Positions 1 through 64,000 of a DNA stretch of 64,000 nt are shown in pieces. Numbering within the stretch: the stretch's first letter is position 1; every line of letters starts with the position of its first letter. The DNA is from Gammaproteobacteria bacterium. Lineage in GTDB: Bacteria; Pseudomonadota; Gammaproteobacteria; JAUZRS01. A program made the position numbers and the translations under genes. Location of the stretch: contig JAUZSP010000006.1 of the NCBI GenBank assembly GCA_030949385.1, positions 314,121 to 378,120 of the forward strand. Direction: 5' to 3'. The notes under the pieces are model-generated. The model saw only the letters and a list, made by a program, of their open reading frames with translations. It searched no databases and was not told where the DNA came from.

Positions 1-2
1 TC

Positions 3-149
3 GTTGTCTCTGAAAAAACACCTCTGTTGTTGAGCCTTTGGTCAGGGTTGATTTCTGCGGTGATGTTTTTGGTGACGGTGATCACGTCCGATTTATCGTT
101 TGATTTTAATGTTGCTGCCGAGTCGTTCGCCTGCGGAGCCGGAGGTTAA
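3..149 (+). CDS. 3' end of an upstream membrane protein (partial, uncertain)
   Basis: This frame is open from the window edge to a TAA at 147-149. It reads about 48 residues with a hydrophobic, membrane-like stretch (SLWSGLISAVMFLVTVIT) and a short polar tail. It overlaps the start of the next gene by about 40 bases in another frame. It may be the C-terminus of an upstream gene, or the membrane anchor of the Lys-rich protein that follows, separated from it by a frameshift. No family was recognised and the 5' part lies outside the window. Confidence 0.3.
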   Translation, partial: VVSEKTPLLLSLWSGLISAVMFLVTVITSDLSFDFNVAAESFACGAGG

Positions 150-420
150 ACCAGCCCCTGTGTCTGAACAAGCGGTGACAGACGTGGCAGTGCCTGAGGT
201 GGTCGTAGAGCCTGAAGCGGTTGTGGCAAAGAAAAAAGTGGCTAAAAAACGTGCCAAACGGGTGGCTAAAAAGGGGGCAATAAAAACCTCAGACGCTGAG
301 ACAACAGAAAAAACCGTTGTCAAAAAACAGTCTAAAAAAGTGGCCAGCAAAAAGCCAGTGGCGAAGAAAAAAGCCTCGGCTCGGCGTGGGATTAAATTGA
401 AACCGTTAGATGACGAATAA
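109..420 (+). CDS. Lys/Ala-rich basic protein of unknown function
   Basis: About 103 residues from ATG 109; TTG 100 is an alternative start. The N-terminal third is rich in Pro, Val and Glu. The rest is strongly basic with repeated KKK/AKK motifs (VAKKKVAKKRAKRVAKKG, then SKKVASKKPVAKKKASARR) and a short acidic end. Such histone-H1-like tails are known to bind DNA or other polyanions without sequence specificity, for example in the PHA-granule protein PhaM and in AlgP; that is family-level analogy, not homology. It is first in an apparent operon that ends with a ParA-type ATPase, so a cargo or DNA adaptor for that ATPase is a reasonable guess. No catalytic motif is visible. The frame is closed upstream of position 82, so a frameshifted membrane anchor at 3-108 is possible. 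Confidence 0.5.
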   Translation: MLLPSRSPAEPEVKPAPVSEQAVTDVAVPEVVVEPEAVVAKKKVAKKRAKRVAKKGAIKTSDAETTEKTVVKKQSKKVASKKPVAKKKASARRGIKLKPLDDE

Positions 421-465
421 CATCGTTGCAGGCAACTCGGTTTTGGGTATTTTGAAAGGTTATTT

Positions 466-813
466 ATGATTGCACGATACAGCGGTTTTATTTTTTTGTT
501 GGCGTTATTGATGAGCAGTGGTGGCGCTGTGGCATCGGAATACCCTCCCTTGAGTGGTCAATGGGCTGCGATGAGCGACCGTGCTGTTGATTACAATAAT
601 CCTTGGCGTACACGAGCAGCGGTGCCTGCTTCAGAAGCGCAGTTTGTCCAGCCCAGTGGCAATCCTTGGTTAAAAGGCGGGCGAACTCAGCAGACGGTTG
701 ATGTCTATCCCCAGCAAGGACAAGCACCACAGATGATGCCTGTTTTACCGCAACGGCATGGAATGAAGGCTTGGAGTTCTCCTCAGAGTTTTCCTTTTGG
801 TTGGATGCCTTGA
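466..813 (+). CDS. Small exported protein, unknown function
   Basis: 115 residues. An N-terminal signal peptide is clear: a basic start (MIARYS), a hydrophobic core (GFIFLLALLMSSGGAVA) and a probable cleavage site near residue 24. The mature part is short, rich in Pro, Gln, Trp and Gly, and contains two similar NPW motifs (NNPWRTR and GNPWLKGG). It has no membrane segment or catalytic motif. The next gene starts within a few bases of its stop, so the two are probably co-transcribed. It is probably periplasmic or surface-exposed. I do not recognise a family, and low complexity limits inference. Confidence 0.6.
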   Translation: MIARYSGFIFLLALLMSSGGAVASEYPPLSGQWAAMSDRAVDYNNPWRTRAAVPASEAQFVQPSGNPWLKGGRTQQTVDVYPQQGQAPQMMPVLPQRHGMKAWSSPQSFPFGWMP

Positions 814-814
814 G

Positions 815-1579
815 GTGGTGATTGGTGCGGGGCGAGTTACGCTTTGGCTGTTGTTGCTCTGTTTTTCCTTGCCCAGTTTGGCGGTTTCATTTTCCGCAGA
901 TGCTTTACAGAGTGCGCCTCAGGGTGAGCAGGTTTACGGCAAACTTTATATGGCGGATGGCAAAATTCGTTTTGAGTTGGTGGAAAACAAACAGCGTTTG
1001 ATTCAGATTAGCAACCCAGCCTTGGGTAAAAGTTGGATTGTTGATCCCGCCTTGAAAACCTATTGGTTGCAAGGTGAGTCGATCAGCGCACCGACAGCAC
1101 AGATCAATAAAATAAATATGAAAGCCTTTTGTGCGAAAAAAAGTCGTCGTTGTACGTTGCTTGGCACTGAAAAAATATCCGGTCGTAAGGCGCAGAAGTG
1201 GCAAGTGCTGAGCGGTGACAAAGAGAATGAAGAGCGCAGCTTGATTTGGGTGGATAAAAAAGCCAGTTTACCGCTTAAGCAGCGGTTGGCGGATGGCTCC
1301 AGTAGCACCTTGATCATGGAAGGTCAGCGGGTCATTAACGGTCGTAAAAGTGAAAAGTGGCAGTACCGTTCGATTGACGCTGACGGTCATCAACACGTTG
1401 TCAGTCAGTGGTACGACCCTTTGATTAAGATGGCCATCCGCGAAGAGTATCCGGGTGGTTTTGTTCGAGAATTGCGTAATATTGTGCTTGCGGATCAAGA
1501 TGCTTCCCTCTTTTTGCCTCCTGAAGGTTATCGTGAAGTGTCCATTTCTGGAGGCACTTCCTTTAAAAAAAGCAGGTAG
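815..1579 (+). CDS. Exported protein with LolA/DUF4412-like repeats
   Basis: About 254 residues from a GTG near 815-818. A TTG at 797 would add residues that overlap the previous gene and spoil the signal peptide. The signal sequence (VTLWLLLLCFSLPSLAVSF) predicts export. The body is beta-rich, reading like the LolA/DUF4412 type: YGKLYMADGKIRFE, then a line with W-V-D-P. Two segments align with each other: LGTEKISGRKAQKWQ...IWVDKK (about residues 115-160) and MEGQRVINGRKSEKWQ...QWYDPL (about 165-215). This suggests an internal duplication. Its role is unknown; lipid or hydrophobic ligand binding is only an inference from the fold. It sits three bases before a ParA-type ATPase gene. Confidence 0.6.
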   Translation: MVIGAGRVTLWLLLLCFSLPSLAVSFSADALQSAPQGEQVYGKLYMADGKIRFELVENKQRLIQISNPALGKSWIVDPALKTYWLQGESISAPTAQINKINMKAFCAKKSRRCTLLGTEKISGRKAQKWQVLSGDKENEERSLIWVDKKASLPLKQRLADGSSSTLIMEGQRVINGRKSEKWQYRSIDADGHQHVVSQWYDPLIKMAIREEYPGGFVRELRNIVLADQDASLFLPPEGYREVSISGGTSFKKSR

Positions 1580-1581
1580 AG

Positions 1582-2214
1582 ATGATGATTACATTGATTG
1601 GTAATCTAAAAGGCGGTACAGGAAAAAGTACGGTGGCGTTTAATCTGGCCGTTTGGTTGCAAACGTCTGGCAAAGAGGTGCGTCTGTTTGATTTTGATCC
1701 ACAAAAAACCTTAACCGATGTGGTGGATGTGCGTCTGGATGAGGCTTATGAACCTCGGTTACAGGTGAGTGACTCGGTAGCAGAGTTGCAAGCGGTGGCT
1801 AAGCAAGGTGGAGATATTGAGGTGTTGGTGGATGTGGGGGTCTCTGATATGGAGGCCTTGACCACCGCTATTGCATTGGCCGACCGTATTGTGGTGCCGG
1901 TGCAGCCGAGTCAGGCCGATGTCTGGTCAACTCAACGTTTCCTCTCGATTGTGCGCAAACACGTCACGGATAAAAAACCGCCTCTGCTGGGGTTTATCAA
2001 TCGAGCGGACACACATCATCAAGTGCGTGAAACAGAGGAGTCTGAAGAGGCGTTGCAATCGTTGCCTGGTTTGACCCATTTGCCGTTGCGCCTCTATCAA
2101 CGTACGGCCTTTCGGCGCTCTTTTAGTGAAGGTTTGGCGGTCTTTGAGTTGGGCCCTTCAAGCAAAGCGGCATGGGAAGTCATGAAGTTGGCTAAACACC
2201 TTTATCCCCAATAG
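1582..2214 (+). CDS. ParA-family (deviant Walker A) ATPase
   Basis: 210 residues, the size of small orphan ParA/MinD-type proteins. The deviant Walker A is intact near the N-terminus (NLKGGTGKST, with both the signature and P-loop lysines), followed by the FDFDPQKT motif in the Walker A' region and a hydrophobic Walker B strand (VLVDVGV). Such ATPases dimerise on ATP and bind non-specific DNA; they position plasmids, chemoreceptor arrays, carboxysomes or other cargo. No ParB or parS-like gene is adjacent, so plasmid or chromosome partition is unlikely here. The partner may be the basic protein encoded at the head of the operon. It follows an exported-protein gene by three bases, which links it to an envelope function or to simple co-expression. 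The exact cargo cannot be read from the sequence. Confidence 0.85.
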   Translation: MMITLIGNLKGGTGKSTVAFNLAVWLQTSGKEVRLFDFDPQKTLTDVVDVRLDEAYEPRLQVSDSVAELQAVAKQGGDIEVLVDVGVSDMEALTTAIALADRIVVPVQPSQADVWSTQRFLSIVRKHVTDKKPPLLGFINRADTHHQVRETEESEEALQSLPGLTHLPLRLYQRTAFRRSFSEGLAVFELGPSSKAAWEVMKLAKHLYPQ

Positions 2215-2390
2215 TGGTTATGTGCGACCCTCTATAAGGGGGTAATAAGAGGCGTACTGTGGCGCGTTGATTCATTAGTGCGTACCCTCTCACGCTGGGA
2301 TTCCGGTTTTTCTGATATTATTACGCCCCTGTTTGGGTGTTTTATGACTAAAAAAATTTAATTTATAGACGTTATTTAGGAGTGAGACGT

Positions 2391-2972
2391 ATGTTTAAAA
2401 GTTTATTTGCCTTGATTGGTTTTGTGACGGTGCTGGCTTTGGGTGCTGGGGCGGTCAAATTTGCCCCTTATTATGAACAGATGAAAGGTTTTGATGAAGG
2501 TGCTTTAGCCACCTACACGGAGATGGTGACCAAATTGCTGGAGACCGGTAACAGCGCTGAGGCGACCGTATGGAAAGTCAAGGTCGAGTCTGAACTCAGT
2601 GCAGCGGACGTTGAGCAGTCGATGAAAATGGTTGCTAACGAACACAACATGTCCAATGTGGGTGAACTGCCACTGTACAAAGACGTGGAAATGAAAACCG
2701 GTAAACCGTACCGTTTTGCCAAAATTTACATGTTCTGCAACTCACTTACCGCTGCAAAAATGATGGATTACAGCGATTCATTTTCCGCTTATTTGCCTTG
2801 TCGTATCAGTTTGATTGAAGATAAAACCGGCCAATTGTGGCTCTACTCTTTGAATATGGACATGATGATCTACGGTGGTACCCCTCTGCCTGCAGATCTA
2901 AAAGAAGAGGCGATGCGAGTCAAGATGGTGATTCAAGACATTATGGGTCGCGGTGCTGCTGGCGACTTTTAA
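2391..2972 (+). CDS. DUF302-like membrane-anchored protein
   Basis: 193 residues from ATG 2391, chosen because an AGGAG lies at 2378-2382 with 8 bases of spacing; GTG 2382 would fall inside that site. One N-terminal hydrophobic segment (LFALIGFVTVLALGAGAV) is a signal or anchor. The C-terminal half resembles DUF302: a strand ending in a Cys-containing loop (KIYMFCNSLTAAKMM), then LPCRISLIEDKTGQLWLYS and a Met-rich strand (MDMMIY). DUF302 proteins are small, often periplasmic and of unknown biochemical role. Two cysteines and several methionines could bind metal, but this is speculation. It is monocistronic, followed by a strong hairpin. Confidence 0.65.
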   Translation: MFKSLFALIGFVTVLALGAGAVKFAPYYEQMKGFDEGALATYTEMVTKLLETGNSAEATVWKVKVESELSAADVEQSMKMVANEHNMSNVGELPLYKDVEMKTGKPYRFAKIYMFCNSLTAAKMMDYSDSFSAYLPCRISLIEDKTGQLWLYSLNMDMMIYGGTPLPADLKEEAMRVKMVIQDIMGRGAAGDF

Positions 2973-3004
2973 TTTTGTTTGATGCGTAATCGGTTACAAC
3001 AAAG

Positions 3005-3046
3005 AGCCCTAGGCGTTAGTTTTGCTAGCCCTAGGGCTGTTTCGTT
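3005..3046 (+). terminator. Hairpin terminator after DUF302-like gene
   Basis: AGCCCTAG at 3005-3012 pairs with CTAGGGCT at 3031-3038, and the stem can be extended with one bulge. It is followed by a T-rich stretch (GTTTCGTTT). The position, about 30 bases past the stop and before the next gene, fits a rho-independent terminator, though the T-tract is interrupted. Confidence 0.6.
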
Positions 3047-3107
3047 TCAGTGACAAAAAATTTGTGATAAATTCTGGTCCAAGTTAGCTTAATAGGATGT
3101 GTTAATT

Positions 3108-4538
3108 ATGAGCAGTACTGTTTTAGAGAGTCGTTTGCAAAGTTTGCAACAGCATTTGCAGCAAGAGAACCCCATTTTACTGGAGGCGATTGAGGGCTTT
3201 CGTGAGTTGGATCGTGTCGCTTACGGGATGGGTTTGCTCTCCAAGGATGAGTCTTATGCCACCCAAATTCCGTGGTGGCCATTGATATCCATTTTAGGCA
3301 CCTTTTCAGCGGGTAAGTCGAGTTTTATTAATCACTATACGGGTACTCGTTTGCAGTCCACCGGCAATCAAGCGGTGGACGATAAATTTTCGGTGCTCTG
3401 CTACAGCCAAGGCGAAGATGGACGGGTTTTGCCCGGTTTGGCGTTGGACTCGGATATGCGTTTTCCCTTTTTTAAAATCAGCGATGAAATTGAGAAAGTC
3501 GCTGAAGGAGAAGGTCGGCGCATCGATGCGTATTTACAGCTTAAAACCAGTTCATCGGAGAATTTGCGCGGTAAAATTCTGATCGATTCACCGGGGTTTG
3601 ATGCTGATGCTCAGCGCACATCAACCTTAAGAATCACCAAACACATCATTGATCTGTCTGATCTGGTGTTGGTCTTTTTTGATGCGCGTCACCCTGAACC
3701 TGGTGCGATGCACGATACTTTGAAACATTTGGTTGAGGACACCATCGGGCGTAACGATTCGAATAAATTTCTCTATATTTTGAATCAAGTTGATACCGCT
3801 GCGCGTGAAGATAATTTGGAAAACATTGTGGCTGCATGGCAGCGTGCTTTGTCGCAAAAAGGTTTGACCGCAGGGCGATTTTTCACCATTTACAATGAAG
3901 ATGCGGCGGTACCTATTGAAGACGATGCGGTGCGTCAGCGTTATGAAAATAAGCGTAAACAGGATATGGCGGACATTCATGAGCGTATGCATCAAGTGGA
4001 AGTGGAGCGCGCTTATCGTATTGTCGGTCAACTGGAGCGGGTGGCTCATGACATTGAAGAGCGTCATGTACCCGCGATAACGGCCTTGTTGCAACGCTGG
4101 CGGCAACGGGTGATGTGGCTGGACGGTGGGCTTTATGGTCTATTATTGGTCTTTTTACTCTGGATAGGCGTGTCTCTGCCGTGGATAGAAAGTCTGTTTA
4201 ACAGCCCTGAGATGAGTCTTATGTTTGTGGTATCGACGGTTTTAATTTTAGGTGGTCTGCACCATTTTTCACGGGAAGTGGTGACGCGTTTTATGGTTAA
4301 AACAATGAAAAAATCGGGAGATGAAAGCTACCTTGTTGCTCTGCGAAAAAACACCCGTTTTTGGCGTTCTGTTGTGCAGAAAACCCCAACCGGTTGGGGA
4401 CGACGGGCGAAAAAACGCCTGACTGCGGTGATGAATAAGTCTTCGGCGTTTGTCCAACGTCTGAATGATCAGTTTACCAACCCTTCTGGTGTGGCCGCTG
4501 AAGCGAAAAAAACCGAAACGGTGGCACCAAAAAAATGA
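3108..4538 (+). CDS. Dynamin-like GTPase with C-terminal membrane hairpin
   Basis: 476 residues from ATG 3108, which is preceded by an AGGA at 3094-3097; GTG 3099 is less likely. GTPase motifs are in order: G1 GTFSAGKSSF near residue 70, G3 DSPGF near 165, and G4 NQVD near 228. A helical stretch follows, then two membrane segments (GLYGLLLVFLLWIGV and MSLMFVVSTVLILGGL, about residues 345-400) and a basic cytoplasmic tail. This layout fits bacterial dynamin-superfamily proteins that bind and remodel the inner membrane; the cellular process is unknown. Its stop overlaps the start of a tyrosine phosphatase gene (ATGA), so the two are translationally coupled. The pairing suggests envelope or polysaccharide control, but there is no direct proof. 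Confidence 0.75.
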   Translation: MSSTVLESRLQSLQQHLQQENPILLEAIEGFRELDRVAYGMGLLSKDESYATQIPWWPLISILGTFSAGKSSFINHYTGTRLQSTGNQAVDDKFSVLCYSQGEDGRVLPGLALDSDMRFPFFKISDEIEKVAEGEGRRIDAYLQLKTSSSENLRGKILIDSPGFDADAQRTSTLRITKHIIDLSDLVLVFFDARHPEPGAMHDTLKHLVEDTIGRNDSNKFLYILNQVDTAAREDNLENIVAAWQRALSQKGLTAGRFFTIYNEDAAVPIEDDAVRQRYENKRKQDMADIHERMHQVEVERAYRIVGQLERVAHDIEERHVPAITALLQRWRQRVMWLDGGLYGLLLVFLLWIGVSLPWIESLFNSPEMSLMFVVSTVLILGGLHHFSREVVTRFMVKTMKKSGDESYLVALRKNTRFWRSVVQKTPTGWGRRAKKRLTAVMNKSSAFVQRLNDQFTNPSGVAAEAKKTETVAPKK

Positions 4539-5020
4539 AAAATATAAAAGTATTATTTGTTTGCATGGGTAATATTTGTCGCTCACCGACCGCTGAGGGT
4601 GTGTTTACTCAGTTGGTGAGTGAGGCGGGTTTGAGTGATCGTTTCGAAATTGATTCGGCAGGCACACACAGCTACCACATTGGTAAAAAGCCGGATAAAC
4701 GTGCTCAAGAGGCTGCGTTGCAGCGCGGTCTTGATTTGAGTGGGTTGCGGGGGCGTGAGGTCTACAAAGAGGATTTTGCCTATTTTGATTACATCTTAGC
4801 GATGGATAAAGACAATCTGCGTGATTTGAAGCTGATTTCGCCTAAAGCAGAATTTGAAGGCAAAATTCATCTGTTTTTGGATTTTTCTGAACAGGCCAGT
4901 GAGAGCGAAGTGCCTGATCCTTATTATGGTGGCGATCAAGGTTTTGAGCATGTGCTGGATCTGGTGCAACAGGCTTCGGTGGGTTTGTTAGCGCAGATTC
5001 GTCAGCAGCATCAGCTCTGA
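4535..5020 (+). CDS. Low-molecular-weight protein-tyrosine phosphatase
   Basis: 161 residues, normal for the LMW-PTP family. The phosphate-binding loop C-X5-R-S is at the N-terminus (FVCMGNICRSPTAEG, Cys near residue 10), and the catalytic aspartate sits in the late DPYYGG motif. These enzymes remove phosphate from protein tyrosines through a cysteinyl-phosphate intermediate. Bacterial Wzb-type members act on tyrosine kinases that control capsule or exopolysaccharide. No Wzc-type kinase or export gene is nearby; instead the gene overlaps the upstream dynamin-like GTPase by four bases, so that GTPase or its regulators may be the functional partner. The substrate is unknown. The family call is firm. 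Confidence 0.93.
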   Translation: MKNIKVLFVCMGNICRSPTAEGVFTQLVSEAGLSDRFEIDSAGTHSYHIGKKPDKRAQEAALQRGLDLSGLRGREVYKEDFAYFDYILAMDKDNLRDLKLISPKAEFEGKIHLFLDFSEQASESEVPDPYYGGDQGFEHVLDLVQQASVGLLAQIRQQHQL

Positions 5021-5040
5021 TTTTTTTGTCGTCTCTGTAG

Positions 5041-5074
5041 GCCTCAATTGTTGCAGTGATTGAGGCTTTTTTTT
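5041..5074 (+). terminator. Rho-independent terminator after the phosphatase gene
   Basis: GCCTCAAT at 5041-5048 pairs with ATTGAGGC at 5059-5066, with a 10-base loop, followed directly by a run of eight T. This is a textbook intrinsic terminator. It also shows that a start codon at 5056 for the next gene is not credible. Confidence 0.9.
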
Positions 5075-5109
5075 GCCTGTATAAAATTGAATTGAAGAAG
5101 GTGATTGTT

Positions 5110-5796
5110 GTGGAATTATGGATAAAAATAGCACTCTGGATTGTGCCGGTAATTTTTGCGGTGACGTTACATGAAATTGCTCACGGTTGGGCGGCCAGTT
5201 ATTTTGGTGATAACACCGCCAAAAATTTGGGGCGGCTGAAGCTTAACCCTGTGCGTCATATTGATCCGGTGGGTTCGGTGTTGGTGCCAGGTCTGTTGCT
5301 TTGGATGAGCGGCATGGTGTTTGGTTGGGCGAAACCGGTGCCGGTGAATGTGGCGGCGCTGCACAACCCAAAACGAGACATGGGTTTGGTGGCGTTGGCA
5401 GGGCCTGCGGCCAATCTAGTCATGGCGATTTTTTGGGCCTTTATAATGAAGCTGGGTTTGTGGGTCGGAGAGTCCAATGAACTGCTCTCTTCCATCATGC
5501 TGTTTATGGGGGTGGCGGGGGTGCTGATCAACACCGCGTTGATGATGTTTAATTTATTACCTTTGCCGCCTCTGGATGGTGGCCGTGTGTTGGCGGCGCT
5601 GCTGCCGATGCAACAAGCGGTGTGGCTGATGAAATTGGAACGCTGGGGGTTTTTGATTTTGGTCTTGCTGTTGGTCAGCGGTCTGTCAGCAAAAATTATT
5701 TGGCCAATGATGGAAGTGGGTTTGGCGCTGTCGTTGTCGGTGGCGGGCATTCCTATGGAGCTTTTTAGTAATGTGCTGGGGCACCTGTTGTCTTGA
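5110..5796 (+). CDS. Site-2 protease family (M50) zinc metalloprotease
   Basis: About 228 residues from GTG 5110, chosen for the GAAGAAGG at 5094-5101 and because earlier in-frame starts overlap the terminator stem. The zinc motif HEIAH (HExxH) lies in the first membrane helix, and the third ligand is in the later NLLPLPPLDGGRV motif, typical of the short membrane M50 proteins without a PDZ domain. Four to five hydrophobic segments are visible. The family cuts substrates within the membrane; members of this short subgroup have few known substrates. It stands alone between a terminator and a disrupted gene. Family call firm, substrate unknown. Confidence 0.88.
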   Translation: MELWIKIALWIVPVIFAVTLHEIAHGWAASYFGDNTAKNLGRLKLNPVRHIDPVGSVLVPGLLLWMSGMVFGWAKPVPVNVAALHNPKRDMGLVALAGPAANLVMAIFWAFIMKLGLWVGESNELLSSIMLFMGVAGVLINTALMMFNLLPLPPLDGGRVLAALLPMQQAVWLMKLERWGFLILVLLLVSGLSAKIIWPMMEVGLALSLSVAGIPMELFSNVLGHLLS

Positions 5797-5891
5797 TTTT
5801 TGCTAAATTGATGGAGTGTGTATGATGATGGGTATTGAGTGTTAGGCAAAAAATAAGATTTTAAATTGTTTGTGTTGCGGGGAGCGTTTTT

Positions 5892-6090
5892 GTGAGTGAT
5901 ACGGCACGGTTTTCCTTTAGTGGTGGTTTGAGAGAAAAATTGGTTTTTTACTGCTTTTCTTTTGTTCGTTCTGTGTTTGTTTTATTGATTTTATTTGCCT
6001 TGTATAACGTTTTTGCTGGTATTAATCAGAATCGTTTGATCTTTGATGATTTTAATGTGCCGACTTCTTTGGATGTAAAAGGTTACAGCG
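5892..6090 (+). pseudogene. 5' remnant of a membrane protein gene cut by an IS
   Basis: The native part runs from GTG 5892, behind a GGGGAG ribosome site, for about 66 codons. It has one membrane segment (VRSVFVLLILFALYNVFAGI) followed by FDDFNVPTSLDVKGYSGG. The pattern of a membrane anchor then F-x-VP-x-x-L-x-x-x-G-Y/L-x-G is common at the start of large TPR- or effector-type membrane proteins, which is the best guess for the lost protein. At about 6085-6115 the sequence switches to IS3-type transposase DNA. The frame continues as nonsense to a stop at 6216-6218. The remainder of the gene is not found after the IS patch. Confidence 0.65.
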
Positions 6091-6336
6091 GTGGCAAAAC
6101 AGAAACAAGCGGTCTTAGATCTGCGCTACGCGCAGCACCCAGAACGCTTTGTGAACGGAGCCCCAACTGTGCCGTTGCCACCGACCTTCGTGGCCATCAA
6201 CCCTCTGTACTCCGATGAGGGAGAGGAGATGCTGACGGATCGGGTGAATTTCCCAACGCTGACAGCAGCGGGTTACGTCAAAGAAGAGGAGAAACTGATG
6301 GTATCTTGAAATTGAGCGTCCATTTGAGGTTGACAC
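6091..6336 (+). mobile_element. 3' fragment of an IS3-family element (orfB end and right terminus)
   Basis: The reading frame ending at 6309 (LDLRYAQHPERFVNGAP, then LPPTFVAINPL) matches the conserved C-terminal end of IS3-family integrase-type transposases, where RF-x-NG-x-P precedes a W/V-x-IN-P motif. The catalytic DDE part is absent. About 20 bases past the stop the sequence AGGTTGACA at 6327-6335 fits an IS terminus. There is no left terminus, so this copy is truncated at about 6090, where it joins the disrupted membrane-protein gene. Confidence 0.65.
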
Positions 6337-6864
6337 GTTCCGACACTCATGGGTAAGTCTGTGGGACGGTGCTCCACGACGGTGTTCATGCATCGCTCCC
6401 ACTGCTCAGATGATCGAGCATCGACAACGCTTTTTTTTGAAGATCCAAACAGTCGTTGGCAATCTGCACCTTGCGCTTCAAGCGGTCGTTCTCTTTGCGC
6501 AGCTGTTCGTTTTGGCGCTGCTCGGGGGTCTTGGAGGACGCAGGTCCTGGGCGGCTTTTGCTCAAACCTTCAACGCCGTGTGCTTCGTAGTCTCGTCGCC
6601 AATCACAGAGTTGATTGTTGTAGAGCTTCTCGCGTCGAAGCAAGGCACCCAGCTCTCCGTGTTTACAGGCATCCGCCTCGGCAAGAATCTTTAATTTGTA
6701 GTCGGCATTGAAACGACGTCGGGTTCGTTTCTCTAGAGCCGGCTTCGGTGTGACTTGGGTCTCGGGCAGTTCGGTAACTGAGTTTGGCATGCTGCTTCAT
6801 CCTGGTTTCTAACCCTGATATCTATGTTATCTCATACAAGGTCTGTATGGACGCAGGTTGACAC
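6337..6864 (-). mobile_element. Truncated IS3-family element with orfA and start of orfB
   Basis: The element reads on the minus strand. Its left terminus is TGTCAACCT (complement of 6855-6863), followed by orfA (6790 to 6386). orfB then starts in an ATGA overlap at 6389. Only about 18 orfB codons remain before the sequence meets the terminus of the neighbouring IS copy at 6335/6336. That junction shows the neighbour inserted into, or recombined with, this element. Both copies share the TGTCAACCT end, so they belong to the same or closely related IS families. It has no transposase core and cannot move on its own. Confidence 0.7.
6386..6790 (-). CDS. IS3-family transposase OrfA
   Basis: 134 residues. 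The N-terminal part reads RRRFNADYKLKILAEADAC, the Transposase_8 helix-turn-helix, followed by LLRREKLYNNQLCDWRRDYE and then a long heptad-like coiled coil (NEQLRKENDRLKRKVQIAND), the leucine-zipper region used for OrfA/OrfAB assembly. Length and layout are normal for OrfA. OrfB starts in an overlapping ATGA but is cut after about 18 codons, so OrfA is an orphan. OrfA alone binds IS ends and can repress transposition, but it has no catalytic function. Confidence 0.88.
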   Translation of the reverse strand: MPNSVTELPETQVTPKPALEKRTRRRFNADYKLKILAEADACKHGELGALLRREKLYNNQLCDWRRDYEAHGVEGLSKSRPGPASSKTPEQRQNEQLRKENDRLKRKVQIANDCLDLQKKALSMLDHLSSGSDA

Positions 6865-6897
6865 ACAGGGCCTCTGTGTTCTGTTTGAAACCCAGCG

Positions 6898-6969
6898 AGC
6901 CGCTACCGCTTCGGTCTGGATATTAATCGAGCCTTGGGGCTGATCAAGAAGCGACCCAAACTACCCTGA
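6898..6969 (+). pseudogene. Possible transposase C-terminal fragment
   Basis: A short frame ends at TGA 6967-6969 and reads RYRFGLDINRALGLIKKRPK followed by LP. It has the look of a basic transposase tail, but it is only 23 codons and follows a stop codon. The rest of 6970-7137 has no convincing coding content; a minus-strand frame through it lacks any recognisable domain. I treat 6865-7137 as decayed mobile-element DNA. Confidence 0.3.
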
Positions 6970-7137
6970 CACAGGGGGTGAATTGAATCAGTAAACTTAA
7001 CTTTCAGGGAGCTGGGGTTACAGTGCCGAAAGCTGCGGAATTCGCTCGGCTTGAATAGCGGGAAATAGGGAAGGTACTGCCGTTTTAGACAGACGTTGCT
7101 GTAAGGACAACGATCATCAGCAGTTCTTGGGGCGAAC

Positions 7138-8184
7138 CTAATCAGGATTGGCTTTAGCAGCATGAATCATTCTGTCAATACTATCAGTAGTATGAACTGA
7201 CATGATACTAACCTGAGGGTTTCTACGAGTGAAAACACGAAATACTTCATCTGCAAAAGCCTGTCCAATTGAATCCACATCAGAAAAATCTAAAAGTATA
7301 TTATTAAATTTTTCTACACGATTTAATATTCGTTTTGCCTGTGACCTAGATACAAGCTTTTCACCCTCATACAAGACTAATTTAACTGGTACTACAGTAG
7401 TATTAAAAGCAAAGTCTTCATCCTCAGTACCTGTAAATGCATCGAAAACATCACCAAGGTTTATTGCGCTATCTAAAGCTACTTTCATGTACACGGTTGT
7501 GCCTTTTTGCTCGCTATCATTATGAAATAAATAGTCATCAGCTCCTTCATTGTGCGAAAAAATCAAATCTCCGCTATAAATATAAAACGTATCAAATGTT
7601 CTAGAGGTAAAAAAAATACCTTGGCCAGTATGATTTTCTGGGTCTGTCGTTAGTTTTCCCTTGCTAAGTTCTAGTATTGATTCCCTAGGGTCGCTTAACT
7701 TCATTACACGAGAAATGTGATTAAAAATACCCTCGCCATTATCTGAGATAAAAAACTCTATATAGTCATTATTTATTTTTGCACTAATATATACAGATTT
7801 TCCACCAGAGTGATCTATGGCATTATTTAGCATTTCAGTAAAACCATAATGGCAAATGTCTTCAATTTCATTAGGTAAGTTTTTAAAAATATAACTAAAA
7901 TCTTTATAGTAGACATCACTTTCATGAAGATTTTTAAGAGAAAATTCTTGGGTATGAGAGCGTTTGGCACCTAATGCATAAATTCGTGCTTTTGTATTTC
8001 CTTCGGCAACTAAGTACCCCATTTTTATTAAGGCAGATAGATGAGTGTGAATAGTTTGGCGACTGACATTAAAAATTTCTTGTCCATCATGAATCATTTG
8101 ATGGTTGTCGGACTTAACAGCACTTAGTAAGTACTTTCTAATCAGTCTTGAGCGTTTTGTTTTACCTAATGAATTAGCAGTCAT
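7138..8184 (-). CDS. Winged-helix / HATPase / STAS-like (DUF4325) regulator
   Basis: 348 residues from ATG 8184; an upstream TTG at 8190 is in frame. Three parts are visible. Residues 1-85 are a winged-helix DNA-binding domain (IFNVSRQTIHTHLSALIKMGYL). About 90-235 is a GHKL ATPase fold with an N-box (EMLNNAIDHS), a G1 box (DNGEGI) and GQGIFFTSR. About 270-345 is a DUF4325/STAS-like domain (NNILLDFSDVDSIGQAFADE). This family is known from genome surveys but its targets are not. It resembles an anti-sigma kinase and anti-anti-sigma pair joined to a DNA-binding head. The gene is AT-rich compared with its neighbours, is isolated, and lies beside IS debris, so it was probably acquired by transfer. 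Phased repeats overlap its start, which suggests autoregulation. Confidence 0.85.
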   Translation of the reverse strand: MTANSLGKTKRSRLIRKYLLSAVKSDNHQMIHDGQEIFNVSRQTIHTHLSALIKMGYLVAEGNTKARIYALGAKRSHTQEFSLKNLHESDVYYKDFSYIFKNLPNEIEDICHYGFTEMLNNAIDHSGGKSVYISAKINNDYIEFFISDNGEGIFNHISRVMKLSDPRESILELSKGKLTTDPENHTGQGIFFTSRTFDTFYIYSGDLIFSHNEGADDYLFHNDSEQKGTTVYMKVALDSAINLGDVFDAFTGTEDEDFAFNTTVVPVKLVLYEGEKLVSRSQAKRILNRVEKFNNILLDFSDVDSIGQAFADEVFRVFTRRNPQVSIMSVHTTDSIDRMIHAAKANPD

Positions 8185-8256
8185 TGTCAACCCGTTACAG
8201 ATTCATTGTCAAGTTATAGAGTCGTCATTGTAAAGGTATTGGTAGTAGATTGTAAA
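8181..8256 (-). repeat. Four direct repeats at a 22-bp period over the regulator's start
   Basis: On the plus strand TCATTGTCAA occurs at 8181-8190 and 8203-8212, TCATTGTAAA at 8225-8234 and AGATTGTAAA at 8247-8256: four copies with exactly 22-base spacing and a shared ATTGTMAA core. Twenty-two bases is about two helical turns, so all copies face the same side of the DNA. In the gene's direction the units read TTTACAAT, TTTACAAT, TTGACAAT, TTGACAAT, and the last contains the ATG. Adjacent units also give a TTTACA-18-TACAAT promoter-like pair. The two units before the last, those at 8225-8234 and 8203-8212, open very short ATG-to-TAA frames of five and four codons. Confidence 0.8.
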
Positions 8257-8398
8257 GAAGTGGATTTTTATTTGAGCTCTAACTATGTGTTAGCCGGATA
8301 AGAAAAGATTAAGAGTAGTGGATAACCAAGCCTGAATACAATAAAAACGCTAAATTCCTTTTACCTAAAAAGCAAGAGATTTTTAAAACCCTCACTTT
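8257..8398. other. Intergenic, no feature found
   Basis: This AT-rich spacer lies between the repeat array and the end of malQ. No convincing hairpin terminator, promoter or small gene was seen. Confidence 0.5.
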
Positions 8399-9886
8399 CT
8401 AAACTCGGCCATAAAGCCGATTCAAATGCAAACAGTGCTGTGCCAGCTCTTCGTTCAATGCCCCAGCTTGATAACCCCAGCTCCAATTCTCTTCGCTGCT
8501 GACCCCTGGCACATTCATCCGATCTTCGCTGCCCAAACTCAAAATATCTTGCACGGGCAAAATGGCCAGCTGAGCTACAGAGGCCAGTGTGCTGCGGATC
8601 AGCGGCCACGGCATGGCTTCTTGTGGCTGGCCGAGATAGCCCTTGATGTGCTGCTTTAAATCCTCAGGCGCATTTTGAAACCAACCCAGCGTGGTGTCGT
8701 TGTCGTGAGTGCCGGTGTAGACCACGCTGTTGAGCTGATGGTTGTGAGACAGATAGGGGTTACTGGCTCCACCCTCAAAGGCAAACTGTAAAATCTTCAT
8801 CCCGGGCAGTTCAAATTTCAGGCGTAGAGCCTCGACCTCGGGAGTGATGATGCCCAAATCCTCGGCAATAATGGGCAGCGGATCAAAATTGTCTTGGAAC
8901 GTTTTGAACAGCGCCTCTCCAGGGGCTTTAACCCACCGACCCTCTTCTGCCGTGGGGCAACTGGCGGGAATCTCCCAGTAGGACTCAAAGCCGCGAAAAT
9001 GATCAATGCGCACCAGATCGAACAGATCCAATTGGCTGCGCATCCGTTGCAACCACCACTGAAAACCATCGGCTTGCATCACCTGCCAACGGTAGAGGGG
9101 ATTGCCCCACCGCTGGCCGGTGGCAGAGAAATAATCGGGCGGCACGCCAGCCACCACATGGGGTTGGCCGTTCTCATCCAGAAAAAAGTGTTCCGGTTGG
9201 CTCCAGACATCGGCGCTGTCGTGGGCGACAAAAATCGGAATGTCGCCAAAGAGTAAAATGCCGTTTTGATTGGCGTACTCCCGCAGCTGATGCCACTGGC
9301 GAAAAAAGAGAAATTGCTCAAACTGGTGGTAAGCGACGCTGCCCGCCAACTCGGAACGCCGTTGTTGTAATGCGTCGTCATGGCGATTGCGTTCGGCCTC
9401 TGGCCAGAGCCACCACGGTTGACCTTGATGCTGTTCTTTCAGAGATTGATACAGGGTGTAGTCGTCGAGCCACGTTTGATGCTGTTGCTTGAACTCCTGC
9501 AAAGCCTGACGATCCGTCTCACTTGCACTCTGTTTAAAACCTTGCCATGCGAGCTTGAGGCAACGCAATCGGCACTGTTCGGGGCGTTCATCGTTTGGGC
9601 GTTGCAGTGCCTCGGCGCTGAGCCAACCGCTTTGCACCAATTGCCCTAAATTAATCAGATAGGCATTGCCTGCGTGTACCGAATAACTTTGATAGGGAGA
9701 AGCGTTGTAGGCCACCGGCCCCAAGGGCAAGGTTTGCCAGACGCTGAAACCGGCCTGTTTGAGGAAATCAACAAAGGCGTAGGCCTCTGCGCCTAAATCA
9801 CCGCTGCCCATTTCACTGGGCAAAGAGGTAGGGTGCAGCAGCAGACCGGCGCGGCGCTGATTTAAAGTCGCATGAGCAGAGTGCAA
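8399..9886 (-). CDS. malQ: 4-alpha-glucanotransferase (amylomaltase)
   Basis: 495 residues, full length for GH77. It transfers glucan segments between maltodextrins and releases glucose. Signature parts are present: the N-terminal RRAGLLLHPTSLPS, the nucleophile motif LVRIDHFRGFESYWEIP, the acid/base glutamate in PIIAEDLG, and the third carboxylate in YTGTHDNDTT. It is a cytoplasmic enzyme. The gene is the last of three minus-strand genes, following the GH57 gene by 10 bases. With glgC and the divergent glgB this forms a storage-glucan cluster in which MalQ would remodel short chains. No maltose transport or malP gene is near, which favours glycogen turnover over sugar uptake. Confidence 0.95.
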   Translation of the reverse strand: MHSAHATLNQRRAGLLLHPTSLPSEMGSGDLGAEAYAFVDFLKQAGFSVWQTLPLGPVAYNASPYQSYSVHAGNAYLINLGQLVQSGWLSAEALQRPNDERPEQCRLRCLKLAWQGFKQSASETDRQALQEFKQQHQTWLDDYTLYQSLKEQHQGQPWWLWPEAERNRHDDALQQRRSELAGSVAYHQFEQFLFFRQWHQLREYANQNGILLFGDIPIFVAHDSADVWSQPEHFFLDENGQPHVVAGVPPDYFSATGQRWGNPLYRWQVMQADGFQWWLQRMRSQLDLFDLVRIDHFRGFESYWEIPASCPTAEEGRWVKAPGEALFKTFQDNFDPLPIIAEDLGIITPEVEALRLKFELPGMKILQFAFEGGASNPYLSHNHQLNSVVYTGTHDNDTTLGWFQNAPEDLKQHIKGYLGQPQEAMPWPLIRSTLASVAQLAILPVQDILSLGSEDRMNVPGVSSEENWSWGYQAGALNEELAQHCLHLNRLYGRV

Positions 9887-9896
9887 AAGGAAGCTC

Positions 9897-11594
9897 CTAT
9901 TGACCAGGGCGCATCACACCGCCAAGGGAGGGGTCTCCGCTGCCGTGGGCAAAACGCTGAGTGAGGTAGTCGGGGGCATTTACGCCCAAGAGCAGATAAA
10001 GGTTGCTCAGGTGCTGGCGGAACAGCTGCTCGAAACTGCTCACCGCTGCTTCGGGGTTGTAGTCACCAAACCACCAGAACCAGTCTGAACTTTCGCAGGT
10101 GGCCAGCTGGTGTTGCAGCGCGTGTAGTTGCTCGTCGCTAAAGGTGTTTTCCGCCACAGTGGCATCGTAAATTCGTTTAGCATCGCAGAGCATGTCCCAA
10201 CCTCGGTTTTTATCTTTGTCACCGATCCAAGTAGAAAAGGTGCCGTAGACCCAACTGCCTGCCACCAATGGGGGCGAGGAGGGGTGCGTTTGTTGGCTCA
10301 GATCGGCAAAGGTGGTGAGCTTGAGGGTGGGGTGGTTTTCCAGCGCAGCGTAGAGTTGATCGAGAAAATGAAAGCCGTTTTCGGGGAAATGTTCCCATGC
10401 GTTTTCACCGTCCATAATAATCGAGACCACGTTGCCTGGTTGCTGAGCACGGGCGTGACGAATGACCTCCAGATGGTTGATCAGATCGCCGACCGCATCT
10501 TCGGTGTGCCAGTTGGCGTAGTGGAAACCGATCAGATCGGAGAGGCCATCGTCGCGGAAAAAGAGCTGCGTACCGGAAGCGTCGTCTTGATAACCTTGAT
10601 GCAGCCAGTTTTTATGCTGCTCGTCTCGGGGCCAGTGAGCCTGTTGTAGGCTGTTGCTGAGTACGGTTTCACCGCTGGCGAGCCATTTTATTCCCGCATC
10701 GGCGTAGAGTTGCAGACTCTCTTGGCTGGTGCCACCTTCAGAGGGCCAACAGCCTTTTGGTTTAAAGCCAAAGTGGTGCTCAAAGGTGTTGATGCCTTCC
10801 TCGATGTGCCAACGGGCGCGGGTTTCCCCATCGGGGTAGGCGGCCAAAATGGGCAGATTGACCTCAGGCATTGCTTCACGGGCGCTGTCAAAATTGAGCA
10901 ACAAGGGCACGATGGGGTGGGCTTGTGGAGAGATTGAAAGTTCTATTTGCCCCCGTTGCGCCAACACCTTGTAACGGTTCAGCACGCCTGAGAGCAGCTC
11001 ACTGATGATTTGCATCAGTTGGTGGCGCTCTGAAAGCGTGTAGCCTGTGCCTTTTTCGATCAGTTTTTGCACACGTTTATCTTTACGGCGCACGGTCTCA
11101 CCCAACCACGCTAAGTGGTACCAGACCAGCAGGTCGGCCAGATAATGGTCGCTGAGGTAGGTGGTGCTGTTCTCTTCTTTTTGCACCAGACGCGCCAAAT
11201 TTGCGAGGCGTTGATAAGGCGGAAAGCGGTGGATAAACCGCTGCTCATTGACCCGCAGACAGGCGCTGATCAGCTCTTGTCGCTGTTCGGAATGGCGGGG
11301 TAAAACCGCCGCATCCAACGCCGCCAGCAGCGGGTCACGCAGGGCGCTGCCTTCTTTGAGGTAGCTTTGGACTTGTTGGGCGTAGTCTTCGATCTGATTG
11401 AGCAAGATGGGCGCGAAGTTGACCACCACCCGTGCTGCGGGGTGGTTTTCTAGATGCGCCACCATGTCCACATAATCTTTGATGGCGTGTAAGTACGTCC
11501 AAGGAAGCTGGTATTCACCGCTGAGGTGATCGCGGTATTCAGGCTGGTGCATGTGCCAGCAGAAGACGACATTTAAGGGAGGCTCATCGTGCAT
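9897..11594 (-). CDS. Glycoside hydrolase family 57 (alpha-amylase type)
   Basis: 565 residues, typical for the bacterial GH57 proteins found beside glycogen genes. The start motif [12 protein letters not shown] carries the conserved GH57 HQP. The nucleophile lies in [11 protein letters not shown] (Glu) and the acid/base in [13 protein letters not shown] (Asp). No signal peptide is present, so it acts in the cytoplasm on alpha-1,4 glucan, either cutting or transferring chains; GH57 includes amylases, 4-alpha-glucanotransferases and branching enzymes, and the exact activity cannot be told from motifs alone. It overlaps the end of glgC by 11 bases and is followed by malQ after 10, so the three are one transcription unit. 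Confidence 0.9.
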
Positions 11595-12852
11595 GGTGAA
11601 TCACCTGTTCTAACATTTCAGGTACCACCAGAGTCACGCCGTTGTCGGTGACGTGAAAGCGTTTGCGGTCTTCGTCTGGGTTTTCGCCGATGATGGTACC
11701 TTCAGGAAGTTTGCAACCTTTGTCGATGACCGCTTTTTTGATCCGGCAGTGTCGTCCAATTTCAACGTTGGGCAGAATGACGGAATCTTCTACCAGTGAG
11801 TAGGAGTTGACTTTGACATTGGAAAACAGCAGTGAGTGACGTACGGTGGAACCAGAAATAAGACAGCCGCCGGAGACCATCGAGTCTACTGCCATGCCAC
11901 GGCGTTCGTCATCGTCGAAGACAAATTTAGCCGGTGGCAGTTGTTCTTGATAGGTCCAAATAGGCCACTCTTCGTCGTAGAGGTTGAGGTCTGGGCTGAC
12001 CCCGATCAGTTCTAAATTGGCTTCCCAGAAGGAATCAACTGTACCCACATCACGCCAGTAGGCTTGATTGCCTTTGTGTAGATGAGATAAAGGACAGGCC
12101 ACCACACGGTGTTTTTCGATAATAGCGGGAATGATGTCGTGGCCAAAGTCGTGAGTAGAATCGGTCATTTTGGCATCAGCCATGAGTTGTTCGTAGAGAA
12201 ATTCGGTGTTGAACAGATAAATGCCCATAGATGCCAGCGCACGATCGGGGTTGTTTGGCATCGCCTCGGGTTGCTCGGGTTTTTCTGAGAATTTGGTGAT
12301 GCGGTTTTTGTTATCAACACTCATGACACCGAACGATTTGGCCGCATCGAGATCAATTTCGATGCAGCCAATGGTCATGTCGGCGTTGTTTTCCAAATGA
12401 TGCGCCAACATCAAGCCGTAGTCGGTGCGATAAATATGGTCACCAGCTAAAATAAGCACATAATCGGGGCTGTGGCTGCGAATGATGTCCAGATTTTGGT
12501 AGACCGCATCGGCGGTGCCGGTGTACCAACTGTTGACGATGCGCTGTTGAGCGGGCAGCAGCTCGATGAACTCACCAAATTCACCGCGAAAAATACCCCA
12601 GCCTTTTTGGATGTGGCGGATCAGCGAGTGGGATTTGTACTGGGTTAAGACGGCAATGTTGCGGATGCCGGAGTTGACGCAGTTGGAAAGAGCAAAGTCG
12701 ATGATGCGGAATTTTCCGCCAAAGGGAACCGCTGGTTTGGCGCGCCAATTGGTCAGTTGTTTCAGGCGCGAGCCTCGACCACCCGCTAAAATCAACGCCA
12801 GTGTATTTCGGGTTGGGTGAGTTACAAATCGTGCGGTATAATCAGGATGCAT
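11584..12852 (-). CDS. glgC: Glucose-1-phosphate adenylyltransferase
   Basis: 422 residues from ATG 12852, which follows AAGGAG on the minus strand; an upstream in-frame ATG at 12945 would add 31 residues with no family match. It makes ADP-glucose, the committed step of glycogen synthesis. Motifs: [13 protein letters not shown] (nucleotide loop), [16 protein letters not shown] (activator and substrate region), [10 protein letters not shown] (catalytic Asp), [10 protein letters not shown], and a C-terminal left-handed beta-helix region. The enzyme is usually a tetramer controlled by fructose-1,6-bisphosphate and AMP. It is the first gene of the minus-strand glgC-GH57-malQ unit and lies divergently from glgB. 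No glgA lies in the window. Confidence 0.96.
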
Positions 12853-13032
12853 ATTTTTACTTCTCCTTTGGAGCCATCTAAGGCTGGGTGCATAGGGTCG
12901 AGGTAATGCGTGAGTGTTGTTGTTCTGTTTTGCATCGAATAGCATAGCATCTGGATAAGAGTACTAATAAATAACACAGACTTTTCACAATGAATACTAA
13001 ATTCTGGAATTTAATTCCAAGGTAGCCACTTT
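12853..13032. promoter_or_regulatory. Divergent promoter region between glgC and glgB
   Basis: This 180-base gap separates glgC (minus) from glgB (plus), so promoters for both units must lie here. The part next to glgB is AT-rich (about 12955-13020). I could not assign firm -35/-10 boxes or an operator. Confidence 0.5.
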
Positions 13033-15216
13033 ATGGATCACAAGGTAGATATTCGGCAGATTACGCCAGAGATGCAGCGCATTATCGACAGCCGTCATCA
13101 CGATCCCTTTTCGGTTTTGGGGCGACACGAGCAGGCGGATTCGGTGTTGGTGCGGCTGTTTTTACCCAAGGTGCAGTGGGTTAAATTTGCCGAGAGCGGT
13201 GAGGCTTTGCAGCGCATCGAGGGCAGTGATTTTTTTATCTGGCAGGGTGAAAAGGAACAGTTACCGAGCCATTATCGTTTGCGCGGTGAGTTGAGCGACG
13301 GCCAATCGTTTGAACGCTATGACCCGTACTGTTTCGGTGCGCAGTTGGGTGAGCTGGACATTCATCTGTTTAACGAGGGCAAACATTGGCATGCCTATCG
13401 TTTTTTAGGCGCACATCAACGCACCGTCGAAGGCATTGAGGGTATTTTGTTTGCAGTCTGGGCACCCGGTGCGGAGCGCATCAGTGTGGTGGGTGAGTTC
13501 AATCTATGGGATGGTCGTTGTCATCCGATGCGGGTGCGTGGTGGCAGTGGGGTTTGGGAACTGTTTATCCCCGAACTGCCTTTGGGTTCGCTGTATAAAT
13601 TTGAAATTCGCAACGCTCAACACGGCTCCATCAGTCTTAAATCCGATCCTTATGGCCAGTTTTTTGAGCAACGCCCGAATACTTCTTCGGTGGTGTTGGG
13701 TGAGTCCCAATACGGTTGGCAAGACGGCAATTGGATGGAGGTGCGTAAAAAGCGCGATTGGTTGCAAGAGCCGCTCTCTATTTATGAGTTGCATTTGGGT
13801 TCGTGGCAACGCGGTGAGGATAACGGTTTCATTAATTATCGGCAGATTGCCGAGCAGTTGGTGCCGTACGTTAAAAAACTGGGGTTTACTCACATCGAGC
13901 TGTTGCCCATTTCGGAACATCCATTGGATGCTTCTTGGGGCTATCAGACCACCGGTTTTTATGCCCCCACCAGTCGTTTTGGCTCGCCCGATGATTTTCG
14001 CTATTTGATTGATCACTGTCATCAACACGGCATTGGGGTGTTGTTGGATTGGGTGCCAGCGCATTTTCCCAAAGACGCTCACGGGTTGGGGCGTTTTGAT
14101 GGCGAAGCGCTTTATGAACACGCCGATCCGCGTCAAGGTGAACACCGTGATTGGGGTACGTTGATTTTTAATTACGGTCGCAGCGAGGTAAAAAACTTCC
14201 TCATCTCCAACGCCATTTATTGGATGGAGGAGTTTCATCTGGACGGTTTGCGGGTGGATGCGGTGGCCTCGATGCTCTATTTGGATTACTCCCGTGAGCC
14301 AGATGAGTGGATTCCCAATGAACACGGTGGTCGCGAAAACTTGCAGGCCATCGCTTTTTTGCGCGAGATGAACGAAATCGTTCACGCCCGTTTTCCAGGC
14401 GCGATGGTGATGGCGGAAGAGTCCACCTCATGGCCACAGGTGACACGCCCCACATGGCTGGGTGGGTTGGGTTTCTCGATGAAATGGAATATGGGCTGGA
14501 TGCACGACAGCTTGGACTATTTTCAGCAAGATCCGGTGTATCGTCAGTATCATCACGATAAACTCACCTTTGGTTTGATGTACGCATTTCAAGAGAACTT
14601 TGCTCTGCCCTTTTCTCATGATGAGGTGGTGCATGAAAAAGGCTCGATGATTGCAAAAATGCCGGGAGACGAGTGGCAAAAATTTGCCAATCTGCGTTTG
14701 CTCTACACGTATATGTTTACCTATCCAGGCAAAAAATTGCTTTTTATGGGCTGTGAGTTTGCTCAATATCGTGAGTGGAATGAAGATGTCTCTCTGGATT
14801 GGTATTTGTCAGAGGATAACAAACACAGCGGTATGCAGCAGCTGGTGGCGGATCTGAACGGTTTGTATCGAAATCAAACCGCACTTTATAAACACGATTT
14901 TGATGGTCAGGGGTTTGAGTGGATTGATTGCCATGACAGCTCGCAGTCCGTGTTGAGTTACCTGCGTCACAGTGAGGATGAATCCCTTGTGGTGGTGCTG
15001 AATTTTACCCCTATACCGAGGGAAAATTACCGCATTGGTTTGCCCGCAGCAGGAGAATATGAAGTGGTGTTTAACTCTGATTCGACCTACTACGGTGGCA
15101 GCAATGTGGGAAATCCAACTCGCTTGCACAGTGAAACAGAGACATGGATGGGTAAATCGGATTCAGTGGCGTTGACCTTACCCCCGCTGGCGGGGTTGAT
15201 TTTAAGGCGCTGTTAA
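13033..15216 (+). CDS. glgB: 1,4-alpha-glucan branching enzyme
   Basis: 727 residues, equal to the standard proteobacterial GlgB. It makes the alpha-1,6 branch points of glycogen. The order is an N-terminal CBM48 part with the extra N1 module typical of long GlgB ([11 protein letters not shown]), then the GH13 barrel with conserved regions: [10 protein letters not shown], the nucleophile in [15 protein letters not shown], the acid/base in [11 protein letters not shown], and the third carboxylate in [15 protein letters not shown], followed by the C-terminal beta domain. It is transcribed opposite to glgC from a shared 180-base promoter region. Glycogen synthase and phosphorylase are absent here and must lie elsewhere if the pathway is complete. 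Confidence 0.97.
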
Positions 15217-15230
15217 TGATGTATGAGCAT

Positions 15231-15752
15231 TTAACGCAGGGCTTTTCGTCGTTGGCGTTTTTTTAACGCCTGCACCACATGATAGCGCCAAAAAATTCTC
15301 ATGCCCGCATAGCCCAGCAGCGCACTGACGATGCCCATCACCAAGCAGCCGAGTAGAAACGGCTGCCATATTTGTCCCAAACCGCTGCTAAACCAAGCCA
15401 GACTTAATTCAAACTGAAAAATCTGCGCGTCGTAACCCAGCAAAGCAGCACCCACCACATACGCAGTGTAGAACAGCGCTGGCATGGTGATAGGGTTGGT
15501 TAGCCAGACTAAACTAATGGAGATGGGCAGGTTGGCGCGGCAGGGTACAGCGGCAATGGCGGCAAACAGCATCTGAAACGGCACTGGCATCCATGCCATA
15601 AAGAGGCCGACGCCAAAGGCATTGGCGATGGAGCGGCGGTTAATGTGCCATAGATTGGGGTCGTGCAGCAGCGTGCCAAGGCATTGAAGGTTCTTATGTT
15701 TACGAACTTTGTTCGGGTCTGGCATAAGACGTTTGAAAATCTGCTTTGGCAT
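15231..15752 (-). CDS. DUF2062 membrane protein
   Basis: 173 residues with the DUF2062 layout: a basic cytoplasmic start (about 45 residues with LGTLLHDPNLWHINRRS), a conserved GLFMAWMPVPFQM segment, then several membrane helices (LPISISLVWLTNPITMPALFYTAYVVG and the C-terminal pair) and a basic tail. The family is widespread in Gammaproteobacteria and its function is unknown. It converges on glgB with a 14-base gap and points away from comEC, which starts about 105 bases upstream of its own start on the other strand. That divergent arrangement next to comEC-type genes is commonly seen in this group. Confidence 0.88.
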   Translation of the reverse strand: MPKQIFKRLMPDPNKVRKHKNLQCLGTLLHDPNLWHINRRSIANAFGVGLFMAWMPVPFQMLFAAIAAVPCRANLPISISLVWLTNPITMPALFYTAYVVGAALLGYDAQIFQFELSLAWFSSGLGQIWQPFLLGCLVMGIVSALLGYAGMRIFWRYHVVQALKKRQRRKALR

Positions 15753-15857
15753 GAGGGGGTATCGGTCTCAATGAAAAGTTGTCACAGCGTGTGCTTGGGA
15801 AGCGTATAAATCAATTTAGGCATTATCCACCTTTATGAGCAAAACAGGAACCAGCTT

Positions 15858-18107
15858 GTGAGCGCGCTCGCTTTTTTGCTGGGCGTTTTTCTGATTCATA
15901 TCAGTACCCTTTTTTTTATCCCACTCTTGTTGGTGTTTTTGCTGGCGGCTTTGGTTTTTTATTATGGGGCTGGCTGGCGTTGGTTGATGTGGTTGTTACT
16001 GGGCTGGTGTTGGGCGAGCAGTGCTCTATTGATCTATCAGAGTCGTTTGTTGCCAGCGGAGCTGGAAGGAAAGGATCTGCGCGTGCGTGGAGTGGTGGTT
16101 TCGCTGCTTGCGGTTGCGGGGGCAAAAAAACGCTTTTTGTTTCAAGTCGGTGAATGGCAAAAAGAGGGGGTCTGGCTGCCGGTCAAGTGGCGTTTGAAAT
16201 TGAGCGAATACGGTCAGGATAAACCGTTGCGTGGCGGTGAGTCGTGGTCGTTGTTGGTGCGACTAAAACGACCGCACGGCTTTAAAAATCCAGCGGGGTT
16301 TGATTACCAACGTTGGTTAATGATGCAGGGCATTCACGCTACGGGCTATGTGCGGCCTAAAGCGGAGCGTGTTTTTCTAGGGGAAACCTCTGCGGCTTAC
16401 GGATTGCTGCGTTGGCGGCAAACTCTATCGGATCAACTGCAACGGTTGTTGCCAAAGGATTCATTGCAGGGGATTTTGCGCGCGTTGGTGTTGGCGGATC
16501 GAAACGGCATTGAGGAAGATCAGTGGCGGGTGCTGCGCAAAACCGGCACCGCACATTTGGTGGCTATTTCGGGGCTGCACATCGGTTTGGCAGCCGCTCT
16601 TGGGCATCTGCTGGCATCGTTGTTGTGGCGCTGTTTGGGCGGCTGGCGCTTGCGCATCGGTCGGCTTGTTTTTGCCGCCTATTTTGCGTTGCTGTTCGCG
16701 CTTGTGTATGCCGCGTTAGCGGGGTTTTCTCTACCGACGCAACGGGCGTTGATCATGCTGTCGGTCTGGCTGGGTGCGGTGATCTTTCAGCGACCCTTGA
16801 AGCCGTTGCGAGGCCTCTCTCTGGCGCTGTTGGGGGTGTTGCTTCTTGATCCCTTGGCGGCGTTTTCGGCCAGTTTCTGGCTCTCGTTTTCTGCGGTGGC
16901 GCTGATTTTTTATCTCTTTGTGGGGCGTTTGCAGCACGAAGTGCGTTGGTTGCAGTGGGGTCGTCTGCATTTAGCCTTGGCACTGGGGTTGTCGCCGCTG
17001 TTGCTGCTCTTTTTTCAGCAGAGTTCAGTGGTGGCTCCATTGGCAAATCTGCTGTCGGTACCGTGGATGACGATGGTGGTGGTGCCTCTGTCGTTGTTGG
17101 CTACGCTGATTTTGCCATTGGATGCTGCCGTGAGCGGTTGGCTGTTTGAATGGGCTAATTCGGCGCTGTGGCTGCTGTGGTTATTTTTGCAACGTTTGGC
17201 AGACGTGCCGTGGGCGGCGTGGCCGTTTGCTGTTTCATCCCTTTGGTTGTTGCCCTCGACAATTTTGGCGCTGCTGCTGCTGTTTGCCCCCCGTGGTTTT
17301 CCAGCACGTTGGTTGTTTATGCCGTTATTAATGCCGCTGTTGTTATACCAGCCGCAGCGGCCAAAACAGGGTGAGCTGTTTGTGACGGTGTTGGATGTGG
17401 GGCAGGGGTTGTCGGTACTGCTGCAAACACAGCAGCACACTCTGCTTTACGATACGGGGGCGAAATTCAGCGTCCGTTTTGATGCGGCGCGGGCAGTGAT
17501 TATTCCTTTGCTGCGCCAGCAACGCATTAAGCAGATTGATCGGCTGATTTTATCCCACGATGATGGCGATCATGTGGGGGCATTGCCGCCATTGTTGGAT
17601 GTGTTTCCAGTAAAACAGTTGAGCAGCGGTCAGCCAGAGCGTTGGCCGCATTTGCGAGTGGATGTCTGTCGTGCCGGTCAGAGCTGGGTCTGGGATGAGG
17701 TGCGCTTTGAATTTTTGCACCCAACAGAGAGAGAAGAAAAGGGCGATAATAATTATTCTTGTTTGTTAAAGGTGACGACGCAGTGGGGTTCGGTCTTGTT
17801 GACAGGAGACATTGAGAAGCCAGTGGAGAAGAGCCTGTTACGGGCGGGGGCTGATTTGCAGGCAGCGGTGTTGATCGCAGCTCATCATGGCAGTAACTCC
17901 TCCTCTAGTTTGGCTTTTATTCAGGCGGTGCGACCGCAGTATGTGATTTATTCAACCGGTTATAAAAACCGTTTTCACTTGCCTCATCCGTCGGTGGTGG
18001 CGCGGTTCCAGACGTTGGGGGTGGTGGCGTTTAATACCGCTGAGGTGGGAGCGGTGCGGGTGCATTTGGCTTCTACGCTAAGTGTGTTGCCGATGAAAGT
18101 GAAATAA
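15858..18107 (+). CDS. comEC: ComEC/Rec2 DNA-uptake channel protein
   Basis: 749 residues from GTG 15858. It has an N-terminal membrane and DUF4131 part, a central Competence domain with many helices (LVAISGLHIGLAAALGH, about residues 230-480), and a C-terminal metallo-beta-lactamase-like domain from about 510. In that domain the metal motif SHDDGDHVGALPP, the GDNNYSCLL strand, LLTGDIEK and AAHHGSNSSSS are all present, so the nuclease-like site looks intact. ComEC moves single-stranded DNA across the inner membrane during natural transformation. Other competence genes are not in the window. Full length and intact motifs suggest a working protein. Confidence 0.95.
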   Translation: MSALAFLLGVFLIHISTLFFIPLLLVFLLAALVFYYGAGWRWLMWLLLGWCWASSALLIYQSRLLPAELEGKDLRVRGVVVSLLAVAGAKKRFLFQVGEWQKEGVWLPVKWRLKLSEYGQDKPLRGGESWSLLVRLKRPHGFKNPAGFDYQRWLMMQGIHATGYVRPKAERVFLGETSAAYGLLRWRQTLSDQLQRLLPKDSLQGILRALVLADRNGIEEDQWRVLRKTGTAHLVAISGLHIGLAAALGHLLASLLWRCLGGWRLRIGRLVFAAYFALLFALVYAALAGFSLPTQRALIMLSVWLGAVIFQRPLKPLRGLSLALLGVLLLDPLAAFSASFWLSFSAVALIFYLFVGRLQHEVRWLQWGRLHLALALGLSPLLLLFFQQSSVVAPLANLLSVPWMTMVVVPLSLLATLILPLDAAVSGWLFEWANSALWLLWLFLQRLADVPWAAWPFAVSSLWLLPSTILALLLLFAPRGFPARWLFMPLLMPLLLYQPQRPKQGELFVTVLDVGQGLSVLLQTQQHTLLYDTGAKFSVRFDAARAVIIPLLRQQRIKQIDRLILSHDDGDHVGALPPLLDVFPVKQLSSGQPERWPHLRVDVCRAGQSWVWDEVRFEFLHPTEREEKGDNNYSCLLKVTTQWGSVLLTGDIEKPVEKSLLRAGADLQAAVLIAAHHGSNSSSSLAFIQAVRPQYVIYSTGYKNRFHLPHPSVVARFQTLGVVAFNTAEVGAVRVHLASTLSVLPMKVK

Positions 18108-18168
18108 ACTACTCTTAGGAAGGTTGGTTGGAGATCGTTTATAAAAAATAATTGGAGAGGCACAAGGA

Positions 18169-18891
18169 ATGAAAAATAATTTTAAAGAAGCACTAAAACA
18201 CGTTCTGGTTCATGAAGGCGGTTGGGCAGATCATCCCAAAGACCCGGGTGGAGCCACCATGAAGGGGGTCACGTTGATCACTTTTCGGCGGCATTTTGGC
18301 AAGGATCGCAGTAAGGAAGAGCTGCGTAACATCAGCGATGTTCAGCTGGAACAGATTTACCGTTCGGGCTATTGGGATAAATGCCACTGCGATGATCTGC
18401 CGGAGGGGGTGGATTATGTGGTCTTTGATGGTGCGGTGAACTCAGGGCCTGGACGCAGTGCTAAGTGGTTGCAAGGGGTCATCGGTGCCAAGCAGGACGG
18501 TGGCGTCGGTCCGAAAACATTGGCTAAAGTGGCGGAAAAAGAGCCAGCGCAGATGTGTGATTTGATTTGTGATCGTCGTTTGGCCTTTTTACAGAGCTTG
18601 CGAACGTGGAAGGTCTTCGGTTTGGGTTGGGGGCGACGTGTGGAAGGGGTGCGTAAACAAGGGCTGAAATTGGCCGGTGGTTTTATCCCCTCGATTGATT
18701 ATGAGACGGTCAAGCTCGGCTCTCGAAGTGTCTGGGTGGAAAACCTACAACAGGCTTTGGATCTGTTGGTGGATGGGGTGTTTGGTGAAGATACCGATGC
18801 CGCCTTGCGTGAGTGGCAAGGCAATCACGGTTTGCAGGCCGATGGCATTGCCGGTCGTGATACCTATCGAGCGTTGGGTTTGATTGCGTAG
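18169..18891 (+). CDS. GH108-type muramidase with peptidoglycan-binding domain
   Basis: 240 residues. The N-terminal half carries the GH108 signature HEGGWADHPKDPGGATMKGV, with the catalytic glutamate in the EGGW motif, then a PG_binding_3-like segment (VFDGAVNSGPGRSAKWLQ). The last 75 residues are a second peptidoglycan-binding domain (LGSRSVWVENLQQALDL, VFGEDTDAALREWQ). Such enzymes cut the glycan strand and occur in phages, in holin-like secretion systems and as free genes. There is no signal peptide, so release would need a holin-like partner or lysis; none is adjacent, and no phage gene surrounds it. Its 3' end overlaps the convergent LysR gene by 28 bases. Confidence 0.85.
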   Translation: MKNNFKEALKHVLVHEGGWADHPKDPGGATMKGVTLITFRRHFGKDRSKEELRNISDVQLEQIYRSGYWDKCHCDDLPEGVDYVVFDGAVNSGPGRSAKWLQGVIGAKQDGGVGPKTLAKVAEKEPAQMCDLICDRRLAFLQSLRTWKVFGLGWGRRVEGVRKQGLKLAGGFIPSIDYETVKLGSRSVWVENLQQALDLLVDGVFGEDTDAALREWQGNHGLQADGIAGRDTYRALGLIA

Positions 18892-19850
18892 ATCCGTGGG
18901 TTGGGTGCTGATTCCGGCGCAGTCCGCAGCATCTCTTTGCCTTGCATTAATAGAAAGTCCAGAAAGGTGCGCGCAGCCAAAGAGAGTTTTTTGTCTCTTA
19001 GATGTACGGCGTACCAACGATGAAACAGCGGGAAGCCTTGCACATCAAGCACGGCAATGTGGTTGTGCTCTAATTCCAGACGTAAATTGTGTTTGGATAA
19101 AACAGAGATCCCCAAGCCCGCCATCACCGCTTGTTTAATGGACTCACTGCTGCCTAATTCCATATAGGGTTTGATTTTCAAATTCTGTTCGGCAAACAAA
19201 CGGTCAATGGCCAGTCGTGTGCCAGAGCCTGCTTCACGAATCAAAAAACGTTCTTCTTGTAACTGTTGCAGGCTGATGTTCTGGCAGTGGATCAGTGGGT
19301 GATTTCTGTGCGCCACCACCACCAGTTCATTGTCCACAAAGGGGTAAGACTTGACCGGCAGCTCTTTGGGAACCTTGCCCATAATCAACAAATCGTCTTG
19401 ATTGGACTTCAAGCGTTCCAGCACCCGTGAGCGGTTGGTGACCTTCAATTTTGGTTCCACCAGTTGATGCTGTTGGATAAAGGCACCGAGAAGATGGGGC
19501 ATAAAATATTTGGCGCTGGTGATGACCGCGATGCGCAGTGGCCCTTTAATGACACTTTCGAGCACGCTGGTGGACTCTTCCAACGACATGACACTGCTGA
19601 GGATGTCGAGCGCGGAGTTGTAGACTTCCTCGCCCACCACCGTGGTGTGCAGATGCTTGCCGGTTTTTTCCAGCAGAGTTTGACCAATGGTTTCGCTGAG
19701 CTTTTTCACCTGCATGGAGACGGTGGGTTGGCTGAGGTGCAGCTCTTCGGCGGCGCGGGTGTAACTCTCTAGGCGAACGACGGTTTCAAAGATCTGCATT
19801 TGGCGCAGGGTGAGTTGGCGAATGAAATTTCTGGTAAGCGCATTTTTCAT
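18864..19850 (-). CDS. LysR-family regulator, CbbR-like
   Basis: 328 residues. The N-terminal winged helix-turn-helix is standard (TLRQMQIFETVVRLESYTRAAEELHLSQPTVSMQVKKLS), followed by a linker helix and the LysR effector-binding fold (about 95-300). The start RQLTLRQMQIFETV and FLIREAGSGTRLAIDRLF closely resemble CbbR, the activator of Calvin-cycle operons that senses carbon metabolites. No cbb gene is near, so naming it cbbR would be premature; the target may lie elsewhere. It lies downstream of csiV and mfd in the same direction with a 62-base gap. It shares 28 bases with the convergent muramidase gene. Confidence 0.85.
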   Translation of the reverse strand: MKNALTRNFIRQLTLRQMQIFETVVRLESYTRAAEELHLSQPTVSMQVKKLSETIGQTLLEKTGKHLHTTVVGEEVYNSALDILSSVMSLEESTSVLESVIKGPLRIAVITSAKYFMPHLLGAFIQQHQLVEPKLKVTNRSRVLERLKSNQDDLLIMGKVPKELPVKSYPFVDNELVVVAHRNHPLIHCQNISLQQLQEERFLIREAGSGTRLAIDRLFAEQNLKIKPYMELGSSESIKQAVMAGLGISVLSKHNLRLELEHNHIAVLDVQGFPLFHRWYAVHLRDKKLSLAARTFLDFLLMQGKEMLRTAPESAPNPRIYAIKPNAR

Positions 19851-19912
19851 AGATTATTCTCTATGGATTTAATGGAAGGCATTGGTTTTTTATACCTGAA
19901 ATTCAGCAGAAA

Positions 19913-20752
19913 TTACGGCTTTTTGACCATTTTCACTGGCGTCATCAAAACCACAATTCCAATACGTGGGTTATCCAAGTAGTGAACCTCTTTGCTGCGC
20001 ATTTTTCGATGTCCTTGAACGGGATAGGATTGAAAATAGAAGCGTGGTTCTTGGGTTGAATTATCGTTTAGAGGCATCACTTGAATTTCAGTTGTCATTA
20101 CCTTTTTAATGTTTTCTGACGAGCTGCTTTCTGTCGTAATGGCTTCTGGTATCACAACGGGCATCTGCTCTTGCTGGGTGAAGTTCAGGTCGGTGTAAAG
20201 ATGCAGGTAGCGTTTCAGTATTACGGTTACGGTGCCTTCAAGCGGGTAGACAAATTGATTGGCTAATTCGGCCTCGGCGTTGTTGCTTCTTTGTCTGCTT
20301 CTCAACGGTCGAGAACGGAAACTATTGGCAGCCAGCTCCGTTTCTTTGTTTTCTAGTTCGGGCCGTAACCCCAGTGGTTTGCCTGCTCGAATGTGAATCG
20401 CAATGGCCTCTTTTTCAGCCAGTCCAGGTTGTCGCCAAGCGAGGTGTTGCAGCAGCTGGTAGCGTTTTGAATATTTGAGGTGATTGGCTTCTTTAGTAAG
20501 CTGATACGCTTCTTTTGGTAAGCTGATAAAACCACCCTGTGGTTTTTTCCAGTGCAACTCTAAGGCCTTTTCTGTATTTACTGGAAAATAGCCCACTGGC
20601 CACTGTTCATTGGGGTCAGTTGGGCCAAGATGACGGAAAAAAATCATCTCGATGTCGTAATAACGTTGCTCTTTTTCTATTTCAGCGTGCAGGGTGCTGC
20701 CACTCATCAAGAGGCTGAGTAAGATAAAAAACGCAGTGATGATTTTTTTCAT
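19913..20752 (-). CDS. CsiV-like exported protein
   Basis: 279 residues from ATG 20752; upstream in-frame sequence to 20830 lacks a signal peptide and overlaps mfd. A clear signal peptide (MKKIITAFFILLSLLMSGST-LHA) is followed by YYDIEMIFFRH, the characteristic opening of the CsiV family. The central part is poorly conserved and the C-terminus reads NPRIGIVVLMTPV. CsiV binds peptidoglycan in the periplasm and activates the LpoA/PBP1a synthase in Vibrio; whether that function holds here is inference. The gene follows mfd by 37 bases, the usual place for csiV, which supports the call. Confidence 0.78.
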   Translation of the reverse strand: MKKIITAFFILLSLLMSGSTLHAEIEKEQRYYDIEMIFFRHLGPTDPNEQWPVGYFPVNTEKALELHWKKPQGGFISLPKEAYQLTKEANHLKYSKRYQLLQHLAWRQPGLAEKEAIAIHIRAGKPLGLRPELENKETELAANSFRSRPLRSRQRSNNAEAELANQFVYPLEGTVTVILKRYLHLYTDLNFTQQEQMPVVIPEAITTESSSSENIKKVMTTEIQVMPLNDNSTQEPRFYFQSYPVQGHRKMRSKEVHYLDNPRIGIVVLMTPVKMVKKP

Positions 20753-20789
20753 AAGAGTCTGTCTTGGCTGGGTGAATTGAGTCTTGTGT

Positions 20790-23700
20790 TTAGGCGCTGA
20801 GTTTGTTGAGCAGTGTGTCGATAAAGTCAAAACGTGTTTCGACCTGCTCTAAATCTGCGCTGAAGCGTAATACAAACGGCGGTGCAAAGCGATAAACATT
20901 GGGCAGCAGTTGCACCAGTTGAATCACCTTGCCAATGTCGATACTGGCCTGTTCATCAATGAGTAGGTGACCGTGTTTTGGACCCGCTTCGACTTTTTTA
21001 ATCTCCAGTTCTTTAACGCGCAGTTTCAGCTCTGAGAGTCGAAATAGGTTTTTTGTCTGTTCCGGAAGCAGGCCAAATCGGTCGATCAGCTCCACTTGCA
21101 GCTCGCGCAGTTCGCTTTTGTCTCGTGCGCTGGCGATGCGCTTGTAGAGGATCAAACGGCTGTGAACATCGCCCACGTAGTCGCTCGGCAGCAGGGCAGG
21201 CAGATGCAGATCCACTTCGCTTTCGGTGTGCAACGGTTGATCCAGCGACAGCGTTTTGCCTTCTTTGAGGGCGTTGACCGCCCGTTGCAGCAGCTCTTGA
21301 TAGAGGGTGAAACCGATCTCCTGAATCTGTCCGCTCTGGCCGTCTCCAAGCAGCTCACCGGCACCGCGAATCTCCAGATCGTGGCTGGCCAAGGTGAAAC
21401 CCACGCCCAACTCTTCCAGGGCTTCGATGGCGCTGAGGCGCTTTTGTGCGTCTGGGGTCATGAGTTTTTTGGGTGGGGTGAATAGGTAGGCGTAAGCGCG
21501 ATGGTGCGAGCGCCCAACCCGGCCACGCAGTTGATGCAGCTGTGCCAGACCGAGTTTGTCAGCGCGGTTGATGATAATGGTGTTGGCGGTGGGGATGTCG
21601 ATGCCGCTCTCGATGATGGTGGTACAGACCAGAATATTAAAACGCTGGTGATAAAAATCGAGGGTGACCTGTTCCAGCTCTTGTTCACGCATTTGGCCGT
21701 GAGCAACGCGAATCTGCGCTTCGGGCAGTATGGCTTCGATTTGGCGTGCGATCAGATCAATGCTTTTTACTTCGTTGTGCAGAAAATAGATCTGTCCCCC
21801 ACGAGCCAGCTCTCGCCGACAGGCCTCTTCGATCAGCTCGTCTTGCCACTGACTGACAAAGGTTTTGATCGCGTGACGATGCGCTGGCGGGGTGGCGATA
21901 ATGGAGAGGTCGCGCATCCCCGCCAAGCTCATATTAAGGGTACGCGGAATGGGGGTGGCGGTGAGGGTGAGAATGTCCACTTCGGCACGCAGGGTTTTGA
22001 GCTGTTCTTTGTGGCGCACCCCAAATCGGTGCTCTTCGTCGATGATCACCAGCCCTAGATTTTTGAATTTGATCGATTTTTGCAGCAGTTTGTGGGTGCC
22101 GATAATGATGTCCACTTTGCCCTCGGCTAGGGCTAAGAGGCTGTCGTCTTGCTGTTTTTTGCTGCGAAATCGGGACAGGGATTCAATTCGAAACGGCCAA
22201 TCGGCAAAACGATCGAGAAAATTTTGCTGATGTTGCTGTGCCAGCAAGGTCGTCGGCACTAAGACCGCCACCTGCCGCCCACCGTTGGCGGCAGTGAAGG
22301 CGGCGCGCATGGCCACTTCAGTTTTACCAAAACCCACATCACCGCAGACCACCCGATCCATAGATTGGCTTCGCACCATATCCGCCTGTACGGCGTTGAT
22401 GGCCGTCAGTTGATCGGGGGTCTCTTCGAAGGGAAAGGCTTCGGCAAACAGCGCGTGTTCCGTTGGGTTGATTTTAAAACCGTGTCCGCCACGAGCGGCA
22501 CGTTGAGCATGAATTTCCAGCAGTTCGGCGGCCACATCGTGAACTTTTTCTGTCGCTTTGCGTTTCAGCTTTTGCCACTGTTCGCCACCCAAACGGTGCA
22601 GCGGTGCGTTGTCGGGGTTGGAGCCGCTGTAGCGGGAGATCAAATTGAGCGCCGAAACCGGCACATAGAGTTTGTCTTTTTTAGCGTATTCGAGCAGCAG
22701 GAATTCGGTCTCCAGACCGCCCACCTCAAGGGTTACCATGCCGGTGTAACGCCCGACGCCGTGGTCGATGTGAACCACGGGCGCGCCGAGGTGCAGATCG
22801 GTGAGGTTGGCGATGACCGCATCGGCATCCCGCGTTGGGTGGCTGTGACGACGGTTTTGCCGCACTCGCTCACCGAGCAGTTGGGATTCGACAAGGATCG
22901 CAACGCCTGCTTCGGGCAGCTGCAACCCCTCTTCTAAACTGCCTTCGGCAAGATAAAGAGCACCTTTGGCGTTGAGAAACCACGGCCAACTTTTGCTCAG
23001 TTTGGGGTTGATCTGGTTGTCGCGCAGCAGTTCAAGCAGCGCCTCACGTCGCCCAGCGGATTCGGCCAGCAGTAGCACTTTGCCATCGAAGGTGTTTAAG
23101 AACTCTTTTAGTGCTGCTAAGGGTGTTTCAGCACGGCTGTCGAGGGTCAGTTTGGGGGGCAGTTCGCTGGCAAAATTATGGCCGTTTTCCTGTTTAAAAT
23201 TTTGTATTGAGAGACTGTTTTCCAGCACCGTTGCCAGCTCTGCGCAGGGCAGAAAGAGCTGTTGTGGTTCCAGTAGCGGGCGTTCTGGGTCGTGGCGGCG
23301 CTGTTCAAAACGGCTGTTGAGCTGTTGCCAAAAGAGTTCGGCGGCGCTTTGACAGTCGTCGAGCGCCAGAGTCAGGGTGTTGTCGGGCAGGTAGTCACTC
23401 AGCCGTGAGAGCCGTTCAAAAAAGAGCGGTTGATAATATTCGATCCCAGAAGGGGCGATGCCGTTGCTGACATCACGATAAATGGGCGACTCATTGGCTA
23501 CCACATCAAAGCGGTCTCGAAAGGCGTTGCGAAAGCGTTTGATCGCCGTTTCGTCGAGGGGAAATTCCCGTGCAGGCAGCAGGTGAATGTGTTCGACTTT
23601 TTCCAGACTGCGCTGATCTTCGGGGTTGAAGGTGCGAATGGTGTCGATTTCGTCATCAAACAGGTCAATGCGATAGGGGGTTTTGCTGCCCATGGGAAAC

Positions 23701-24224
23701 AGATCTAAGAGGCTGCCACGCACGGCAAATTCGCCCTGTTCCATCACTTGGGTAACGAGGCGATAACCGCTTTTGTCCAGTTGCAAGCGCATCTGATCCA
23801 GATCAATGACCTCGCCTACTTCCAACATCAGTGAGTGGGCATTGAGGTAGTCGATGGGCAGCAGACGCTGCATTACGGTGGCTACGGGGGCGATAAGAAT
23901 GCCCTGTTTGAGCTGCGGCAGGCGGTAGAGGGTCTCTAGGCGTTGCGAGACGATTTCGCGGTGGGGGGAGAAGTGATCGTAGGGCAGGGTTTCCCAGTCG
24001 GGGTAGACCAGCGTGGGGCAGCTCTCGGCCAGAAAAAAGCGCAGTGATTCTTGTAGGCTCTGAGCGGTTTTCATGTCGGGGGTGATCACCAACAGTAAGC
24101 CGTCGTGGTTGCGCGCCGCTTCGGCAATGGCCAGCGCCTTGGCACTGCCGTAGAGTTTGCCCCACGAGGGCTGTTGAAGGTGGTTGGAGTTGACCAGCAG
24201 AGAGGCGGGTTTTGCTGCTGCCAT
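20790..24224 (-). CDS. mfd: Transcription-repair coupling factor
   Basis: 1144 residues, full length. It releases RNA polymerase stalled at DNA lesions and recruits UvrA. In order it has the UvrB-like N-terminal domains (1-350), the RNA polymerase interacting domain (about 475-545, VVHIDHGVGRYTGMVTLEVGG), the RecG-like translocase with Walker A GDVGFGKTEVAMRAAF and Walker B IIDEEHRFGVRHKEQLK, TLTATPIPRTLNMS, the TRG motif region (RGRVGRSHHRAYAYL), and the C-terminal TRCF domain. It begins a minus-strand run with the csiV-like gene. All motifs look intact. Confidence 0.97.
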   Translation of the reverse strand: MAAAKPASLLVNSNHLQQPSWGKLYGSAKALAIAEAARNHDGLLLVITPDMKTAQSLQESLRFFLAESCPTLVYPDWETLPYDHFSPHREIVSQRLETLYRLPQLKQGILIAPVATVMQRLLPIDYLNAHSLMLEVGEVIDLDQMRLQLDKSGYRLVTQVMEQGEFAVRGSLLDLFPMGSKTPYRIDLFDDEIDTIRTFNPEDQRSLEKVEHIHLLPAREFPLDETAIKRFRNAFRDRFDVVANESPIYRDVSNGIAPSGIEYYQPLFFERLSRLSDYLPDNTLTLALDDCQSAAELFWQQLNSRFEQRRHDPERPLLEPQQLFLPCAELATVLENSLSIQNFKQENGHNFASELPPKLTLDSRAETPLAALKEFLNTFDGKVLLLAESAGRREALLELLRDNQINPKLSKSWPWFLNAKGALYLAEGSLEEGLQLPEAGVAILVESQLLGERVRQNRRHSHPTRDADAVIANLTDLHLGAPVVHIDHGVGRYTGMVTLEVGGLETEFLLLEYAKKDKLYVPVSALNLISRYSGSNPDNAPLHRLGGEQWQKLKRKATEKVHDVAAELLEIHAQRAARGGHGFKINPTEHALFAEAFPFEETPDQLTAINAVQADMVRSQSMDRVVCGDVGFGKTEVAMRAAFTAANGGRQVAVLVPTTLLAQQHQQNFLDRFADWPFRIESLSRFRSKKQQDDSLLALAEGKVDIIIGTHKLLQKSIKFKNLGLVIIDEEHRFGVRHKEQLKTLRAEVDILTLTATPIPRTLNMSLAGMRDLSIIATPPAHRHAIKTFVSQWQDELIEEACRRELARGGQIYFLHNEVKSIDLIARQIEAILPEAQIRVAHGQMREQELEQVTLDFYHQRFNILVCTTIIESGIDIPTANTIIINRADKLGLAQLHQLRGRVGRSHHRAYAYLFTPPKKLMTPDAQKRLSAIEALEELGVGFTLASHDLEIRGAGELLGDGQSGQIQEIGFTLYQELLQRAVNALKEGKTLSLDQPLHTESEVDLHLPALLPSDYVGDVHSRLILYKRIASARDKSELRELQVELIDRFGLLPEQTKNLFRLSELKLRVKELEIKKVEAGPKHGHLLIDEQASIDIGKVIQLVQLLPNVYRFAPPFVLRFSADLEQVETRFDFIDTLLNKLSA

Positions 24225-24475
24225 GAGAGGTGCCTGCGCAAAAAAAGGGGCTATTGTCCCATAATTGGCTGTTTGGGCAAGTCTGTTGGTCGGTTGGCTT
24301 TGGTTTATGGGGTGTTAAGGGTGTGTATTTATGGCTGAGTAACTAATAGCAAGAAATCCTTGTTAGTGTGTAACATCAGTTATTTGATTGGAACTGGGTG
24401 GATTGAGCCGTTAATGGGGGTACAAAATTTATTAGAGTTGGAACAGTCAAGTGTAATTTTATAAAAGAGTAAGCC

Positions 24476-25280
24476 ATGCCAGAGCCATTTAAAGCGGTTT
24501 TTAATCAAGAATTGATTGCCATTATGGCGCATCATTTCCAACGTCAGTGGGCGGGTTTTGATCAGGAGGGTTTTGTGAATGTTGCCTCTCATGATATAGA
24601 GACGTTGGAGCTGAAAGCCCGTTCTCAGCAGATCGTAACGGCAATGTTGGAATACGTGCCGAAGGATTTCCAGCTCACCGGTGAGCTGTTATTAAAGACA
24701 TTAAGTCCGGCTGTGGAGCCAGGTATTTTTCCTCAGAAAAGCGATGATCAGGGGCTTTCGGGTTGGGCGATTATGCCTTTAGCTGATTATGTGGGTTTGT
24801 ATGGACAAGACCATTTTGAGCTTTCCATGACGCTGTTTAAAGCGCTGACACAACGTTTTTCATCGGAGTTTGGCATCCGTTTTTTTTCTGCTGAAGCAGC
24901 CTGAAAAGACCTTGGCTGTTTTAAAACAGTGGTGCAGTGATCCAGATCGACATGTGCGGCGTTTGGTGTCAGAAGGCACGCGGTCTCGGTTGCCGTGGGC
25001 AACGCGGTTGCCGCTGTTTATCAAAGACCCGCTGCCGGTTTTGGCGTTGTTGGAGCGTCTTAAAGACGACAAGGATTCTTATGTGCGTCGTTCGGTGGCC
25101 AACAACCTTAATGACATTGGTAAGGACAACCCTGCTGCACTGTTGTCGCTTGTGGAAGATTGGATAACCGAAGCGAGCAAAGAGCGGCGGCAATTGATTC
25201 GTCATGCGTGCCGCAGTTTGATCAAACAGGGTGAGCAGAGAGCGCTTGAACGGGGTCTCTGTTGGGGAAAAAGAATTTGA
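24476..25280 (+). pseudogene. Frameshifted AlkD-like DNA alkylation repair gene
   Basis: The first frame (24476-24904) gives 142 residues starting MPEPFKAVFNQELIAIMAHH, the opening of a family of HEAT-repeat DNA alkylation repair proteins. After FGIRFF it becomes nonsense. In the next frame (from about 24881) the protein resumes as LLKQPEKTLAVLKQWCSDPD, then HVRRLVSEGTRSRLPWATRL and NNLNDIGKDNP, all conserved. The break lies in a run of eight T at 24880-24887, where seven would restore the frame. A second break follows near 25240-25260: the usual GVGEKEFDLQV reading appears in another frame and soon meets TAA 25291-25293. The C-terminal 100 or so residues are missing. Two or more breaks argue for true decay, not one sequencing error. 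Confidence 0.8.
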
Positions 25281-25451
25281 TCTACAGGTGTAATGGAGCC
25301 TATTTCTGTACGCTTGGATTACGGACGGAACTTGCCGCGAGTTACGGAGTCTTGGTCACTGTTATTGGCTTTGTGGCGCGATGGATTTTATCTTACGAGA
25401 TTGGGTCTGGGTGTGTTATAAAACGGATTGTGTGGCTAACTTGCCGCTAAA
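25281..25451. other. Decayed tail region before relA
   Basis: A short plus-strand reading frame from ATG about 25294 (MEPISVRLDYGRNL, then LLLALWRDGFYLTRL) could be a remnant of the AlkD-like tail or noise. No terminator or clear promoter for relA was found. Confidence 0.3.
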
Positions 25452-27629
25452 ATGCACATTTTTAACGGAAAAATCATGAAACATGCATTAACGCCTCAGG
25501 ATAAAATTTTTTCTGAATTGTCTCAAACGACGACACACCTCTGTTTGCACGTTGCAGATGAGCATCGTGTTTTGCTGGTGAAAGCGATTGAGGCGGCGTG
25601 GTTGTTGGAGCAGAATCAGAGGGTGTTGGTCAGCAGTTTGAGGGTGGCTTTTCGGCTAAAGAATTTGGGTGCCGATGAGGAGACTTTGATGGCGGCTTTG
25701 TTCAGTGCGCCGTTGATGGAGCAAGAACAGTCACTGGACTTCATCGCGCAAGAGTACGGCGAGACGGTGGCGGCGTTGGTGAAAAGCACCCGCTGGCTGC
25801 ACTCTTTGGAATACAAAGAGGCGCATGCGGAGGCAGCCGATCAGGCCGAACGTGTGCGGCGTATGGTGTTGGCGATTGTCAATGATGTGCGCGCGGTACT
25901 GATTAAGTTGGCTTATCGTGCGCAGCGTTTGCACCACCTCAATCAAGAAGATGAGGCAATGCGACATCGGGTGGCAAAAGAGACCTTGGACATCTATGCA
26001 CCGTTAGCCAACCGTTTGGGTATCGGTGAGTTGAAGTGGGAGCTGGAAGATCTGGCGTTTCGTTATTTGGAGCCGTTGGCGTATAAGCAGATTGCCAAAG
26101 CGCTGGAAGAGCGCCGTGAGGATCGAGAGTATTTTATCCACAGTTTTATGATCTTGCTGCAAGAGGAGTTGGATAAGGAGGGGCTGGAAAGGGTTGAGAT
26201 CAGCGGTCGCCCCAAACACATCTACAGCATTTGGCGAAAAATGCAGAAAAAACGGATGGAGTTTCAAGAGCTGTTTGATGTCCGTGCGGTACGCGTGATG
26301 GTCAGTCGGGTCTCGGAGTGTTACGCGGTTCTGGGTGTGGTGCACAGCTTGTGGAGGCACATTCCACAGGAATTTGATGATTACATTGCCAATCAAAAAC
26401 CGAACGGCTATCGCTCACTGCATACCGCTGTCTTAGGGCCGGAAGGGAAGTCGGTGGAGGTGCAGATTCGCACCAGAGAGATGCACGAACACGCCGAACA
26501 CGGTGTGGCGGCTCATTGGCGTTATAAAGATGGGACACCGAACGATTCAAAGCTGGACGATGGGATCGCGGTGTTGCGTCAGTTGCTGGAGCCTGGCCAA
26601 GAGGATGATGTTTTGCTGGAGAGCTTCGACGGCGAGATGTTTGGTGATCGGGTGTTTGTTTTGACTCCCAAAGGTGAGGTTTTGGATTTGTTGGCAGGCG
26701 CTACGCCCCTTGATTTTGCTTTTCAGGTTCATACCCAGATTGGCTATCGTTGTCGAGGGGCTAAGGTAAACGGTCGTATTGTGCCGTTGGCTTATGTGCT
26801 TAAAAACGGCGATCAGGTGGAAATTTTGACCAACAATGTGCCGAAACCGAGCCGCGATTGGTTGAATAAAAGTTTGTCTTATTTGCACACCAGCCGTGCC
26901 CGTACCAAGGTTCGTGCTTGGTTTAATATTCAAGATCACGAACAGCATCTGGATGAGGGCAGGCATATTTTAGCCCGTGAGCTGAAACGTCTGAACCTGA
27001 AAAATGTGGATCTGGAAGCGCTGGTACATCGACTGGGTTATAAGAAACAGAGCGAGTTATTGGAGGCTTTGGGGCGAAATCAGATCAATGCAGGGCATCT
27101 GGTGGAAGGCATTGAGTCTCTGTTGGCTCCGCTGGAAACAGAAGAGCCCTGTCGGCCTGTGGTCTCCGCAGAGCGTTCGGTGGCCAGTGAGGTACGGGTG
27201 CTGGGGGTGGGTAACTTGTTAACGCGGATTGCCAATTGCTGTAAACCGGTGCCTTACGATGAGATCATTGGTTTTATCACTCAAGGTAAGGGGGTGACGG
27301 TACACCGCTTTGATTGCAACAACGTGCAAAACCTCTCTGATGCGGAGCAGCTCCGTTTGGTGGAGGTGTCTTGGGGTGAGGGCAAAGGTCATTATTCGGT
27401 GGACGTGAGGGTGATTGCGTATGATCGTACGGGTCTGTTGAAAGACATTACCTCCATCCTGAGCAATGAACAGATTAATGTGACGGCGTTGAACACCCAT
27501 TCGGACTTTAAAAAACAGACCGCCCGTTTTCATTTTACTTTAGAGGTTGTGGATATGCGTCAGTTGGGCAGCGTGTTACTCAAAATAGAGCAGCTGCCGA
27601 ATATTTTGGAGGTGGGGCGGGAGGGTTAA
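25452..27629 (+). CDS. relA: GTP pyrophosphokinase (ppGpp synthetase I)
   Basis: 725 residues from ATG 25452; ATG 25476 is an alternative. It makes (p)ppGpp when the ribosome meets uncharged tRNA. The N-terminal hydrolase region is degenerate and lacks the catalytic HD pair, which marks RelA rather than SpoT. The synthetase follows at about 235-375, with NQKPNGYRSLHTAVLGPEGK and VEVQIRTREMHEHAEHGVAAHW. Then come the TGS domain (VFVLTPKGEVLDLLAGATPLDFAFQVH), the helical region, the Cys-containing ZFD (ANCCKPVPYDEIIGFITQGKG) and a C-terminal ACT domain. The length is normal. It ends a few bases into the convergent DUF2914 gene. Confidence 0.95.
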   Translation: MHIFNGKIMKHALTPQDKIFSELSQTTTHLCLHVADEHRVLLVKAIEAAWLLEQNQRVLVSSLRVAFRLKNLGADEETLMAALFSAPLMEQEQSLDFIAQEYGETVAALVKSTRWLHSLEYKEAHAEAADQAERVRRMVLAIVNDVRAVLIKLAYRAQRLHHLNQEDEAMRHRVAKETLDIYAPLANRLGIGELKWELEDLAFRYLEPLAYKQIAKALEERREDREYFIHSFMILLQEELDKEGLERVEISGRPKHIYSIWRKMQKKRMEFQELFDVRAVRVMVSRVSECYAVLGVVHSLWRHIPQEFDDYIANQKPNGYRSLHTAVLGPEGKSVEVQIRTREMHEHAEHGVAAHWRYKDGTPNDSKLDDGIAVLRQLLEPGQEDDVLLESFDGEMFGDRVFVLTPKGEVLDLLAGATPLDFAFQVHTQIGYRCRGAKVNGRIVPLAYVLKNGDQVEILTNNVPKPSRDWLNKSLSYLHTSRARTKVRAWFNIQDHEQHLDEGRHILARELKRLNLKNVDLEALVHRLGYKKQSELLEALGRNQINAGHLVEGIESLLAPLETEEPCRPVVSAERSVASEVRVLGVGNLLTRIANCCKPVPYDEIIGFITQGKGVTVHRFDCNNVQNLSDAEQLRLVEVSWGEGKGHYSVDVRVIAYDRTGLLKDITSILSNEQINVTALNTHSDFKKQTARFHFTLEVVDMRQLGSVLLKIEQLPNILEVGREG

Positions 27630-28051
27630 GGGGCTTCTTTGTAGGTGAAGCTTTTTTTAACCAAAATTTCTCCTTGGCTGTTGAGCAGCTCGACATTCCA
27701 TTCGCCAATCCACTCTGGTAACAGATCTTTGCTGGATGCACTGCGCCAGCGGTGTGATGTTACCGAAAACTCCACTTCAGCGACGACTTTGTTAGCGTAA
27801 CTCCAACGATAACGCACGGTTTCACCCTGCATGCCGCGCAGTTCGGTGAAGAAAAATACGGTGTTGCTGGTGGTGTAAAAAAAGTCGCTTTTGCCGGTAG
27901 GTTCTCGATTTTCAATTCCTGAGGTAAAAAAAGCGCGCCTGACGTAAGCACGTTCATCTGGACTGTTGCTGGCCGAAGGGCTGCTGGTGGCGGCGTATAA
28001 AGTGGGGGGGCTGAGCAGTAAGGCGGACAAAAAAAGTATCAGTCGCATCAT
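27626..28051 (-). CDS. DUF2914 exported protein
   Basis: 141 residues with a signal peptide (MMRLILFLSALLLSPPTLYAA) and a beta-sandwich-like DUF2914 body: YVRRAFFTSGIENREPTGK, VFFFTELRGMQGETVRYRW, WRSASSKDLLPEWIGEWNVEL. The family is periplasmic and often sits in proteobacterial signalling or stress neighbourhoods, but its function is unknown. It is convergent with relA and their ends overlap by four bases. ATG 28048 is an alternative start one codon in. No partner gene is obvious. Confidence 0.85.
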   Translation of the reverse strand: MMRLILFLSALLLSPPTLYAATSSPSASNSPDERAYVRRAFFTSGIENREPTGKSDFFYTTSNTVFFFTELRGMQGETVRYRWSYANKVVAEVEFSVTSHRWRSASSKDLLPEWIGEWNVELLNSQGEILVKKSFTYKEAP

Positions 28052-28377
28052 GGGTTTCCTTTGAGTTGCGATAAACAGTAATTTTATTACTAAATATTAA
28101 GATTCGATTAAGATAATGCGGACAAGCATAAAACATTTTGTTGGGAAACTCATGGAGTAAATTTTGGGTCAGTCTCTCTTTGTGATGGCTGTTTTGCAGC
28201 CGTTAGGAATTTTGTGGCATGATGCGCGTCGAGGTCTTAAAAGTGCGCGTTAGTCAGTTTGTGATTCTCATCTCTAAGAAAGAAGTGTGAATTGTTTGGG
28301 GGCGCTGGTATCAGAGCGCTGCCAAGAATAGACTTCGCTGGTGTTTGACTGTGCTGTTGTTGCTGTGTGTGGAAAAC
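28052..28377. other. 326-base intergenic region
   Basis: This region separates two divergent genes, the DUF2914 gene (minus) and the outer-membrane protein gene (plus), and should hold both promoters. A small imperfect inverted repeat (GGCGCT...AGCGCTGCC, about 28301-28324) is present. I see no coding sequence, tRNA or clear -35/-10 pair. Confidence 0.4.
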
Positions 28378-29730
28378 ATGAAAAGAGTATTGTTAGTTAT
28401 TATTACCAGTTTGTTGCCTGTGCTTGTTTGGGGGGCGATGCCACTTTCTTTGTCACCTGAGGTGGAAAAATTGGCGCGTCTTTCTGAGGCTGGGCGTAAT
28501 CAAGAAGCTTATGCTTTGGCGCTGACGTTATTGGATGAATGGGAGGGTGAGCCTCGTTTTGACCTCTATTATGGCGTGTCGGCCATTGATGTGGGTAAGC
28601 TGAGCGAAGGGATTTTTGCTTTAGAGCGGGTGTTGATGGTCAATCCCAAGCATTATCGCGCTCGTTTGGAATTGGCACGAGGGTATTTTGCTGCGGGTGA
28701 GAACGATCGCTCGGCGGCAGAATTTAAAATCGTCTTGGCTAAAAAACCTCCCGTGCCTGTTGAACATAACATTGGCAGTTATTTATCTGCCATAGAACGT
28801 CGCCATGCAGAGGCAAGGGCGCGCCGAAAAACTCTGTTTGTGACGGGCTTTGCGATGTCGGGTTTGGGTTACGATAGCAATGTGAATGCAGCTCCAGATG
28901 TGAGCAGTGTCAGTACACCACAAGGTGTTGGCACCCTGATTTCCACCTCCAGACAGACCCCAGATGCTTTTATGAGAACGGCCATCGGTGCGGGTGTGAG
29001 TAAGCTCGTGCAGTCGAGGTTGGAGTTTATGGCGGATGCGCGTTACACACGGGTGGACAATCAACAGGGGTTTATTGATACGGAAAGTTTGGAGTTTCAT
29101 CTTGCAGGCAGTTACAAACAAAAGCGTAATCGCTGGACTTTGGTGTTGGGAAATCGGAGCCTCAATATTGATCAAACGGCCAATCAGAATGTGTGGGCGG
29201 GAGGGTTGGCAGTGAATCATCGCGTGGATGCACGTTCGGGTTTACATGGCTCTTTGGGTTATGCGCAGGCAGGTTTTCCAGGTCAAGTGAACCGAGATTT
29301 CATTCGTTCCCGCCTGTTTATGGGCGGGCATTATAAGCCGCTTGGCGCATTCCCACTCACCCTATCGGGTTCTGTTTATTTTGGTGATGATCGCCCCGAT
29401 GAGTCGTCGGTGCTGAATTTACTTGATGCCAAGGTACTCTCTTTAAAAGGGGTGTACGGCTTAGATGTGCGGGCGAAGGTGAAGTTGAGTGCAAAGTGGC
29501 TTATGAAGGCCATGCTTCAGTATGAAAGCAGTCAGTATGAGGTGGTCGATACGGTGTTCAACACGCTTCGTGAAGACGACTATTGGCACGTTCAATTGGA
29601 TCATGAATGGTCTCTCGTAAAGAAGTGGAGTCTGATTGGTAGCGTGGGTCGCAGTGTTAATCTATCCAATCTAGCCTTAAGAGAGTATCAAAGAAATAAG
29701 TTTTCACTGAGTTTGCGTTACGATTATTAA
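28378..29730 (+). CDS. TPR plus outer-membrane beta-barrel protein
   Basis: 450 residues from ATG 28378; an earlier in-frame start would add a non-signal stretch. After a signal peptide (MKRVLLVIITSLLPVLVWGA) come TPR-like helices (about 30-130: YALALTLLDEWEGEPRFDLY, ALERVLMVNPKHYRARLELA). The C-terminal 300 residues alternate hydrophobic and polar positions and end in FSLSLRYDY, with the terminal aromatic of an outer-membrane barrel. The layout resembles the surface lipoprotein assembly modifier (Slam/DUF560) type, in which a periplasmic TPR precedes a 14-strand barrel; whether it moves a surface protein is not known. It lies just upstream of the FecR-domain protein gene, a plausible partner. 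Confidence 0.75.
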   Translation: MKRVLLVIITSLLPVLVWGAMPLSLSPEVEKLARLSEAGRNQEAYALALTLLDEWEGEPRFDLYYGVSAIDVGKLSEGIFALERVLMVNPKHYRARLELARGYFAAGENDRSAAEFKIVLAKKPPVPVEHNIGSYLSAIERRHAEARARRKTLFVTGFAMSGLGYDSNVNAAPDVSSVSTPQGVGTLISTSRQTPDAFMRTAIGAGVSKLVQSRLEFMADARYTRVDNQQGFIDTESLEFHLAGSYKQKRNRWTLVLGNRSLNIDQTANQNVWAGGLAVNHRVDARSGLHGSLGYAQAGFPGQVNRDFIRSRLFMGGHYKPLGAFPLTLSGSVYFGDDRPDESSVLNLLDAKVLSLKGVYGLDVRAKVKLSAKWLMKAMLQYESSQYEVVDTVFNTLREDDYWHVQLDHEWSLVKKWSLIGSVGRSVNLSNLALREYQRNKFSLSLRYDY

Positions 29731-29893
29731 GCCTCCTCTGGGTTCTGTGACCCATTGCCCAAAACGTAGAATGTGATTGTTGTTTTTGTGAGCAGCACAA
29801 CAGCAGCAGCAAACATCTTGTCCAATAATGGTCGTAAGTTTATCTATTTGCCCTTTATGGGTCTATTTGTTGGTGTTTAAAAAGGAGATCCTC

Positions 29894-31804
29894 ATGCACT
29901 GTCTAACCAATAAAGATTTGCGAATGTCTTCTCTCAAAAGCGTACTACAGACGGTGTTGTTATCTTTGCTGCTGTTTCCCAGTGTGAGCTGGGCGGCTTA
30001 TGAGAGTGTTGGACGGGTTATTGTCAGCCGTGGTGAGGTGGTGGCAGAACAGCTTGATGGCGTTGTGCGTGTTTTGAAACGCCGTGCCAAAATTTTTGCA
30101 GGTGATACTTTGGTCACCGGTAAAAACGGTCGAGTGCAGATTCGTTTTTCTGATAAGGGTTTGCTGGAGTTGCAGGCGAACACCCGTTTTTTGATTGAAA
30201 CCTATCATTTTGATGACGACTATAACAAGCGTGCAGCCAGTTACAGCTTGCTTAAGGGTGGCATGCGTACGGTGACGGGATTGATTGGTCAAACCAATAA
30301 AAAGAACTACAAAGTGGAGACACCGGTGGCTACCATTGGTTTGCGTGGGACTCATTGGGGAGCACATTGGTGCGAGTCGGAATGTGTTTCAGCAACGGGG
30401 GTTAAGTTGGAAGCCGGACTCTACGGTGGCGTGGTGAATGGCGGCGTGATTGTGACCAATTCAGGCGGTCAAAAGAGCTTCAGTGGTGATGAGTACTTCT
30501 TTGTTGCCAACTCAAACGCACTGCCTAGAGCGCTTACAAAACCGCCGGGGGTTGTGTTTGCAGACGGTGCTCCGAATAAAAGCGCTCAATCTGAAGACCG
30601 TGATGGTGGTTCTGAGCGTGGAGAAGAGAGCCGTGAAGAAGAGAGTTCAGACTCCTCTCAGGATGCTAATTCTAATGATGATTCTCATTCAACGGAGCGT
30701 GAGTCTGATGAGTCATCGGATTTTTCCGAACCTTCTGATGATGAGGTGAGTGATTCTGCTGAAAATCAAGACAATGTCGTATCGACAGAATCTGTTGCCT
30801 CTGCGGAAAGCAGCGATAACGATAATGAGGTTGAGTTACCCTCTGCTTCGGAGACGTCAGCGTCGACGGAAATAGATGATTCAGCGTCTGATGATGTTAT
30901 GCCAGAATCTCTGCAGCCACCCGATGAAAGCGATGACAATGACGTTCGTCATGATTTAGAACAGAATCAGCCGGATGTGGACGAAGAGTTGAACAACTCT
31001 GGTGCGTCTTCTACAGACGATGTTGAACTGGACGATGAGTCAGATTATCTCGACAACAAAGTGGTGGATGCGCCCAAGTCAGCCGGTGCGGTTACGGTTC
31101 ATCGTCCCCAAAATCAGGGGGCATCAACGTCGGTGCTGTCTGTTGCAAAGGGTGATGATCTTAAAGTGAGCAACAGCGGTATTTTGGAAGAGGCCGATAT
31201 CAGTGCTACGGGCTTCCATTTGGATAGAGATGGCAGCACAAACTCGGATGCTTCAATGATGTCAGTGGGGGGTGCCGATGTGTATTGGGGGCGTTGGCAG
31301 AATGGCTTTAAGGTTGAGGACGATTCAAATAATCTTCAAGAAAGCTCTGGATCAATGCTGTACATCTACACACCTGATATGACACCCATTGAAACGATTA
31401 CTTCAAAAACCGGTGTTGTGCAGTTTAACCATGTGGGTGGGCCCGCTGCGGTGGATGAATTGGGTGGTACGGGTTCTATGAGTGGTTCATCGGTTACGGT
31501 TAACTTTGGCTCGCAAACCGTGGATTCGGCTCATTATCAGCTGAACATGGACAGCGGCCGCGAGTACAGCGCCGGTTTGAGTACGGGTTCTGTGAGTTTA
31601 AGTGAGGCGATGGCAGGCAATATGTCTCTCAGTGGTACGTGCAGTGGCGTGGATTGTGGTGCTGCTGGCACAGCGGTGACCGGTACAGCAGGTCTGGGTT
31701 TTGTTGGCAATGATGCTCAAGGTGCCATTAGCAGCATTGGTTTGCAGGATGCGAATGGAGGACGCGGTGTAACCGCTGTGGGTGTGTTTGAAGCGCAGCC
31801 GTAA
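29894..31804 (+). CDS. FecR-domain surface protein with acidic linker
   Basis: 636 residues from ATG 29894, which has AAAGGAGA at 29881-29888. A signal peptide (VLQTVLLSLLLFPSVSWA) is followed by a FecR-type domain (about 40-150: GRVIVSRGEVVAEQLDGVV, GDTLVTGKNGRVQIRFSD, TPVATIGLRGTHWGAHWC). About 235-390 is a very acidic Ser/Asp/Glu tract. The C-terminal 190 residues contain VYWGRWQNGF and a Gly/Ser-rich VTVNFGSQTVDSAHYQLNMD segment, similar to the beta-barrel lobe of transferrin-binding-like surface proteins. It is not a classic FecR sigma regulator, since it has no adjacent sigma factor. Location is likely the cell surface or periplasm. Confidence 0.75.
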   Translation: MHCLTNKDLRMSSLKSVLQTVLLSLLLFPSVSWAAYESVGRVIVSRGEVVAEQLDGVVRVLKRRAKIFAGDTLVTGKNGRVQIRFSDKGLLELQANTRFLIETYHFDDDYNKRAASYSLLKGGMRTVTGLIGQTNKKNYKVETPVATIGLRGTHWGAHWCESECVSATGVKLEAGLYGGVVNGGVIVTNSGGQKSFSGDEYFFVANSNALPRALTKPPGVVFADGAPNKSAQSEDRDGGSERGEESREEESSDSSQDANSNDDSHSTERESDESSDFSEPSDDEVSDSAENQDNVVSTESVASAESSDNDNEVELPSASETSASTEIDDSASDDVMPESLQPPDESDDNDVRHDLEQNQPDVDEELNNSGASSTDDVELDDESDYLDNKVVDAPKSAGAVTVHRPQNQGASTSVLSVAKGDDLKVSNSGILEEADISATGFHLDRDGSTNSDASMMSVGGADVYWGRWQNGFKVEDDSNNLQESSGSMLYIYTPDMTPIETITSKTGVVQFNHVGGPAAVDELGGTGSMSGSSVTVNFGSQTVDSAHYQLNMDSGREYSAGLSTGSVSLSEAMAGNMSLSGTCSGVDCGAAGTAVTGTAGLGFVGNDAQGAISSIGLQDANGGRGVTAVGVFEAQP

Positions 31805-31830
31805 ACACTCAAGCCAGCCACCTATCAACT

Positions 31831-31855
31831 AAGGCTCCTAAGGGAGCCTTTTTTA
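31831..31855. terminator. Bidirectional intrinsic terminator
   Basis: GGCTCC at 31833-31838 pairs with GGAGCC at 31843-31848, with AA before the stem and TTTTTT after it. It lies between the FecR gene and the convergent cyclase gene and can serve both strands. Confidence 0.85.
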
Positions 31856-34069
31856 TTTGCTGGTGTGGGTGTAGACCCCTTGCCACTCTTTTGGCAGTGA
31901 GGTCACTCTTTGAGCGGCCATGCGTTCTAGGTGGATCTCATATATGCGTGTGTCGGGGTATTCTTTCAGCAGTTTTTTGAATGTTTTACGTGCATCAACC
32001 CAGCGTCGGTCAAGGTAGAGTTGACGAGCGTAGCGGTATTCTGTTAGCTCTTTTTTTAGCGCTTTGCTGGCTTCTTGTTGTCTACACAGAGGCTGGTAAA
32101 TTTTTACCGAGCTGCTTTTTCCCTTGACCTGCACAATGTCGAGCGGTCGAAACAGATACTCTTTTTGGTCTTTTTGAGTGGCGGCTCCGACAATCAGATC
32201 AACGCCGTAAAATTTGGTTAAGGCTTCCAAGCGAGAGCCTAAATTAACGGAATCTCCCAACACGGTGTAAGCACGCCGGTAGCTGGAACCCATGTTGCCA
32301 ACGCTCATAACACCGCTGTTAAGGCCGATGCCGATGGTGATTTCAGGTAGGTTTTGTTTGCTAAAATCGGCCTTGAGTTTTTCGACCGCTTCGAGCATTA
32401 AAAAGGCGGCTTCCAAGCCGTGTTTGGCGTGCTGTTTGTCGCTTAGGGGTGCGCCCCAAAAAGCCATCACCATATCACCGACGTATTTGTCGATGGTGCC
32501 TTGCTGATCAAAGATGATCCTGGTCATCGGGGTGAGGTACTGGTTTAACATGTTGGTCAGTTGTTGCGGTGAGAGTCCTTCAGAGAGGTTGGTGAAATTG
32601 CGAATGTCGGCAAACAGCACGGTCATTTCTAATCTTCGACCTTCAAAGCCATAATCTTCCTCACTGTGAACCATTTTATCCACCAAGGAAGGGGGGATGT
32701 ACTGGCCGAACATCTCTTGCAGCAGGTTACGGCTGCGGTTCTCACTTAAAAAGCCGTAGAGGGCATTGAGGGCGGTCAGAAAGAGAATGGTCAGCAGAGG
32801 CAAGACAAAATCGGTGGCCAACTGTTCGGCGTACCACAACCAGAGGTTTAAACTGGCCAGAATCAGCGTCAGCAGTGTACTAAAACCCAGTTGCCATAGT
32901 GCGCCCATAAAGGGCAACAGAAGAGCCAATAAAATGCCAATGGCCAAAAGAATGATGAAGTTGCTGCCTTTGGCCCAGACCGGTTCTTGAGGTATTTTCT
33001 GATCTAAAATGCCTGCGATGACGTTGGCGTGTACCTCAACTCCGGGAAAAGAGCCTGCTAACGGGGTGCTGCGAAAATCGAACAGACCTTTGGCGCTGGA
33101 GCCGATTAGGGCAATTTTACCGTTCAGCAAGTTGGGCAACACGGTGCCATTGAGAATGTCGGTGGCAGAGATGTAAGTAAAACTGGGGCTGGGGCCGCGA
33201 AAGGGGATGATGATGCGCCCCCTTTGATCGGTGGGAATATCAAGCAGGCCGGGTAAAGAGACCGCTTCCAGTGGTTGGTCATTTTGGATTTTAGAGGTGA
33301 TTAATTCGATTTGATCCAAGAGCAGATAGAGACGTACCGTTTCCAAACCGAGAGAGGGATAGAGGTCGTTGTCGTGAGCCATAATCAAATTGTAATGTCG
33401 GAAGATGCCGTCGCTGTCGGCTTCGATGTTAAAAAACCCCGCATTGGGGGAGGCTTCAACCAAAGCGGCCAAATTACCGGTGTAAAAATTCTTACGAGCG
33501 ACGTTTAATTCCGAAGCGTGTTTGGGGTTTTTCTGTTGCAGGGGCTGGCCGAGATGACCTTTGTGATAACCCGATTCAAGCAATATCTCGCCTAGGACAA
33601 CGTCGTACTCTTTGAGTACGGCGGCTAATTTTAGATCCCCGTCCAGTTCTGGTTTTAATTGTGTGAGTTGCTGTAGCAGTGCGGGGCTGATTTGTTGCGA
33701 TTTGGCTTTGAGTATTTGCTCAACGGGGTTGCGTTCTTTTTCGGAAAAAACCACGTCAATGGCGGTTACGACTACGCCGTAATCTTGATGCATTTTGCGC
33801 AGCAGTTCGGCCATTTTACTCCGTGGCCAAGGCCAGCGACCCTCTTTTGTGAGTGAGTTTTCGTCAATATCAACGATGACTACGGTGTCATGTGCTTTGG
33901 GTTCGTTTAAGGTGATGTTAAAGCGCAGGTCAAAGGCAATAAATTCCAGTCGTTCTCGGAGTTTTTTAAAAAAGGAGAGCTCGGTCTGCTGCCAACTGAG
34001 GGCAACAAAAACAAAAATTAGATTGATGCTGATGGCCAGCAGTTTGTGTCGCAGTGGTTTTGAAATCAT
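31853..34069 (-). CDS. CHASE2-domain class III adenylate cyclase
   Basis: 738 residues. After a first membrane helix (LAISINLIFVFVALSW) comes a periplasmic CHASE2 sensor (about 40-350: VVIVDIDENSLTKEGRWPWPR, ALIGSSAKGLFDFRSTPLAG), then three membrane helices (about 360-445) and a class III cyclase domain (about 475-660). The metal aspartates are in VLFADIRNFTNLSEG and VGDMVMAFWG. The substrate lysine is in IDKYVGD, and the partner position carries Thr (YTVLGDSVNLGSRLE), the pattern of class IIIb adenylate cyclases. The final 60 residues look TPR-like (YARQLYLDRRWVDARKTFKKL). It should sense a periplasmic signal and make cAMP. It is convergent with the FecR gene. Confidence 0.9.
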   Translation of the reverse strand: MISKPLRHKLLAISINLIFVFVALSWQQTELSFFKKLRERLEFIAFDLRFNITLNEPKAHDTVVIVDIDENSLTKEGRWPWPRSKMAELLRKMHQDYGVVVTAIDVVFSEKERNPVEQILKAKSQQISPALLQQLTQLKPELDGDLKLAAVLKEYDVVLGEILLESGYHKGHLGQPLQQKNPKHASELNVARKNFYTGNLAALVEASPNAGFFNIEADSDGIFRHYNLIMAHDNDLYPSLGLETVRLYLLLDQIELITSKIQNDQPLEAVSLPGLLDIPTDQRGRIIIPFRGPSPSFTYISATDILNGTVLPNLLNGKIALIGSSAKGLFDFRSTPLAGSFPGVEVHANVIAGILDQKIPQEPVWAKGSNFIILLAIGILLALLLPFMGALWQLGFSTLLTLILASLNLWLWYAEQLATDFVLPLLTILFLTALNALYGFLSENRSRNLLQEMFGQYIPPSLVDKMVHSEEDYGFEGRRLEMTVLFADIRNFTNLSEGLSPQQLTNMLNQYLTPMTRIIFDQQGTIDKYVGDMVMAFWGAPLSDKQHAKHGLEAAFLMLEAVEKLKADFSKQNLPEITIGIGLNSGVMSVGNMGSSYRRAYTVLGDSVNLGSRLEALTKFYGVDLIVGAATQKDQKEYLFRPLDIVQVKGKSSSVKIYQPLCRQQEASKALKKELTEYRYARQLYLDRRWVDARKTFKKLLKEYPDTRIYEIHLERMAAQRVTSLPKEWQGVYTHTSK

Positions 34070-34268
34070 GGTGAATGGGGTATTTGCAACGTGATCGTGA
34101 CCAAATTCAGTTATTTTAACAGTTTTAACAGTAGCACAATTTTAAGTTTGGGGGTGGTGATGGATGGCGGTCGCTGTAGGTATTTTTTAGCTTAAAATAT
34201 CGGATTATTGCAGTAGGAAATTCGTATAATGGCAGCCCAAATAATCTGTTTTTCAAGGAGGGTGTGTC
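34070..34268. promoter_or_regulatory. Divergent promoter region, cyclase gene and 34269 gene
   Basis: This gap must hold the promoters of both divergent genes. A perfect TATAAT at 34225-34230 could be the -10 box for the plus-strand gene, but no good -35 box lies at 17 bases. A short direct repeat (TTTTAACAG twice, about 34113-34131) lies nearer the cyclase gene. Confidence 0.35.
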
Positions 34269-34826
34269 GTGCGTTGGTTTTTATTGATTACTCTGTTGTT
34301 GTTGGCTCTGCTGGTGTATCTGGTGACACCGTTTATTTCAGCAGGAATGAACATGCAAGAACAGCCCACAGTGTCGCTGCGTGCCGATGGCGGCAGTGCT
34401 AAAGCCGGAGTGCGGCGTTTATTGCAGCGTTATCCAGTGGCAAAACTGAAAAGTGGTGAAATTTCTGATATCTCATTGACGGTCAAGGAGTTGGAAAACA
34501 TCTTGCGTACGGCAGCCACCTTTACCAGCAGGCAGAGCCGCATTGGCAGTGAGGTTACGTTGCTGGGCGAGAACGTATTGGTAAAAATGTCAGTGCCAAT
34601 GCAGGGTAAATTTGTCAACCTACGAGCGGAGATGTCGGTTGATGAGGAGGGGCAGCTGCGCACCGATTTTTTGCAGGTCGGTGATGATGAGTGGCCCACT
34701 TGGATGGCAGATATGTTTCTTCAACAAGGGTTGCAAAAGGCCAGTGGTCGCAGCGGGATGCAGTTGGATCGCGCCCGAGTAGAAGGCAAAAAGCTGCATT
34801 TTGCTGTTTCACCGCTGGACAAGTGA
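34269..34826 (+). CDS. Membrane-anchored periplasmic protein, unknown function
   Basis: 185 residues from GTG 34269, which has AAGGAGG at 34254-34260. One N-terminal membrane helix (WFLLITLLLLALLVYLVTPFI) anchors a soluble, probably periplasmic domain with alternating hydrophobic strands (ISLTVKELENILRTA, VLVKMSVPMQGKFVNLRAEM, LRTDFLQVGDDEWP). The arrangement faintly recalls the YpmS/DUF2140 or LEA-like type, but I cannot assign a family. It lies between the divergent cyclase gene and the convergent HDOD gene and probably forms its own transcript. No catalytic residues stand out. Confidence 0.65.
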   Translation: MRWFLLITLLLLALLVYLVTPFISAGMNMQEQPTVSLRADGGSAKAGVRRLLQRYPVAKLKSGEISDISLTVKELENILRTAATFTSRQSRIGSEVTLLGENVLVKMSVPMQGKFVNLRAEMSVDEEGQLRTDFLQVGDDEWPTWMADMFLQQGLQKASGRSGMQLDRARVEGKKLHFAVSPLDK

Positions 34827-34836
34827 TGACAAAGGT

Positions 34837-36108
34837 TTAGTTGCCATTTAACAAACGTTTCATTTGGTTGAGCTCCGATTCGGCAATATTGAGCATTTCT
34901 AAACTTTTTTTCGGTGCCAAGGTGCCAAGGGAGAGCTTTTGAAAGGCGGGTAGATCAATCAGGCGAGGGTGCTTGCCCATTTCAGAAGTGCCGATGTAGC
35001 TGTGCAGTTGTGCTACCAAGACAATGTCGCAGTAATCGGCGCTCTTTTGTGAGTCTCGCTGCCACTGTTCCGACTCCAGCGCCACTTCGATTAAATCATC
35101 GTCGAAATTCCATTTTTTCAATACCATTGCACCTAAAGGGGCGCGTAACTTTTCTAAACAATGGTCAAGGTGAGCACTCTTTGTGGCCAGTTCTGGATTG
35201 GCATCGGCAAAAGCGAGAATGGCAAGGCAGCCCACATCGTGGGTGAGACCCGCCAGCAAAGCTCGGTTGGGATCTAGGTTGGGTACCTGTTTGGCAATCA
35301 CGGCACTGAGGGCGGCGACTTGGGTGCTGTGGTGCCAAAGAGCCACCATGCGTTTTTTTAGCGGCGCTGATTTTGTTTTAAACAGCCGTCGCATGGCCAA
35401 ACTGGTGACCAGATCGCGGGTAAAATTCAGCCCCATCCGTGTGATGGCATCAAGGCAGCTGCTGACCTGCACATTGCCTCGATTGAGGGCGCTGTTGGCG
35501 ATTTCGAGCAGATGGCCGGTGATGGCAGGATCCGCTTGGATCAATTTTGCAATCTGCTCTAGGCTGATGGTGGGGTTGTTGACGGCGTTGCTGATGCGAA
35601 TGGCTAAGGCCGGTAAGGACGGTGTTTCCAGTTGGCCACACATGTACTGTTGAAACAGTGCTTGGAATAACGGATTGTCTGGAGCTTCATCTGCTTGGCC
35701 GCTTAATGTGGTGTCAACCCCTATGGTTTCGAGGGGCGGTGGTGCGGGTTCTTGACGTTGTATTTTTTCCAGCAGGGGTTTGTTGATGTCAATTAAGTGG
35801 ATGTCGGAGAGGGTGGTTAAGCTGAGCTGACGCGGTGGGTTGCTGGCCAAGGCGTGATTGGCTGCTGCGGTGTTGCTGACCAAATAGGTCTGTTTTTTAT
35901 CTGTTTCATTTAATAATACTTCGCCGTCGAGCAGAAACAACAGGTGGTGTTGTGAGTCGCCTTCGATTTGCAGTTGTTTGCCTGCGGGGCATTCGATCAG
36001 CTTGCTCTGTTGGGTCAGTTGCAGTAAGGATTTTTGATCCAGTTTCTTAAGGGGGGTGAGTTTCTGTAAGGCGTGCAGGGTGAGTTTAAATGCGGTCGCA
36101 GTTGCCAT
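34837..36108 (-). CDS. Cyclic-nucleotide-binding-like HDOD protein
   Basis: 423 residues. The first 125 form a CNB-like fold (LIECPAGKQLQIEGDSQHHL, LDGEVLLN). The phosphate-binding cassette is degenerate: the usual GE-x-AL-x-x-x-x-RSA is replaced by NHALASNPPRQLSL, which keeps an Arg but lacks the Gly-Glu pair, so nucleotide binding is not assured. The C-terminal 260 residues are an HDOD domain (LPALAIRISNAVNNPTISLE, LIQADPAITGHLLEIANS, ALLAGLTHDVG). HDOD domains lack the metal site of true HD phosphohydrolases and act as protein-interaction modules in signalling. Its nearness to an adenylate cyclase gene makes a cAMP link plausible but unproven. Confidence 0.85.
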   Translation of the reverse strand: MATATAFKLTLHALQKLTPLKKLDQKSLLQLTQQSKLIECPAGKQLQIEGDSQHHLLFLLDGEVLLNETDKKQTYLVSNTAAANHALASNPPRQLSLTTLSDIHLIDINKPLLEKIQRQEPAPPPLETIGVDTTLSGQADEAPDNPLFQALFQQYMCGQLETPSLPALAIRISNAVNNPTISLEQIAKLIQADPAITGHLLEIANSALNRGNVQVSSCLDAITRMGLNFTRDLVTSLAMRRLFKTKSAPLKKRMVALWHHSTQVAALSAVIAKQVPNLDPNRALLAGLTHDVGCLAILAFADANPELATKSAHLDHCLEKLRAPLGAMVLKKWNFDDDLIEVALESEQWQRDSQKSADYCDIVLVAQLHSYIGTSEMGKHPRLIDLPAFQKLSLGTLAPKKSLEMLNIAESELNQMKRLLNGN

Positions 36109-36199
36109 AGTGTCTTTCGCCTTTCTGAGGAGTGATTTCCTCAGATGAGAATTACAATATGTAAGCCAGATTACTTCTCAGTGGTGGAAATAACTGGCG

Positions 36200-37969
36200 T
36201 TAAGCGCTGGCGCTGTCGGCTTGTTTTACAGTTTGGATTGGTAGGGGTTGTTCATCCGTTTGATTTTTGAGAGCCAAGGCTTTGCGATAGGCCTCAAGTG
36301 CTTCATCGTGCCGGTTGTCTTCTGCTAGAGCCACGCCAAGGTTGTGCCAGATATTGGCTTCCTTAGGTTTGATTTTTAGGGCGCGACGATGGGCGGTAAT
36401 GGCCTCTTTAAAGCGGCGTGCATGACCTAGGGTAACGCCCATGCTGTCCCAACAGCGATGGTTGTTGGGTTGCAGTTTCAGGCCGGTTCGATAGGCATTA
36501 ATGGATTCGTTGTAACGGCGAATGTGACGCAGGGCGTTGCCCAATTTGTACCAAATAAGCGCGTCATGGGGTTGTAGGTTGATGACCTTGAAATAGGCAT
36601 CGGCTGCTGCCGATTGGCGACCGGACTCCATTAACGCCACACCGAGGTTGTACCATGCTTTGTAATCTGTTTTGTTGTACTCGGTCGCTTTTCGGTGCGC
36701 TTCAATGGCCTCGGAATAGAGTCCAGAGCGTCCCAGAGCGATGCCAAGGTTGTCCCATGCTTTGGCGCTTTTGGGCGTTAATTGAGTCGCTTTACGGTGG
36801 GCTGCGATGGCATCGGATAGACGGTTGGCTTGCCCCAAGGCGATGCCTAAGTTGATCCAAGAGCGAGCATCATTGGGTTTGAGCTGGGCTAAGTGACTTA
36901 GATCTTCCAGAGCGGGATCCCAATTTTTACTGCCGTGCATGGCCATGTCGAGACGCAGCCGCGCACGCTGGTGAAGCAGGTGGGTGTGTTGCGGATTTTG
37001 GCGCAAACCGTTGCTGAGGGCGGTTTCTGCGTCTTCTAAACGGCCTTCACGCCAGCAGCTTGAGGCGCGCTCTAGGAAGATGTCGAGATCTTGTACGACT
37101 TCTTGGATTTGGCGCACCAAGCGGTAGTAAGGGGAGGCCAGTTGCAGTGAATTGTCCTTTTCATCTACCAGAATTCGTTTTTCTATCGCCAGCAGTGGCT
37201 GATAGGGAATCATGGCGGGTGTTTTGACGTTGTGAATTTTGGGTAGATTTTTTTGGATCCAACTCATGCGGCGTTGAAAGGGGCTGTTGGAGCCGGTGTT
37301 CATACTGGGCAGCGGCGAGAACATCAGCATCATGGTGGGCATGAAAGGGTGCTGGCTGAGAGAGTGATACATTCTCTGAATTCCGTCGATGTTTTGAGCG
37401 TCAAGGTTGGTGACCAAAACGGTTAAGTTGGCCAATAGATGGGTGGCGATGCCACTGCCCAGCTCGGAAAAACCGGTGCGAGAGTCGATCAAGACGTAGT
37501 CGGGGCGAATTTCGTCAACAATTTGACGACGCAGTTGTTTGATCAATCGTTCGTATTGCTCGCCCGGCTGGTTGTAATTTTTATTCAGAGCATTAAGAAT
37601 TTCTAAGTAATAGGCTTCGCCGTAGCGTCCGGCAGGCATCATCCAGACTTCGCCTTTATCACCTTGTTGCTTTTGACAGCGGTGAATGTAGGCTTGCAGG
37701 GATTTTGGTGCACCTTGGTGCTGACTGATGTGCAGGTATTCGGCGATGCCGCGTAACAGAGAGGTCTGTTGCGCCTGTGGCTCAGCTGGTTTAAAAACAG
37801 AAAAGTGATCTAGGCCAGGGGTGTCGAGATCCAGATCAATGACCAACACCCGTTTTCCTCTGGCAGCTAGAGTTCGGGCGCAATTTGCGAGAGCCAAAGT
37901 TCTACCCACACCGCCTTGATAGGCGTAGAAGGCGATAAAATGACAGTGTTTAATTGATGGCTTTTCCAT
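36200..37969 (-). CDS. MinD/ParA-like ATPase fused to TPR repeats
   Basis: 589 residues. About 1-300 is a MinD/ParA-type domain of the KGGVGR variant class (FYAYQGGVGRTLALANCA, VLVIDLDLDTPGLDHFS, VLIDSRTGFSELGSGIA). Here the signature lysine is Gln (Q18) and the P-loop lysine is Arg (R23), so both usual lysines are absent and nucleotide hydrolysis may be altered. About 360-565 are six regular 34-residue TPRs (WINLGIALGQANRLSDAIAA, WDNLGIALGRSGLYSEAIEA and so on). Such ATPases with a scaffold arm occur in signalling and conflict neighbourhoods; no function is established. It lies about 90 bases upstream of the HDOD gene on the same strand, so co-transcription is possible. Confidence 0.85.
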   Translation of the reverse strand: MEKPSIKHCHFIAFYAYQGGVGRTLALANCARTLAARGKRVLVIDLDLDTPGLDHFSVFKPAEPQAQQTSLLRGIAEYLHISQHQGAPKSLQAYIHRCQKQQGDKGEVWMMPAGRYGEAYYLEILNALNKNYNQPGEQYERLIKQLRRQIVDEIRPDYVLIDSRTGFSELGSGIATHLLANLTVLVTNLDAQNIDGIQRMYHSLSQHPFMPTMMLMFSPLPSMNTGSNSPFQRRMSWIQKNLPKIHNVKTPAMIPYQPLLAIEKRILVDEKDNSLQLASPYYRLVRQIQEVVQDLDIFLERASSCWREGRLEDAETALSNGLRQNPQHTHLLHQRARLRLDMAMHGSKNWDPALEDLSHLAQLKPNDARSWINLGIALGQANRLSDAIAAHRKATQLTPKSAKAWDNLGIALGRSGLYSEAIEAHRKATEYNKTDYKAWYNLGVALMESGRQSAAADAYFKVINLQPHDALIWYKLGNALRHIRRYNESINAYRTGLKLQPNNHRCWDSMGVTLGHARRFKEAITAHRRALKIKPKEANIWHNLGVALAEDNRHDEALEAYRKALALKNQTDEQPLPIQTVKQADSASA

Positions 37970-38282
37970 GCCTCACCGCTCTGGTTGGTTAATCTTTGCT
38001 TACGGGCTGATTTATGGTGAAACATCCCGTAACTCTCTTGAGCCACGGCTAAGATTGGCTTAAGTTAACATTTATCGGCACAACGGCGACGATTTTAACC
38101 CAGCGTACCTATTTTCATCAGATTGATTAATGTTCTCTCCTATCTCTAAAGCAGTATTCACCTAACCTTCGGTTCAAAGCTAGGCTAGTGTCCGCTTTTT
38201 AGCGTCATATTCTTTCTGAAATGTGGGTTTTTTGACATCTTTAAGGTGAATTTCTCCATTTCTATAAAACTATACAGGTGAG
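37970..38282. other. 313-base intergenic region upstream of cysG
   Basis: It separates divergent genes (MinD-TPR, minus; cysG, plus) and must contain promoters for both. TTGACA at 38232-38237 is a good -35-like element, but TATAAA at 38263-38268 is 25 bases away, too far for a standard pair. No coding sequence or RNA gene was recognised. Confidence 0.4.
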
Positions 38283-39743
38283 TTGTGGATTTTTTTACCC
38301 ATTTTTTTAAACATCAAAGCACAGAGTTGTTTGGTGGTCGGTGGTGGTAAGGTGGCTGCGCGTAAGGTGCTGTTGTTAAAACAGGCTCATGCGCAGGTGA
38401 CGGTGGTTTCGCCGGAATTGTGCCAGGAAGTCGCTCGTTCGGTCGCAGCAGGTGAAATTGAGCATATAAAACGGCCTTTTGAGGCGGCTGATGTACAAAG
38501 TCGGGTGCTGGTGATTGCAGCGACCAGCGACACACCCTTGAACGAAGCTATCTCTGCGCTGTGTCAAGCGCAAAATACGCCGGTGAACGTGGTGGACAAT
38601 CAGCCTTTGTGCAGTTTTATTATGCCGTCGATTATTGATCGTTCACCGGTTCAAATTGCCATCTCTACCGGTGGAGCCTCGCCGGTATTGGCGCGCATGT
38701 TACGCACCCGTTTGGAAAACTTAATCCCTGCTGCCTACGGTCGTTTGGCAACCTTAGTGGATGGCTTTCGTGGCAAGGTGAAGGAGGCGTTCCCCAATGT
38801 GGAAAAACGTCGGGCGTTTTGGGAACGTACTTTGGAAGGTTCGGTGGCGGAGTTGGTCTTTGCTGGGCGTGATGGCGAAGCGCGCAGTGCTTTGGATCAA
38901 GCCGTCTCTCAGCGTGAGCAGGTCAGCAGTGATACGGGTGAGGTCTATTTGGTGGGAGCCGGTCCGGGTGATCCCGATCTGCTCTCCTTTCGTGCCTTGC
39001 GTTTGATGCAGCAAGCGGATGTGGTGGTGTATGACCGTCTGGTTGCTGAACCCATTTTGGAGTTGGTGCGTCGCGATGCAGAACGGATTTATGCCGGTAA
39101 GGAGCGGGACAATCACTCCATTCCGCAAGAGGGAATTAACTCTTTGTTGGCGCGTCTGGCCAAAGAGGGCAAACGGGTTCTACGCTTAAAAGGCGGTGAT
39201 CCGTTTATCTTTGGTCGAGGTGGGGAAGAGATTGCCACTTTGATTGATGAGGGGGTTACGTTCCAAGTGGTTCCGGGGATTACTGCTGCTTCTGGCTGTG
39301 CGACGTATGCGGGCATTCCCTTGACTCATCGTGATCATACCCAAGCGTGTATTTTTGTTACGGGCAACTTGAAAGACGGCAGTGTGGATCTGAACTGGCC
39401 GATGCTCTCGCACGCCAATCAGACGGTGGTCTTTTATATGGGGCTGCACGGCGTCAAGATTATTTGTGAGCAGTTGATTGCTCATGGGCGTGACAAATCC
39501 ACGCCAGCGGCGTTGGTGCAGCAGGGCACAACACCGGATCAGCGTGTGTTTATCGGTGATTTGAGTAATCTGTCCGAGCTGGTGGCGAAAAACAACGTCA
39601 AAGCACCGACCCTGATCATTGTCGGCGAAGTGGTGCAACTGCATGAAAAATTGAGCTGGTTCAAACCCGGTGATGCAGTGCAAGCGGAAGCGATTCATCT
39701 TCTGGGTGGCATGGATGGACGCACTTTGGACTCCCGTTCATAA
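38283..39743 (+). CDS. cysG: Siroheme synthase (trifunctional)
   Basis: 486 residues. It turns uroporphyrinogen III into siroheme, the cofactor of sulfite and nitrite reductases. The N-terminal dehydrogenase/ferrochelatase half has the NAD motif LVVGGGKVAARKV and STGGASPVLARMLR. The C-terminal methyltransferase half has VYLVGAGPGDPDLLSFRALR, ADVVVYDRLV and LRLKGGDPFIFGRGGEE. The start is odd: the family begins MDxLPIF, and a GTG at 38285 would give that start if one T were missing from the seven-T run at 38290-38296. As written, a TTG at 38283 gives MWIFLPIFLNIK. A ribosome site (AGGTGAG, 38275-38281) suits the GTG better. It precedes the flagellar cluster. Confidence 0.93.
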   Translation: MWIFLPIFLNIKAQSCLVVGGGKVAARKVLLLKQAHAQVTVVSPELCQEVARSVAAGEIEHIKRPFEAADVQSRVLVIAATSDTPLNEAISALCQAQNTPVNVVDNQPLCSFIMPSIIDRSPVQIAISTGGASPVLARMLRTRLENLIPAAYGRLATLVDGFRGKVKEAFPNVEKRRAFWERTLEGSVAELVFAGRDGEARSALDQAVSQREQVSSDTGEVYLVGAGPGDPDLLSFRALRLMQQADVVVYDRLVAEPILELVRRDAERIYAGKERDNHSIPQEGINSLLARLAKEGKRVLRLKGGDPFIFGRGGEEIATLIDEGVTFQVVPGITAASGCATYAGIPLTHRDHTQACIFVTGNLKDGSVDLNWPMLSHANQTVVFYMGLHGVKIICEQLIAHGRDKSTPAALVQQGTTPDQRVFIGDLSNLSELVAKNNVKAPTLIIVGEVVQLHEKLSWFKPGDAVQAEAIHLLGGMDGRTLDSRS

Positions 39744-39795
39744 AAACCTAGCCTGTATTTTGCACTTCAAGTGAGTAACCCACTAGGAGTGCATT

Positions 39796-40716
39796 GTGAT
39801 TTCGATACCACCAACCCCTTCTGTTGCATTAACAGCTCTTTCTTCTTTTGAAGAGGGGGCTGTGTTTTCTCCTGATTCAAACAGCGACGGCGTGGCTTCG
39901 CCTTTTTCGCAACTGTTAAAAACTTTAAATTCCTCGGAAAAAAAATCACCACAGACGTTATCGGACTCTTTTGAAGAATTAAAATCTTTTGCAGAGTTTC
40001 CTGCGCCGCCTCTATCCGTCGAGGGGCTTGCGCCGCAGCAGGTGGAGGTAACGCCTTTTTTGACTCCAGAAAGCCTGACCGGTGAGCCATTACCAGCCAA
40101 TCAAATGCCGCTTGCTCCTATAACACCGCCGTTACCGGAAGCATGGGTTGTGGCATTGCCTAATGTAGATAAGGCTGAGGCGTTACTGACAGTCAATTCT
40201 GTGGTGGGTGACGGTGTAACGAACAGCATGACTACGGATCCTAAAGTGGCTTTTTTTGATCGAGTTCAAGCACTGTCTGAAGCGAACGGTGAGGCGCGTT
40301 TGTCCGTTGCGGTGCGTCACCCTGAATGGGCTGCTGCGGTCGGACAGCGGGTGCAGGCGTTGCTGCAACAGCAGGCAAATCACATTCAAATTCGTCTTGA
40401 TCCACCAGAGTTGGGTAAATTGGATGTGCAGATTCAGGTGAATGATGCGGGAACTCAGGTGGTCTTTCACACCGAACAGCGCGAAGTCAAAGAGGCCTTA
40501 GAGCGGGCTTTTCCTCGTTTGCATGAGATGTTGTCGATGGAAAATAATATGAGTTTGGGTTTTCAATTGGGGTCGCAAAATAGTCATGGATTCCAGCAAA
40601 ATGAGTCAGGAAAGGGTTCTGCGCTGGACTCTGAAGATGATCAAGACGTTGCTCAGGCCACGGTTGGCCAAAATCAGCTTAATATCGCATTGAGTGCCAT
40701 CGATTTTTACGCTTAA
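39796..40716 (+). CDS. fliK: Flagellar hook-length control protein
   Basis: 306 residues from GTG 39796, with AGGAG at 39784-39788. The N-terminal 170 residues are low-complexity, rich in Ser, Pro and Glu, as is usual for the ruler part. The C-terminal domain is conserved: IQIRLDPPELGKLDVQIQVN, then VVFHTEQREVKEALERAFPR and a final Gln/Ser-rich tail. FliK measures hook length and switches the export gate (through FlhB) from hook to filament substrates. The gene heads the flagellar run but is followed by its own terminator, so it is transcribed apart from fliL onward. Confidence 0.88.
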   Translation: MISIPPTPSVALTALSSFEEGAVFSPDSNSDGVASPFSQLLKTLNSSEKKSPQTLSDSFEELKSFAEFPAPPLSVEGLAPQQVEVTPFLTPESLTGEPLPANQMPLAPITPPLPEAWVVALPNVDKAEALLTVNSVVGDGVTNSMTTDPKVAFFDRVQALSEANGEARLSVAVRHPEWAAAVGQRVQALLQQQANHIQIRLDPPELGKLDVQIQVNDAGTQVVFHTEQREVKEALERAFPRLHEMLSMENNMSLGFQLGSQNSHGFQQNESGKGSALDSEDDQDVAQATVGQNQLNIALSAIDFYA

Positions 40717-40729
40717 GTCCGTTTAAAAC

Positions 40730-40773
40730 AACCTCATGACCGTTGCAGTCGAGCAGTGGATGAGGTTTTTTTT
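40730..40773 (+). terminator. Intrinsic terminator after fliK
   Basis: AACCTCAT at 40730-40737 pairs with ATGAGGTT at 40760-40767, followed by a run of T to 40773. The stem and T-tract are strong. It separates fliK from the fliL operon. Confidence 0.85.
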
Positions 40774-40873
40774 CGTCTGAATTTTTTTGTAACCGGCCTT
40801 TTCAGTCTGTCAAAAAACGGTTACCTAAGTGATTGTATGTTGTAAGTAATTGAAAAATATAGAATATTTTTTA

Positions 40874-40890
40874 TTGGCATTTAGATTGCT
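40874..40890 (+). promoter_or_regulatory. Sigma-54 promoter for the fliL operon
   Basis: TTGGCATTTAGATTGCT shows the invariant GG (40876-40877) and GC (40888-40889) with exactly ten bases between them, as required for RpoN (-24/-12). It lies 36 bases before the fliL start at 40927. In polar-flagellated Gammaproteobacteria the fliL-flhA class is RpoN/FleQ dependent, which agrees. No activator site was assigned. Confidence 0.8.
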
Positions 40891-40926
40891 CTTCAGTCAT
40901 TGGGTCTTTTAGAAGGGGTGGTCAAA

Positions 40927-41448
40927 ATGGCAGACGAAAAAGAAAGCGTTGATTCAGAGCAAGCAGAAAAACCTAAAAATAATATGTTGATGTTTGCTGG
41001 GATAACTCTAGTGTTGGTTGCTTTGAGTGTGGGCGGGACTCTGTTTTTTATGGGTGGAGAGTCAAGCGCACAGGTAGCCAGTACCGAAGCAGTTGCTGTT
41101 GAACCCAGTGTGAGTGAAAAGCCATTGGCCAATGCCATTTATGTAGAGCTGGATCCGGCTTTTACGGTGAATTTGATGGGTGGCAGCAGCTCGAAGTTTT
41201 TACAAGTTGCCGTTTCTATTTTGACCTATTACGACGACAGTGAAGAGTCGATTCAACGTCATATTCCAGAAATTCGTAACAGTTTATTAATGCTGTTTGG
41301 CGAGCAGGAATCACAGAAGTTAGGGGATGTTAAATCTAAAGAAATATTACGTAGTAAAGCCTTGGATGCGGTAAAAAAAGTCTTGTCTGAACGAGGCGAA
41401 AAATTTGATATTGAGGCTCTTTTTTTTACTAAATTTGTGATGCAATAA
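40927..41448 (+). CDS. fliL: Flagellar basal-body protein FliL
   Basis: 173 residues from ATG 40927, behind AGAAGGGG. A short polar cytoplasmic start is followed by one membrane helix (MLMFAGITLVLVALSVGGTLFFM) and a periplasmic domain with the family's conserved parts (YVELDPAFTVNLMGG, KFLQVAVSILTYYD, IPEIRNSLLMLFGEQ). FliL sits around the stator ring and supports torque at high load. It is the first gene after the sigma-54 promoter and lies two bases before fliM. Confidence 0.9.
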   Translation: MADEKESVDSEQAEKPKNNMLMFAGITLVLVALSVGGTLFFMGGESSAQVASTEAVAVEPSVSEKPLANAIYVELDPAFTVNLMGGSSSKFLQVAVSILTYYDDSEESIQRHIPEIRNSLLMLFGEQESQKLGDVKSKEILRSKALDAVKKVLSERGEKFDIEALFFTKFVMQ

Positions 41449-41449
41449 G

Positions 41450-42454
41450 ATGGCGACAAAAGACATTTTAAGTCAGGAAGAGGTCGATGCGTTACTGCAT
41501 GGGGTGGACGGTGGCGATGTTGATACCGATGAGCCTGAGGATGCTTTAGAGGGCGGTGCATGCAACTATGATTTTGCCAATCAAGATCGGATTGTGCGGG
41601 GGCGTTTACCGACTTTAGAAATGATAAACGAACGTTTTGTGCGCTATTTTAGAATCAGTGTTTTTAATATGTTACGCCGTTCAGCAGATATTTCGGTAGA
41701 GGGCGTGCAGATGATGAAGTTTTCAGAGTACGTACACAGTTTGTATGTGCCAACCAGTTTGACTTTGGTGCGAGTGGCTCCTTTGCGGGGTACAGCTCTG
41801 TTTATGGTTGACCCTAAATTGGTGTTTGCCATAGTGGATAATTTTTTTGGCGGTGATGGTCGTTTTCCGGTAAAAATTGAGGGGCGTGAGTTTACTCAAA
41901 TTGAATTAAGGGTCATAAAAATTTTACTGGAAGAGGCGTTTAAAGGTTTTGTAAAAGCGTGGAAGCCTGTGTTGGATATTGTCTTTACTCATTTGAATCA
42001 TGAAGTTAACCCAAATTTAGCCAACATTGTCAGCCCCAGTGAGGTGGTGGTGGTGTCGAGCTTTCGAGTCGAGCTTGAGGGTGGTGGCGGGGAGCTGCAT
42101 TTCACCATGCCTTATTCGATGATTGAGCCGATTAGATCGTTGTTGGATGCAGGTATGCACAGCGATCAGATGGATCGAGATGACCGCTGGAATAACTCTT
42201 TGCGGGAGGAGATTATGCGAACCAAAGTGGAGGTGAGCAGTACTCTGGTGGAAGTGGAAATGCTTTTGCGTGAAGTTAAGGAGTTAAAAAAAGGCGATAT
42301 TATTCCTTTTGAGATGCCGGAGGTGAATTTTTTAATGGCGGAAGATATTCCTATTATGATGGGGCATTATGGTGTCTCACGAGAGAAATACGCCTTAAAA
42401 ATAGATGAGGTGGTACGAGTGAACCAGCCGAGTGATCCACTTCAGGAGTTATAA
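41450..42454 (+). CDS. fliM: Flagellar motor switch protein FliM
   Basis: 334 residues, normal length. The N-terminal LSQEEVDALLHGV is the segment that binds phospho-CheY. The middle CheC-like domain carries the GGXG-type motif (FFGGDGRFP) and the FRVELEGGGGELHFTMPYSM stretch, and the C-terminal SpoA/FliN-like domain ends the protein. FliM forms the C-ring with FliG and FliN and sets rotation direction. It follows fliL by two bases. Confidence 0.96.
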   Translation: MATKDILSQEEVDALLHGVDGGDVDTDEPEDALEGGACNYDFANQDRIVRGRLPTLEMINERFVRYFRISVFNMLRRSADISVEGVQMMKFSEYVHSLYVPTSLTLVRVAPLRGTALFMVDPKLVFAIVDNFFGGDGRFPVKIEGREFTQIELRVIKILLEEAFKGFVKAWKPVLDIVFTHLNHEVNPNLANIVSPSEVVVVSSFRVELEGGGGELHFTMPYSMIEPIRSLLDAGMHSDQMDRDDRWNNSLREEIMRTKVEVSSTLVEVEMLLREVKELKKGDIIPFEMPEVNFLMAEDIPIMMGHYGVSREKYALKIDEVVRVNQPSDPLQEL

Positions 42455-42457
42455 AAT

Positions 42458-42871
42458 ATGAGCATTGACGAATCTGGAACGCAGTCTGAGGTTGAAGATC
42501 AGTGGGCCGAGGCGATGCAAGAGGAGCAGCAAACGAGGCCTTCGGTGGCGGTGGCTGAACGTGCAGAGATAGAGCCTTTGACTGATGAGAGTGATCATAA
42601 TACAGAAACGGACATTAATATTGATGTGATCTTGGATATTCCCGTCACTATCGCGATGGAAATTGGCCGTACTCGTATTAGTATTCGAAATTTATTGCAG
42701 TTAAATCAAGGTTCAGTTGTAGAACTGGATCGCCTTGCCGGTGAGCCTTTGGATGTGATTGTGAATGGAACATTGATTGCTCATGGCGAGGTTGTGGTGG
42801 TGAATGAAAAATTTGGTATTCGGTTGACCGATATTATTAGCCCTTCTGAACGGATCAAGAATATAAAATAA
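42458..42871 (+). CDS. fliN: Flagellar motor switch protein FliN
   Basis: 137 residues. An acidic, variable N-terminal part of about 55 residues precedes the SpoA domain (NIDVILDIPVTIAMEIGRTR, LLQLNQGSVVELDRLAGEPL, LIAHGEVVVVNEKFGIRLTD). This is the standard FliN plan, forming the bottom of the C-ring and contacting FliH of the export apparatus. It begins three bases after fliM and its stop overlaps the fliO start by one base. Confidence 0.95.
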   Translation: MSIDESGTQSEVEDQWAEAMQEEQQTRPSVAVAERAEIEPLTDESDHNTETDINIDVILDIPVTIAMEIGRTRISIRNLLQLNQGSVVELDRLAGEPLDVIVNGTLIAHGEVVVVNEKFGIRLTDIISPSERIKNIK

Positions 42872-43278
42872 TGTTTTATTTTCGAGATAAATTTTTTGTT
42901 GTTTGTTTTTTATTGGTGTTTTCGGATGGATTGTTGGCCGAAGCTGAAATAGACACTAACGTGGTTGCTAACGTATTGCCATACGAGTCGGTGTATCGGT
43001 TGGTGGGTTCCTTTATTTTGGTGTTGTTGTTGATGTTTGCTGTGGCTTATGTGGTTAAGAGGTTTAATCCAGTTAGTGCAAATATGCATAAAAAATTTAA
43101 AGTGGTTTCTGTTCTGCCCTTCGGCAGTAAACAGAAAGCGGTCTTGGTTCAAATCGGTGATGAACAGATTTTGCTTGGCATCAGCCAAGATCGCATTAAT
43201 ACGTTGCATCGGTTAAAAAAACCGATTGAAGCGGATCAGCCAGAGATAAGCTCTAAACCAGAAAAGAGCCTGTCATGA
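42871..43278 (+). CDS. fliO: Flagellar biosynthesis protein FliO
   Basis: 135 residues. A cleavable-type N-terminal hydrophobic stretch ([18 protein letters not shown]) is followed by one membrane helix ([20 protein letters not shown]) and a small cytoplasmic domain ([28 protein letters not shown]), as in FliO. FliO helps FliP oligomerise when the export gate is built. The ends overlap both neighbours by a few bases, showing tight coupling. Confidence 0.9.
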
Positions 43279-44036
43279 AAGCTCATCTTATTAAGTACAT
43301 ACTGGCTGTTGTTTGCCTGATTTTATCTGAGCAGGGATTTTCTCAAGATTTTTCCATGTCAGCGGTCACCATGACTCCTGGGGCTGACGGTGAGCAGACT
43401 TATACCGTCAGTTTGCAAATATTGGCCGTTATGACCGCTTTGAGCCTGCTGCCAGCAATGATTTTGATGATGACTTCGTTTACTCGAATTATCATTGTCT
43501 TGGCTATTTTAAGGCAGGCTTTGGGCACAGCACAAACACCGTCCAATCAAATTTTACTTGGCATCTCTTTGTTTTTAACCTTTTTTATTATGAGTCCGGT
43601 ATTTGATAAAGTGTATGGCGATGCATTACAGCCTTATATGGAAGAGCGGATCACACAGTCGCAAGCATTGGAGCGGGCTGCTAAACCGATTAAAGCGTTT
43701 ATGTTGGCTCAGACTCGCGAAGATGATATTGCTTTGTTTGTCAACATTTCCGAGCATGAAGACATTGCCACTCCTGAAGAGACGCCTTTTTCTATTTTGA
43801 TTCCTTCCTTTGTTACCAGTGAGTTGAAAACGGCTTTTCAAATTGGTTTTATTATTTTTATCCCTTTTGTGGTGATTGATCTGGTGGTGGCCAGTGTTTT
43901 AATGGCGATGGGGATGATGATGTTGTCACCGATGATCATCTCCTTGCCCTTTAAATTAATGCTGTTTGTTTTGGTTGATGGCTGGAGTTTGATTATGGGC
44001 ACGCTGGCTTCCAGTTTTTATCTGGGAACCTCATAA
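43275..44036 (+). CDS. fliP: Flagellar export gate protein FliP
   Basis: 253 residues. It has a signal peptide, then the conserved FliP core: [60 protein letters not shown], and the C-terminal block [20 protein letters not shown] followed by [14 protein letters not shown]. Five FliP subunits form the core of the type III export gate with FliQ and FliR. It overlaps fliO by four bases and fliQ by one. Confidence 0.96.
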
Positions 44037-44305
44037 TGACACCGGAAATGGTGGTAGACATTGGACAACAAGCACTGCGAGTGACGGCTCTGATGGCTGC
44101 TCCCTTATTGATTTCTGCTCTAGTGATTGGTCTGTTGGTTGGTCTGATTCAGGCGGCAACCCAGATTAATGAAATGACCTTGAGTTTTATTCCTAAATTA
44201 TTAGGTTTGGTGGTGGCACTGTTGTTTGCAGGACCTTGGATGTTGGCGTTGTTGATAAATTTTACTCGCAACCTGTTTGAAAACATACCTTACATGATTG
44301 GTTGA
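44036..44305 (+). CDS. fliQ: Flagellar export gate protein FliQ
   Basis: 89 residues, the exact size of FliQ, with its two membrane helices (ALRVTALMAAPLLISALVIG and LGLVVALLFAGPWMLALLIN) and the central QAATQINEMTLSFIPK signature. FliQ wraps around the FliP5R1 core of the export gate. It ends just before the fliR start. Confidence 0.96.
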   Translation: MTPEMVVDIGQQALRVTALMAAPLLISALVIGLLVGLIQAATQINEMTLSFIPKLLGLVVALLFAGPWMLALLINFTRNLFENIPYMIG

Positions 44306-44309
44306 GAAC

Positions 44310-45083
44310 ATGACCTTTAACAGTGCTGAACTGACGGCCTTGATTGCCGGTTTTTTTTGGCCTTTTTTGCGTATTTCAGCGTTGTTTATCTCTATGCCTT
44401 TGTTTGGTACCCGTCTGTTGCCGGTTAGAATTCGCGTGTTATTGGCTTTTTCGATTACGTTGTTGATTGCACCATTGTTACCTGATGTACCACAAGTGGG
44501 TATTTTAACGTGGCAAGCTTTGTTGATCTCCATTCAGCAGATTTTGATTGGTCTGATGATGGGTTTTGTTATGCAGTTGGTTTTTTCAATTTTGGTGTTG
44601 GCCGGTCATCAGATTGCATCGATGATGGGGCTGGGATTTGCATCCATGATTGACCCACAAAACGGCGTTAGTGTGCCGGTGATTTCACAGTTTTTACTTA
44701 TTTTGGGTACATTGCTGTTTTTGGTGTATGACGGCCATACAGTATTAATTACGGTGATTTTTGAAAGTTTTACCCTGTTGCCGGTCTCTGTTAGGGGGGT
44801 TGATACAGGTGATTTTTTACAGTTGGCGCAATGGGCTGGTCTGATTTTTAAGGCATCGTTGCAGATAGCCCTACCGATCATTGCGACTTTGTTAACCATT
44901 ACTTTGGCGCTGGGGGTAATCACACGCGCAGCGCCTCAATTGAATATTTTTTCAATAGGGTTTCCCATTGGTATTCTTTCCGGTTATCTGATGTTGCTGT
45001 TAACGCTGCCTGCACTGCCTTCCTTATTTGAGGGTTATGTTGATGCGGGCTTTCATTTTATTAGAACCGTGGTGTTGCAATAA
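44310..45083 (+). CDS. fliR: Flagellar export gate protein FliR
   Basis: 257 residues from ATG 44310; a TTG at 44298 would overlap fliQ by eight bases. It has six or so membrane helices and FliR motifs: FWPFLRISALFISMPLFGTR near the start, GFVMQLVFSILVLAGHQIAS, and MGLGFASMIDPQNGVSVPVI. One FliR completes the export gate with FliP and FliQ. flhB follows after six bases. Confidence 0.95.
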   Translation: MTFNSAELTALIAGFFWPFLRISALFISMPLFGTRLLPVRIRVLLAFSITLLIAPLLPDVPQVGILTWQALLISIQQILIGLMMGFVMQLVFSILVLAGHQIASMMGLGFASMIDPQNGVSVPVISQFLLILGTLLFLVYDGHTVLITVIFESFTLLPVSVRGVDTGDFLQLAQWAGLIFKASLQIALPIIATLLTITLALGVITRAAPQLNIFSIGFPIGILSGYLMLLLTLPALPSLFEGYVDAGFHFIRTVVLQ

Positions 45084-45089
45084 TTCGTT

Positions 45090-46229
45090 ATGGCAGAAAA
45101 TGAATCCGGTCAGGATAAAACAGAAGACCCCACCCCCAAGCGGCTAAATGATGCAAAAAAGAAGGGTCAAGTTGCACGTTCCAAAGATTTGGCCACCATG
45201 ACCATGACGCTGTTTGGTTCTGTGGGTATTTTGTTTTTAGGTCCCTCTATGTTGGAGCAGTTGCAAGCTATTTTGGCCGACTCATTTGTGATTTCAGCGC
45301 AAAACAGTCGTGATGTACATTATTTGTATGCTTCAATGTCAAAGATAATAATAAATTTTATTGTTCTTCTAATACCTTTTTTACTGCTGATGTTTTTTAT
45401 CGCTGCTGTGTCACCTCTGTTGTTGGGTGGCTGGGTTTTTAGTGCAAAATCCATTGCCTTTAAAATAAACAAGGTTAATCCTTTTTCTGGCTTGAAGCGT
45501 ATTTTTTCCGTAAATGGGTTGGTGGAGTTGTTAAAAGCATTTTTGAAGTTTGTTTTGGTTGCATTGATTGCTTTTTGGGTTATTTTGGATTCATTAGATC
45601 AGCTTTTGTCTCTGTCACAATATTCATTTTTTGTCAGCTTAGAGGAGACGTTTGAGCTCTTGGTTTGGGGGGTAATTTTTTTTGCTATGGGTTTGGTGGT
45701 TATTGCCTTTATTGATGTGCCATTTCAACTGTTTCAGCATAAGAAAAAATTAAAAATGAGTAAGCAAGAAATTCGTGATGAGATGAAAGATACTGAGGGT
45801 AAACCTGAAGTTAAATCTCGAATCCGACAACTTCAGCAGCAGATGGCGCAGTCGAGAATGATGGAAGAAGTACCCAATGCGGACGTTATTATTGTTAACC
45901 CTACCCATTTTTCAGTGGCTCTGCGTTATGACCAGAAGACCATGCGAGCACCGCTGTTGGTCGCTAAAGGTACGGATTTGATTGCTCATAAAATTCAGGA
46001 GGTGGCTGCACTGCATGAGGTGGAAGTGGTTGAGTCTGCACCCTTGGCTCGGTCGCTGTTTGTTAATACCGATTTAAACGAAGCCATTCCTGGGCCTCTT
46101 TATATGGCCGTGGCTCAAGTTTTGGCTTTTGTCTTTCAACTGCGGGCAGCTCGGGCTGCGGGTAAGCAAGCTCCTCCAATCCCTCAACCTGAGATACCCC
46201 ATGAGTATCAAGTTGAGCCATTCAAATAA
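45090..46229 (+). CDS. flhB: Flagellar export switch protein FlhB
   Basis: 379 residues. The start ESGQDKTEDPTPKRLNDAKK is the classic FlhB opening. Four membrane helices follow, then the cytoplasmic domain with the self-cleaving NPTH site (IVNPTHFSVALRYD), after which FlhB changes substrate from hook to filament. It works with FliK, encoded at the start of the cluster. The C-terminal tail is Pro-rich. Length and motifs are intact. Confidence 0.96.
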   Translation: MAENESGQDKTEDPTPKRLNDAKKKGQVARSKDLATMTMTLFGSVGILFLGPSMLEQLQAILADSFVISAQNSRDVHYLYASMSKIIINFIVLLIPFLLLMFFIAAVSPLLLGGWVFSAKSIAFKINKVNPFSGLKRIFSVNGLVELLKAFLKFVLVALIAFWVILDSLDQLLSLSQYSFFVSLEETFELLVWGVIFFAMGLVVIAFIDVPFQLFQHKKKLKMSKQEIRDEMKDTEGKPEVKSRIRQLQQQMAQSRMMEEVPNADVIIVNPTHFSVALRYDQKTMRAPLLVAKGTDLIAHKIQEVAALHEVEVVESAPLARSLFVNTDLNEAIPGPLYMAVAQVLAFVFQLRAARAAGKQAPPIPQPEIPHEYQVEPFK

Positions 46230-46250
46230 AAAGTCATGGAGAAACAGGTT

Positions 46251-48341
46251 ATGAACTCATCTGCTCTTACATTGTTAAAAAAGATGCTCGACCAGGGCTT
46301 GGTAGCACCGCTGTTGGTCATCATTGTTTTGGCGATGATGATTTTGCCACTGCCTGCCATTTTGCTGGATCTTTTTTTTACTTTTAATATTGCTTTGTCT
46401 CTGATTATTTTGATGGTCGTTATTTATGTGGCCAGACCACTGGAATTTGCTGCATTTCCAACTATTTTGTTGATTGCGACCTTGATGCGACTTTCTTTGA
46501 ACATTGCTTCAACACGGGTGGTTTTGTTGGAGGGGCATACGGGAACGGGAGCTGCTGGCAAGGTCATCGAAGCCTTTGGTGAGTTTGTTATTGGCGGTAA
46601 TTACGCCGTTGGTTTGGTGATCTTTTCTATATTGGTAATCATTAATTTTGTCGTGGTGACAAAAGGTGCAGGGCGTATTGCTGAAGTGTCGGCGCGTTTT
46701 ACTTTGGATGCATTGCCTGGTAAACAGATGGCGATTGATGCGGATCTCAATGCCGGTTTGATTGGGCAAGATGAAGCATTGCAACGACGCAAAGATGTGG
46801 CACAGGAGGCTGATTTTTACGGTTCGATGGACGGAGCGAATAAATTTGTACGTGGTGATGCAGTGGCGGGAATTATTATTTTATTTATCAATGTGATTGG
46901 TGGTCTGTCCATTGGGATGAGTCAGCATGATCTCTCGTTTGATGAGGCGATGCACAACTACACCCTATTGACCATTGGCGATGGGTTGGTGGCACAAATT
47001 CCTTCCCTGATGCTGTCAACCGCAGCAGCGATGATTATTACTCGTGTGTCATCCGCTCAAGATATGGGCAAACAGATCAGTGAGCAGATGTTCAGTAACC
47101 CCAAACCACTTATTGTAACAGCGAGTATTTTGGGCGGTATCGGTATTATTCCGGGAATGCCAAACGTCGCTTTTTTGACATTAGCGATTCTTTTAGGTGG
47201 TGCTGCTTACCTACTTAATAAACGTGATCGAGAGGCTGCATTGGAGCCGCTGCCTGAGCAGAATCTTGAAGCAGAGGCGGTGACAGAGCTGAAAGAATTG
47301 AGTTGGGATGATGTGCCGGTATTGGATACGATTGGTTTGGAGGTGGGTTACGGTTTGATTCCACTGGTGGATCGAGAGCAGGGCGGGCAGTTGATGGAGC
47401 GGATTAAGGGGGTGCGTAAAAAGGTGTCTCAGGAGCTGGGTATTTTGATTCAATCTGTCCACATTCGTGACAATTTGGAGCTGTTGCCCAATGTGTATCG
47501 GATTAATTTATCGGGTGTATTAGCAGGTGAAGGCGAAATCTACAGTGATAGAGAGTTGGCCATTGACCCAGGTACTGTTTATGGCTCTTTGCAAGGCATT
47601 GAAGCCAAGGATCCTGCGTTTGGCATGGACTCCTTATGGATTGAGGCACAGCAAAAAGATCATGCACAGACCCTGGGTTATACGGTGGTGGATGCCAGTA
47701 CGGTTATTGCAACCCATCTGAGCAAGGTGTTGCAGTCGAATTCAGCACAATTACTGGGTTATGAAGAGGTGCAACAATTATTGGATCGCTTGGCGTTAAC
47801 GGCGCCAAAATTAGTTGAAGGTTTGGTGCCGAACATGTTGTCGCTGGCGGTTGTGGTAAAGGTGTTAAAAAGTCTGTTATCGGAAGGGGTGCCGATACGG
47901 GATATGCGAACCATTGTTGAGACTTTGAGTGAATTTGCGTCGCGTACCCAAGAGCCTAATGTGTTGATCGCACACGTTCGTGTGGCATTGGGTAAAATTA
48001 TTGTTCAAGAAATCAATGGGGTAGATGAAAAATTACCTGTCATTACTTTGGACTCAGCATTGGAACAGTTGTTGCAAAACTCAGTTCAAGATATGAATAA
48101 TGAGACTATTGTGCTGGAGCCGAACATGGCAGAAAGGCTGCATGGAGCATTGAATGAGATTGCTCAGCAGCAAGAGGTCAGAGGGGAGCCTGCTGTTTTG
48201 GCTGTATCGCCACCGTTGAGAAACGGTATGGCTAAGTGGTTGAAACACGCGATTCCGTCGTTGGTTATTTTGAGCTACAACGAAATACCAGATCATAAGC
48301 AGATAAAAATTATTTCCACCATTGGTAATAACATCCAATGA
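46251..48341 (+). CDS. flhA: Flagellar export gate protein FlhA
   Basis: 696 residues from ATG 46251, which is preceded by GGAGA; ATG 46236 is also in frame. The N-terminal half has eight membrane helices with the FHIPEP-family core (LMRLSLNIASTRVVLLEGHT, RFTLDALPGKQMAIDADLNA). The cytoplasmic C-terminal half binds chaperone-substrate complexes and ATPase-ring parts and forms a nine-member ring. Length is normal. The gene ends 20 bases before flhF. Confidence 0.96.
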   Translation: MNSSALTLLKKMLDQGLVAPLLVIIVLAMMILPLPAILLDLFFTFNIALSLIILMVVIYVARPLEFAAFPTILLIATLMRLSLNIASTRVVLLEGHTGTGAAGKVIEAFGEFVIGGNYAVGLVIFSILVIINFVVVTKGAGRIAEVSARFTLDALPGKQMAIDADLNAGLIGQDEALQRRKDVAQEADFYGSMDGANKFVRGDAVAGIIILFINVIGGLSIGMSQHDLSFDEAMHNYTLLTIGDGLVAQIPSLMLSTAAAMIITRVSSAQDMGKQISEQMFSNPKPLIVTASILGGIGIIPGMPNVAFLTLAILLGGAAYLLNKRDREAALEPLPEQNLEAEAVTELKELSWDDVPVLDTIGLEVGYGLIPLVDREQGGQLMERIKGVRKKVSQELGILIQSVHIRDNLELLPNVYRINLSGVLAGEGEIYSDRELAIDPGTVYGSLQGIEAKDPAFGMDSLWIEAQQKDHAQTLGYTVVDASTVIATHLSKVLQSNSAQLLGYEEVQQLLDRLALTAPKLVEGLVPNMLSLAVVVKVLKSLLSEGVPIRDMRTIVETLSEFASRTQEPNVLIAHVRVALGKIIVQEINGVDEKLPVITLDSALEQLLQNSVQDMNNETIVLEPNMAERLHGALNEIAQQQEVRGEPAVLAVSPPLRNGMAKWLKHAIPSLVILSYNEIPDHKQIKIISTIGNNIQ

Positions 48342-48360
48342 ATGATACGAGACATCATAT

Positions 48361-49605
48361 ATGAACATTAAACGTGTTGTAGCACCCGATATTCGCAGTG
48401 CGATGAAGGCGATTAAAGAGGAGCTTGGGGCTGATTCAGTTATTTTATCAACACGCAATGTAAGTGAGGGTGTCGAAGTCGTTGTTGCGATTGATTATGA
48501 TGAGGGTGAATTCAATAAAAACAAAATTCAACCAAATCGATCGGAAAGTGACGTTTCAGAAAAAAATAGAGTTTTAAATAAGATAAAAAAATTCAACAAT
48601 CCTACTTCCTTGCCTAGGAGCAGTGTTAAGCACAATGAAAAAGTAAGTTGGTCCAATGATACGGTAAACAAAGAAGATGAATTTTTATCACAAAAAATGA
48701 TGATGGAAGAGATGCGCGGTGACATTAAGAGCTTAAAGTCTCTGTTAAATGGCTCGGTGGGGAGTGATAAAGGCTATCTTAAGAGCCCTTTGGCAGAAGA
48801 GGTTTTTGAGTATTTTAGGTCTTTGGGTCTGAAAGAAGACATTTATAAAGAATCCATTGATGAAAAAATATTGAATTTGGATTTTAATAATAACGTCAGT
48901 CGGATTTTACGACACATAGAAGCAGATCTTTCTGTTGTGAATGATGATTTGGTTGACAGTGGTGGTATTTTTGCATTCGTAGGGCCGACAGGTGTGGGGA
49001 AAACAACCACAATAGCCAAGCTTTCTGCTCTCTATACGATTCGAAATGGCAGTGACAGTTTGGCTTTGGTTACAATCGACAATGTGCGTGTGGGAGCACA
49101 TGATCAGATGAGCAGCTTTGCAAGAATATTGAATATACCACTCTATTTTGTTGAAAATAAAGAAGAGCTATCCAGTACATTAAATAAACTTTATGATAAA
49201 AAATTGGTTTTGATTGATACCGCAGGTCTGAGTCAGAAGGACTCTCGATTAACGACTCAGCTTGATATTATTAAAGACAGTCACCCATTATTGAAAAATT
49301 ATCTGGTTCTTTCTGCCAGCACACAATACGTCACGCTTGATGATACGATTCGTGCTTTTAAAGACGTTTCTTTGGCGGGTTGTGTGATTACAAAGCTGGA
49401 TGAAGCTATTTTATACGGCGATTTTTTGTCGGCTTGCATAAAGCGTAATCTGCCTATTTCGTATCTCTGTTCAGGTCAAAAAATACCTGAAGACATTACG
49501 GTAGCAAGAAAAAATATAATAATGGAGGGGCTGACGGAGTCTGGGGGGGTAAATAAATTTGTTTATGCTCATAAAAACAGCATTAAGGCACGCATAAATG
49601 TCTGA
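48361..49605 (+). CDS. flhF: Flagellar placement GTPase FlhF
   Basis: 414 residues. The N-terminal basic domain begins MNIKRVVAPDIRSAMKAIKE, a variable middle follows, and the SRP-type GTPase domain holds the P-loop FVGPTGVGKTTTIAKLSALY, LVTIDNVRVGAHDQM, and the DTAGLSQKD and TKLDEA motifs. FlhF marks the pole for flagellum assembly and is held in check by FlhG. The middle of the protein is AT-rich and Lys/Asn-rich. It overlaps flhG by eight bases. Confidence 0.95.
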   Translation: MNIKRVVAPDIRSAMKAIKEELGADSVILSTRNVSEGVEVVVAIDYDEGEFNKNKIQPNRSESDVSEKNRVLNKIKKFNNPTSLPRSSVKHNEKVSWSNDTVNKEDEFLSQKMMMEEMRGDIKSLKSLLNGSVGSDKGYLKSPLAEEVFEYFRSLGLKEDIYKESIDEKILNLDFNNNVSRILRHIEADLSVVNDDLVDSGGIFAFVGPTGVGKTTTIAKLSALYTIRNGSDSLALVTIDNVRVGAHDQMSSFARILNIPLYFVENKEELSSTLNKLYDKKLVLIDTAGLSQKDSRLTTQLDIIKDSHPLLKNYLVLSASTQYVTLDDTIRAFKDVSLAGCVITKLDEAILYGDFLSACIKRNLPISYLCSGQKIPEDITVARKNIIMEGLTESGGVNKFVYAHKNSIKARINV

Positions 49606-50480
49606 GCAGAGAGCAGATCAAGAGGTGGGTTTGAAACGGGCGCTTAACCAAGGCCCTATTAAAGTGATCTCTATTGTTAGTGGTAAGGGCGGTGTTGGCA
49701 AGAGTAATATTTCGGCTAATTTAGCCGTATCCCTCTCTATTTCAGGTGAGGATGTGATGTTAATGGATGCAGATTTGGGTTTGGCTAATATTGATGTGTT
49801 ATTAGGTTTGTATCCAAAATACAATCTTTCGCATCTTATTTCGGGTGAGAGGACCATTAATGAAATTATCATCGATGGTCCATCAGGCATAAAAGTTGTA
49901 CCTGGATCATCAGGTATAGAAAAAATGGCGGGATTAGAATTCAGTGCAAACAGCAGGGATTATTCGGGATTTTAGTAACATCTGCAACCCTGTGAATACA
50001 TTGATTATTGATACTTCAGCAGGGATGAGTGAAAGTGTTTTGGCATTTTCTAGAGCATCCAAGGAGGTTATTGTGGTTGTTTGTGATGAGCCAGCATCAA
50101 TAACAGATGCGTATGCAATGATTAAAGTTTTAAGCAAAGAGCATGATGTTAACAAGTTTTATGTGATTTCTAATATGACGGTGTCAGCGCAAAATGGTCT
50201 TGACCTGTATCGAAAGATGGTCAAGGTTACAGATCATTTTTTGGATGTCAACTTGATCTATTTAGGTTCGGTTCCATATGACGCTTGTTTGCAAAAAGCA
50301 ATTCAGAAACAACGCTCTGTGGTAGAAGTTTTCCCAAGAAGCAGAGCTTCGGTGGCGCTAAAAAATATTGCTAAGAAAATAAGTCAATGGCCCTTTCCAA
50401 AAAAATCAGAAGGTAATTTGGAATTTTTTGCAGAGCGTTTGATTCATTATCATGCTGACAAAAATGAGGTGTCATTATGA
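49598..50480 (+). pseudogene. flhG: Frameshifted flagellar number regulator FlhG (FleN)
   Basis: The first frame (49598-49975) carries the MinD-like P-loop (IVSGKGGVGKSNISANLAVS) and MLMDADLGLANIDVLLGL, up to GIEKMAGLEF. It then reads nonsense to a TAG at 49973-49975. The next frame (from about 49944) gives QTAGIIRDFSN, then VIVVVCDEPASITDAYAMIK and the rest of the protein to TGA 50480. Aligned with normal FlhG, removal of one base near 49935-49946 joins the halves with the correct length. So the gene has a single-base insertion, real or a sequence error. FlhG is the ATPase that limits polar flagella to one or few by opposing FlhF and FleQ. It overlaps fliA by ATGA. Confidence 0.8.
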
Positions 50481-51205
50481 ATGCTCATGCGATGTACACT
50501 GCTATTCAACAGGGTGATCAGGATAATTTAATTGCAAAGCACGCCAAACTGGTGAAAAGAATAGCCTTTCATATGTTGAACAGATTGCCACCCAATGTTC
50601 AAGTCGAAGATCTTATTCAGTCAGGCATGATTGGGCTTTTGGAAGCGCATCGTCATTATGACTCTTCGCAAGGAGCCAGTTTTGATACTTATGCTGGTAT
50701 TCGGATCAGAGGCTCAATGTTGGATGAAATTCGCAAGTCGGATTGGACTCCAAGATCCGTGCATCGTAAAGCGAGAGAAGCATCAGAAGTTCTCAGGAAA
50801 TTAGAACAGAGAATAGGGCGAGATGCGAAAGATTGCGATGTGGCAAAAAAAATGGATATATCCTTAAAGGATTATCATAAGATATTAAAAGAAAGTTTAG
50901 CTTCTCGTGTGTTTAGCTTGGATCAAGCTGATGAGTCTCAAGGTGATATACAATATGTTCCTGAGGACAAGAAAAACAGAGGGCCGATGAGCCATATCCA
51001 TCGAGAAGACTTTTTTAATGACATTAAAAAAGAGATAAGCAATTTACCTGAGCGTGAAAGTTTGGTTATGTCATTGTATTACAATGATGAGCTTAATTTG
51101 CGAGAGATTGGAGCGATACTGGGCGTCAGTGAATCAAGAGTGTGTCAAATTCATGGTCAAGCACTGATTAGGTTAAGGGCTAGGTTGGGTGACTGGGTCA
51201 AATAA
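50477..51205 (+). CDS. fliA: Sigma-28 factor FliA
   Basis: 242 residues with regions 2 ([37 protein letters not shown]), the [20 protein letters not shown] stretch, region 3 ([14 protein letters not shown]) and region 4 ([37 protein letters not shown]). It directs RNA polymerase to late flagellar and chemotaxis promoters. The anti-sigma factor FlgM is not in the window. The gene is coupled to flhG by an ATGA overlap. Confidence 0.96.
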
Positions 51206-51228
51206 CCGAATCAATTAAGGAGTCTGTT

Positions 51229-51615
51229 TTGGATAAAAATATGAAAATTTTAGTAGTAGACGATTTTTCTACTATGCGCCGTATCATTAAAAACTTATTG
51301 AGGGATCTTGGTTATCATAACACCGAGGAGGCAGATGACGGAGGTACGGCTTTGCCGATTTTGCAAGCAGGAAACTTTGATTTTTTGGTGACCGATTGGA
51401 ATATGCCTGGTATGTCGGGCATCGAGCTGTTAAAAGCGGTGCGTGCCGATGAACGTTTAGAAGGATTGCCTGTGTTGATGGTGACGGCAGAATCAAAACG
51501 TGAGCAGATTATCGAGGCGGCTCAGGCGGGTGTTAACGGTTATATTGTAAAGCCATTTACGGCGGTGACACTCAAAGAGAAGATTGACAAAATTTTTGAA
51601 AGAATAGAGGCGTAA
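51229..51615 (+). CDS. cheY: Chemotaxis response regulator CheY
   Basis: 128 residues. TTG 51229 is taken as the start since AAGGAG lies at 51217-51222; ATG 51241 is an alternative. The receiver fold is complete: [20 protein letters not shown], the phospho-acceptor Asp in [18 protein letters not shown], the Thr in VLMVTAES, and the Lys in NGYIVKPF. Phospho-CheY binds FliM and changes rotation. It comes just before cheZ. Confidence 0.96.
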
Positions 51616-51621
51616 CAGAGG

Positions 51622-52362
51622 GTGTCCTCAGCATCCGCTTCAAATCAAGAGTACTTTGATAGGACAAACGGTCTTATTAAAGCCTTAGAGGGCGGTGATG
51701 CCAGTGAAGTTAATCGCTTGATTGATGAGTTAACCACCATCCGGGAGGTGAAAATATTTGAAGAGATTGGTCGTTTAACTCGTACCATGCACGAATCTTT
51801 ACGTGACTTGAGAGGCGATCCGCTGGTTGAAAAATTAGCCACTGAATCCATTCCCAATGCAAAAGATCGACTTTCCTATGTGATTGAACTAACCGAGCAG
51901 TCAGCGCATAAATCCCTGCAATCTGTTGAAGCAGGTTTGCCGATTGTGGATGGGATTCATACTTCAATCGATAAAATTCAAATGAAGTGGCAGAAATTTT
52001 TAACCCGTGATCTGTCGGTAGATGAATTTAAGAGTTTGGTGTCGGATATTTCGTTCTTTATTGAAGATATGAAAGTGAAAAATAAGAGTTTGGGCGGGCA
52101 TTTTCAGGATATTTTAATGGCTCAGTCCTTTCAGGATTTAAGTGGCCAATTGATTCGTCAAGTGATTGATATTGTTAATGAAGCTGAAGATAAGTTGATT
52201 GATATCGTCTCTGTTGCGGGTTCCGATGTGGGTCAAAAAAACGAGGTGAGTGAGCCTGTGAAAAGCAATGGTTTTGGGCCTATGGTGCCAAACAGTAAGG
52301 AGGATAACCGCTTGAAAAATCAAGATGAAGTGGATGATCTTCTGTCCAGTTTGGGGTTTTAG
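51622..52362 (+). CDS. cheZ: Chemotaxis phosphatase CheZ
   Basis: 246 residues from GTG 51622. The long helical body, the active region FQDILMAQSFQDLSGQLIRQ with the catalytic Asp-Gln pair (QDLSGQ), and the CheY-binding C-terminal tail (NQDEVDDLLSSLGF) are all seen. CheZ removes phosphate from CheY in the gamma- and betaproteobacterial system. It lies six bases after cheY and nine before cheA. Confidence 0.93.
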   Translation: MSSASASNQEYFDRTNGLIKALEGGDASEVNRLIDELTTIREVKIFEEIGRLTRTMHESLRDLRGDPLVEKLATESIPNAKDRLSYVIELTEQSAHKSLQSVEAGLPIVDGIHTSIDKIQMKWQKFLTRDLSVDEFKSLVSDISFFIEDMKVKNKSLGGHFQDILMAQSFQDLSGQLIRQVIDIVNEAEDKLIDIVSVAGSDVGQKNEVSEPVKSNGFGPMVPNSKEDNRLKNQDEVDDLLSSLGF

Positions 52363-52370
52363 GAGCGCTC

Positions 52371-54305
52371 ATGACATCGTATGTGGATGATGAAATTTTA
52401 GAAGATTTTTTGATTGAGACCTCTGAGATTTTAGAGCGCTTGGGTGATGAGTTATTAGATTTCGAAAAAGACCCAGAAAACAGTGAAATATTAAACTCTA
52501 TTTTCAGGGGGTTTCATACCATTAAAGGGGGCGGGTTTTTAGGATTCACTTCATTGGTGAACTCATGCCATAAATTGGAAGATATTTTTAATTTATTACG
52601 CCAGTCTCAAATAAAAATTGATTCTGGTTTGATGGATCTTATTTTACAAGGCTCCGATTACGTTAATGTGATTATCAGTGCCTTAAGAGAGGGCAATGAG
52701 GAACCAAGCCAAGATGATGAGTTGATCCATAAGCTAAATGAGTATTTGCTCTCTTGCCATGAGGGTGGGGATCAGCTCGTTGAAAAGGCTAGGGTAGACG
52801 TTGAGGTGGTAGGCGAGGCATTTTCAGATTCTGATGATGCCGAGCTTGAAGCGATGATCACGGCCTCTTTATCAACGAGAGAGAAACAGAGTGCTGGGTC
52901 AGCGCCGGTGGTGGACTCGATTGAAACGTCTGCAATCAGCAGCGACAGCTTAGCAGAGACCATTACGGAGGAAGAGTTTGAACAGCTTTTAGATACCCTG
53001 AATGCAAAAAAAGAGGATAAGCCGGCGAGCACAGATGTGCCAGAAGCGCCGCCGCAGGTGGCTAAGGTTGAAAAAAGTCAGTCAGCATCGCAGGCGGTGA
53101 CGAAAAAAGAGAAAAAGCCCAGTACGGTTAAAAAAGCAGATACCACGGTCAGAGTGGATACGCGCCGCTTGGATGACATTATGAATTTGGTCGGTGAACT
53201 GGTTTTGTCGCGTAATCGTTTAACCGCTTTGCGGGATAATTTTAACGATAAAAAAGTCATTCAGGCCATTTCAAATTTGGATATTGTCACGGCTGATTTA
53301 CAGTCTGCGGTGATGAAAACGCGGATGCAACCGATTAAAAAGGTTTTTGGTCGTTTTCCTCGTATGATTCGTGATTTATCACGTTCATTAAATAAAGAGG
53401 TTGATCTTGTTTTACTGGGTGAAGAGACGGATCTGGATAAAAATTTGGTAGAAGAGCTGTCGGATCCTTTGATTCATTTAATTCGAAATTCCGTTGATCA
53501 TGGCATAGAAACCCCATCTGAGCGTGAGAAAAAAGGCAAGCACCGTGTTGGTAAAGTGGTGCTTTCGGCAGAGCAAGAGGGGGATCATATTCTACTTAAA
53601 ATAAGTGATGATGGCAAAGGCTTAGATGCGGATCAGTTGAAATCAAAGGCGTTAACAAAAGGTATTATCAGTGATGAAAAGGCGCTGAGTATGACGGACA
53701 GCGAATGCTTTGAGCTTATTTTTATGCCAGGTTTTACCACTAAAGAGAGCATCTCTGATGTGTCTGGGCGTGGTGTGGGTATGGATGTTGTGAAAACACG
53801 CATTGCTAAATTAAATGGCAGTATTGAGATTGAGTCTACGCTTGGCGAAGGCACTAATATTGTGGTTAAGTTGCCCTTGACTTTGGCCATCTTGCCGACC
53901 TTGATGGTGGTTGTGAACGGTAGAAAATACGCTTTGCCACTCTCGATTGTAAATGAAATATTTGAGCTGAACACAAAAAAACGCTGTGTGATTGGAGGTA
54001 GAGATGTGATTTTGAATCGTGGCAAAGCACCACCTCTGTTTTTTTTAAAAACTTGGTTATCGTTTGATTGCATAAGATCAGGTAAAGAATCTAAAAATGA
54101 GCAAGTGATTATGATTCAAGCGGGAAATCAATCTTTGGGTTTTGTTGTGGATCAAGTTATTGGTCAAGAAGAAGTGGTGATTAAACCTTTAGGGGTGTTT
54201 TTAAACGGTGTAACTGGTTTGGCCGGTGCCACTATTACGGGAGATGGAAATGTGGCTTTAATCCTTGATATTCCAACCATGCTAAGATCGAGGAATTACC
54301 ACTGA
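52371..54305 (+). CDS. cheA: Chemotaxis histidine kinase CheA
   Basis: 644 residues from ATG 52371, with AGGAG just upstream. The Hpt domain carries the phosphorylated His in IFRGFHTIKGGGFLGFTSL. A long acidic linker follows, then the dimerisation helix pair (LDDIMNLVGELVLSRNRLTA), the HATPase with IHLIRNSVDHGIETPSEREK and VSGRGVGMDVVKTRIAKLNG, and a C-terminal CheW-like domain (LPTLMVVVNGRKYALPLSIV). It is slightly short in the linker/P2 part. It passes phosphate to CheY. cheB, which usually follows in this arrangement, is absent. Confidence 0.95.
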   Translation: MTSYVDDEILEDFLIETSEILERLGDELLDFEKDPENSEILNSIFRGFHTIKGGGFLGFTSLVNSCHKLEDIFNLLRQSQIKIDSGLMDLILQGSDYVNVIISALREGNEEPSQDDELIHKLNEYLLSCHEGGDQLVEKARVDVEVVGEAFSDSDDAELEAMITASLSTREKQSAGSAPVVDSIETSAISSDSLAETITEEEFEQLLDTLNAKKEDKPASTDVPEAPPQVAKVEKSQSASQAVTKKEKKPSTVKKADTTVRVDTRRLDDIMNLVGELVLSRNRLTALRDNFNDKKVIQAISNLDIVTADLQSAVMKTRMQPIKKVFGRFPRMIRDLSRSLNKEVDLVLLGEETDLDKNLVEELSDPLIHLIRNSVDHGIETPSEREKKGKHRVGKVVLSAEQEGDHILLKISDDGKGLDADQLKSKALTKGIISDEKALSMTDSECFELIFMPGFTTKESISDVSGRGVGMDVVKTRIAKLNGSIEIESTLGEGTNIVVKLPLTLAILPTLMVVVNGRKYALPLSIVNEIFELNTKKRCVIGGRDVILNRGKAPPLFFLKTWLSFDCIRSGKESKNEQVIMIQAGNQSLGFVVDQVIGQEEVVIKPLGVFLNGVTGLAGATITGDGNVALILDIPTMLRSRNYH

Positions 54306-54307
54306 TT

Positions 54308-55066
54308 ATGAAAGCAAAAATAATTTCCATTGCGAGTCAAAAAGGCGGTGTTGGTAAAACCACTACGGTGGTCTCTATTGGTGGGATTTTGGTGCAAATG
54401 GGCTATCGAGTTTTGTTGGTTGATGTAGACCCAAATGCCTCGATGACCTCTTATTTTCGCCTGACTCCTGAGCGTTCCAGTCGTTGTTCTTATGTCTTGT
54501 TTCAAGATAAACCTTTTTCGCCTTCCAAATTGATTTTGCAAACCGAGGTGAATAAGTTGGATTTGATTCCAGCCTGTTCAGCTTTGGCGATGTTGGAGCG
54601 GGATCTGGGGTTAAAACAAGGCATGGGCACGGTGTTGCAAAAAAATATGGAAAAATTTGTTTATCAATACGATTTTATCTTGATCGACAGCCCGCCCACG
54701 TTGGGGTTGATTATGATCAATGTGATCTATTCGGGTGATGTGTTGGTGGTGCCGGTGCAGACCGAATATTTGGCTCTGCAAGGTTTGGCTAAAATGGACT
54801 CCACCATTGAGATGATAAAAAAGACCAAACCAGAAGTGAATTGGCATGTTTTGCCCACCATGTACGATCGGCGTACCAACGCTTCAAGACGTTCACTGCG
54901 GGACATTAAAGAACGTTACGGCGATTACCTGCACGGTGATGTGATTTCAGTGGACACTAAGCTAAGAAACGCCAGCATGTTGTCTCTGCCGGTGTCTCAT
55001 TTGGACGGTTATTCACGAAGCTGTGAGCAATATCATCATTACATCACCAATAACCTTGTAAATTAG
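54308..55066 (+). CDS. ParA-like ATPase for chemotaxis array placement (ParC type)
   Basis: 252 residues. It has the deviant Walker A (IASQKGGVGKTTTVVSIGGI), VLLVDVDPNASMTSYF and IDSPPTLGLIMINV. Its position between cheA and cheW is the one held by the ParC-type ATPases of Vibrio and Pseudomonas, which place chemoreceptor arrays at the pole. No ParP-type partner with an AIF or CheW domain is adjacent, unless the single CheW gene downstream fills that role. Family call firm, role inferred from position. Confidence 0.88.
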   Translation: MKAKIISIASQKGGVGKTTTVVSIGGILVQMGYRVLLVDVDPNASMTSYFRLTPERSSRCSYVLFQDKPFSPSKLILQTEVNKLDLIPACSALAMLERDLGLKQGMGTVLQKNMEKFVYQYDFILIDSPPTLGLIMINVIYSGDVLVVPVQTEYLALQGLAKMDSTIEMIKKTKPEVNWHVLPTMYDRRTNASRRSLRDIKERYGDYLHGDVISVDTKLRNASMLSLPVSHLDGYSRSCEQYHHYITNNLVN

Positions 55067-55075
55067 GGAGCTGTT

Positions 55076-55543
55076 ATGAATGCTGTGGTTGAGGTCGATT
55101 CTCTTTACGAAGCGCAATGGGTTACGTTTTATCTGGAAGGTGAGTGTTACGGTATTAATGTGATGCAGGTGCAGGAGGTGTTGAGGGTTTCTGATATTGC
55201 TCCCGTTCCAGGTGCGCCAGAATATGTGATGGGCATCATCAATTTGCGCGGCAATGTGGTCAGTGTTCTTGATACTCGAAACCGCTTTGGTTTACCATCT
55301 CGTGAGACCGATGAATCAACTCGAATCATCATTGTTGAAATGGACCAGCAAACGGTGGGAATCATCGTTGACAGTGTCGGTGAGGTGGTGGAGGTTCAAC
55401 AGGATGAAGTGGGCAAACCGCCTAATGTTGGCAATGAAGAGTCTGCTCGTTACATTCATGGTATTGTTAGCCGAGAAGGATTTTTGTTGATTTTGGTTGA
55501 GCTGTCTCGCTTGCTTGACCAAGATCTCTCTGAGGAATTTTGA
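55076..55543 (+). CDS. cheW: Chemotaxis adaptor CheW
   Basis: 155 residues, with GGGAG before ATG 55076. The CheW fold is clear: VTFYLEGECYGINVMQVQEV, GAPEYVMGIINLRGNVVSVL, VGIIVDSVGEVVEVQQDEVG and GFLLILVELSRLL. It links CheA to the chemoreceptors. It overlaps the start of the following small membrane-protein gene (TGATG). Confidence 0.94.
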   Translation: MNAVVEVDSLYEAQWVTFYLEGECYGINVMQVQEVLRVSDIAPVPGAPEYVMGIINLRGNVVSVLDTRNRFGLPSRETDESTRIIIVEMDQQTVGIIVDSVGEVVEVQQDEVGKPPNVGNEESARYIHGIVSREGFLLILVELSRLLDQDLSEEF

Positions 55544-55878
55544 TGACCGTGTTGCCCCTATTGCTGTTTTTTATTGCCCTGTCGTTGCTGGTTTATACGG
55601 CAGTTTCTCTGTGGGATCTGAAAAAAAAATTACTGTCCTATGAAAAACACATCGCGGTGATTGAAGCCACCTTGGTTGGGGTGACTAAAAAAGTTAATTT
55701 GCTGGAAGTGGCTGATAAGGTGAGCCACGAGCCGGTGGTGGAGCCTGCTTCGTTACTGAGTTTGGAAGCCGAGCAGGATGAGCTGGAGCAGAAGGCTGAA
55801 CTGTGCCGCAACAGCAGTGAGGAGCCGCAAGCAGAGCGGGCTTTAATTGAAAAAATGAAAAAAATAACCTCCTCCTAG
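55543..55878 (+). CDS. Small membrane coiled-coil protein at the end of the che cluster
   Basis: 111 residues from ATG 55543. One N-terminal membrane helix (VLPLLLFFIALSLLVYTAVS) is followed by a helical, charged tail with heptad-like spacing (LKKKLLSYEKHIAVIEATLV). DUF2802 proteins occupy this place in related clusters, but the conserved DUF2802 C-terminal block is not obvious here, so I do not assign it. It may be a short or divergent relative. It ends before a gap of 94 bases that leads to dnaE. Confidence 0.6.
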   Translation: MTVLPLLLFFIALSLLVYTAVSLWDLKKKLLSYEKHIAVIEATLVGVTKKVNLLEVADKVSHEPVVEPASLLSLEAEQDELEQKAELCRNSSEEPQAERALIEKMKKITSS

Positions 55879-55972
55879 CCACGTTTTGAGTTGCCCTGCG
55901 CATTTCCTCAGCCTTTCTTCATAGCCCTTTTAGCCTTAAACTCGTCGGCCCAATCATCGTTATTGAGCCAAT

Positions 55973-58900
55973 ATGACCTCGTTCGTCCATCTGCATCTGC
56001 ACACCGAATACTCCTTGGTTGATGGTCTCAACCGCATCAAACCTTTAATGGCCGAAGTGGCTAAGCTGAACATGCCCGCCGTGGCGCTGACGGATCAGAG
56101 CAACATGTTTGCGATGGTGAAGTTTCAGCGTGCTGCTCTGGCTGCGGGTCTCAAGCCGATTTTTGGCGTGGAGGTTTGGGTGCAGGCGACGGAAGGCGAA
56201 GGGGTGTCTCGTTTAATTTTGCTTTGCATGAGCCGCGACGGTTATTTGAGTGCCTCACGGCTGGTGTCGCGCAGTTATCAGCACGGCCAGCAGAGCGGTA
56301 TTCCGGTGTTGCAGCGCGATTGGTTGAACGCAGAGAGCTGTCAGGGTTTGCTGGCCTTGTCGGCGGGGCGTGAGGGCGATGTGGGGCAAGCGCTGTTGGC
56401 GGGTAATCAGGCGTTGGCAGCAGAGCGGCTGGGAAGCTGGCAAGTCTGTTTTCCCAATGCCTTTTATTTGGAGTTGCAGCGCACAGGACGACCGCAAGAG
56501 GAGGCGTACATTGTCGCTGCGGTGGCCTTGGCGGCAGAGCAGAAGGTGCCTTTGGTGGCCAGTAACGATGTGCGTTTTTTGCAGCAGACGGACTTTGCCG
56601 GTCATGAAGTGCGGGTCTGCATTAACCAAAGCTGCACTTTGGATGATCCACGCCGAACAAAAAATTACAGTGACCAACAGTATTTGCGCTCTGCTGAAGA
56701 GATGGAGGTGTTGTTTTTCGACCTGCCCGAGGCGTTGCAAAACAGCGTGGAGATTGCCAAACGCTGCAATTTTCTTCTGGAACTGGGAACCTATTATCTG
56801 CCTGATTTTCCCATTCCTGATGGTTTGACCGAAGCGCAGTATTTTAGCCAGCTTTCAGAAGAGGGTTTGGAGTGGCGTTTGGATCGTTTGTTGGATCGCT
56901 CTGCGCCGGATTTTGAGCAGCAGCGAGTGGTCTACGATGAGCGCCTCAAAGAGGAGTTGGGGGTCATCATTCAGATGGGTTTTCCCGGTTATTTCTTGAT
57001 CGTGGCGGATTTTATTCAGTGGGCGAAAGACAACGATGTGCCCGTGGGGCCAGGGCGTGGCTCCGGTGCGGGGTCGTTGGTGGCCTATGCGCTGAAAATC
57101 ACCGACATTGATCCGCTGGCTTATGACCTGCTTTTTGAGCGGTTTTTGAATCCTGAGCGGGTCTCCATGCCCGATTTTGATATTGATTTTTGCGTTGAAG
57201 GCCGAGATCGGGTGATTGATTATGTGTCGAGGCGTTACGGCGCGGAAAAAGTCTCACAGATCATCACTTACGGTTCGATGGCGGCCAAAGCGGTGGTGCG
57301 CGATGTCGGGCGGGTTTCGGGGCATCCGTATGGCTTTGTGGATCGCATCGCCAAACTGATCCCCTTTGAGATCGGCATGACCCTGAGCAAAGCCTTGCAA
57401 GAGTCGCCGGAGTTGGCGCAGCTCAACGAAGAAGATGAAGAAGTGGCGGCGCTGTTGGAGATGGCGCTGAGTTTGGAAGGGCTGTCGCGCAACGCCGGTA
57501 AACACGCCGGTGGGGTGGTGATTGCGCCCTCGGAACTGAGCAATTTTTCACCGCTCTATTGTGAGGCCGGTGGCGGCAGTCTGGTGACTCAATTCGATAA
57601 GGACGATGTGGAGGCGGTGGGTCTGGTTAAGTTCGATTTCCTTGGTCTGCGTAACTTGACCGTGATTGATTGGGCGGTGAAGGCGATTAATCTCCAGCGC
57701 GAGGCGAGTGCAGAGGAGCCGTTGGACATCAGCCGCTTGCCTTTGGACGACCGTTTGGCGTTTGAATTGTTGCAGCGTGCTGAGACCACGGCGATTTTTC
57801 AGCTTGAGTCACGGGGCATGAAAGAGCTGATTAAAAAAATGCAGCCGGATTGTTTTGAGGACATCGTGGCGTTGGTGGCACTCTATCGACCAGGCCCTCT
57901 GGGCTCGGGCATGGTGGATGATTTTATTGCGCGTAAAAAGGGTTTGCAGAAGGTCAGCTACCCGCACCCTGATCTGGAAGAGATTCTCAAACCCACCTAC
58001 GGCATGATCCTTTATCAAGAGCAGGTGATGCAGATTGCGCAGGTGCTGGCCGGTTACAGTTTGGGTGGTGCGGATTTACTGCGTCGGGCGATGGGTAAGA
58101 AAAAAGCCGAGGTGATGGATCAGCAGCGGGCGATTTTTACCGAGGGTTCGGTAAAAAATGGCGTGGAGGAGGCGCAAGCGACCCACATCTTTGATCTGAT
58201 GGCGGAATTTGCCAAGTACGGTTTTAACAAATCTCACTCGGCGGCGTACGCGCTGGTCTCTTATCAGACCATGTGGCTCAAATCCCACTCCCCTTCGGCT
58301 TACATGGCGGCGGTGCTCTCTTCGGATATGGACAACACCGATAAGGTGGTGATCATGATGGAAGATTGCGAACAGATGACGTTGCACGTTGGGCCACCGG
58401 ACATCAATCGCTCCAAATACGTGTTTACCGCCTTGGATGATAAAACAATCCTCTACGGTTTGGGCGCGATTAAGGGTGTGGGGCAGGCGGCGCTGGAGAA
58501 TCTGTTGGCGGAGCGGGATCAGCAGGGCGACTTTAAGAGCTTGGATGATTTTTGCTTGCGGATTATGGGCGGCAAGGTTAATAAACGTGTTTTGGACTCG
58601 CTGATTAAATCCGGTGCGCTGGACTCTTTGGCGGAAAATCGTGCCACGTTGACCGCACGTTTGCCTGCGGCACTGCAGGCGGCGGAGCAGCAGCAGCGTA
58701 ATCTGATTGTGGGTATTGATGATCTGTTTGCTGCGTTTGAGAGTGAGACCGTGGCCTCTTTATCAGAGCAGATTCCAGTGCAAGCCGATTGGAGCGATGG
58801 CCAGCGTCTGCAAGGGGAGAAGGAGACCTTAGGATTGTACCTCACCGGTCACCCCATTGAGCAGCACCTGCAAGAGCTGGATCAGATGACCTCGGGGCGT

Positions 58901-59482
58901 ATTCATCACCTCTGTTCGCAGCTGGATGCGCCAGCCAATCCTGCGCCCGACTCTCGTTATCGGCAAAAAGACAAACAGGTTCTGTTGGCGGGCTTGGTGA
59001 TTGCCTTTCGCACTCGCCCCACGCAGCGGGGCAAGATGGCCTTTGCTACCTTGGATGATCGCAGTGGTCGAGTGGATGTGGTCATCGGCGTTGAAGATTA
59101 CGAGCGTTATGCGGATCGCATTGTCATGGATCAGGTGCTGGTGGCGGAGGGCGGTTTGGGCATTGATGATTTTAATGGCGGTTTTCGCTTGCGGGCGCGG
59201 ACGATTTACACTCTAAATCAGGCGCGTGCGAGGTACGTGAAAGGGGTGTCGCTGTCTCTGGAGAGTGAACAGTTAAGCGCAGACTTGATTCCAGCGTTGG
59301 CTGTGCAGTTAAGCCCGTTTCGTTCTGATGAGGGCTGTCGGGTTTTGGTGGAGTACGGCTCGAAGGCAGCTCAAGCGCGTTTGTTGTTGGCTGGCAACTG
59401 GTCAATTCGACCCGATGATGAGCTGTTATTGAATTTGCGTCAGTTGCTGGGCGCGGAACAGGTGCAGCTGCTGTACGAATGA
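55973..59482 (+). CDS. dnaE: DNA polymerase III alpha subunit
   Basis: 1169 residues, full length. It copies the chromosome as part of the replicative polymerase. In order: the PHP domain (HLHLHTEYSLVDGLNRIKPL), the polymerase core with the acidic active site MPDFDIDFCVEGRDRVIDYV, VGPGRGSGAGSLVAYALKIT, the thumb/fingers motifs YRPGPLGSGMVDDFIARKKG and GMILYQEQVMQIAQVLAGYS, the HhH part, and a C-terminal OB fold (LAGLVIAFRTRPTQRGKMAF). No gap or frameshift is seen. It starts a run with the PP2C gene, accA and tilS. Confidence 0.97.
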   Translation: MTSFVHLHLHTEYSLVDGLNRIKPLMAEVAKLNMPAVALTDQSNMFAMVKFQRAALAAGLKPIFGVEVWVQATEGEGVSRLILLCMSRDGYLSASRLVSRSYQHGQQSGIPVLQRDWLNAESCQGLLALSAGREGDVGQALLAGNQALAAERLGSWQVCFPNAFYLELQRTGRPQEEAYIVAAVALAAEQKVPLVASNDVRFLQQTDFAGHEVRVCINQSCTLDDPRRTKNYSDQQYLRSAEEMEVLFFDLPEALQNSVEIAKRCNFLLELGTYYLPDFPIPDGLTEAQYFSQLSEEGLEWRLDRLLDRSAPDFEQQRVVYDERLKEELGVIIQMGFPGYFLIVADFIQWAKDNDVPVGPGRGSGAGSLVAYALKITDIDPLAYDLLFERFLNPERVSMPDFDIDFCVEGRDRVIDYVSRRYGAEKVSQIITYGSMAAKAVVRDVGRVSGHPYGFVDRIAKLIPFEIGMTLSKALQESPELAQLNEEDEEVAALLEMALSLEGLSRNAGKHAGGVVIAPSELSNFSPLYCEAGGGSLVTQFDKDDVEAVGLVKFDFLGLRNLTVIDWAVKAINLQREASAEEPLDISRLPLDDRLAFELLQRAETTAIFQLESRGMKELIKKMQPDCFEDIVALVALYRPGPLGSGMVDDFIARKKGLQKVSYPHPDLEEILKPTYGMILYQEQVMQIAQVLAGYSLGGADLLRRAMGKKKAEVMDQQRAIFTEGSVKNGVEEAQATHIFDLMAEFAKYGFNKSHSAAYALVSYQTMWLKSHSPSAYMAAVLSSDMDNTDKVVIMMEDCEQMTLHVGPPDINRSKYVFTALDDKTILYGLGAIKGVGQAALENLLAERDQQGDFKSLDDFCLRIMGGKVNKRVLDSLIKSGALDSLAENRATLTARLPAALQAAEQQQRNLIVGIDDLFAAFESETVASLSEQIPVQADWSDGQRLQGEKETLGLYLTGHPIEQHLQELDQMTSGRIHHLCSQLDAPANPAPDSRYRQKDKQVLLAGLVIAFRTRPTQRGKMAFATLDDRSGRVDVVIGVEDYERYADRIVMDQVLVAEGGLGIDDFNGGFRLRARTIYTLNQARARYVKGVSLSLESEQLSADLIPALAVQLSPFRSDEGCRVLVEYGSKAAQARLLLAGNWSIRPDDELLLNLRQLLGAEQVQLLYE

Positions 59483-59602
59483 GTTGTGCTATAGTGGCGA
59501 AAAAATTTCCTCTTTTGAGTGGGATCGAAGGAGGAGATCAAGGAGAACCCATAGGATAAGAGGTGGGTTCAAAACTTCAGCCATTTAAAAACAGTGGTGC
59601 CG

Positions 59603-60358
59603 ATGATAAGCAGTGCCGGTTCGTTTGTCTGGTCTTCGGCCAGTCGTACGCATGTGGGAAAAGTGCGTAAATTAAATGAGGATTCCTGTCTCTCTCTGAG
59701 TGAGATGGGGCTGTGGGTGGTGGCCGACGGCATGGGAGGGCACGCTTCCGGTGATGTGGCCAGCCAGATGGTGGTCAACTCCTTGCGTTTGGACTCTGTT
59801 GCGGCAGACCTAAACGCCTTGGTTGCGGATGTCTGTGAGCGTTTGCAGAAGGTCAATCAGCAGTTGATTAACATTGCCGCGTTGCGCCGTAAACGCATCA
59901 TCGGCAGTACGGTGGCGATTTTATTGGCCGAGCAGAACAATTGTGTTTGTCTCTGGGCGGGCGACAGCCGTATCTATCGGTTTCGTAATCATATTTTGCA
60001 GCGTTTGACCCGCGATCACAGTCAAGTGGAGGCGTTGATTGCGCAAGGTATTATGAATCGTGAGCAGGCCGAAGCCTTGCCCATCTCCAGTGCGATTACC
60101 CGTGCGGTTGGGGTGGATACTCATTTGCAGATGGATCTGGGGCGCTTCGATGTGCGTTCAGGTGATCTGTTTTTGCTCTGTAGCGATGGTCTGAATAACG
60201 AAGTGGCTGACGATGAAATTGCCACTCTGTTGGGTTGCTGCTCGGTGGAAAAAGCCAGCTCGGCTCTGGTTGAGTTGGCGCTGCAACGAGGTGCGCGTGA
60301 CAACGTGACCGTGACCGTGGTGGAAGCCAAAATGGATAAAAAGCCCAAGATTGATTAA
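59603..60358 (+). CDS. PP2C-family serine/threonine phosphatase
   Basis: About 251 residues; ATG 59603 or GTG 59594. The metal-binding and core motifs of PP2C are present: [55 protein letters not shown] and [14 protein letters not shown]. It is a cytoplasmic bacterial Stp-type phosphatase. These often pair with a Hanks-type kinase or a type VI secretion locus, neither of which is adjacent. It is inserted between dnaE and accA, which usually lie side by side. Confidence 0.9.
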
Positions 60359-60428
60359 GCCGCTGGCCGTGGCAGGTGGCTCGGTGTATCATTGCAACGC
60401 CTTTTTATGTGCAACAAGACACAGAATA

Positions 60429-61391
60429 ATGAATCCAAATTTTCTTGAGTTTGAACAACCCATCGCCGAGCTTGAGGCGAAAATTGAAGAGTTGCGTTAC
60501 GTCGGTGACGATGCCGAGATCAACATTAACGAAGAGATTTCCGATCTACAGGGGAAGTGTAAAAGCTTAACCGAATCGATTTTTTCCAAATTGGTTCCTT
60601 GGCAGATCTCTCAACTGGCGCGTCATCCGCTGCGTCCTTACACCCTTGATTACATTGAACGTATTTTCACCGACTTCCAAGAGTTGCACGGTGATCGTGC
60701 TTACGGGGATGATGCGGCGATTGTGGCCGGTATGGCACGCATCGACGGCAAGCCGGTGATGGTGATCGGCCATCAAAAAGGCCGTGATACCAAAGAGAAG
60801 CTGAAGCGTAATTTTGGTATGCCGCGTCCTGAAGGGTATCGTCGTGCGCTGCGTCTGATGAAGATGGCGGAAAAATTTCGTCTGCCGATTTTGACCTTTA
60901 TTGATACGCCCGGTGCGTATCCAGGAGTGGGCGCAGAGGAGCGCGGTCAGAGCGAAGCCATTGCGCGTAACTTGTTTGAAATGGCGGATCTGAGTGTGCC
61001 GGTGATCTGTACGGTGATCGGTGAAGGTGGCTCTGGTGGTGCGTTGGCCATCGGCGTGGGGGATCGTACCCACATGTTGCAATACAGCACCTACTCGGTG
61101 ATTTCACCTGAGGGGTGTGCGTCCATCTTGTGGAAGAGCGCCGATAAAGCCCCCGATGCCGCCGAAGCGATGGGCATCACCTCCGAGCGTTTGAAGGAGT
61201 TAGGTCTGATTGATCGCATTATTCCCGAGCCTCTCGGTGGTGCTCATCGTGATATGGATGCCATTGCCGCGTCTCTAAAGCACTCTTTGTTGGAGACCCT
61301 TGAACAGTTGCAGGCCATTCCCGAAGAGCGTCTGTTGGAGCTGCGTTACGAACGTCTCTGCTCCATCGGTAACGTCAACGACGTTTCCTGA
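60429..61391 (+). CDS. accA: Acetyl-CoA carboxylase carboxyltransferase subunit alpha
   Basis: 320 residues from ATG 60429, matching the E. coli start ([20 protein letters not shown]); an earlier TTG at 60351 overlaps the PP2C gene. It transfers carboxyl from biotin to acetyl-CoA, the first step of fatty acid synthesis, together with AccD. The crotonase-like core includes [40 protein letters not shown] and [20 protein letters not shown]. The length equals the norm. Confidence 0.97.
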
Positions 61392-61401
61392 TTCGCTTAA
61401 A

Positions 61402-61428
61402 GCATAAGATTACCTCCTGATCTTATGC
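61402..61428 (+). other. Stem-loop between accA and tilS
   Basis: GCATAAGAT at 61402-61410 pairs perfectly with ATCTTATGC at 61420-61428, with a nine-base loop TACCTCCTG. There is no T-tract, so it is not a classic terminator. It could be a processing or attenuation hairpin. The loop holds CCTCCT, the complement of a ribosome-binding site. Confidence 0.6.
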
Positions 61429-61438
61429 GCTTGCCTTA

Positions 61439-62764
61439 ATGCCTGCCGCTTTCCAAGCTGAATTTCTGCTCCGTCGTCTGCAACAACAGCCGCCAGCGCC
61501 TCATTATTTGTTGGCACTCAGTGGCGGTCTGGATTCGGTGGTGTTGCTGCACGCCTTCGCACAGATTTGCCACGATCCTTTTTTTAAATCCGCTAACCTT
61601 CAAGTGATACACGTTCATCACGGCTTGCAATCCGAGGCGGATCTGTGGGCGCAAGGTTGCCAAAACCGGTGTGAAACGCTGGCGATGCCCTGTGTGATTG
61701 AGCGGGTGAACGCTCAACCGCAAGGCAAGGAAGGTGTTGAGGCGGCGGCGCGTGAGGCGCGTTACCGTGTGTTTGCTCAACATCTGCAAGCGGGTGGTCT
61801 GTTATTGACCGCGCACCATCAAGACGATCAAGCGGAAACCCTATTGCTGCGTCTGTTGCGCGGCAGTGGTTTGAGTGGTTTGGCGGCGATGGCCGAGTGT
61901 CGAACCTTTGCTCAGGGACATTTAGTACGCCCATTGCTCACCTATTCACGCGCGGCTGTATTGGCCTACGCTCAGCGGCACAGCCTGTCGTGGTGGGAAG
62001 ATCCGAGCAATCAATCGCTCGATTACGACCGCAATTACTTGCGTCATCAGATCATGCCTCGGCTCAGTGAACGCTGGTTGGGGGCGGTGAAAACCCTCGC
62101 TCGTGCCACGGAGCGGGTGGCGGAATCCAATGCGCTGTTGCAAGAGGTGGCGGTGGAGGATCTGGCTAAGTTGCAGCACAATTCAAGCTACGGAAAAGAG
62201 AGTTTGCCGGTGGTGGCATTACACCAGCTCTCTTTGCCACGTTTGAACAATCTGCTGCGTTACTGGTTGGCGCAGTTGAACTTGCCCACACCGAGCCACG
62301 CGCAGTTGCAGCGGGTGAGTGCTGAATTGTTGGTGGCGGCGCAGGATCGTCAGCCGTTGGTTCATTGGCCGGGCGTGGAGTTGCGTCGTTTTGATGGCCG
62401 TATTTACGCCATGCCGCCGTTGCAAAAATGGGATGCAAGCCGACGTTATCCGTGGGATTTACAACACCCTTTGAGTATTGAAGGTCTGCCGGAGCCGTTG
62501 CAGCCTGAGTTGTTGAGGGAGCTGGGGTTGGTGTTGCCTCGCGGTGTTTCTGTAACGGTCGCTTTTCGCCAAGGGGGGGAGGTGCTGCGTTTGGCGGGGC
62601 GGGGCGTGAGCAAGCCACTGAAAAAATGGTTTCAAGAGGCGAAAATCCCCCCGTGGCAGCGCGAGCGTTTGCCATTGATTTATTTTGAGGATCAATTGGT
62701 TGCGGTGATGATTAGCATGGAGTCCATGTTATCATGTGATTATGATTGTTTCTTTCAAAGATAA
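61439..62764 (+). CDS. tilS: tRNA(Ile)-lysidine synthase
   Basis: 441 residues from ATG 61439. It adds lysine to the wobble cytidine of tRNA-Ile2, changing its reading from AUG to AUA; this is essential. The PP-loop SGGLDSVVLLHAFAQ and the HHGLQSEADLWAQ stretch are at the N-terminus, TAHHQDDQAETLLLRLLRGS follows, and a C-terminal TilS domain is present (VTVAFRQGGEVLRLAGRGVS). It is full length. Its end overlaps the start of a toxin gene by about 23 bases. Confidence 0.95.
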   Translation: MPAAFQAEFLLRRLQQQPPAPHYLLALSGGLDSVVLLHAFAQICHDPFFKSANLQVIHVHHGLQSEADLWAQGCQNRCETLAMPCVIERVNAQPQGKEGVEAAAREARYRVFAQHLQAGGLLLTAHHQDDQAETLLLRLLRGSGLSGLAAMAECRTFAQGHLVRPLLTYSRAAVLAYAQRHSLSWWEDPSNQSLDYDRNYLRHQIMPRLSERWLGAVKTLARATERVAESNALLQEVAVEDLAKLQHNSSYGKESLPVVALHQLSLPRLNNLLRYWLAQLNLPTPSHAQLQRVSAELLVAAQDRQPLVHWPGVELRRFDGRIYAMPPLQKWDASRRYPWDLQHPLSIEGLPEPLQPELLRELGLVLPRGVSVTVAFRQGGEVLRLAGRGVSKPLKKWFQEAKIPPWQRERLPLIYFEDQLVAVMISMESMLSCDYDCFFQR

Positions 62765-63035
62765 GCCAACAGAAGACCTTTTTAACGGTGTTAATTCAAA
62801 GTTGGCGCGCAAGGCTTGCCCTCAAACTTTATGGCGAATTGCGGCAAGAAAGTTGGATCAATTAGATTCAGTCCAAAATTTGGAAGAACTGAAAGTACCC
62901 CCAGGCAATCGTTTGGAAGGCCTTTTTGGAGATAGGGCTGGCTCATACAGCATCCGTATTAACGAACAATATCGGATCTGTTTTTCGTGGGGTGAGTTTG
63001 GGCCAACCGATGTAGAAATAACGGATTATCATTAA
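62742..63035 (+). CDS. higB: HigB-type toxin (RelE/ParE superfamily)
   Basis: 97 residues from ATG 62742; a GTG at 62736 is in frame. The fold motifs match HigB mRNA interferases: SFKDKPTEDLFNGVNSK, LWRIAARKLDQLDSVQNLEE, LKVPPGNRLEGLFGDRAGSY, and SIRINEQYRICFSWGEFGPT-DVEITDYH. It cuts mRNA at the ribosome. The toxin gene comes first and the antitoxin second, as in HigBA systems. Its start lies within the tilS 3' end. Confidence 0.93.
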   Translation: MIVSFKDKPTEDLFNGVNSKLARKACPQTLWRIAARKLDQLDSVQNLEELKVPPGNRLEGLFGDRAGSYSIRINEQYRICFSWGEFGPTDVEITDYH

Positions 63036-63046
63036 AGGTGAAATAG

Positions 63047-63361
63047 ATGCGGATTCCAACAGATCGAGAGCCAACTCATCCGGGCGAGATGTTACGGGAG
63101 GAGTTTCTACTGCCAATGAACATCACTCAACGTGAATTGGCAGATGCACTCCATGTTCCTTATCAGCGTATTAATGAACTGGTAAATCAAAAGCGTGGGG
63201 TTACGCCCAGCACCGCTTTGCGTTTGTCAAAGTTTTTTGCTGTATCCCCTGATTTTTGGTTGACACTGCAAATGAGATGGGAGTTGTATAAAGCACAACG
63301 AATTGAGGAAGAAGAGATTGAAACAATTCAAGATTATAAGCATATGAAAAAAATGGCATAA
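63047..63361 (+). CDS. higA: HigA-type antitoxin
   Basis: 104 residues. The N-terminal sequence (TDREPTHPGEMLREEFLLPM) and the helix-turn-helix (ITQRELADALHVPYQRINEL, VTPSTALRLSKFFAVSPDFW) mark the HigA/VapI family. It binds HigB and represses its own operon. It lies 11 bases after higB, so the two are one operon. Confidence 0.95.
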   Translation: MRIPTDREPTHPGEMLREEFLLPMNITQRELADALHVPYQRINELVNQKRGVTPSTALRLSKFFAVSPDFWLTLQMRWELYKAQRIEEEEIETIQDYKHMKKMA

Positions 63362-63392
63362 ACCGATGTGTTGGATGGGTCAAGTTTTAGCG

Positions 63393-63695
63393 ATGACTAT
63401 TCTATGGCAAAATGTACAAATAAAGTTTTTAAATCTTTATTTGGCTGCACATCCCCGCTCAGGTGTGATTATGCAAGGCACTGGCGGTATTCGGAAGTTT
63501 CGCTGGGCATCTGGTAGCAAGGGTAAAAGCGGAGGCGTTCGAATCGTGTATTACTATCACAATGAAACTGTACCAGTGTTCCTTTTATCAGTATTTGGTA
63601 AAAGTGAGCAGGCTAATCTTTCTAAAGCCGAAAGAAATGAATTAGCTAAAATCATGCGAATCTTGGTTAAAAATTACGGTGATACCGATGTCTGA
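63393..63695 (+). CDS. RelE-type toxin (HigB2-like)
   Basis: About 100 residues from an ATG near 63393; ATG 63366 is in frame. The core is clear: LYLAAHPRSGVIMQGTGGIR, KFRWASGSKGKSGGVRIVYY, VFLLSVFGKSEQANLSKAER. The usual N-terminal strand (a leading I/V-rich segment before the first helix) looks shortened or altered, so the start may be lost or frameshifted. RelE-type toxins cut mRNA in the ribosomal A site. It overlaps its antitoxin gene by a few bases. Confidence 0.8.
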   Translation: MTILWQNVQIKFLNLYLAAHPRSGVIMQGTGGIRKFRWASGSKGKSGGVRIVYYYHNETVPVFLLSVFGKSEQANLSKAERNELAKIMRILVKNYGDTDV

Positions 63696-63975
63696 ATTCT
63701 TTGAAAGTATTAAGCAGGGTTTAAACGAAGCAATAGATTATTCAACAGGAACTGTTTCTAAAGCAATTGTTCACGAGTTTAGTCCTGTTGATGTAAGGAA
63801 TATAAGAACTAAAATGGCGATGAGCCAAGTTGAGTTTGCTTCAGCGTTTGGGATTAGTGTCAGTACACTGCGGCATTGGGAGCGTGGCGATAGAGTTCCT
63901 CAGGGAGCAGCGTTGGTTCTTTTAAATGTGGTAGAAAAAGAACCCAAAGCTGTTCTAAATGCATTGGCTGGGTAG
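63688..63975 (+). CDS. NadS-type helix-turn-helix antitoxin
   Basis: 95 residues from ATG 63688; a GTG at 63679 is in frame. The C-terminal half carries a Cro/C1-type helix-turn-helix: RNIRTKMAMSQVEFASAFGI, then STLRHWERGDRVPQGAALVL. The N-terminal part (SIKQGLNEAIDYSTG) resembles the NadS family of antitoxins that partner RelE-type toxins. It overlaps the toxin stop by eight bases, which shows coupling. Confidence 0.9.
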   Translation: MSEFFESIKQGLNEAIDYSTGTVSKAIVHEFSPVDVRNIRTKMAMSQVEFASAFGISVSTLRHWERGDRVPQGAALVLLNVVEKEPKAVLNALAG

Positions 63976-64000
63976 GTAAGTCTGGCTGTAATAGGGTCAA

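Follow-up and report, generated by a model that had tools for sequence, protein, structure and literature searches.

A solitary regulator gene of a Gammaproteobacteria bacterium (GCA_030949385.1) starts inside an array of direct repeats. We consider it likely that these repeats form the operator of the gene's own product, whose DNA-binding heads would line up on them head-to-tail, repress the gene and, perhaps, be released in response to a nucleotide or ligand. The stretch of DNA analyzed here (the window) comprises 64,000 nucleotides, positions 314,121 to 378,120 of the forward strand of contig JAUZSP010000006.1, and the regulator locus is chromosomal, within a 448-kb contig. The initial annotation had reported four cores at 8183, 8205, 8227 and 8249, and these were present as described, with ATTGTCAA at the first two positions, ATTGTAAA at the last two and a step of exactly 22 bp. 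Because the regulator gene is on the minus strand, the repeat reads TTGACAAT or TTTACAAT toward the gene, in the order TTTACAAT, TTTACAAT, TTGACAAT, TTGACAAT. The features of the array and its gene are as follows.

7101..8314, minus strand: array-plus-gene unit missing from a genome of the same genus (G001), delimited by homology breaks
8249..8256, minus strand: array copy 1, TTTACAAT, with TTTACA as the −35 hexamer in a promoter-like pair
8227..8234, minus strand: array copy 2, TTTACAAT, whose TACAAT is a −10-like hexamer with an 18-bp spacer from copy 1
8214..8228, minus strand: micro-ORF ATGACGACTCTATAA opened by copy 2, present, not conserved, rejected as a control element
8205..8212, minus strand: array copy 3, TTGACAAT
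8195..8206, minus strand: micro-ORF ATGAATCTGTAA opened by copy 3, present, not conserved, rejected as a control element
8183..8190, minus strand: array copy 4, TTGACAAT, which runs into the ATG start codon (8184-8182)
7138..8184, minus strand: regulator ORF of 348 aa if read from the ATG (350 aa with TTG 8190 as start)

When all 64 kb were scanned for sets of four 8-mers at equal spacing (period 12-60, at least 30 of 32 matches), the regulator array was the sole match, with no second four-copy phased repeat of such quality in the window, and its three-copy score exceeded those of all 200 dinucleotide shuffles. The array copies form three promoter-like pairs, against 0.7 expected. The regulator likely starts at ATG 8184, within the last copy, as had been noted from the sequence; an ATG occupies the same place of the last repeat in three close relatives (L009, L105 and L106).

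The protein combines a DNA-binding head, a GHKL ATPase and a DUF4325/STAS-like domain, an architecture already recognized in the initial annotation and recovered here by profile searches and structure prediction (AlphaFold2 [AF2] model of the whole protein, mean pLDDT 85).

7972..8157, minus strand: N-terminal winged helix-turn-helix, approximately residues 10-71 (AF2 pLDDT mostly above 90; weak HTH Pfam matches)
8023..8061, minus strand: predicted recognition helix, residues 42-54, with R-Q-T-I-H46-T-H-L (AF2 helix 42-54)
7477..7929, minus strand: GHKL (Bergerat) ATPase domain, from motif residues and Foldseek
7141..7410, minus strand: C-terminal DUF4325 STAS-like domain (PF14213, E 1.5e-13)

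The GHKL domain shows the N-box E/N, the G1 DxGxG and the G2 GxG motifs together with the fold; residues E117, N120, N121, D148, G150, G152, G187 and G189 were invariant among 69 sequences, and the best solved Foldseek match was SpoIIAB (E 1.1e-5, TM-score up to 0.77 by target length). The C-terminal domain scored 50.7 bits with the PF14213 profile, against a curated cut-off of 23 bits. Folded alone by AF2 it reached a pLDDT of 91 and was closest by fold to RsbS (Foldseek probability 1.0, E 0.015), and a sequence search with it against the PDB gave no match. Pfam profiles detected neither a recombinase nor a Rep domain in the chain, phage replication initiators gave weak HTH-level matches, and defence annotation of the protein itself yielded weak HTH-level matches to Csa3 and nothing else. 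These results bear out one part of the proposal that the chain unites the components of a partner-switching pathway, namely the SpoIIAB-like and RsbS-like folds. They do not bear out the phosphorylation that such a pathway uses: no conserved Ser/Thr was found in the family at the phospho-acceptor position of the SpoIIAA/CapS type, the start of the second STAS helix. This helix starts at residue 308, where the family pattern is G-Q-A/G-F (G307 and Q308 in 54/54 sequences, A309 in 45/54, with Ser in 2/54), and the position of S305 of the window protein holds Ser/Thr in 18 of the 54. A classical phospho-switch is therefore unlikely in the family.

To see how far the array accompanies the gene, we gathered relatives from bacterial genomes (many of them MAGs), IMG/VR contigs and class-level genomes; the groups named in their records are, among others, Proteobacteria, Cyanobacteria, Chlorobi, Planctomycetota, Acidobacteria, Chloroflexi, Campylobacterota and Desulfobacterota. 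Among 101 non-redundant upstream regions, one of which is that of the window, direct repeats of at least 10/11 identity occurred at period 22 in 48 regions and at period 21 in 30, whereas random windows of the same loci predicted 0.2 and 0.9, respectively. Among periods 8-60, none besides 21, 22 and 42-44, which is twice the basic period, exceeded 3 regions. A three-copy array was significant at p≤0.005 against own-sequence shuffles in 71/101 relatives, with mean array scores flat at nine control period settings, and about one sixth (17/101) had no significant three-copy array (p>0.05). Successive TTKACAA copies were 21 bp apart in 36 cases and 22 bp apart in 49, with at most 4 cases at any other distance. 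The usual array has three copies, the last close to the start codon, and in many relatives every copy is upstream of it. Homologs lacking the repeats had been named at the outset as evidence that would count against an operator; most homologs keep both array and spacing. Five members were fetched later: the best period was 22 in two, and the other three, which are distant, showed no clear array, indicating that the array is typical of the family's core and not of every wHTH-GHKL-DUF4325 protein. In another distant member, L127, five TTGACAA copies were seen, some nearer to each other than two helix turns.

The letters of the repeat vary while the ruler stays. Cores fall into the classes TTGACAAT, TTTACAAT, TCCTTTAAGAAA, ATTACAA, TTGTCGA, CTGTCTAT and others, each with a spacing of 21-22 bp, and TTTAAGAAA cores also had this spacing in 12 pairs. 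As several of these cores are not σ70 hexamers, the spacing is a feature of the protein and does not derive from promoter geometry. In the TTTAAGAAA class, two direct copies were followed by an inverted one, whose offset from the last of them was 16 bp in 10/10 cases; L103, L107 and L058 are among the TTTAAGAAA-class loci with an inverted TCCTTTAAGAAA copy, a mixed direct/inverted operator. Core similarity followed HTH similarity at constant protein body (partial rank correlation [rho] 0.26, permutation p 0.0005), whereas the reverse correlation, of core with protein body at constant HTH, was 0.03. Within the recognition helix, residue 46 (ATG numbering) was Asn in 26/30 TTGACAA members and His in 15/19 TTTACAA members (Fisher 2.6e-7), and the start of the helix (the R42 position) read P/A-Q in the TTTAAGAAA class and R-Q in all other tabulated classes. 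A tree of the protein body alone contained 3-4 well-supported independent pairs for residue 46 against the core base; with so few independent changes, significance is out of reach on the tree, and a role for residue 46 in choosing the core base (Asn with TTG, His with TTT) is only suggested. That the spacing is kept in distant relatives while the repeat sequence changes, with the core tracking the HTH, argues strongly that the regulator itself most likely binds the array and controls its own gene, as the initial annotation had proposed.

The array and the gene also behave as one unit. G001 contains neither: homology to it ends at 8315 on the malQ side, and the segment 7003-7100 is present elsewhere in that genome. 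A clean empty site in G001 was considered and rejected, an IS sequence lying beside malQ and the two flanks being on different contigs. DNA homology to L106 (75% identity) runs from 8257, the edge of the first repeat, exactly to the stop codon at 7138. No conserved neighbour or operon accompanies the gene, the largest neighbour cluster comprising 6 of about 100 loci with no recurrent partner gene; Pfam and PADLOC assigned adjacent genes to scattered families of no recurrent type, and the next gene lies on the same strand at 46/91 loci, again with scattered families. At three loci (L055, L065 and L068), members lie beside or between the defence genes HmaB (DUF1156 methylase) and HmaC (DUF499/Swt1-HEPN). 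At L008, a full-length member has just downstream of it a second DUF4325 fragment (G038:C72, 55830-56117), which contains an in-frame TGA and is probably a decayed duplicate. In the window, the region just downstream of the regulator (6386-7012) holds orfA of an IS3-type transposase (6386-6790) and, at 6977-7012, 36 bp that probably represent an IS end and recur five more times in the same genome; farther away, at 3099-4538, a dynamin-like GTPase gene is followed by a low-molecular-weight phosphatase-like gene.

No second paired site of the array motif was found in the regulator's own genome, nor any further paired site among the loci of relatives whose array is clear, 544 kb in total. A pattern search of 12 other genomes returned 4 matches other than a member's own array, against 2 control matches. 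One of the four, L150 (G002:C221:2500-3850; site 1217-1245, MKLARTKRAELIRKF), carries a TTTACAAT array and proved to be a further family member, truncated at a contig end, that lay outside the protein searches; finding it from the array alone was a successful, if small, prediction. Since the same genome encodes L099, of the TTGACAA class, a single cell holds arrays of two classes. A TTGACAA pair at 22 bp, on its own and away from the family gene, was also seen in the genome of a close relative (L149; G318:C21, near 7192), flanked by an HTH gene and a small ORF that has a signal-peptide-like stretch; it may be an external target or a chance occurrence. Conserved as a unit among unrelated neighbours, and with no further arrayed operator in the genome, the array and gene together point to a dedicated self-operator.

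In the mechanism that we propose, each array copy would be the site for one winged-helix head. As 21-22 bp correspond to two turns of B-DNA, protomers would sit on one face of the DNA, the direct repeats forcing the bound heads into tandem order as in PhoB (PMC3348028), and the row would span the promoter and the gene start. This arrangement fits the same-face co-operative binding suggested earlier, and assembly on the array is probably co-operative and head-to-tail. The array overlaps the predicted promoter, its copies also reading as −35 and −10-like hexamers at 18-bp spacing. With the array covering both the promoter-like pairs and the start codon, occupancy should repress: a filled array would shut out RNA polymerase and keep expression low, and autorepression is thus probable. 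One head per two turns would leave space for each GHKL-STAS body to contact the next, and the SpoIIAB-like GHKL and STAS-like domains would probably pack against the neighbouring protomer. The invariance of the GHKL motifs makes nucleotide control plausible; the nucleotide state (ATP), a ligand or the GHKL-STAS contact might make or break the row and free the promoter. A bolder version, which we hold to be possible but rather doubtful, is a one-protein switch in which GHKL and STAS domains grip from neighbour to neighbour, forming an ATP-dependent head-to-tail chain on the two-turn ruler of the gene's own promoter through a joint that needs no phosphorylation, the solitary gene acting as an effector in its own right (in DNA-damage or phage sensing, for instance) with no operon to govern.

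Several other explanations of the repeats were weighed. They could be nothing but overlapping σ70 hexamers (TTGACA and TACAAT, 18-bp spacing), that is, tandem promoters with no operator role; the excess of promoter-like pairs and the −35 consensus, TTGACA, speak for this. However, non-hexamer cores such as TCCTTTAAGAAA, TTGTCGA and CTGTCTAT keep the same spacing, three or four copies are retained, the core tracks the HTH domain, and a host promoter would be commoner in the genome than the array motif, making this explanation quite improbable. That a host DNA-binding protein reads the array instead of the gene product is very unlikely, given that the array travels with the gene over many phyla, is missing together with it in G001, is unique in the genome and covaries in its core with the gene's own HTH. 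If, as we favour, the regulator binds its own array, it might still be a positive autoregulator or part of a bistable switch. A position over the −35, the −10 and the start codon would be improbable for an activator, and CapS, a STAS-wHTH protein, represses when bound over promoters (PMC13373217); we therefore regard activation as unlikely.

Translation control through the micro-ORFs had also been raised in the initial annotation, and RNA binding of the repeated leader would be another form of it. Copies 2 and 3 do open frames from ATG to TAA, 5 and 4 codons long, respectively, stop included, and the start codon lies inside the last copy. The ATGs of copies 2 and 3 are, however, missing from L009, L105 and L106, a strict two-turn spacing is a property of the DNA helix that would be pointless in single-stranded RNA, and all copies precede the start codon in many relatives, so that this idea was abandoned for the micro-ORFs and has very little probability overall. 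Finally, the repeats might serve a small element as an iteron-like or partition-like site for DNA maintenance or mobility, autoregulation being a by-product, inasmuch as direct repeats adjoin a winged-helix gene, the unit occurs sporadically between unrelated flanks, and phage replication initiators resemble the HTH weakly. Against this, with the queries tried, no relative was found in 72,556 plasmids or 50,697 phage records, where a ParA control query found at least 5000, and the locus is chromosomal, its protein having no recombinase or Rep domain; family members did occur on 10 IMG/VR contigs. We consider this the least probable of the explanations. A self-operator bound by the regulator thus remains the preferred reading.

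The family is spread over many bacterial phyla, and the literature searched yielded no functional study of it. Its repeats combine a constant two-turn ruler with variable letters, which predicts where the protein would bind, in which order the protomers would lie and which HTH residues would choose the letters. It would also place partner-switch domains within a single DNA-bound chain, beside the newly described CapK/CapS immune regulators. The question raised is why a solitary regulator is so widespread, yet has an arrayed operator at its own gene only.

Among known families, the C-terminal domain is a clear member of PF14213 (DUF4325), for which passing mentions and no functional study were found in a literature search that left most subscription journals outside its scope. 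Unlike iteron plasmid replicons, the regulator showed no plasmid relatives for the queries tried, and its locus lies within a large contig. It resembles SpoIIAB/SpoIIAA and RsbW/RsbV in a GHKL fold nearest to SpoIIAB and a STAS-like domain nearest to RsbS; unlike them, it is one chain fused to a DNA-binding head, its phospho-acceptor serine is not conserved and no sigma factor partner was seen. The repeats of the pho box are spaced by 11 bp, in contrast to 21-22 bp here, and direct repeats one helix turn apart (period 11) were absent from the upstream regions of the relatives. PhoB/OmpR-type winged helices likewise bind direct repeats with tandem, head-to-tail symmetry (PMC3348028), whereas GHKL-STAS here replaces their receiver domain. 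Rv1364c of Mycobacterium tuberculosis, a PAS-phosphatase-kinase-STAS chain acting on sigma F (PMC9138534), also unites several partner-switch parts, including kinase and STAS, but has no DNA-binding head.

The closest parallel is CapK/CapS (PMC13373217, EMBO J 2026). CapK, an HTH-STAS-GHKL kinase activated by ssDNA, phosphorylates CapS, which represses immune operons; CapS is a STAS-wHTH protein and binds TTAA palindromes over promoters, including its own, with co-operative oligomerization on DNA. The two systems share the same kinds of domains, HTH/wHTH, SpoIIAB-like GHKL and STAS, but CapK and CapS are encoded by two adjacent genes with another domain order, whereas the regulator is a single wHTH-GHKL-STAS chain. 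CapS has a conserved STAS serine and an immune operon downstream; the regulator family has no conserved serine and unrelated neighbours. In place of palindromic TTAA sites it has direct repeats at 21-22 bp, to which one inverted copy is added in the TTTAAGAAA class only. CapK/CapS is thus the nearest published system, of which the regulator family is not a member but a one-chain, solitary variant.
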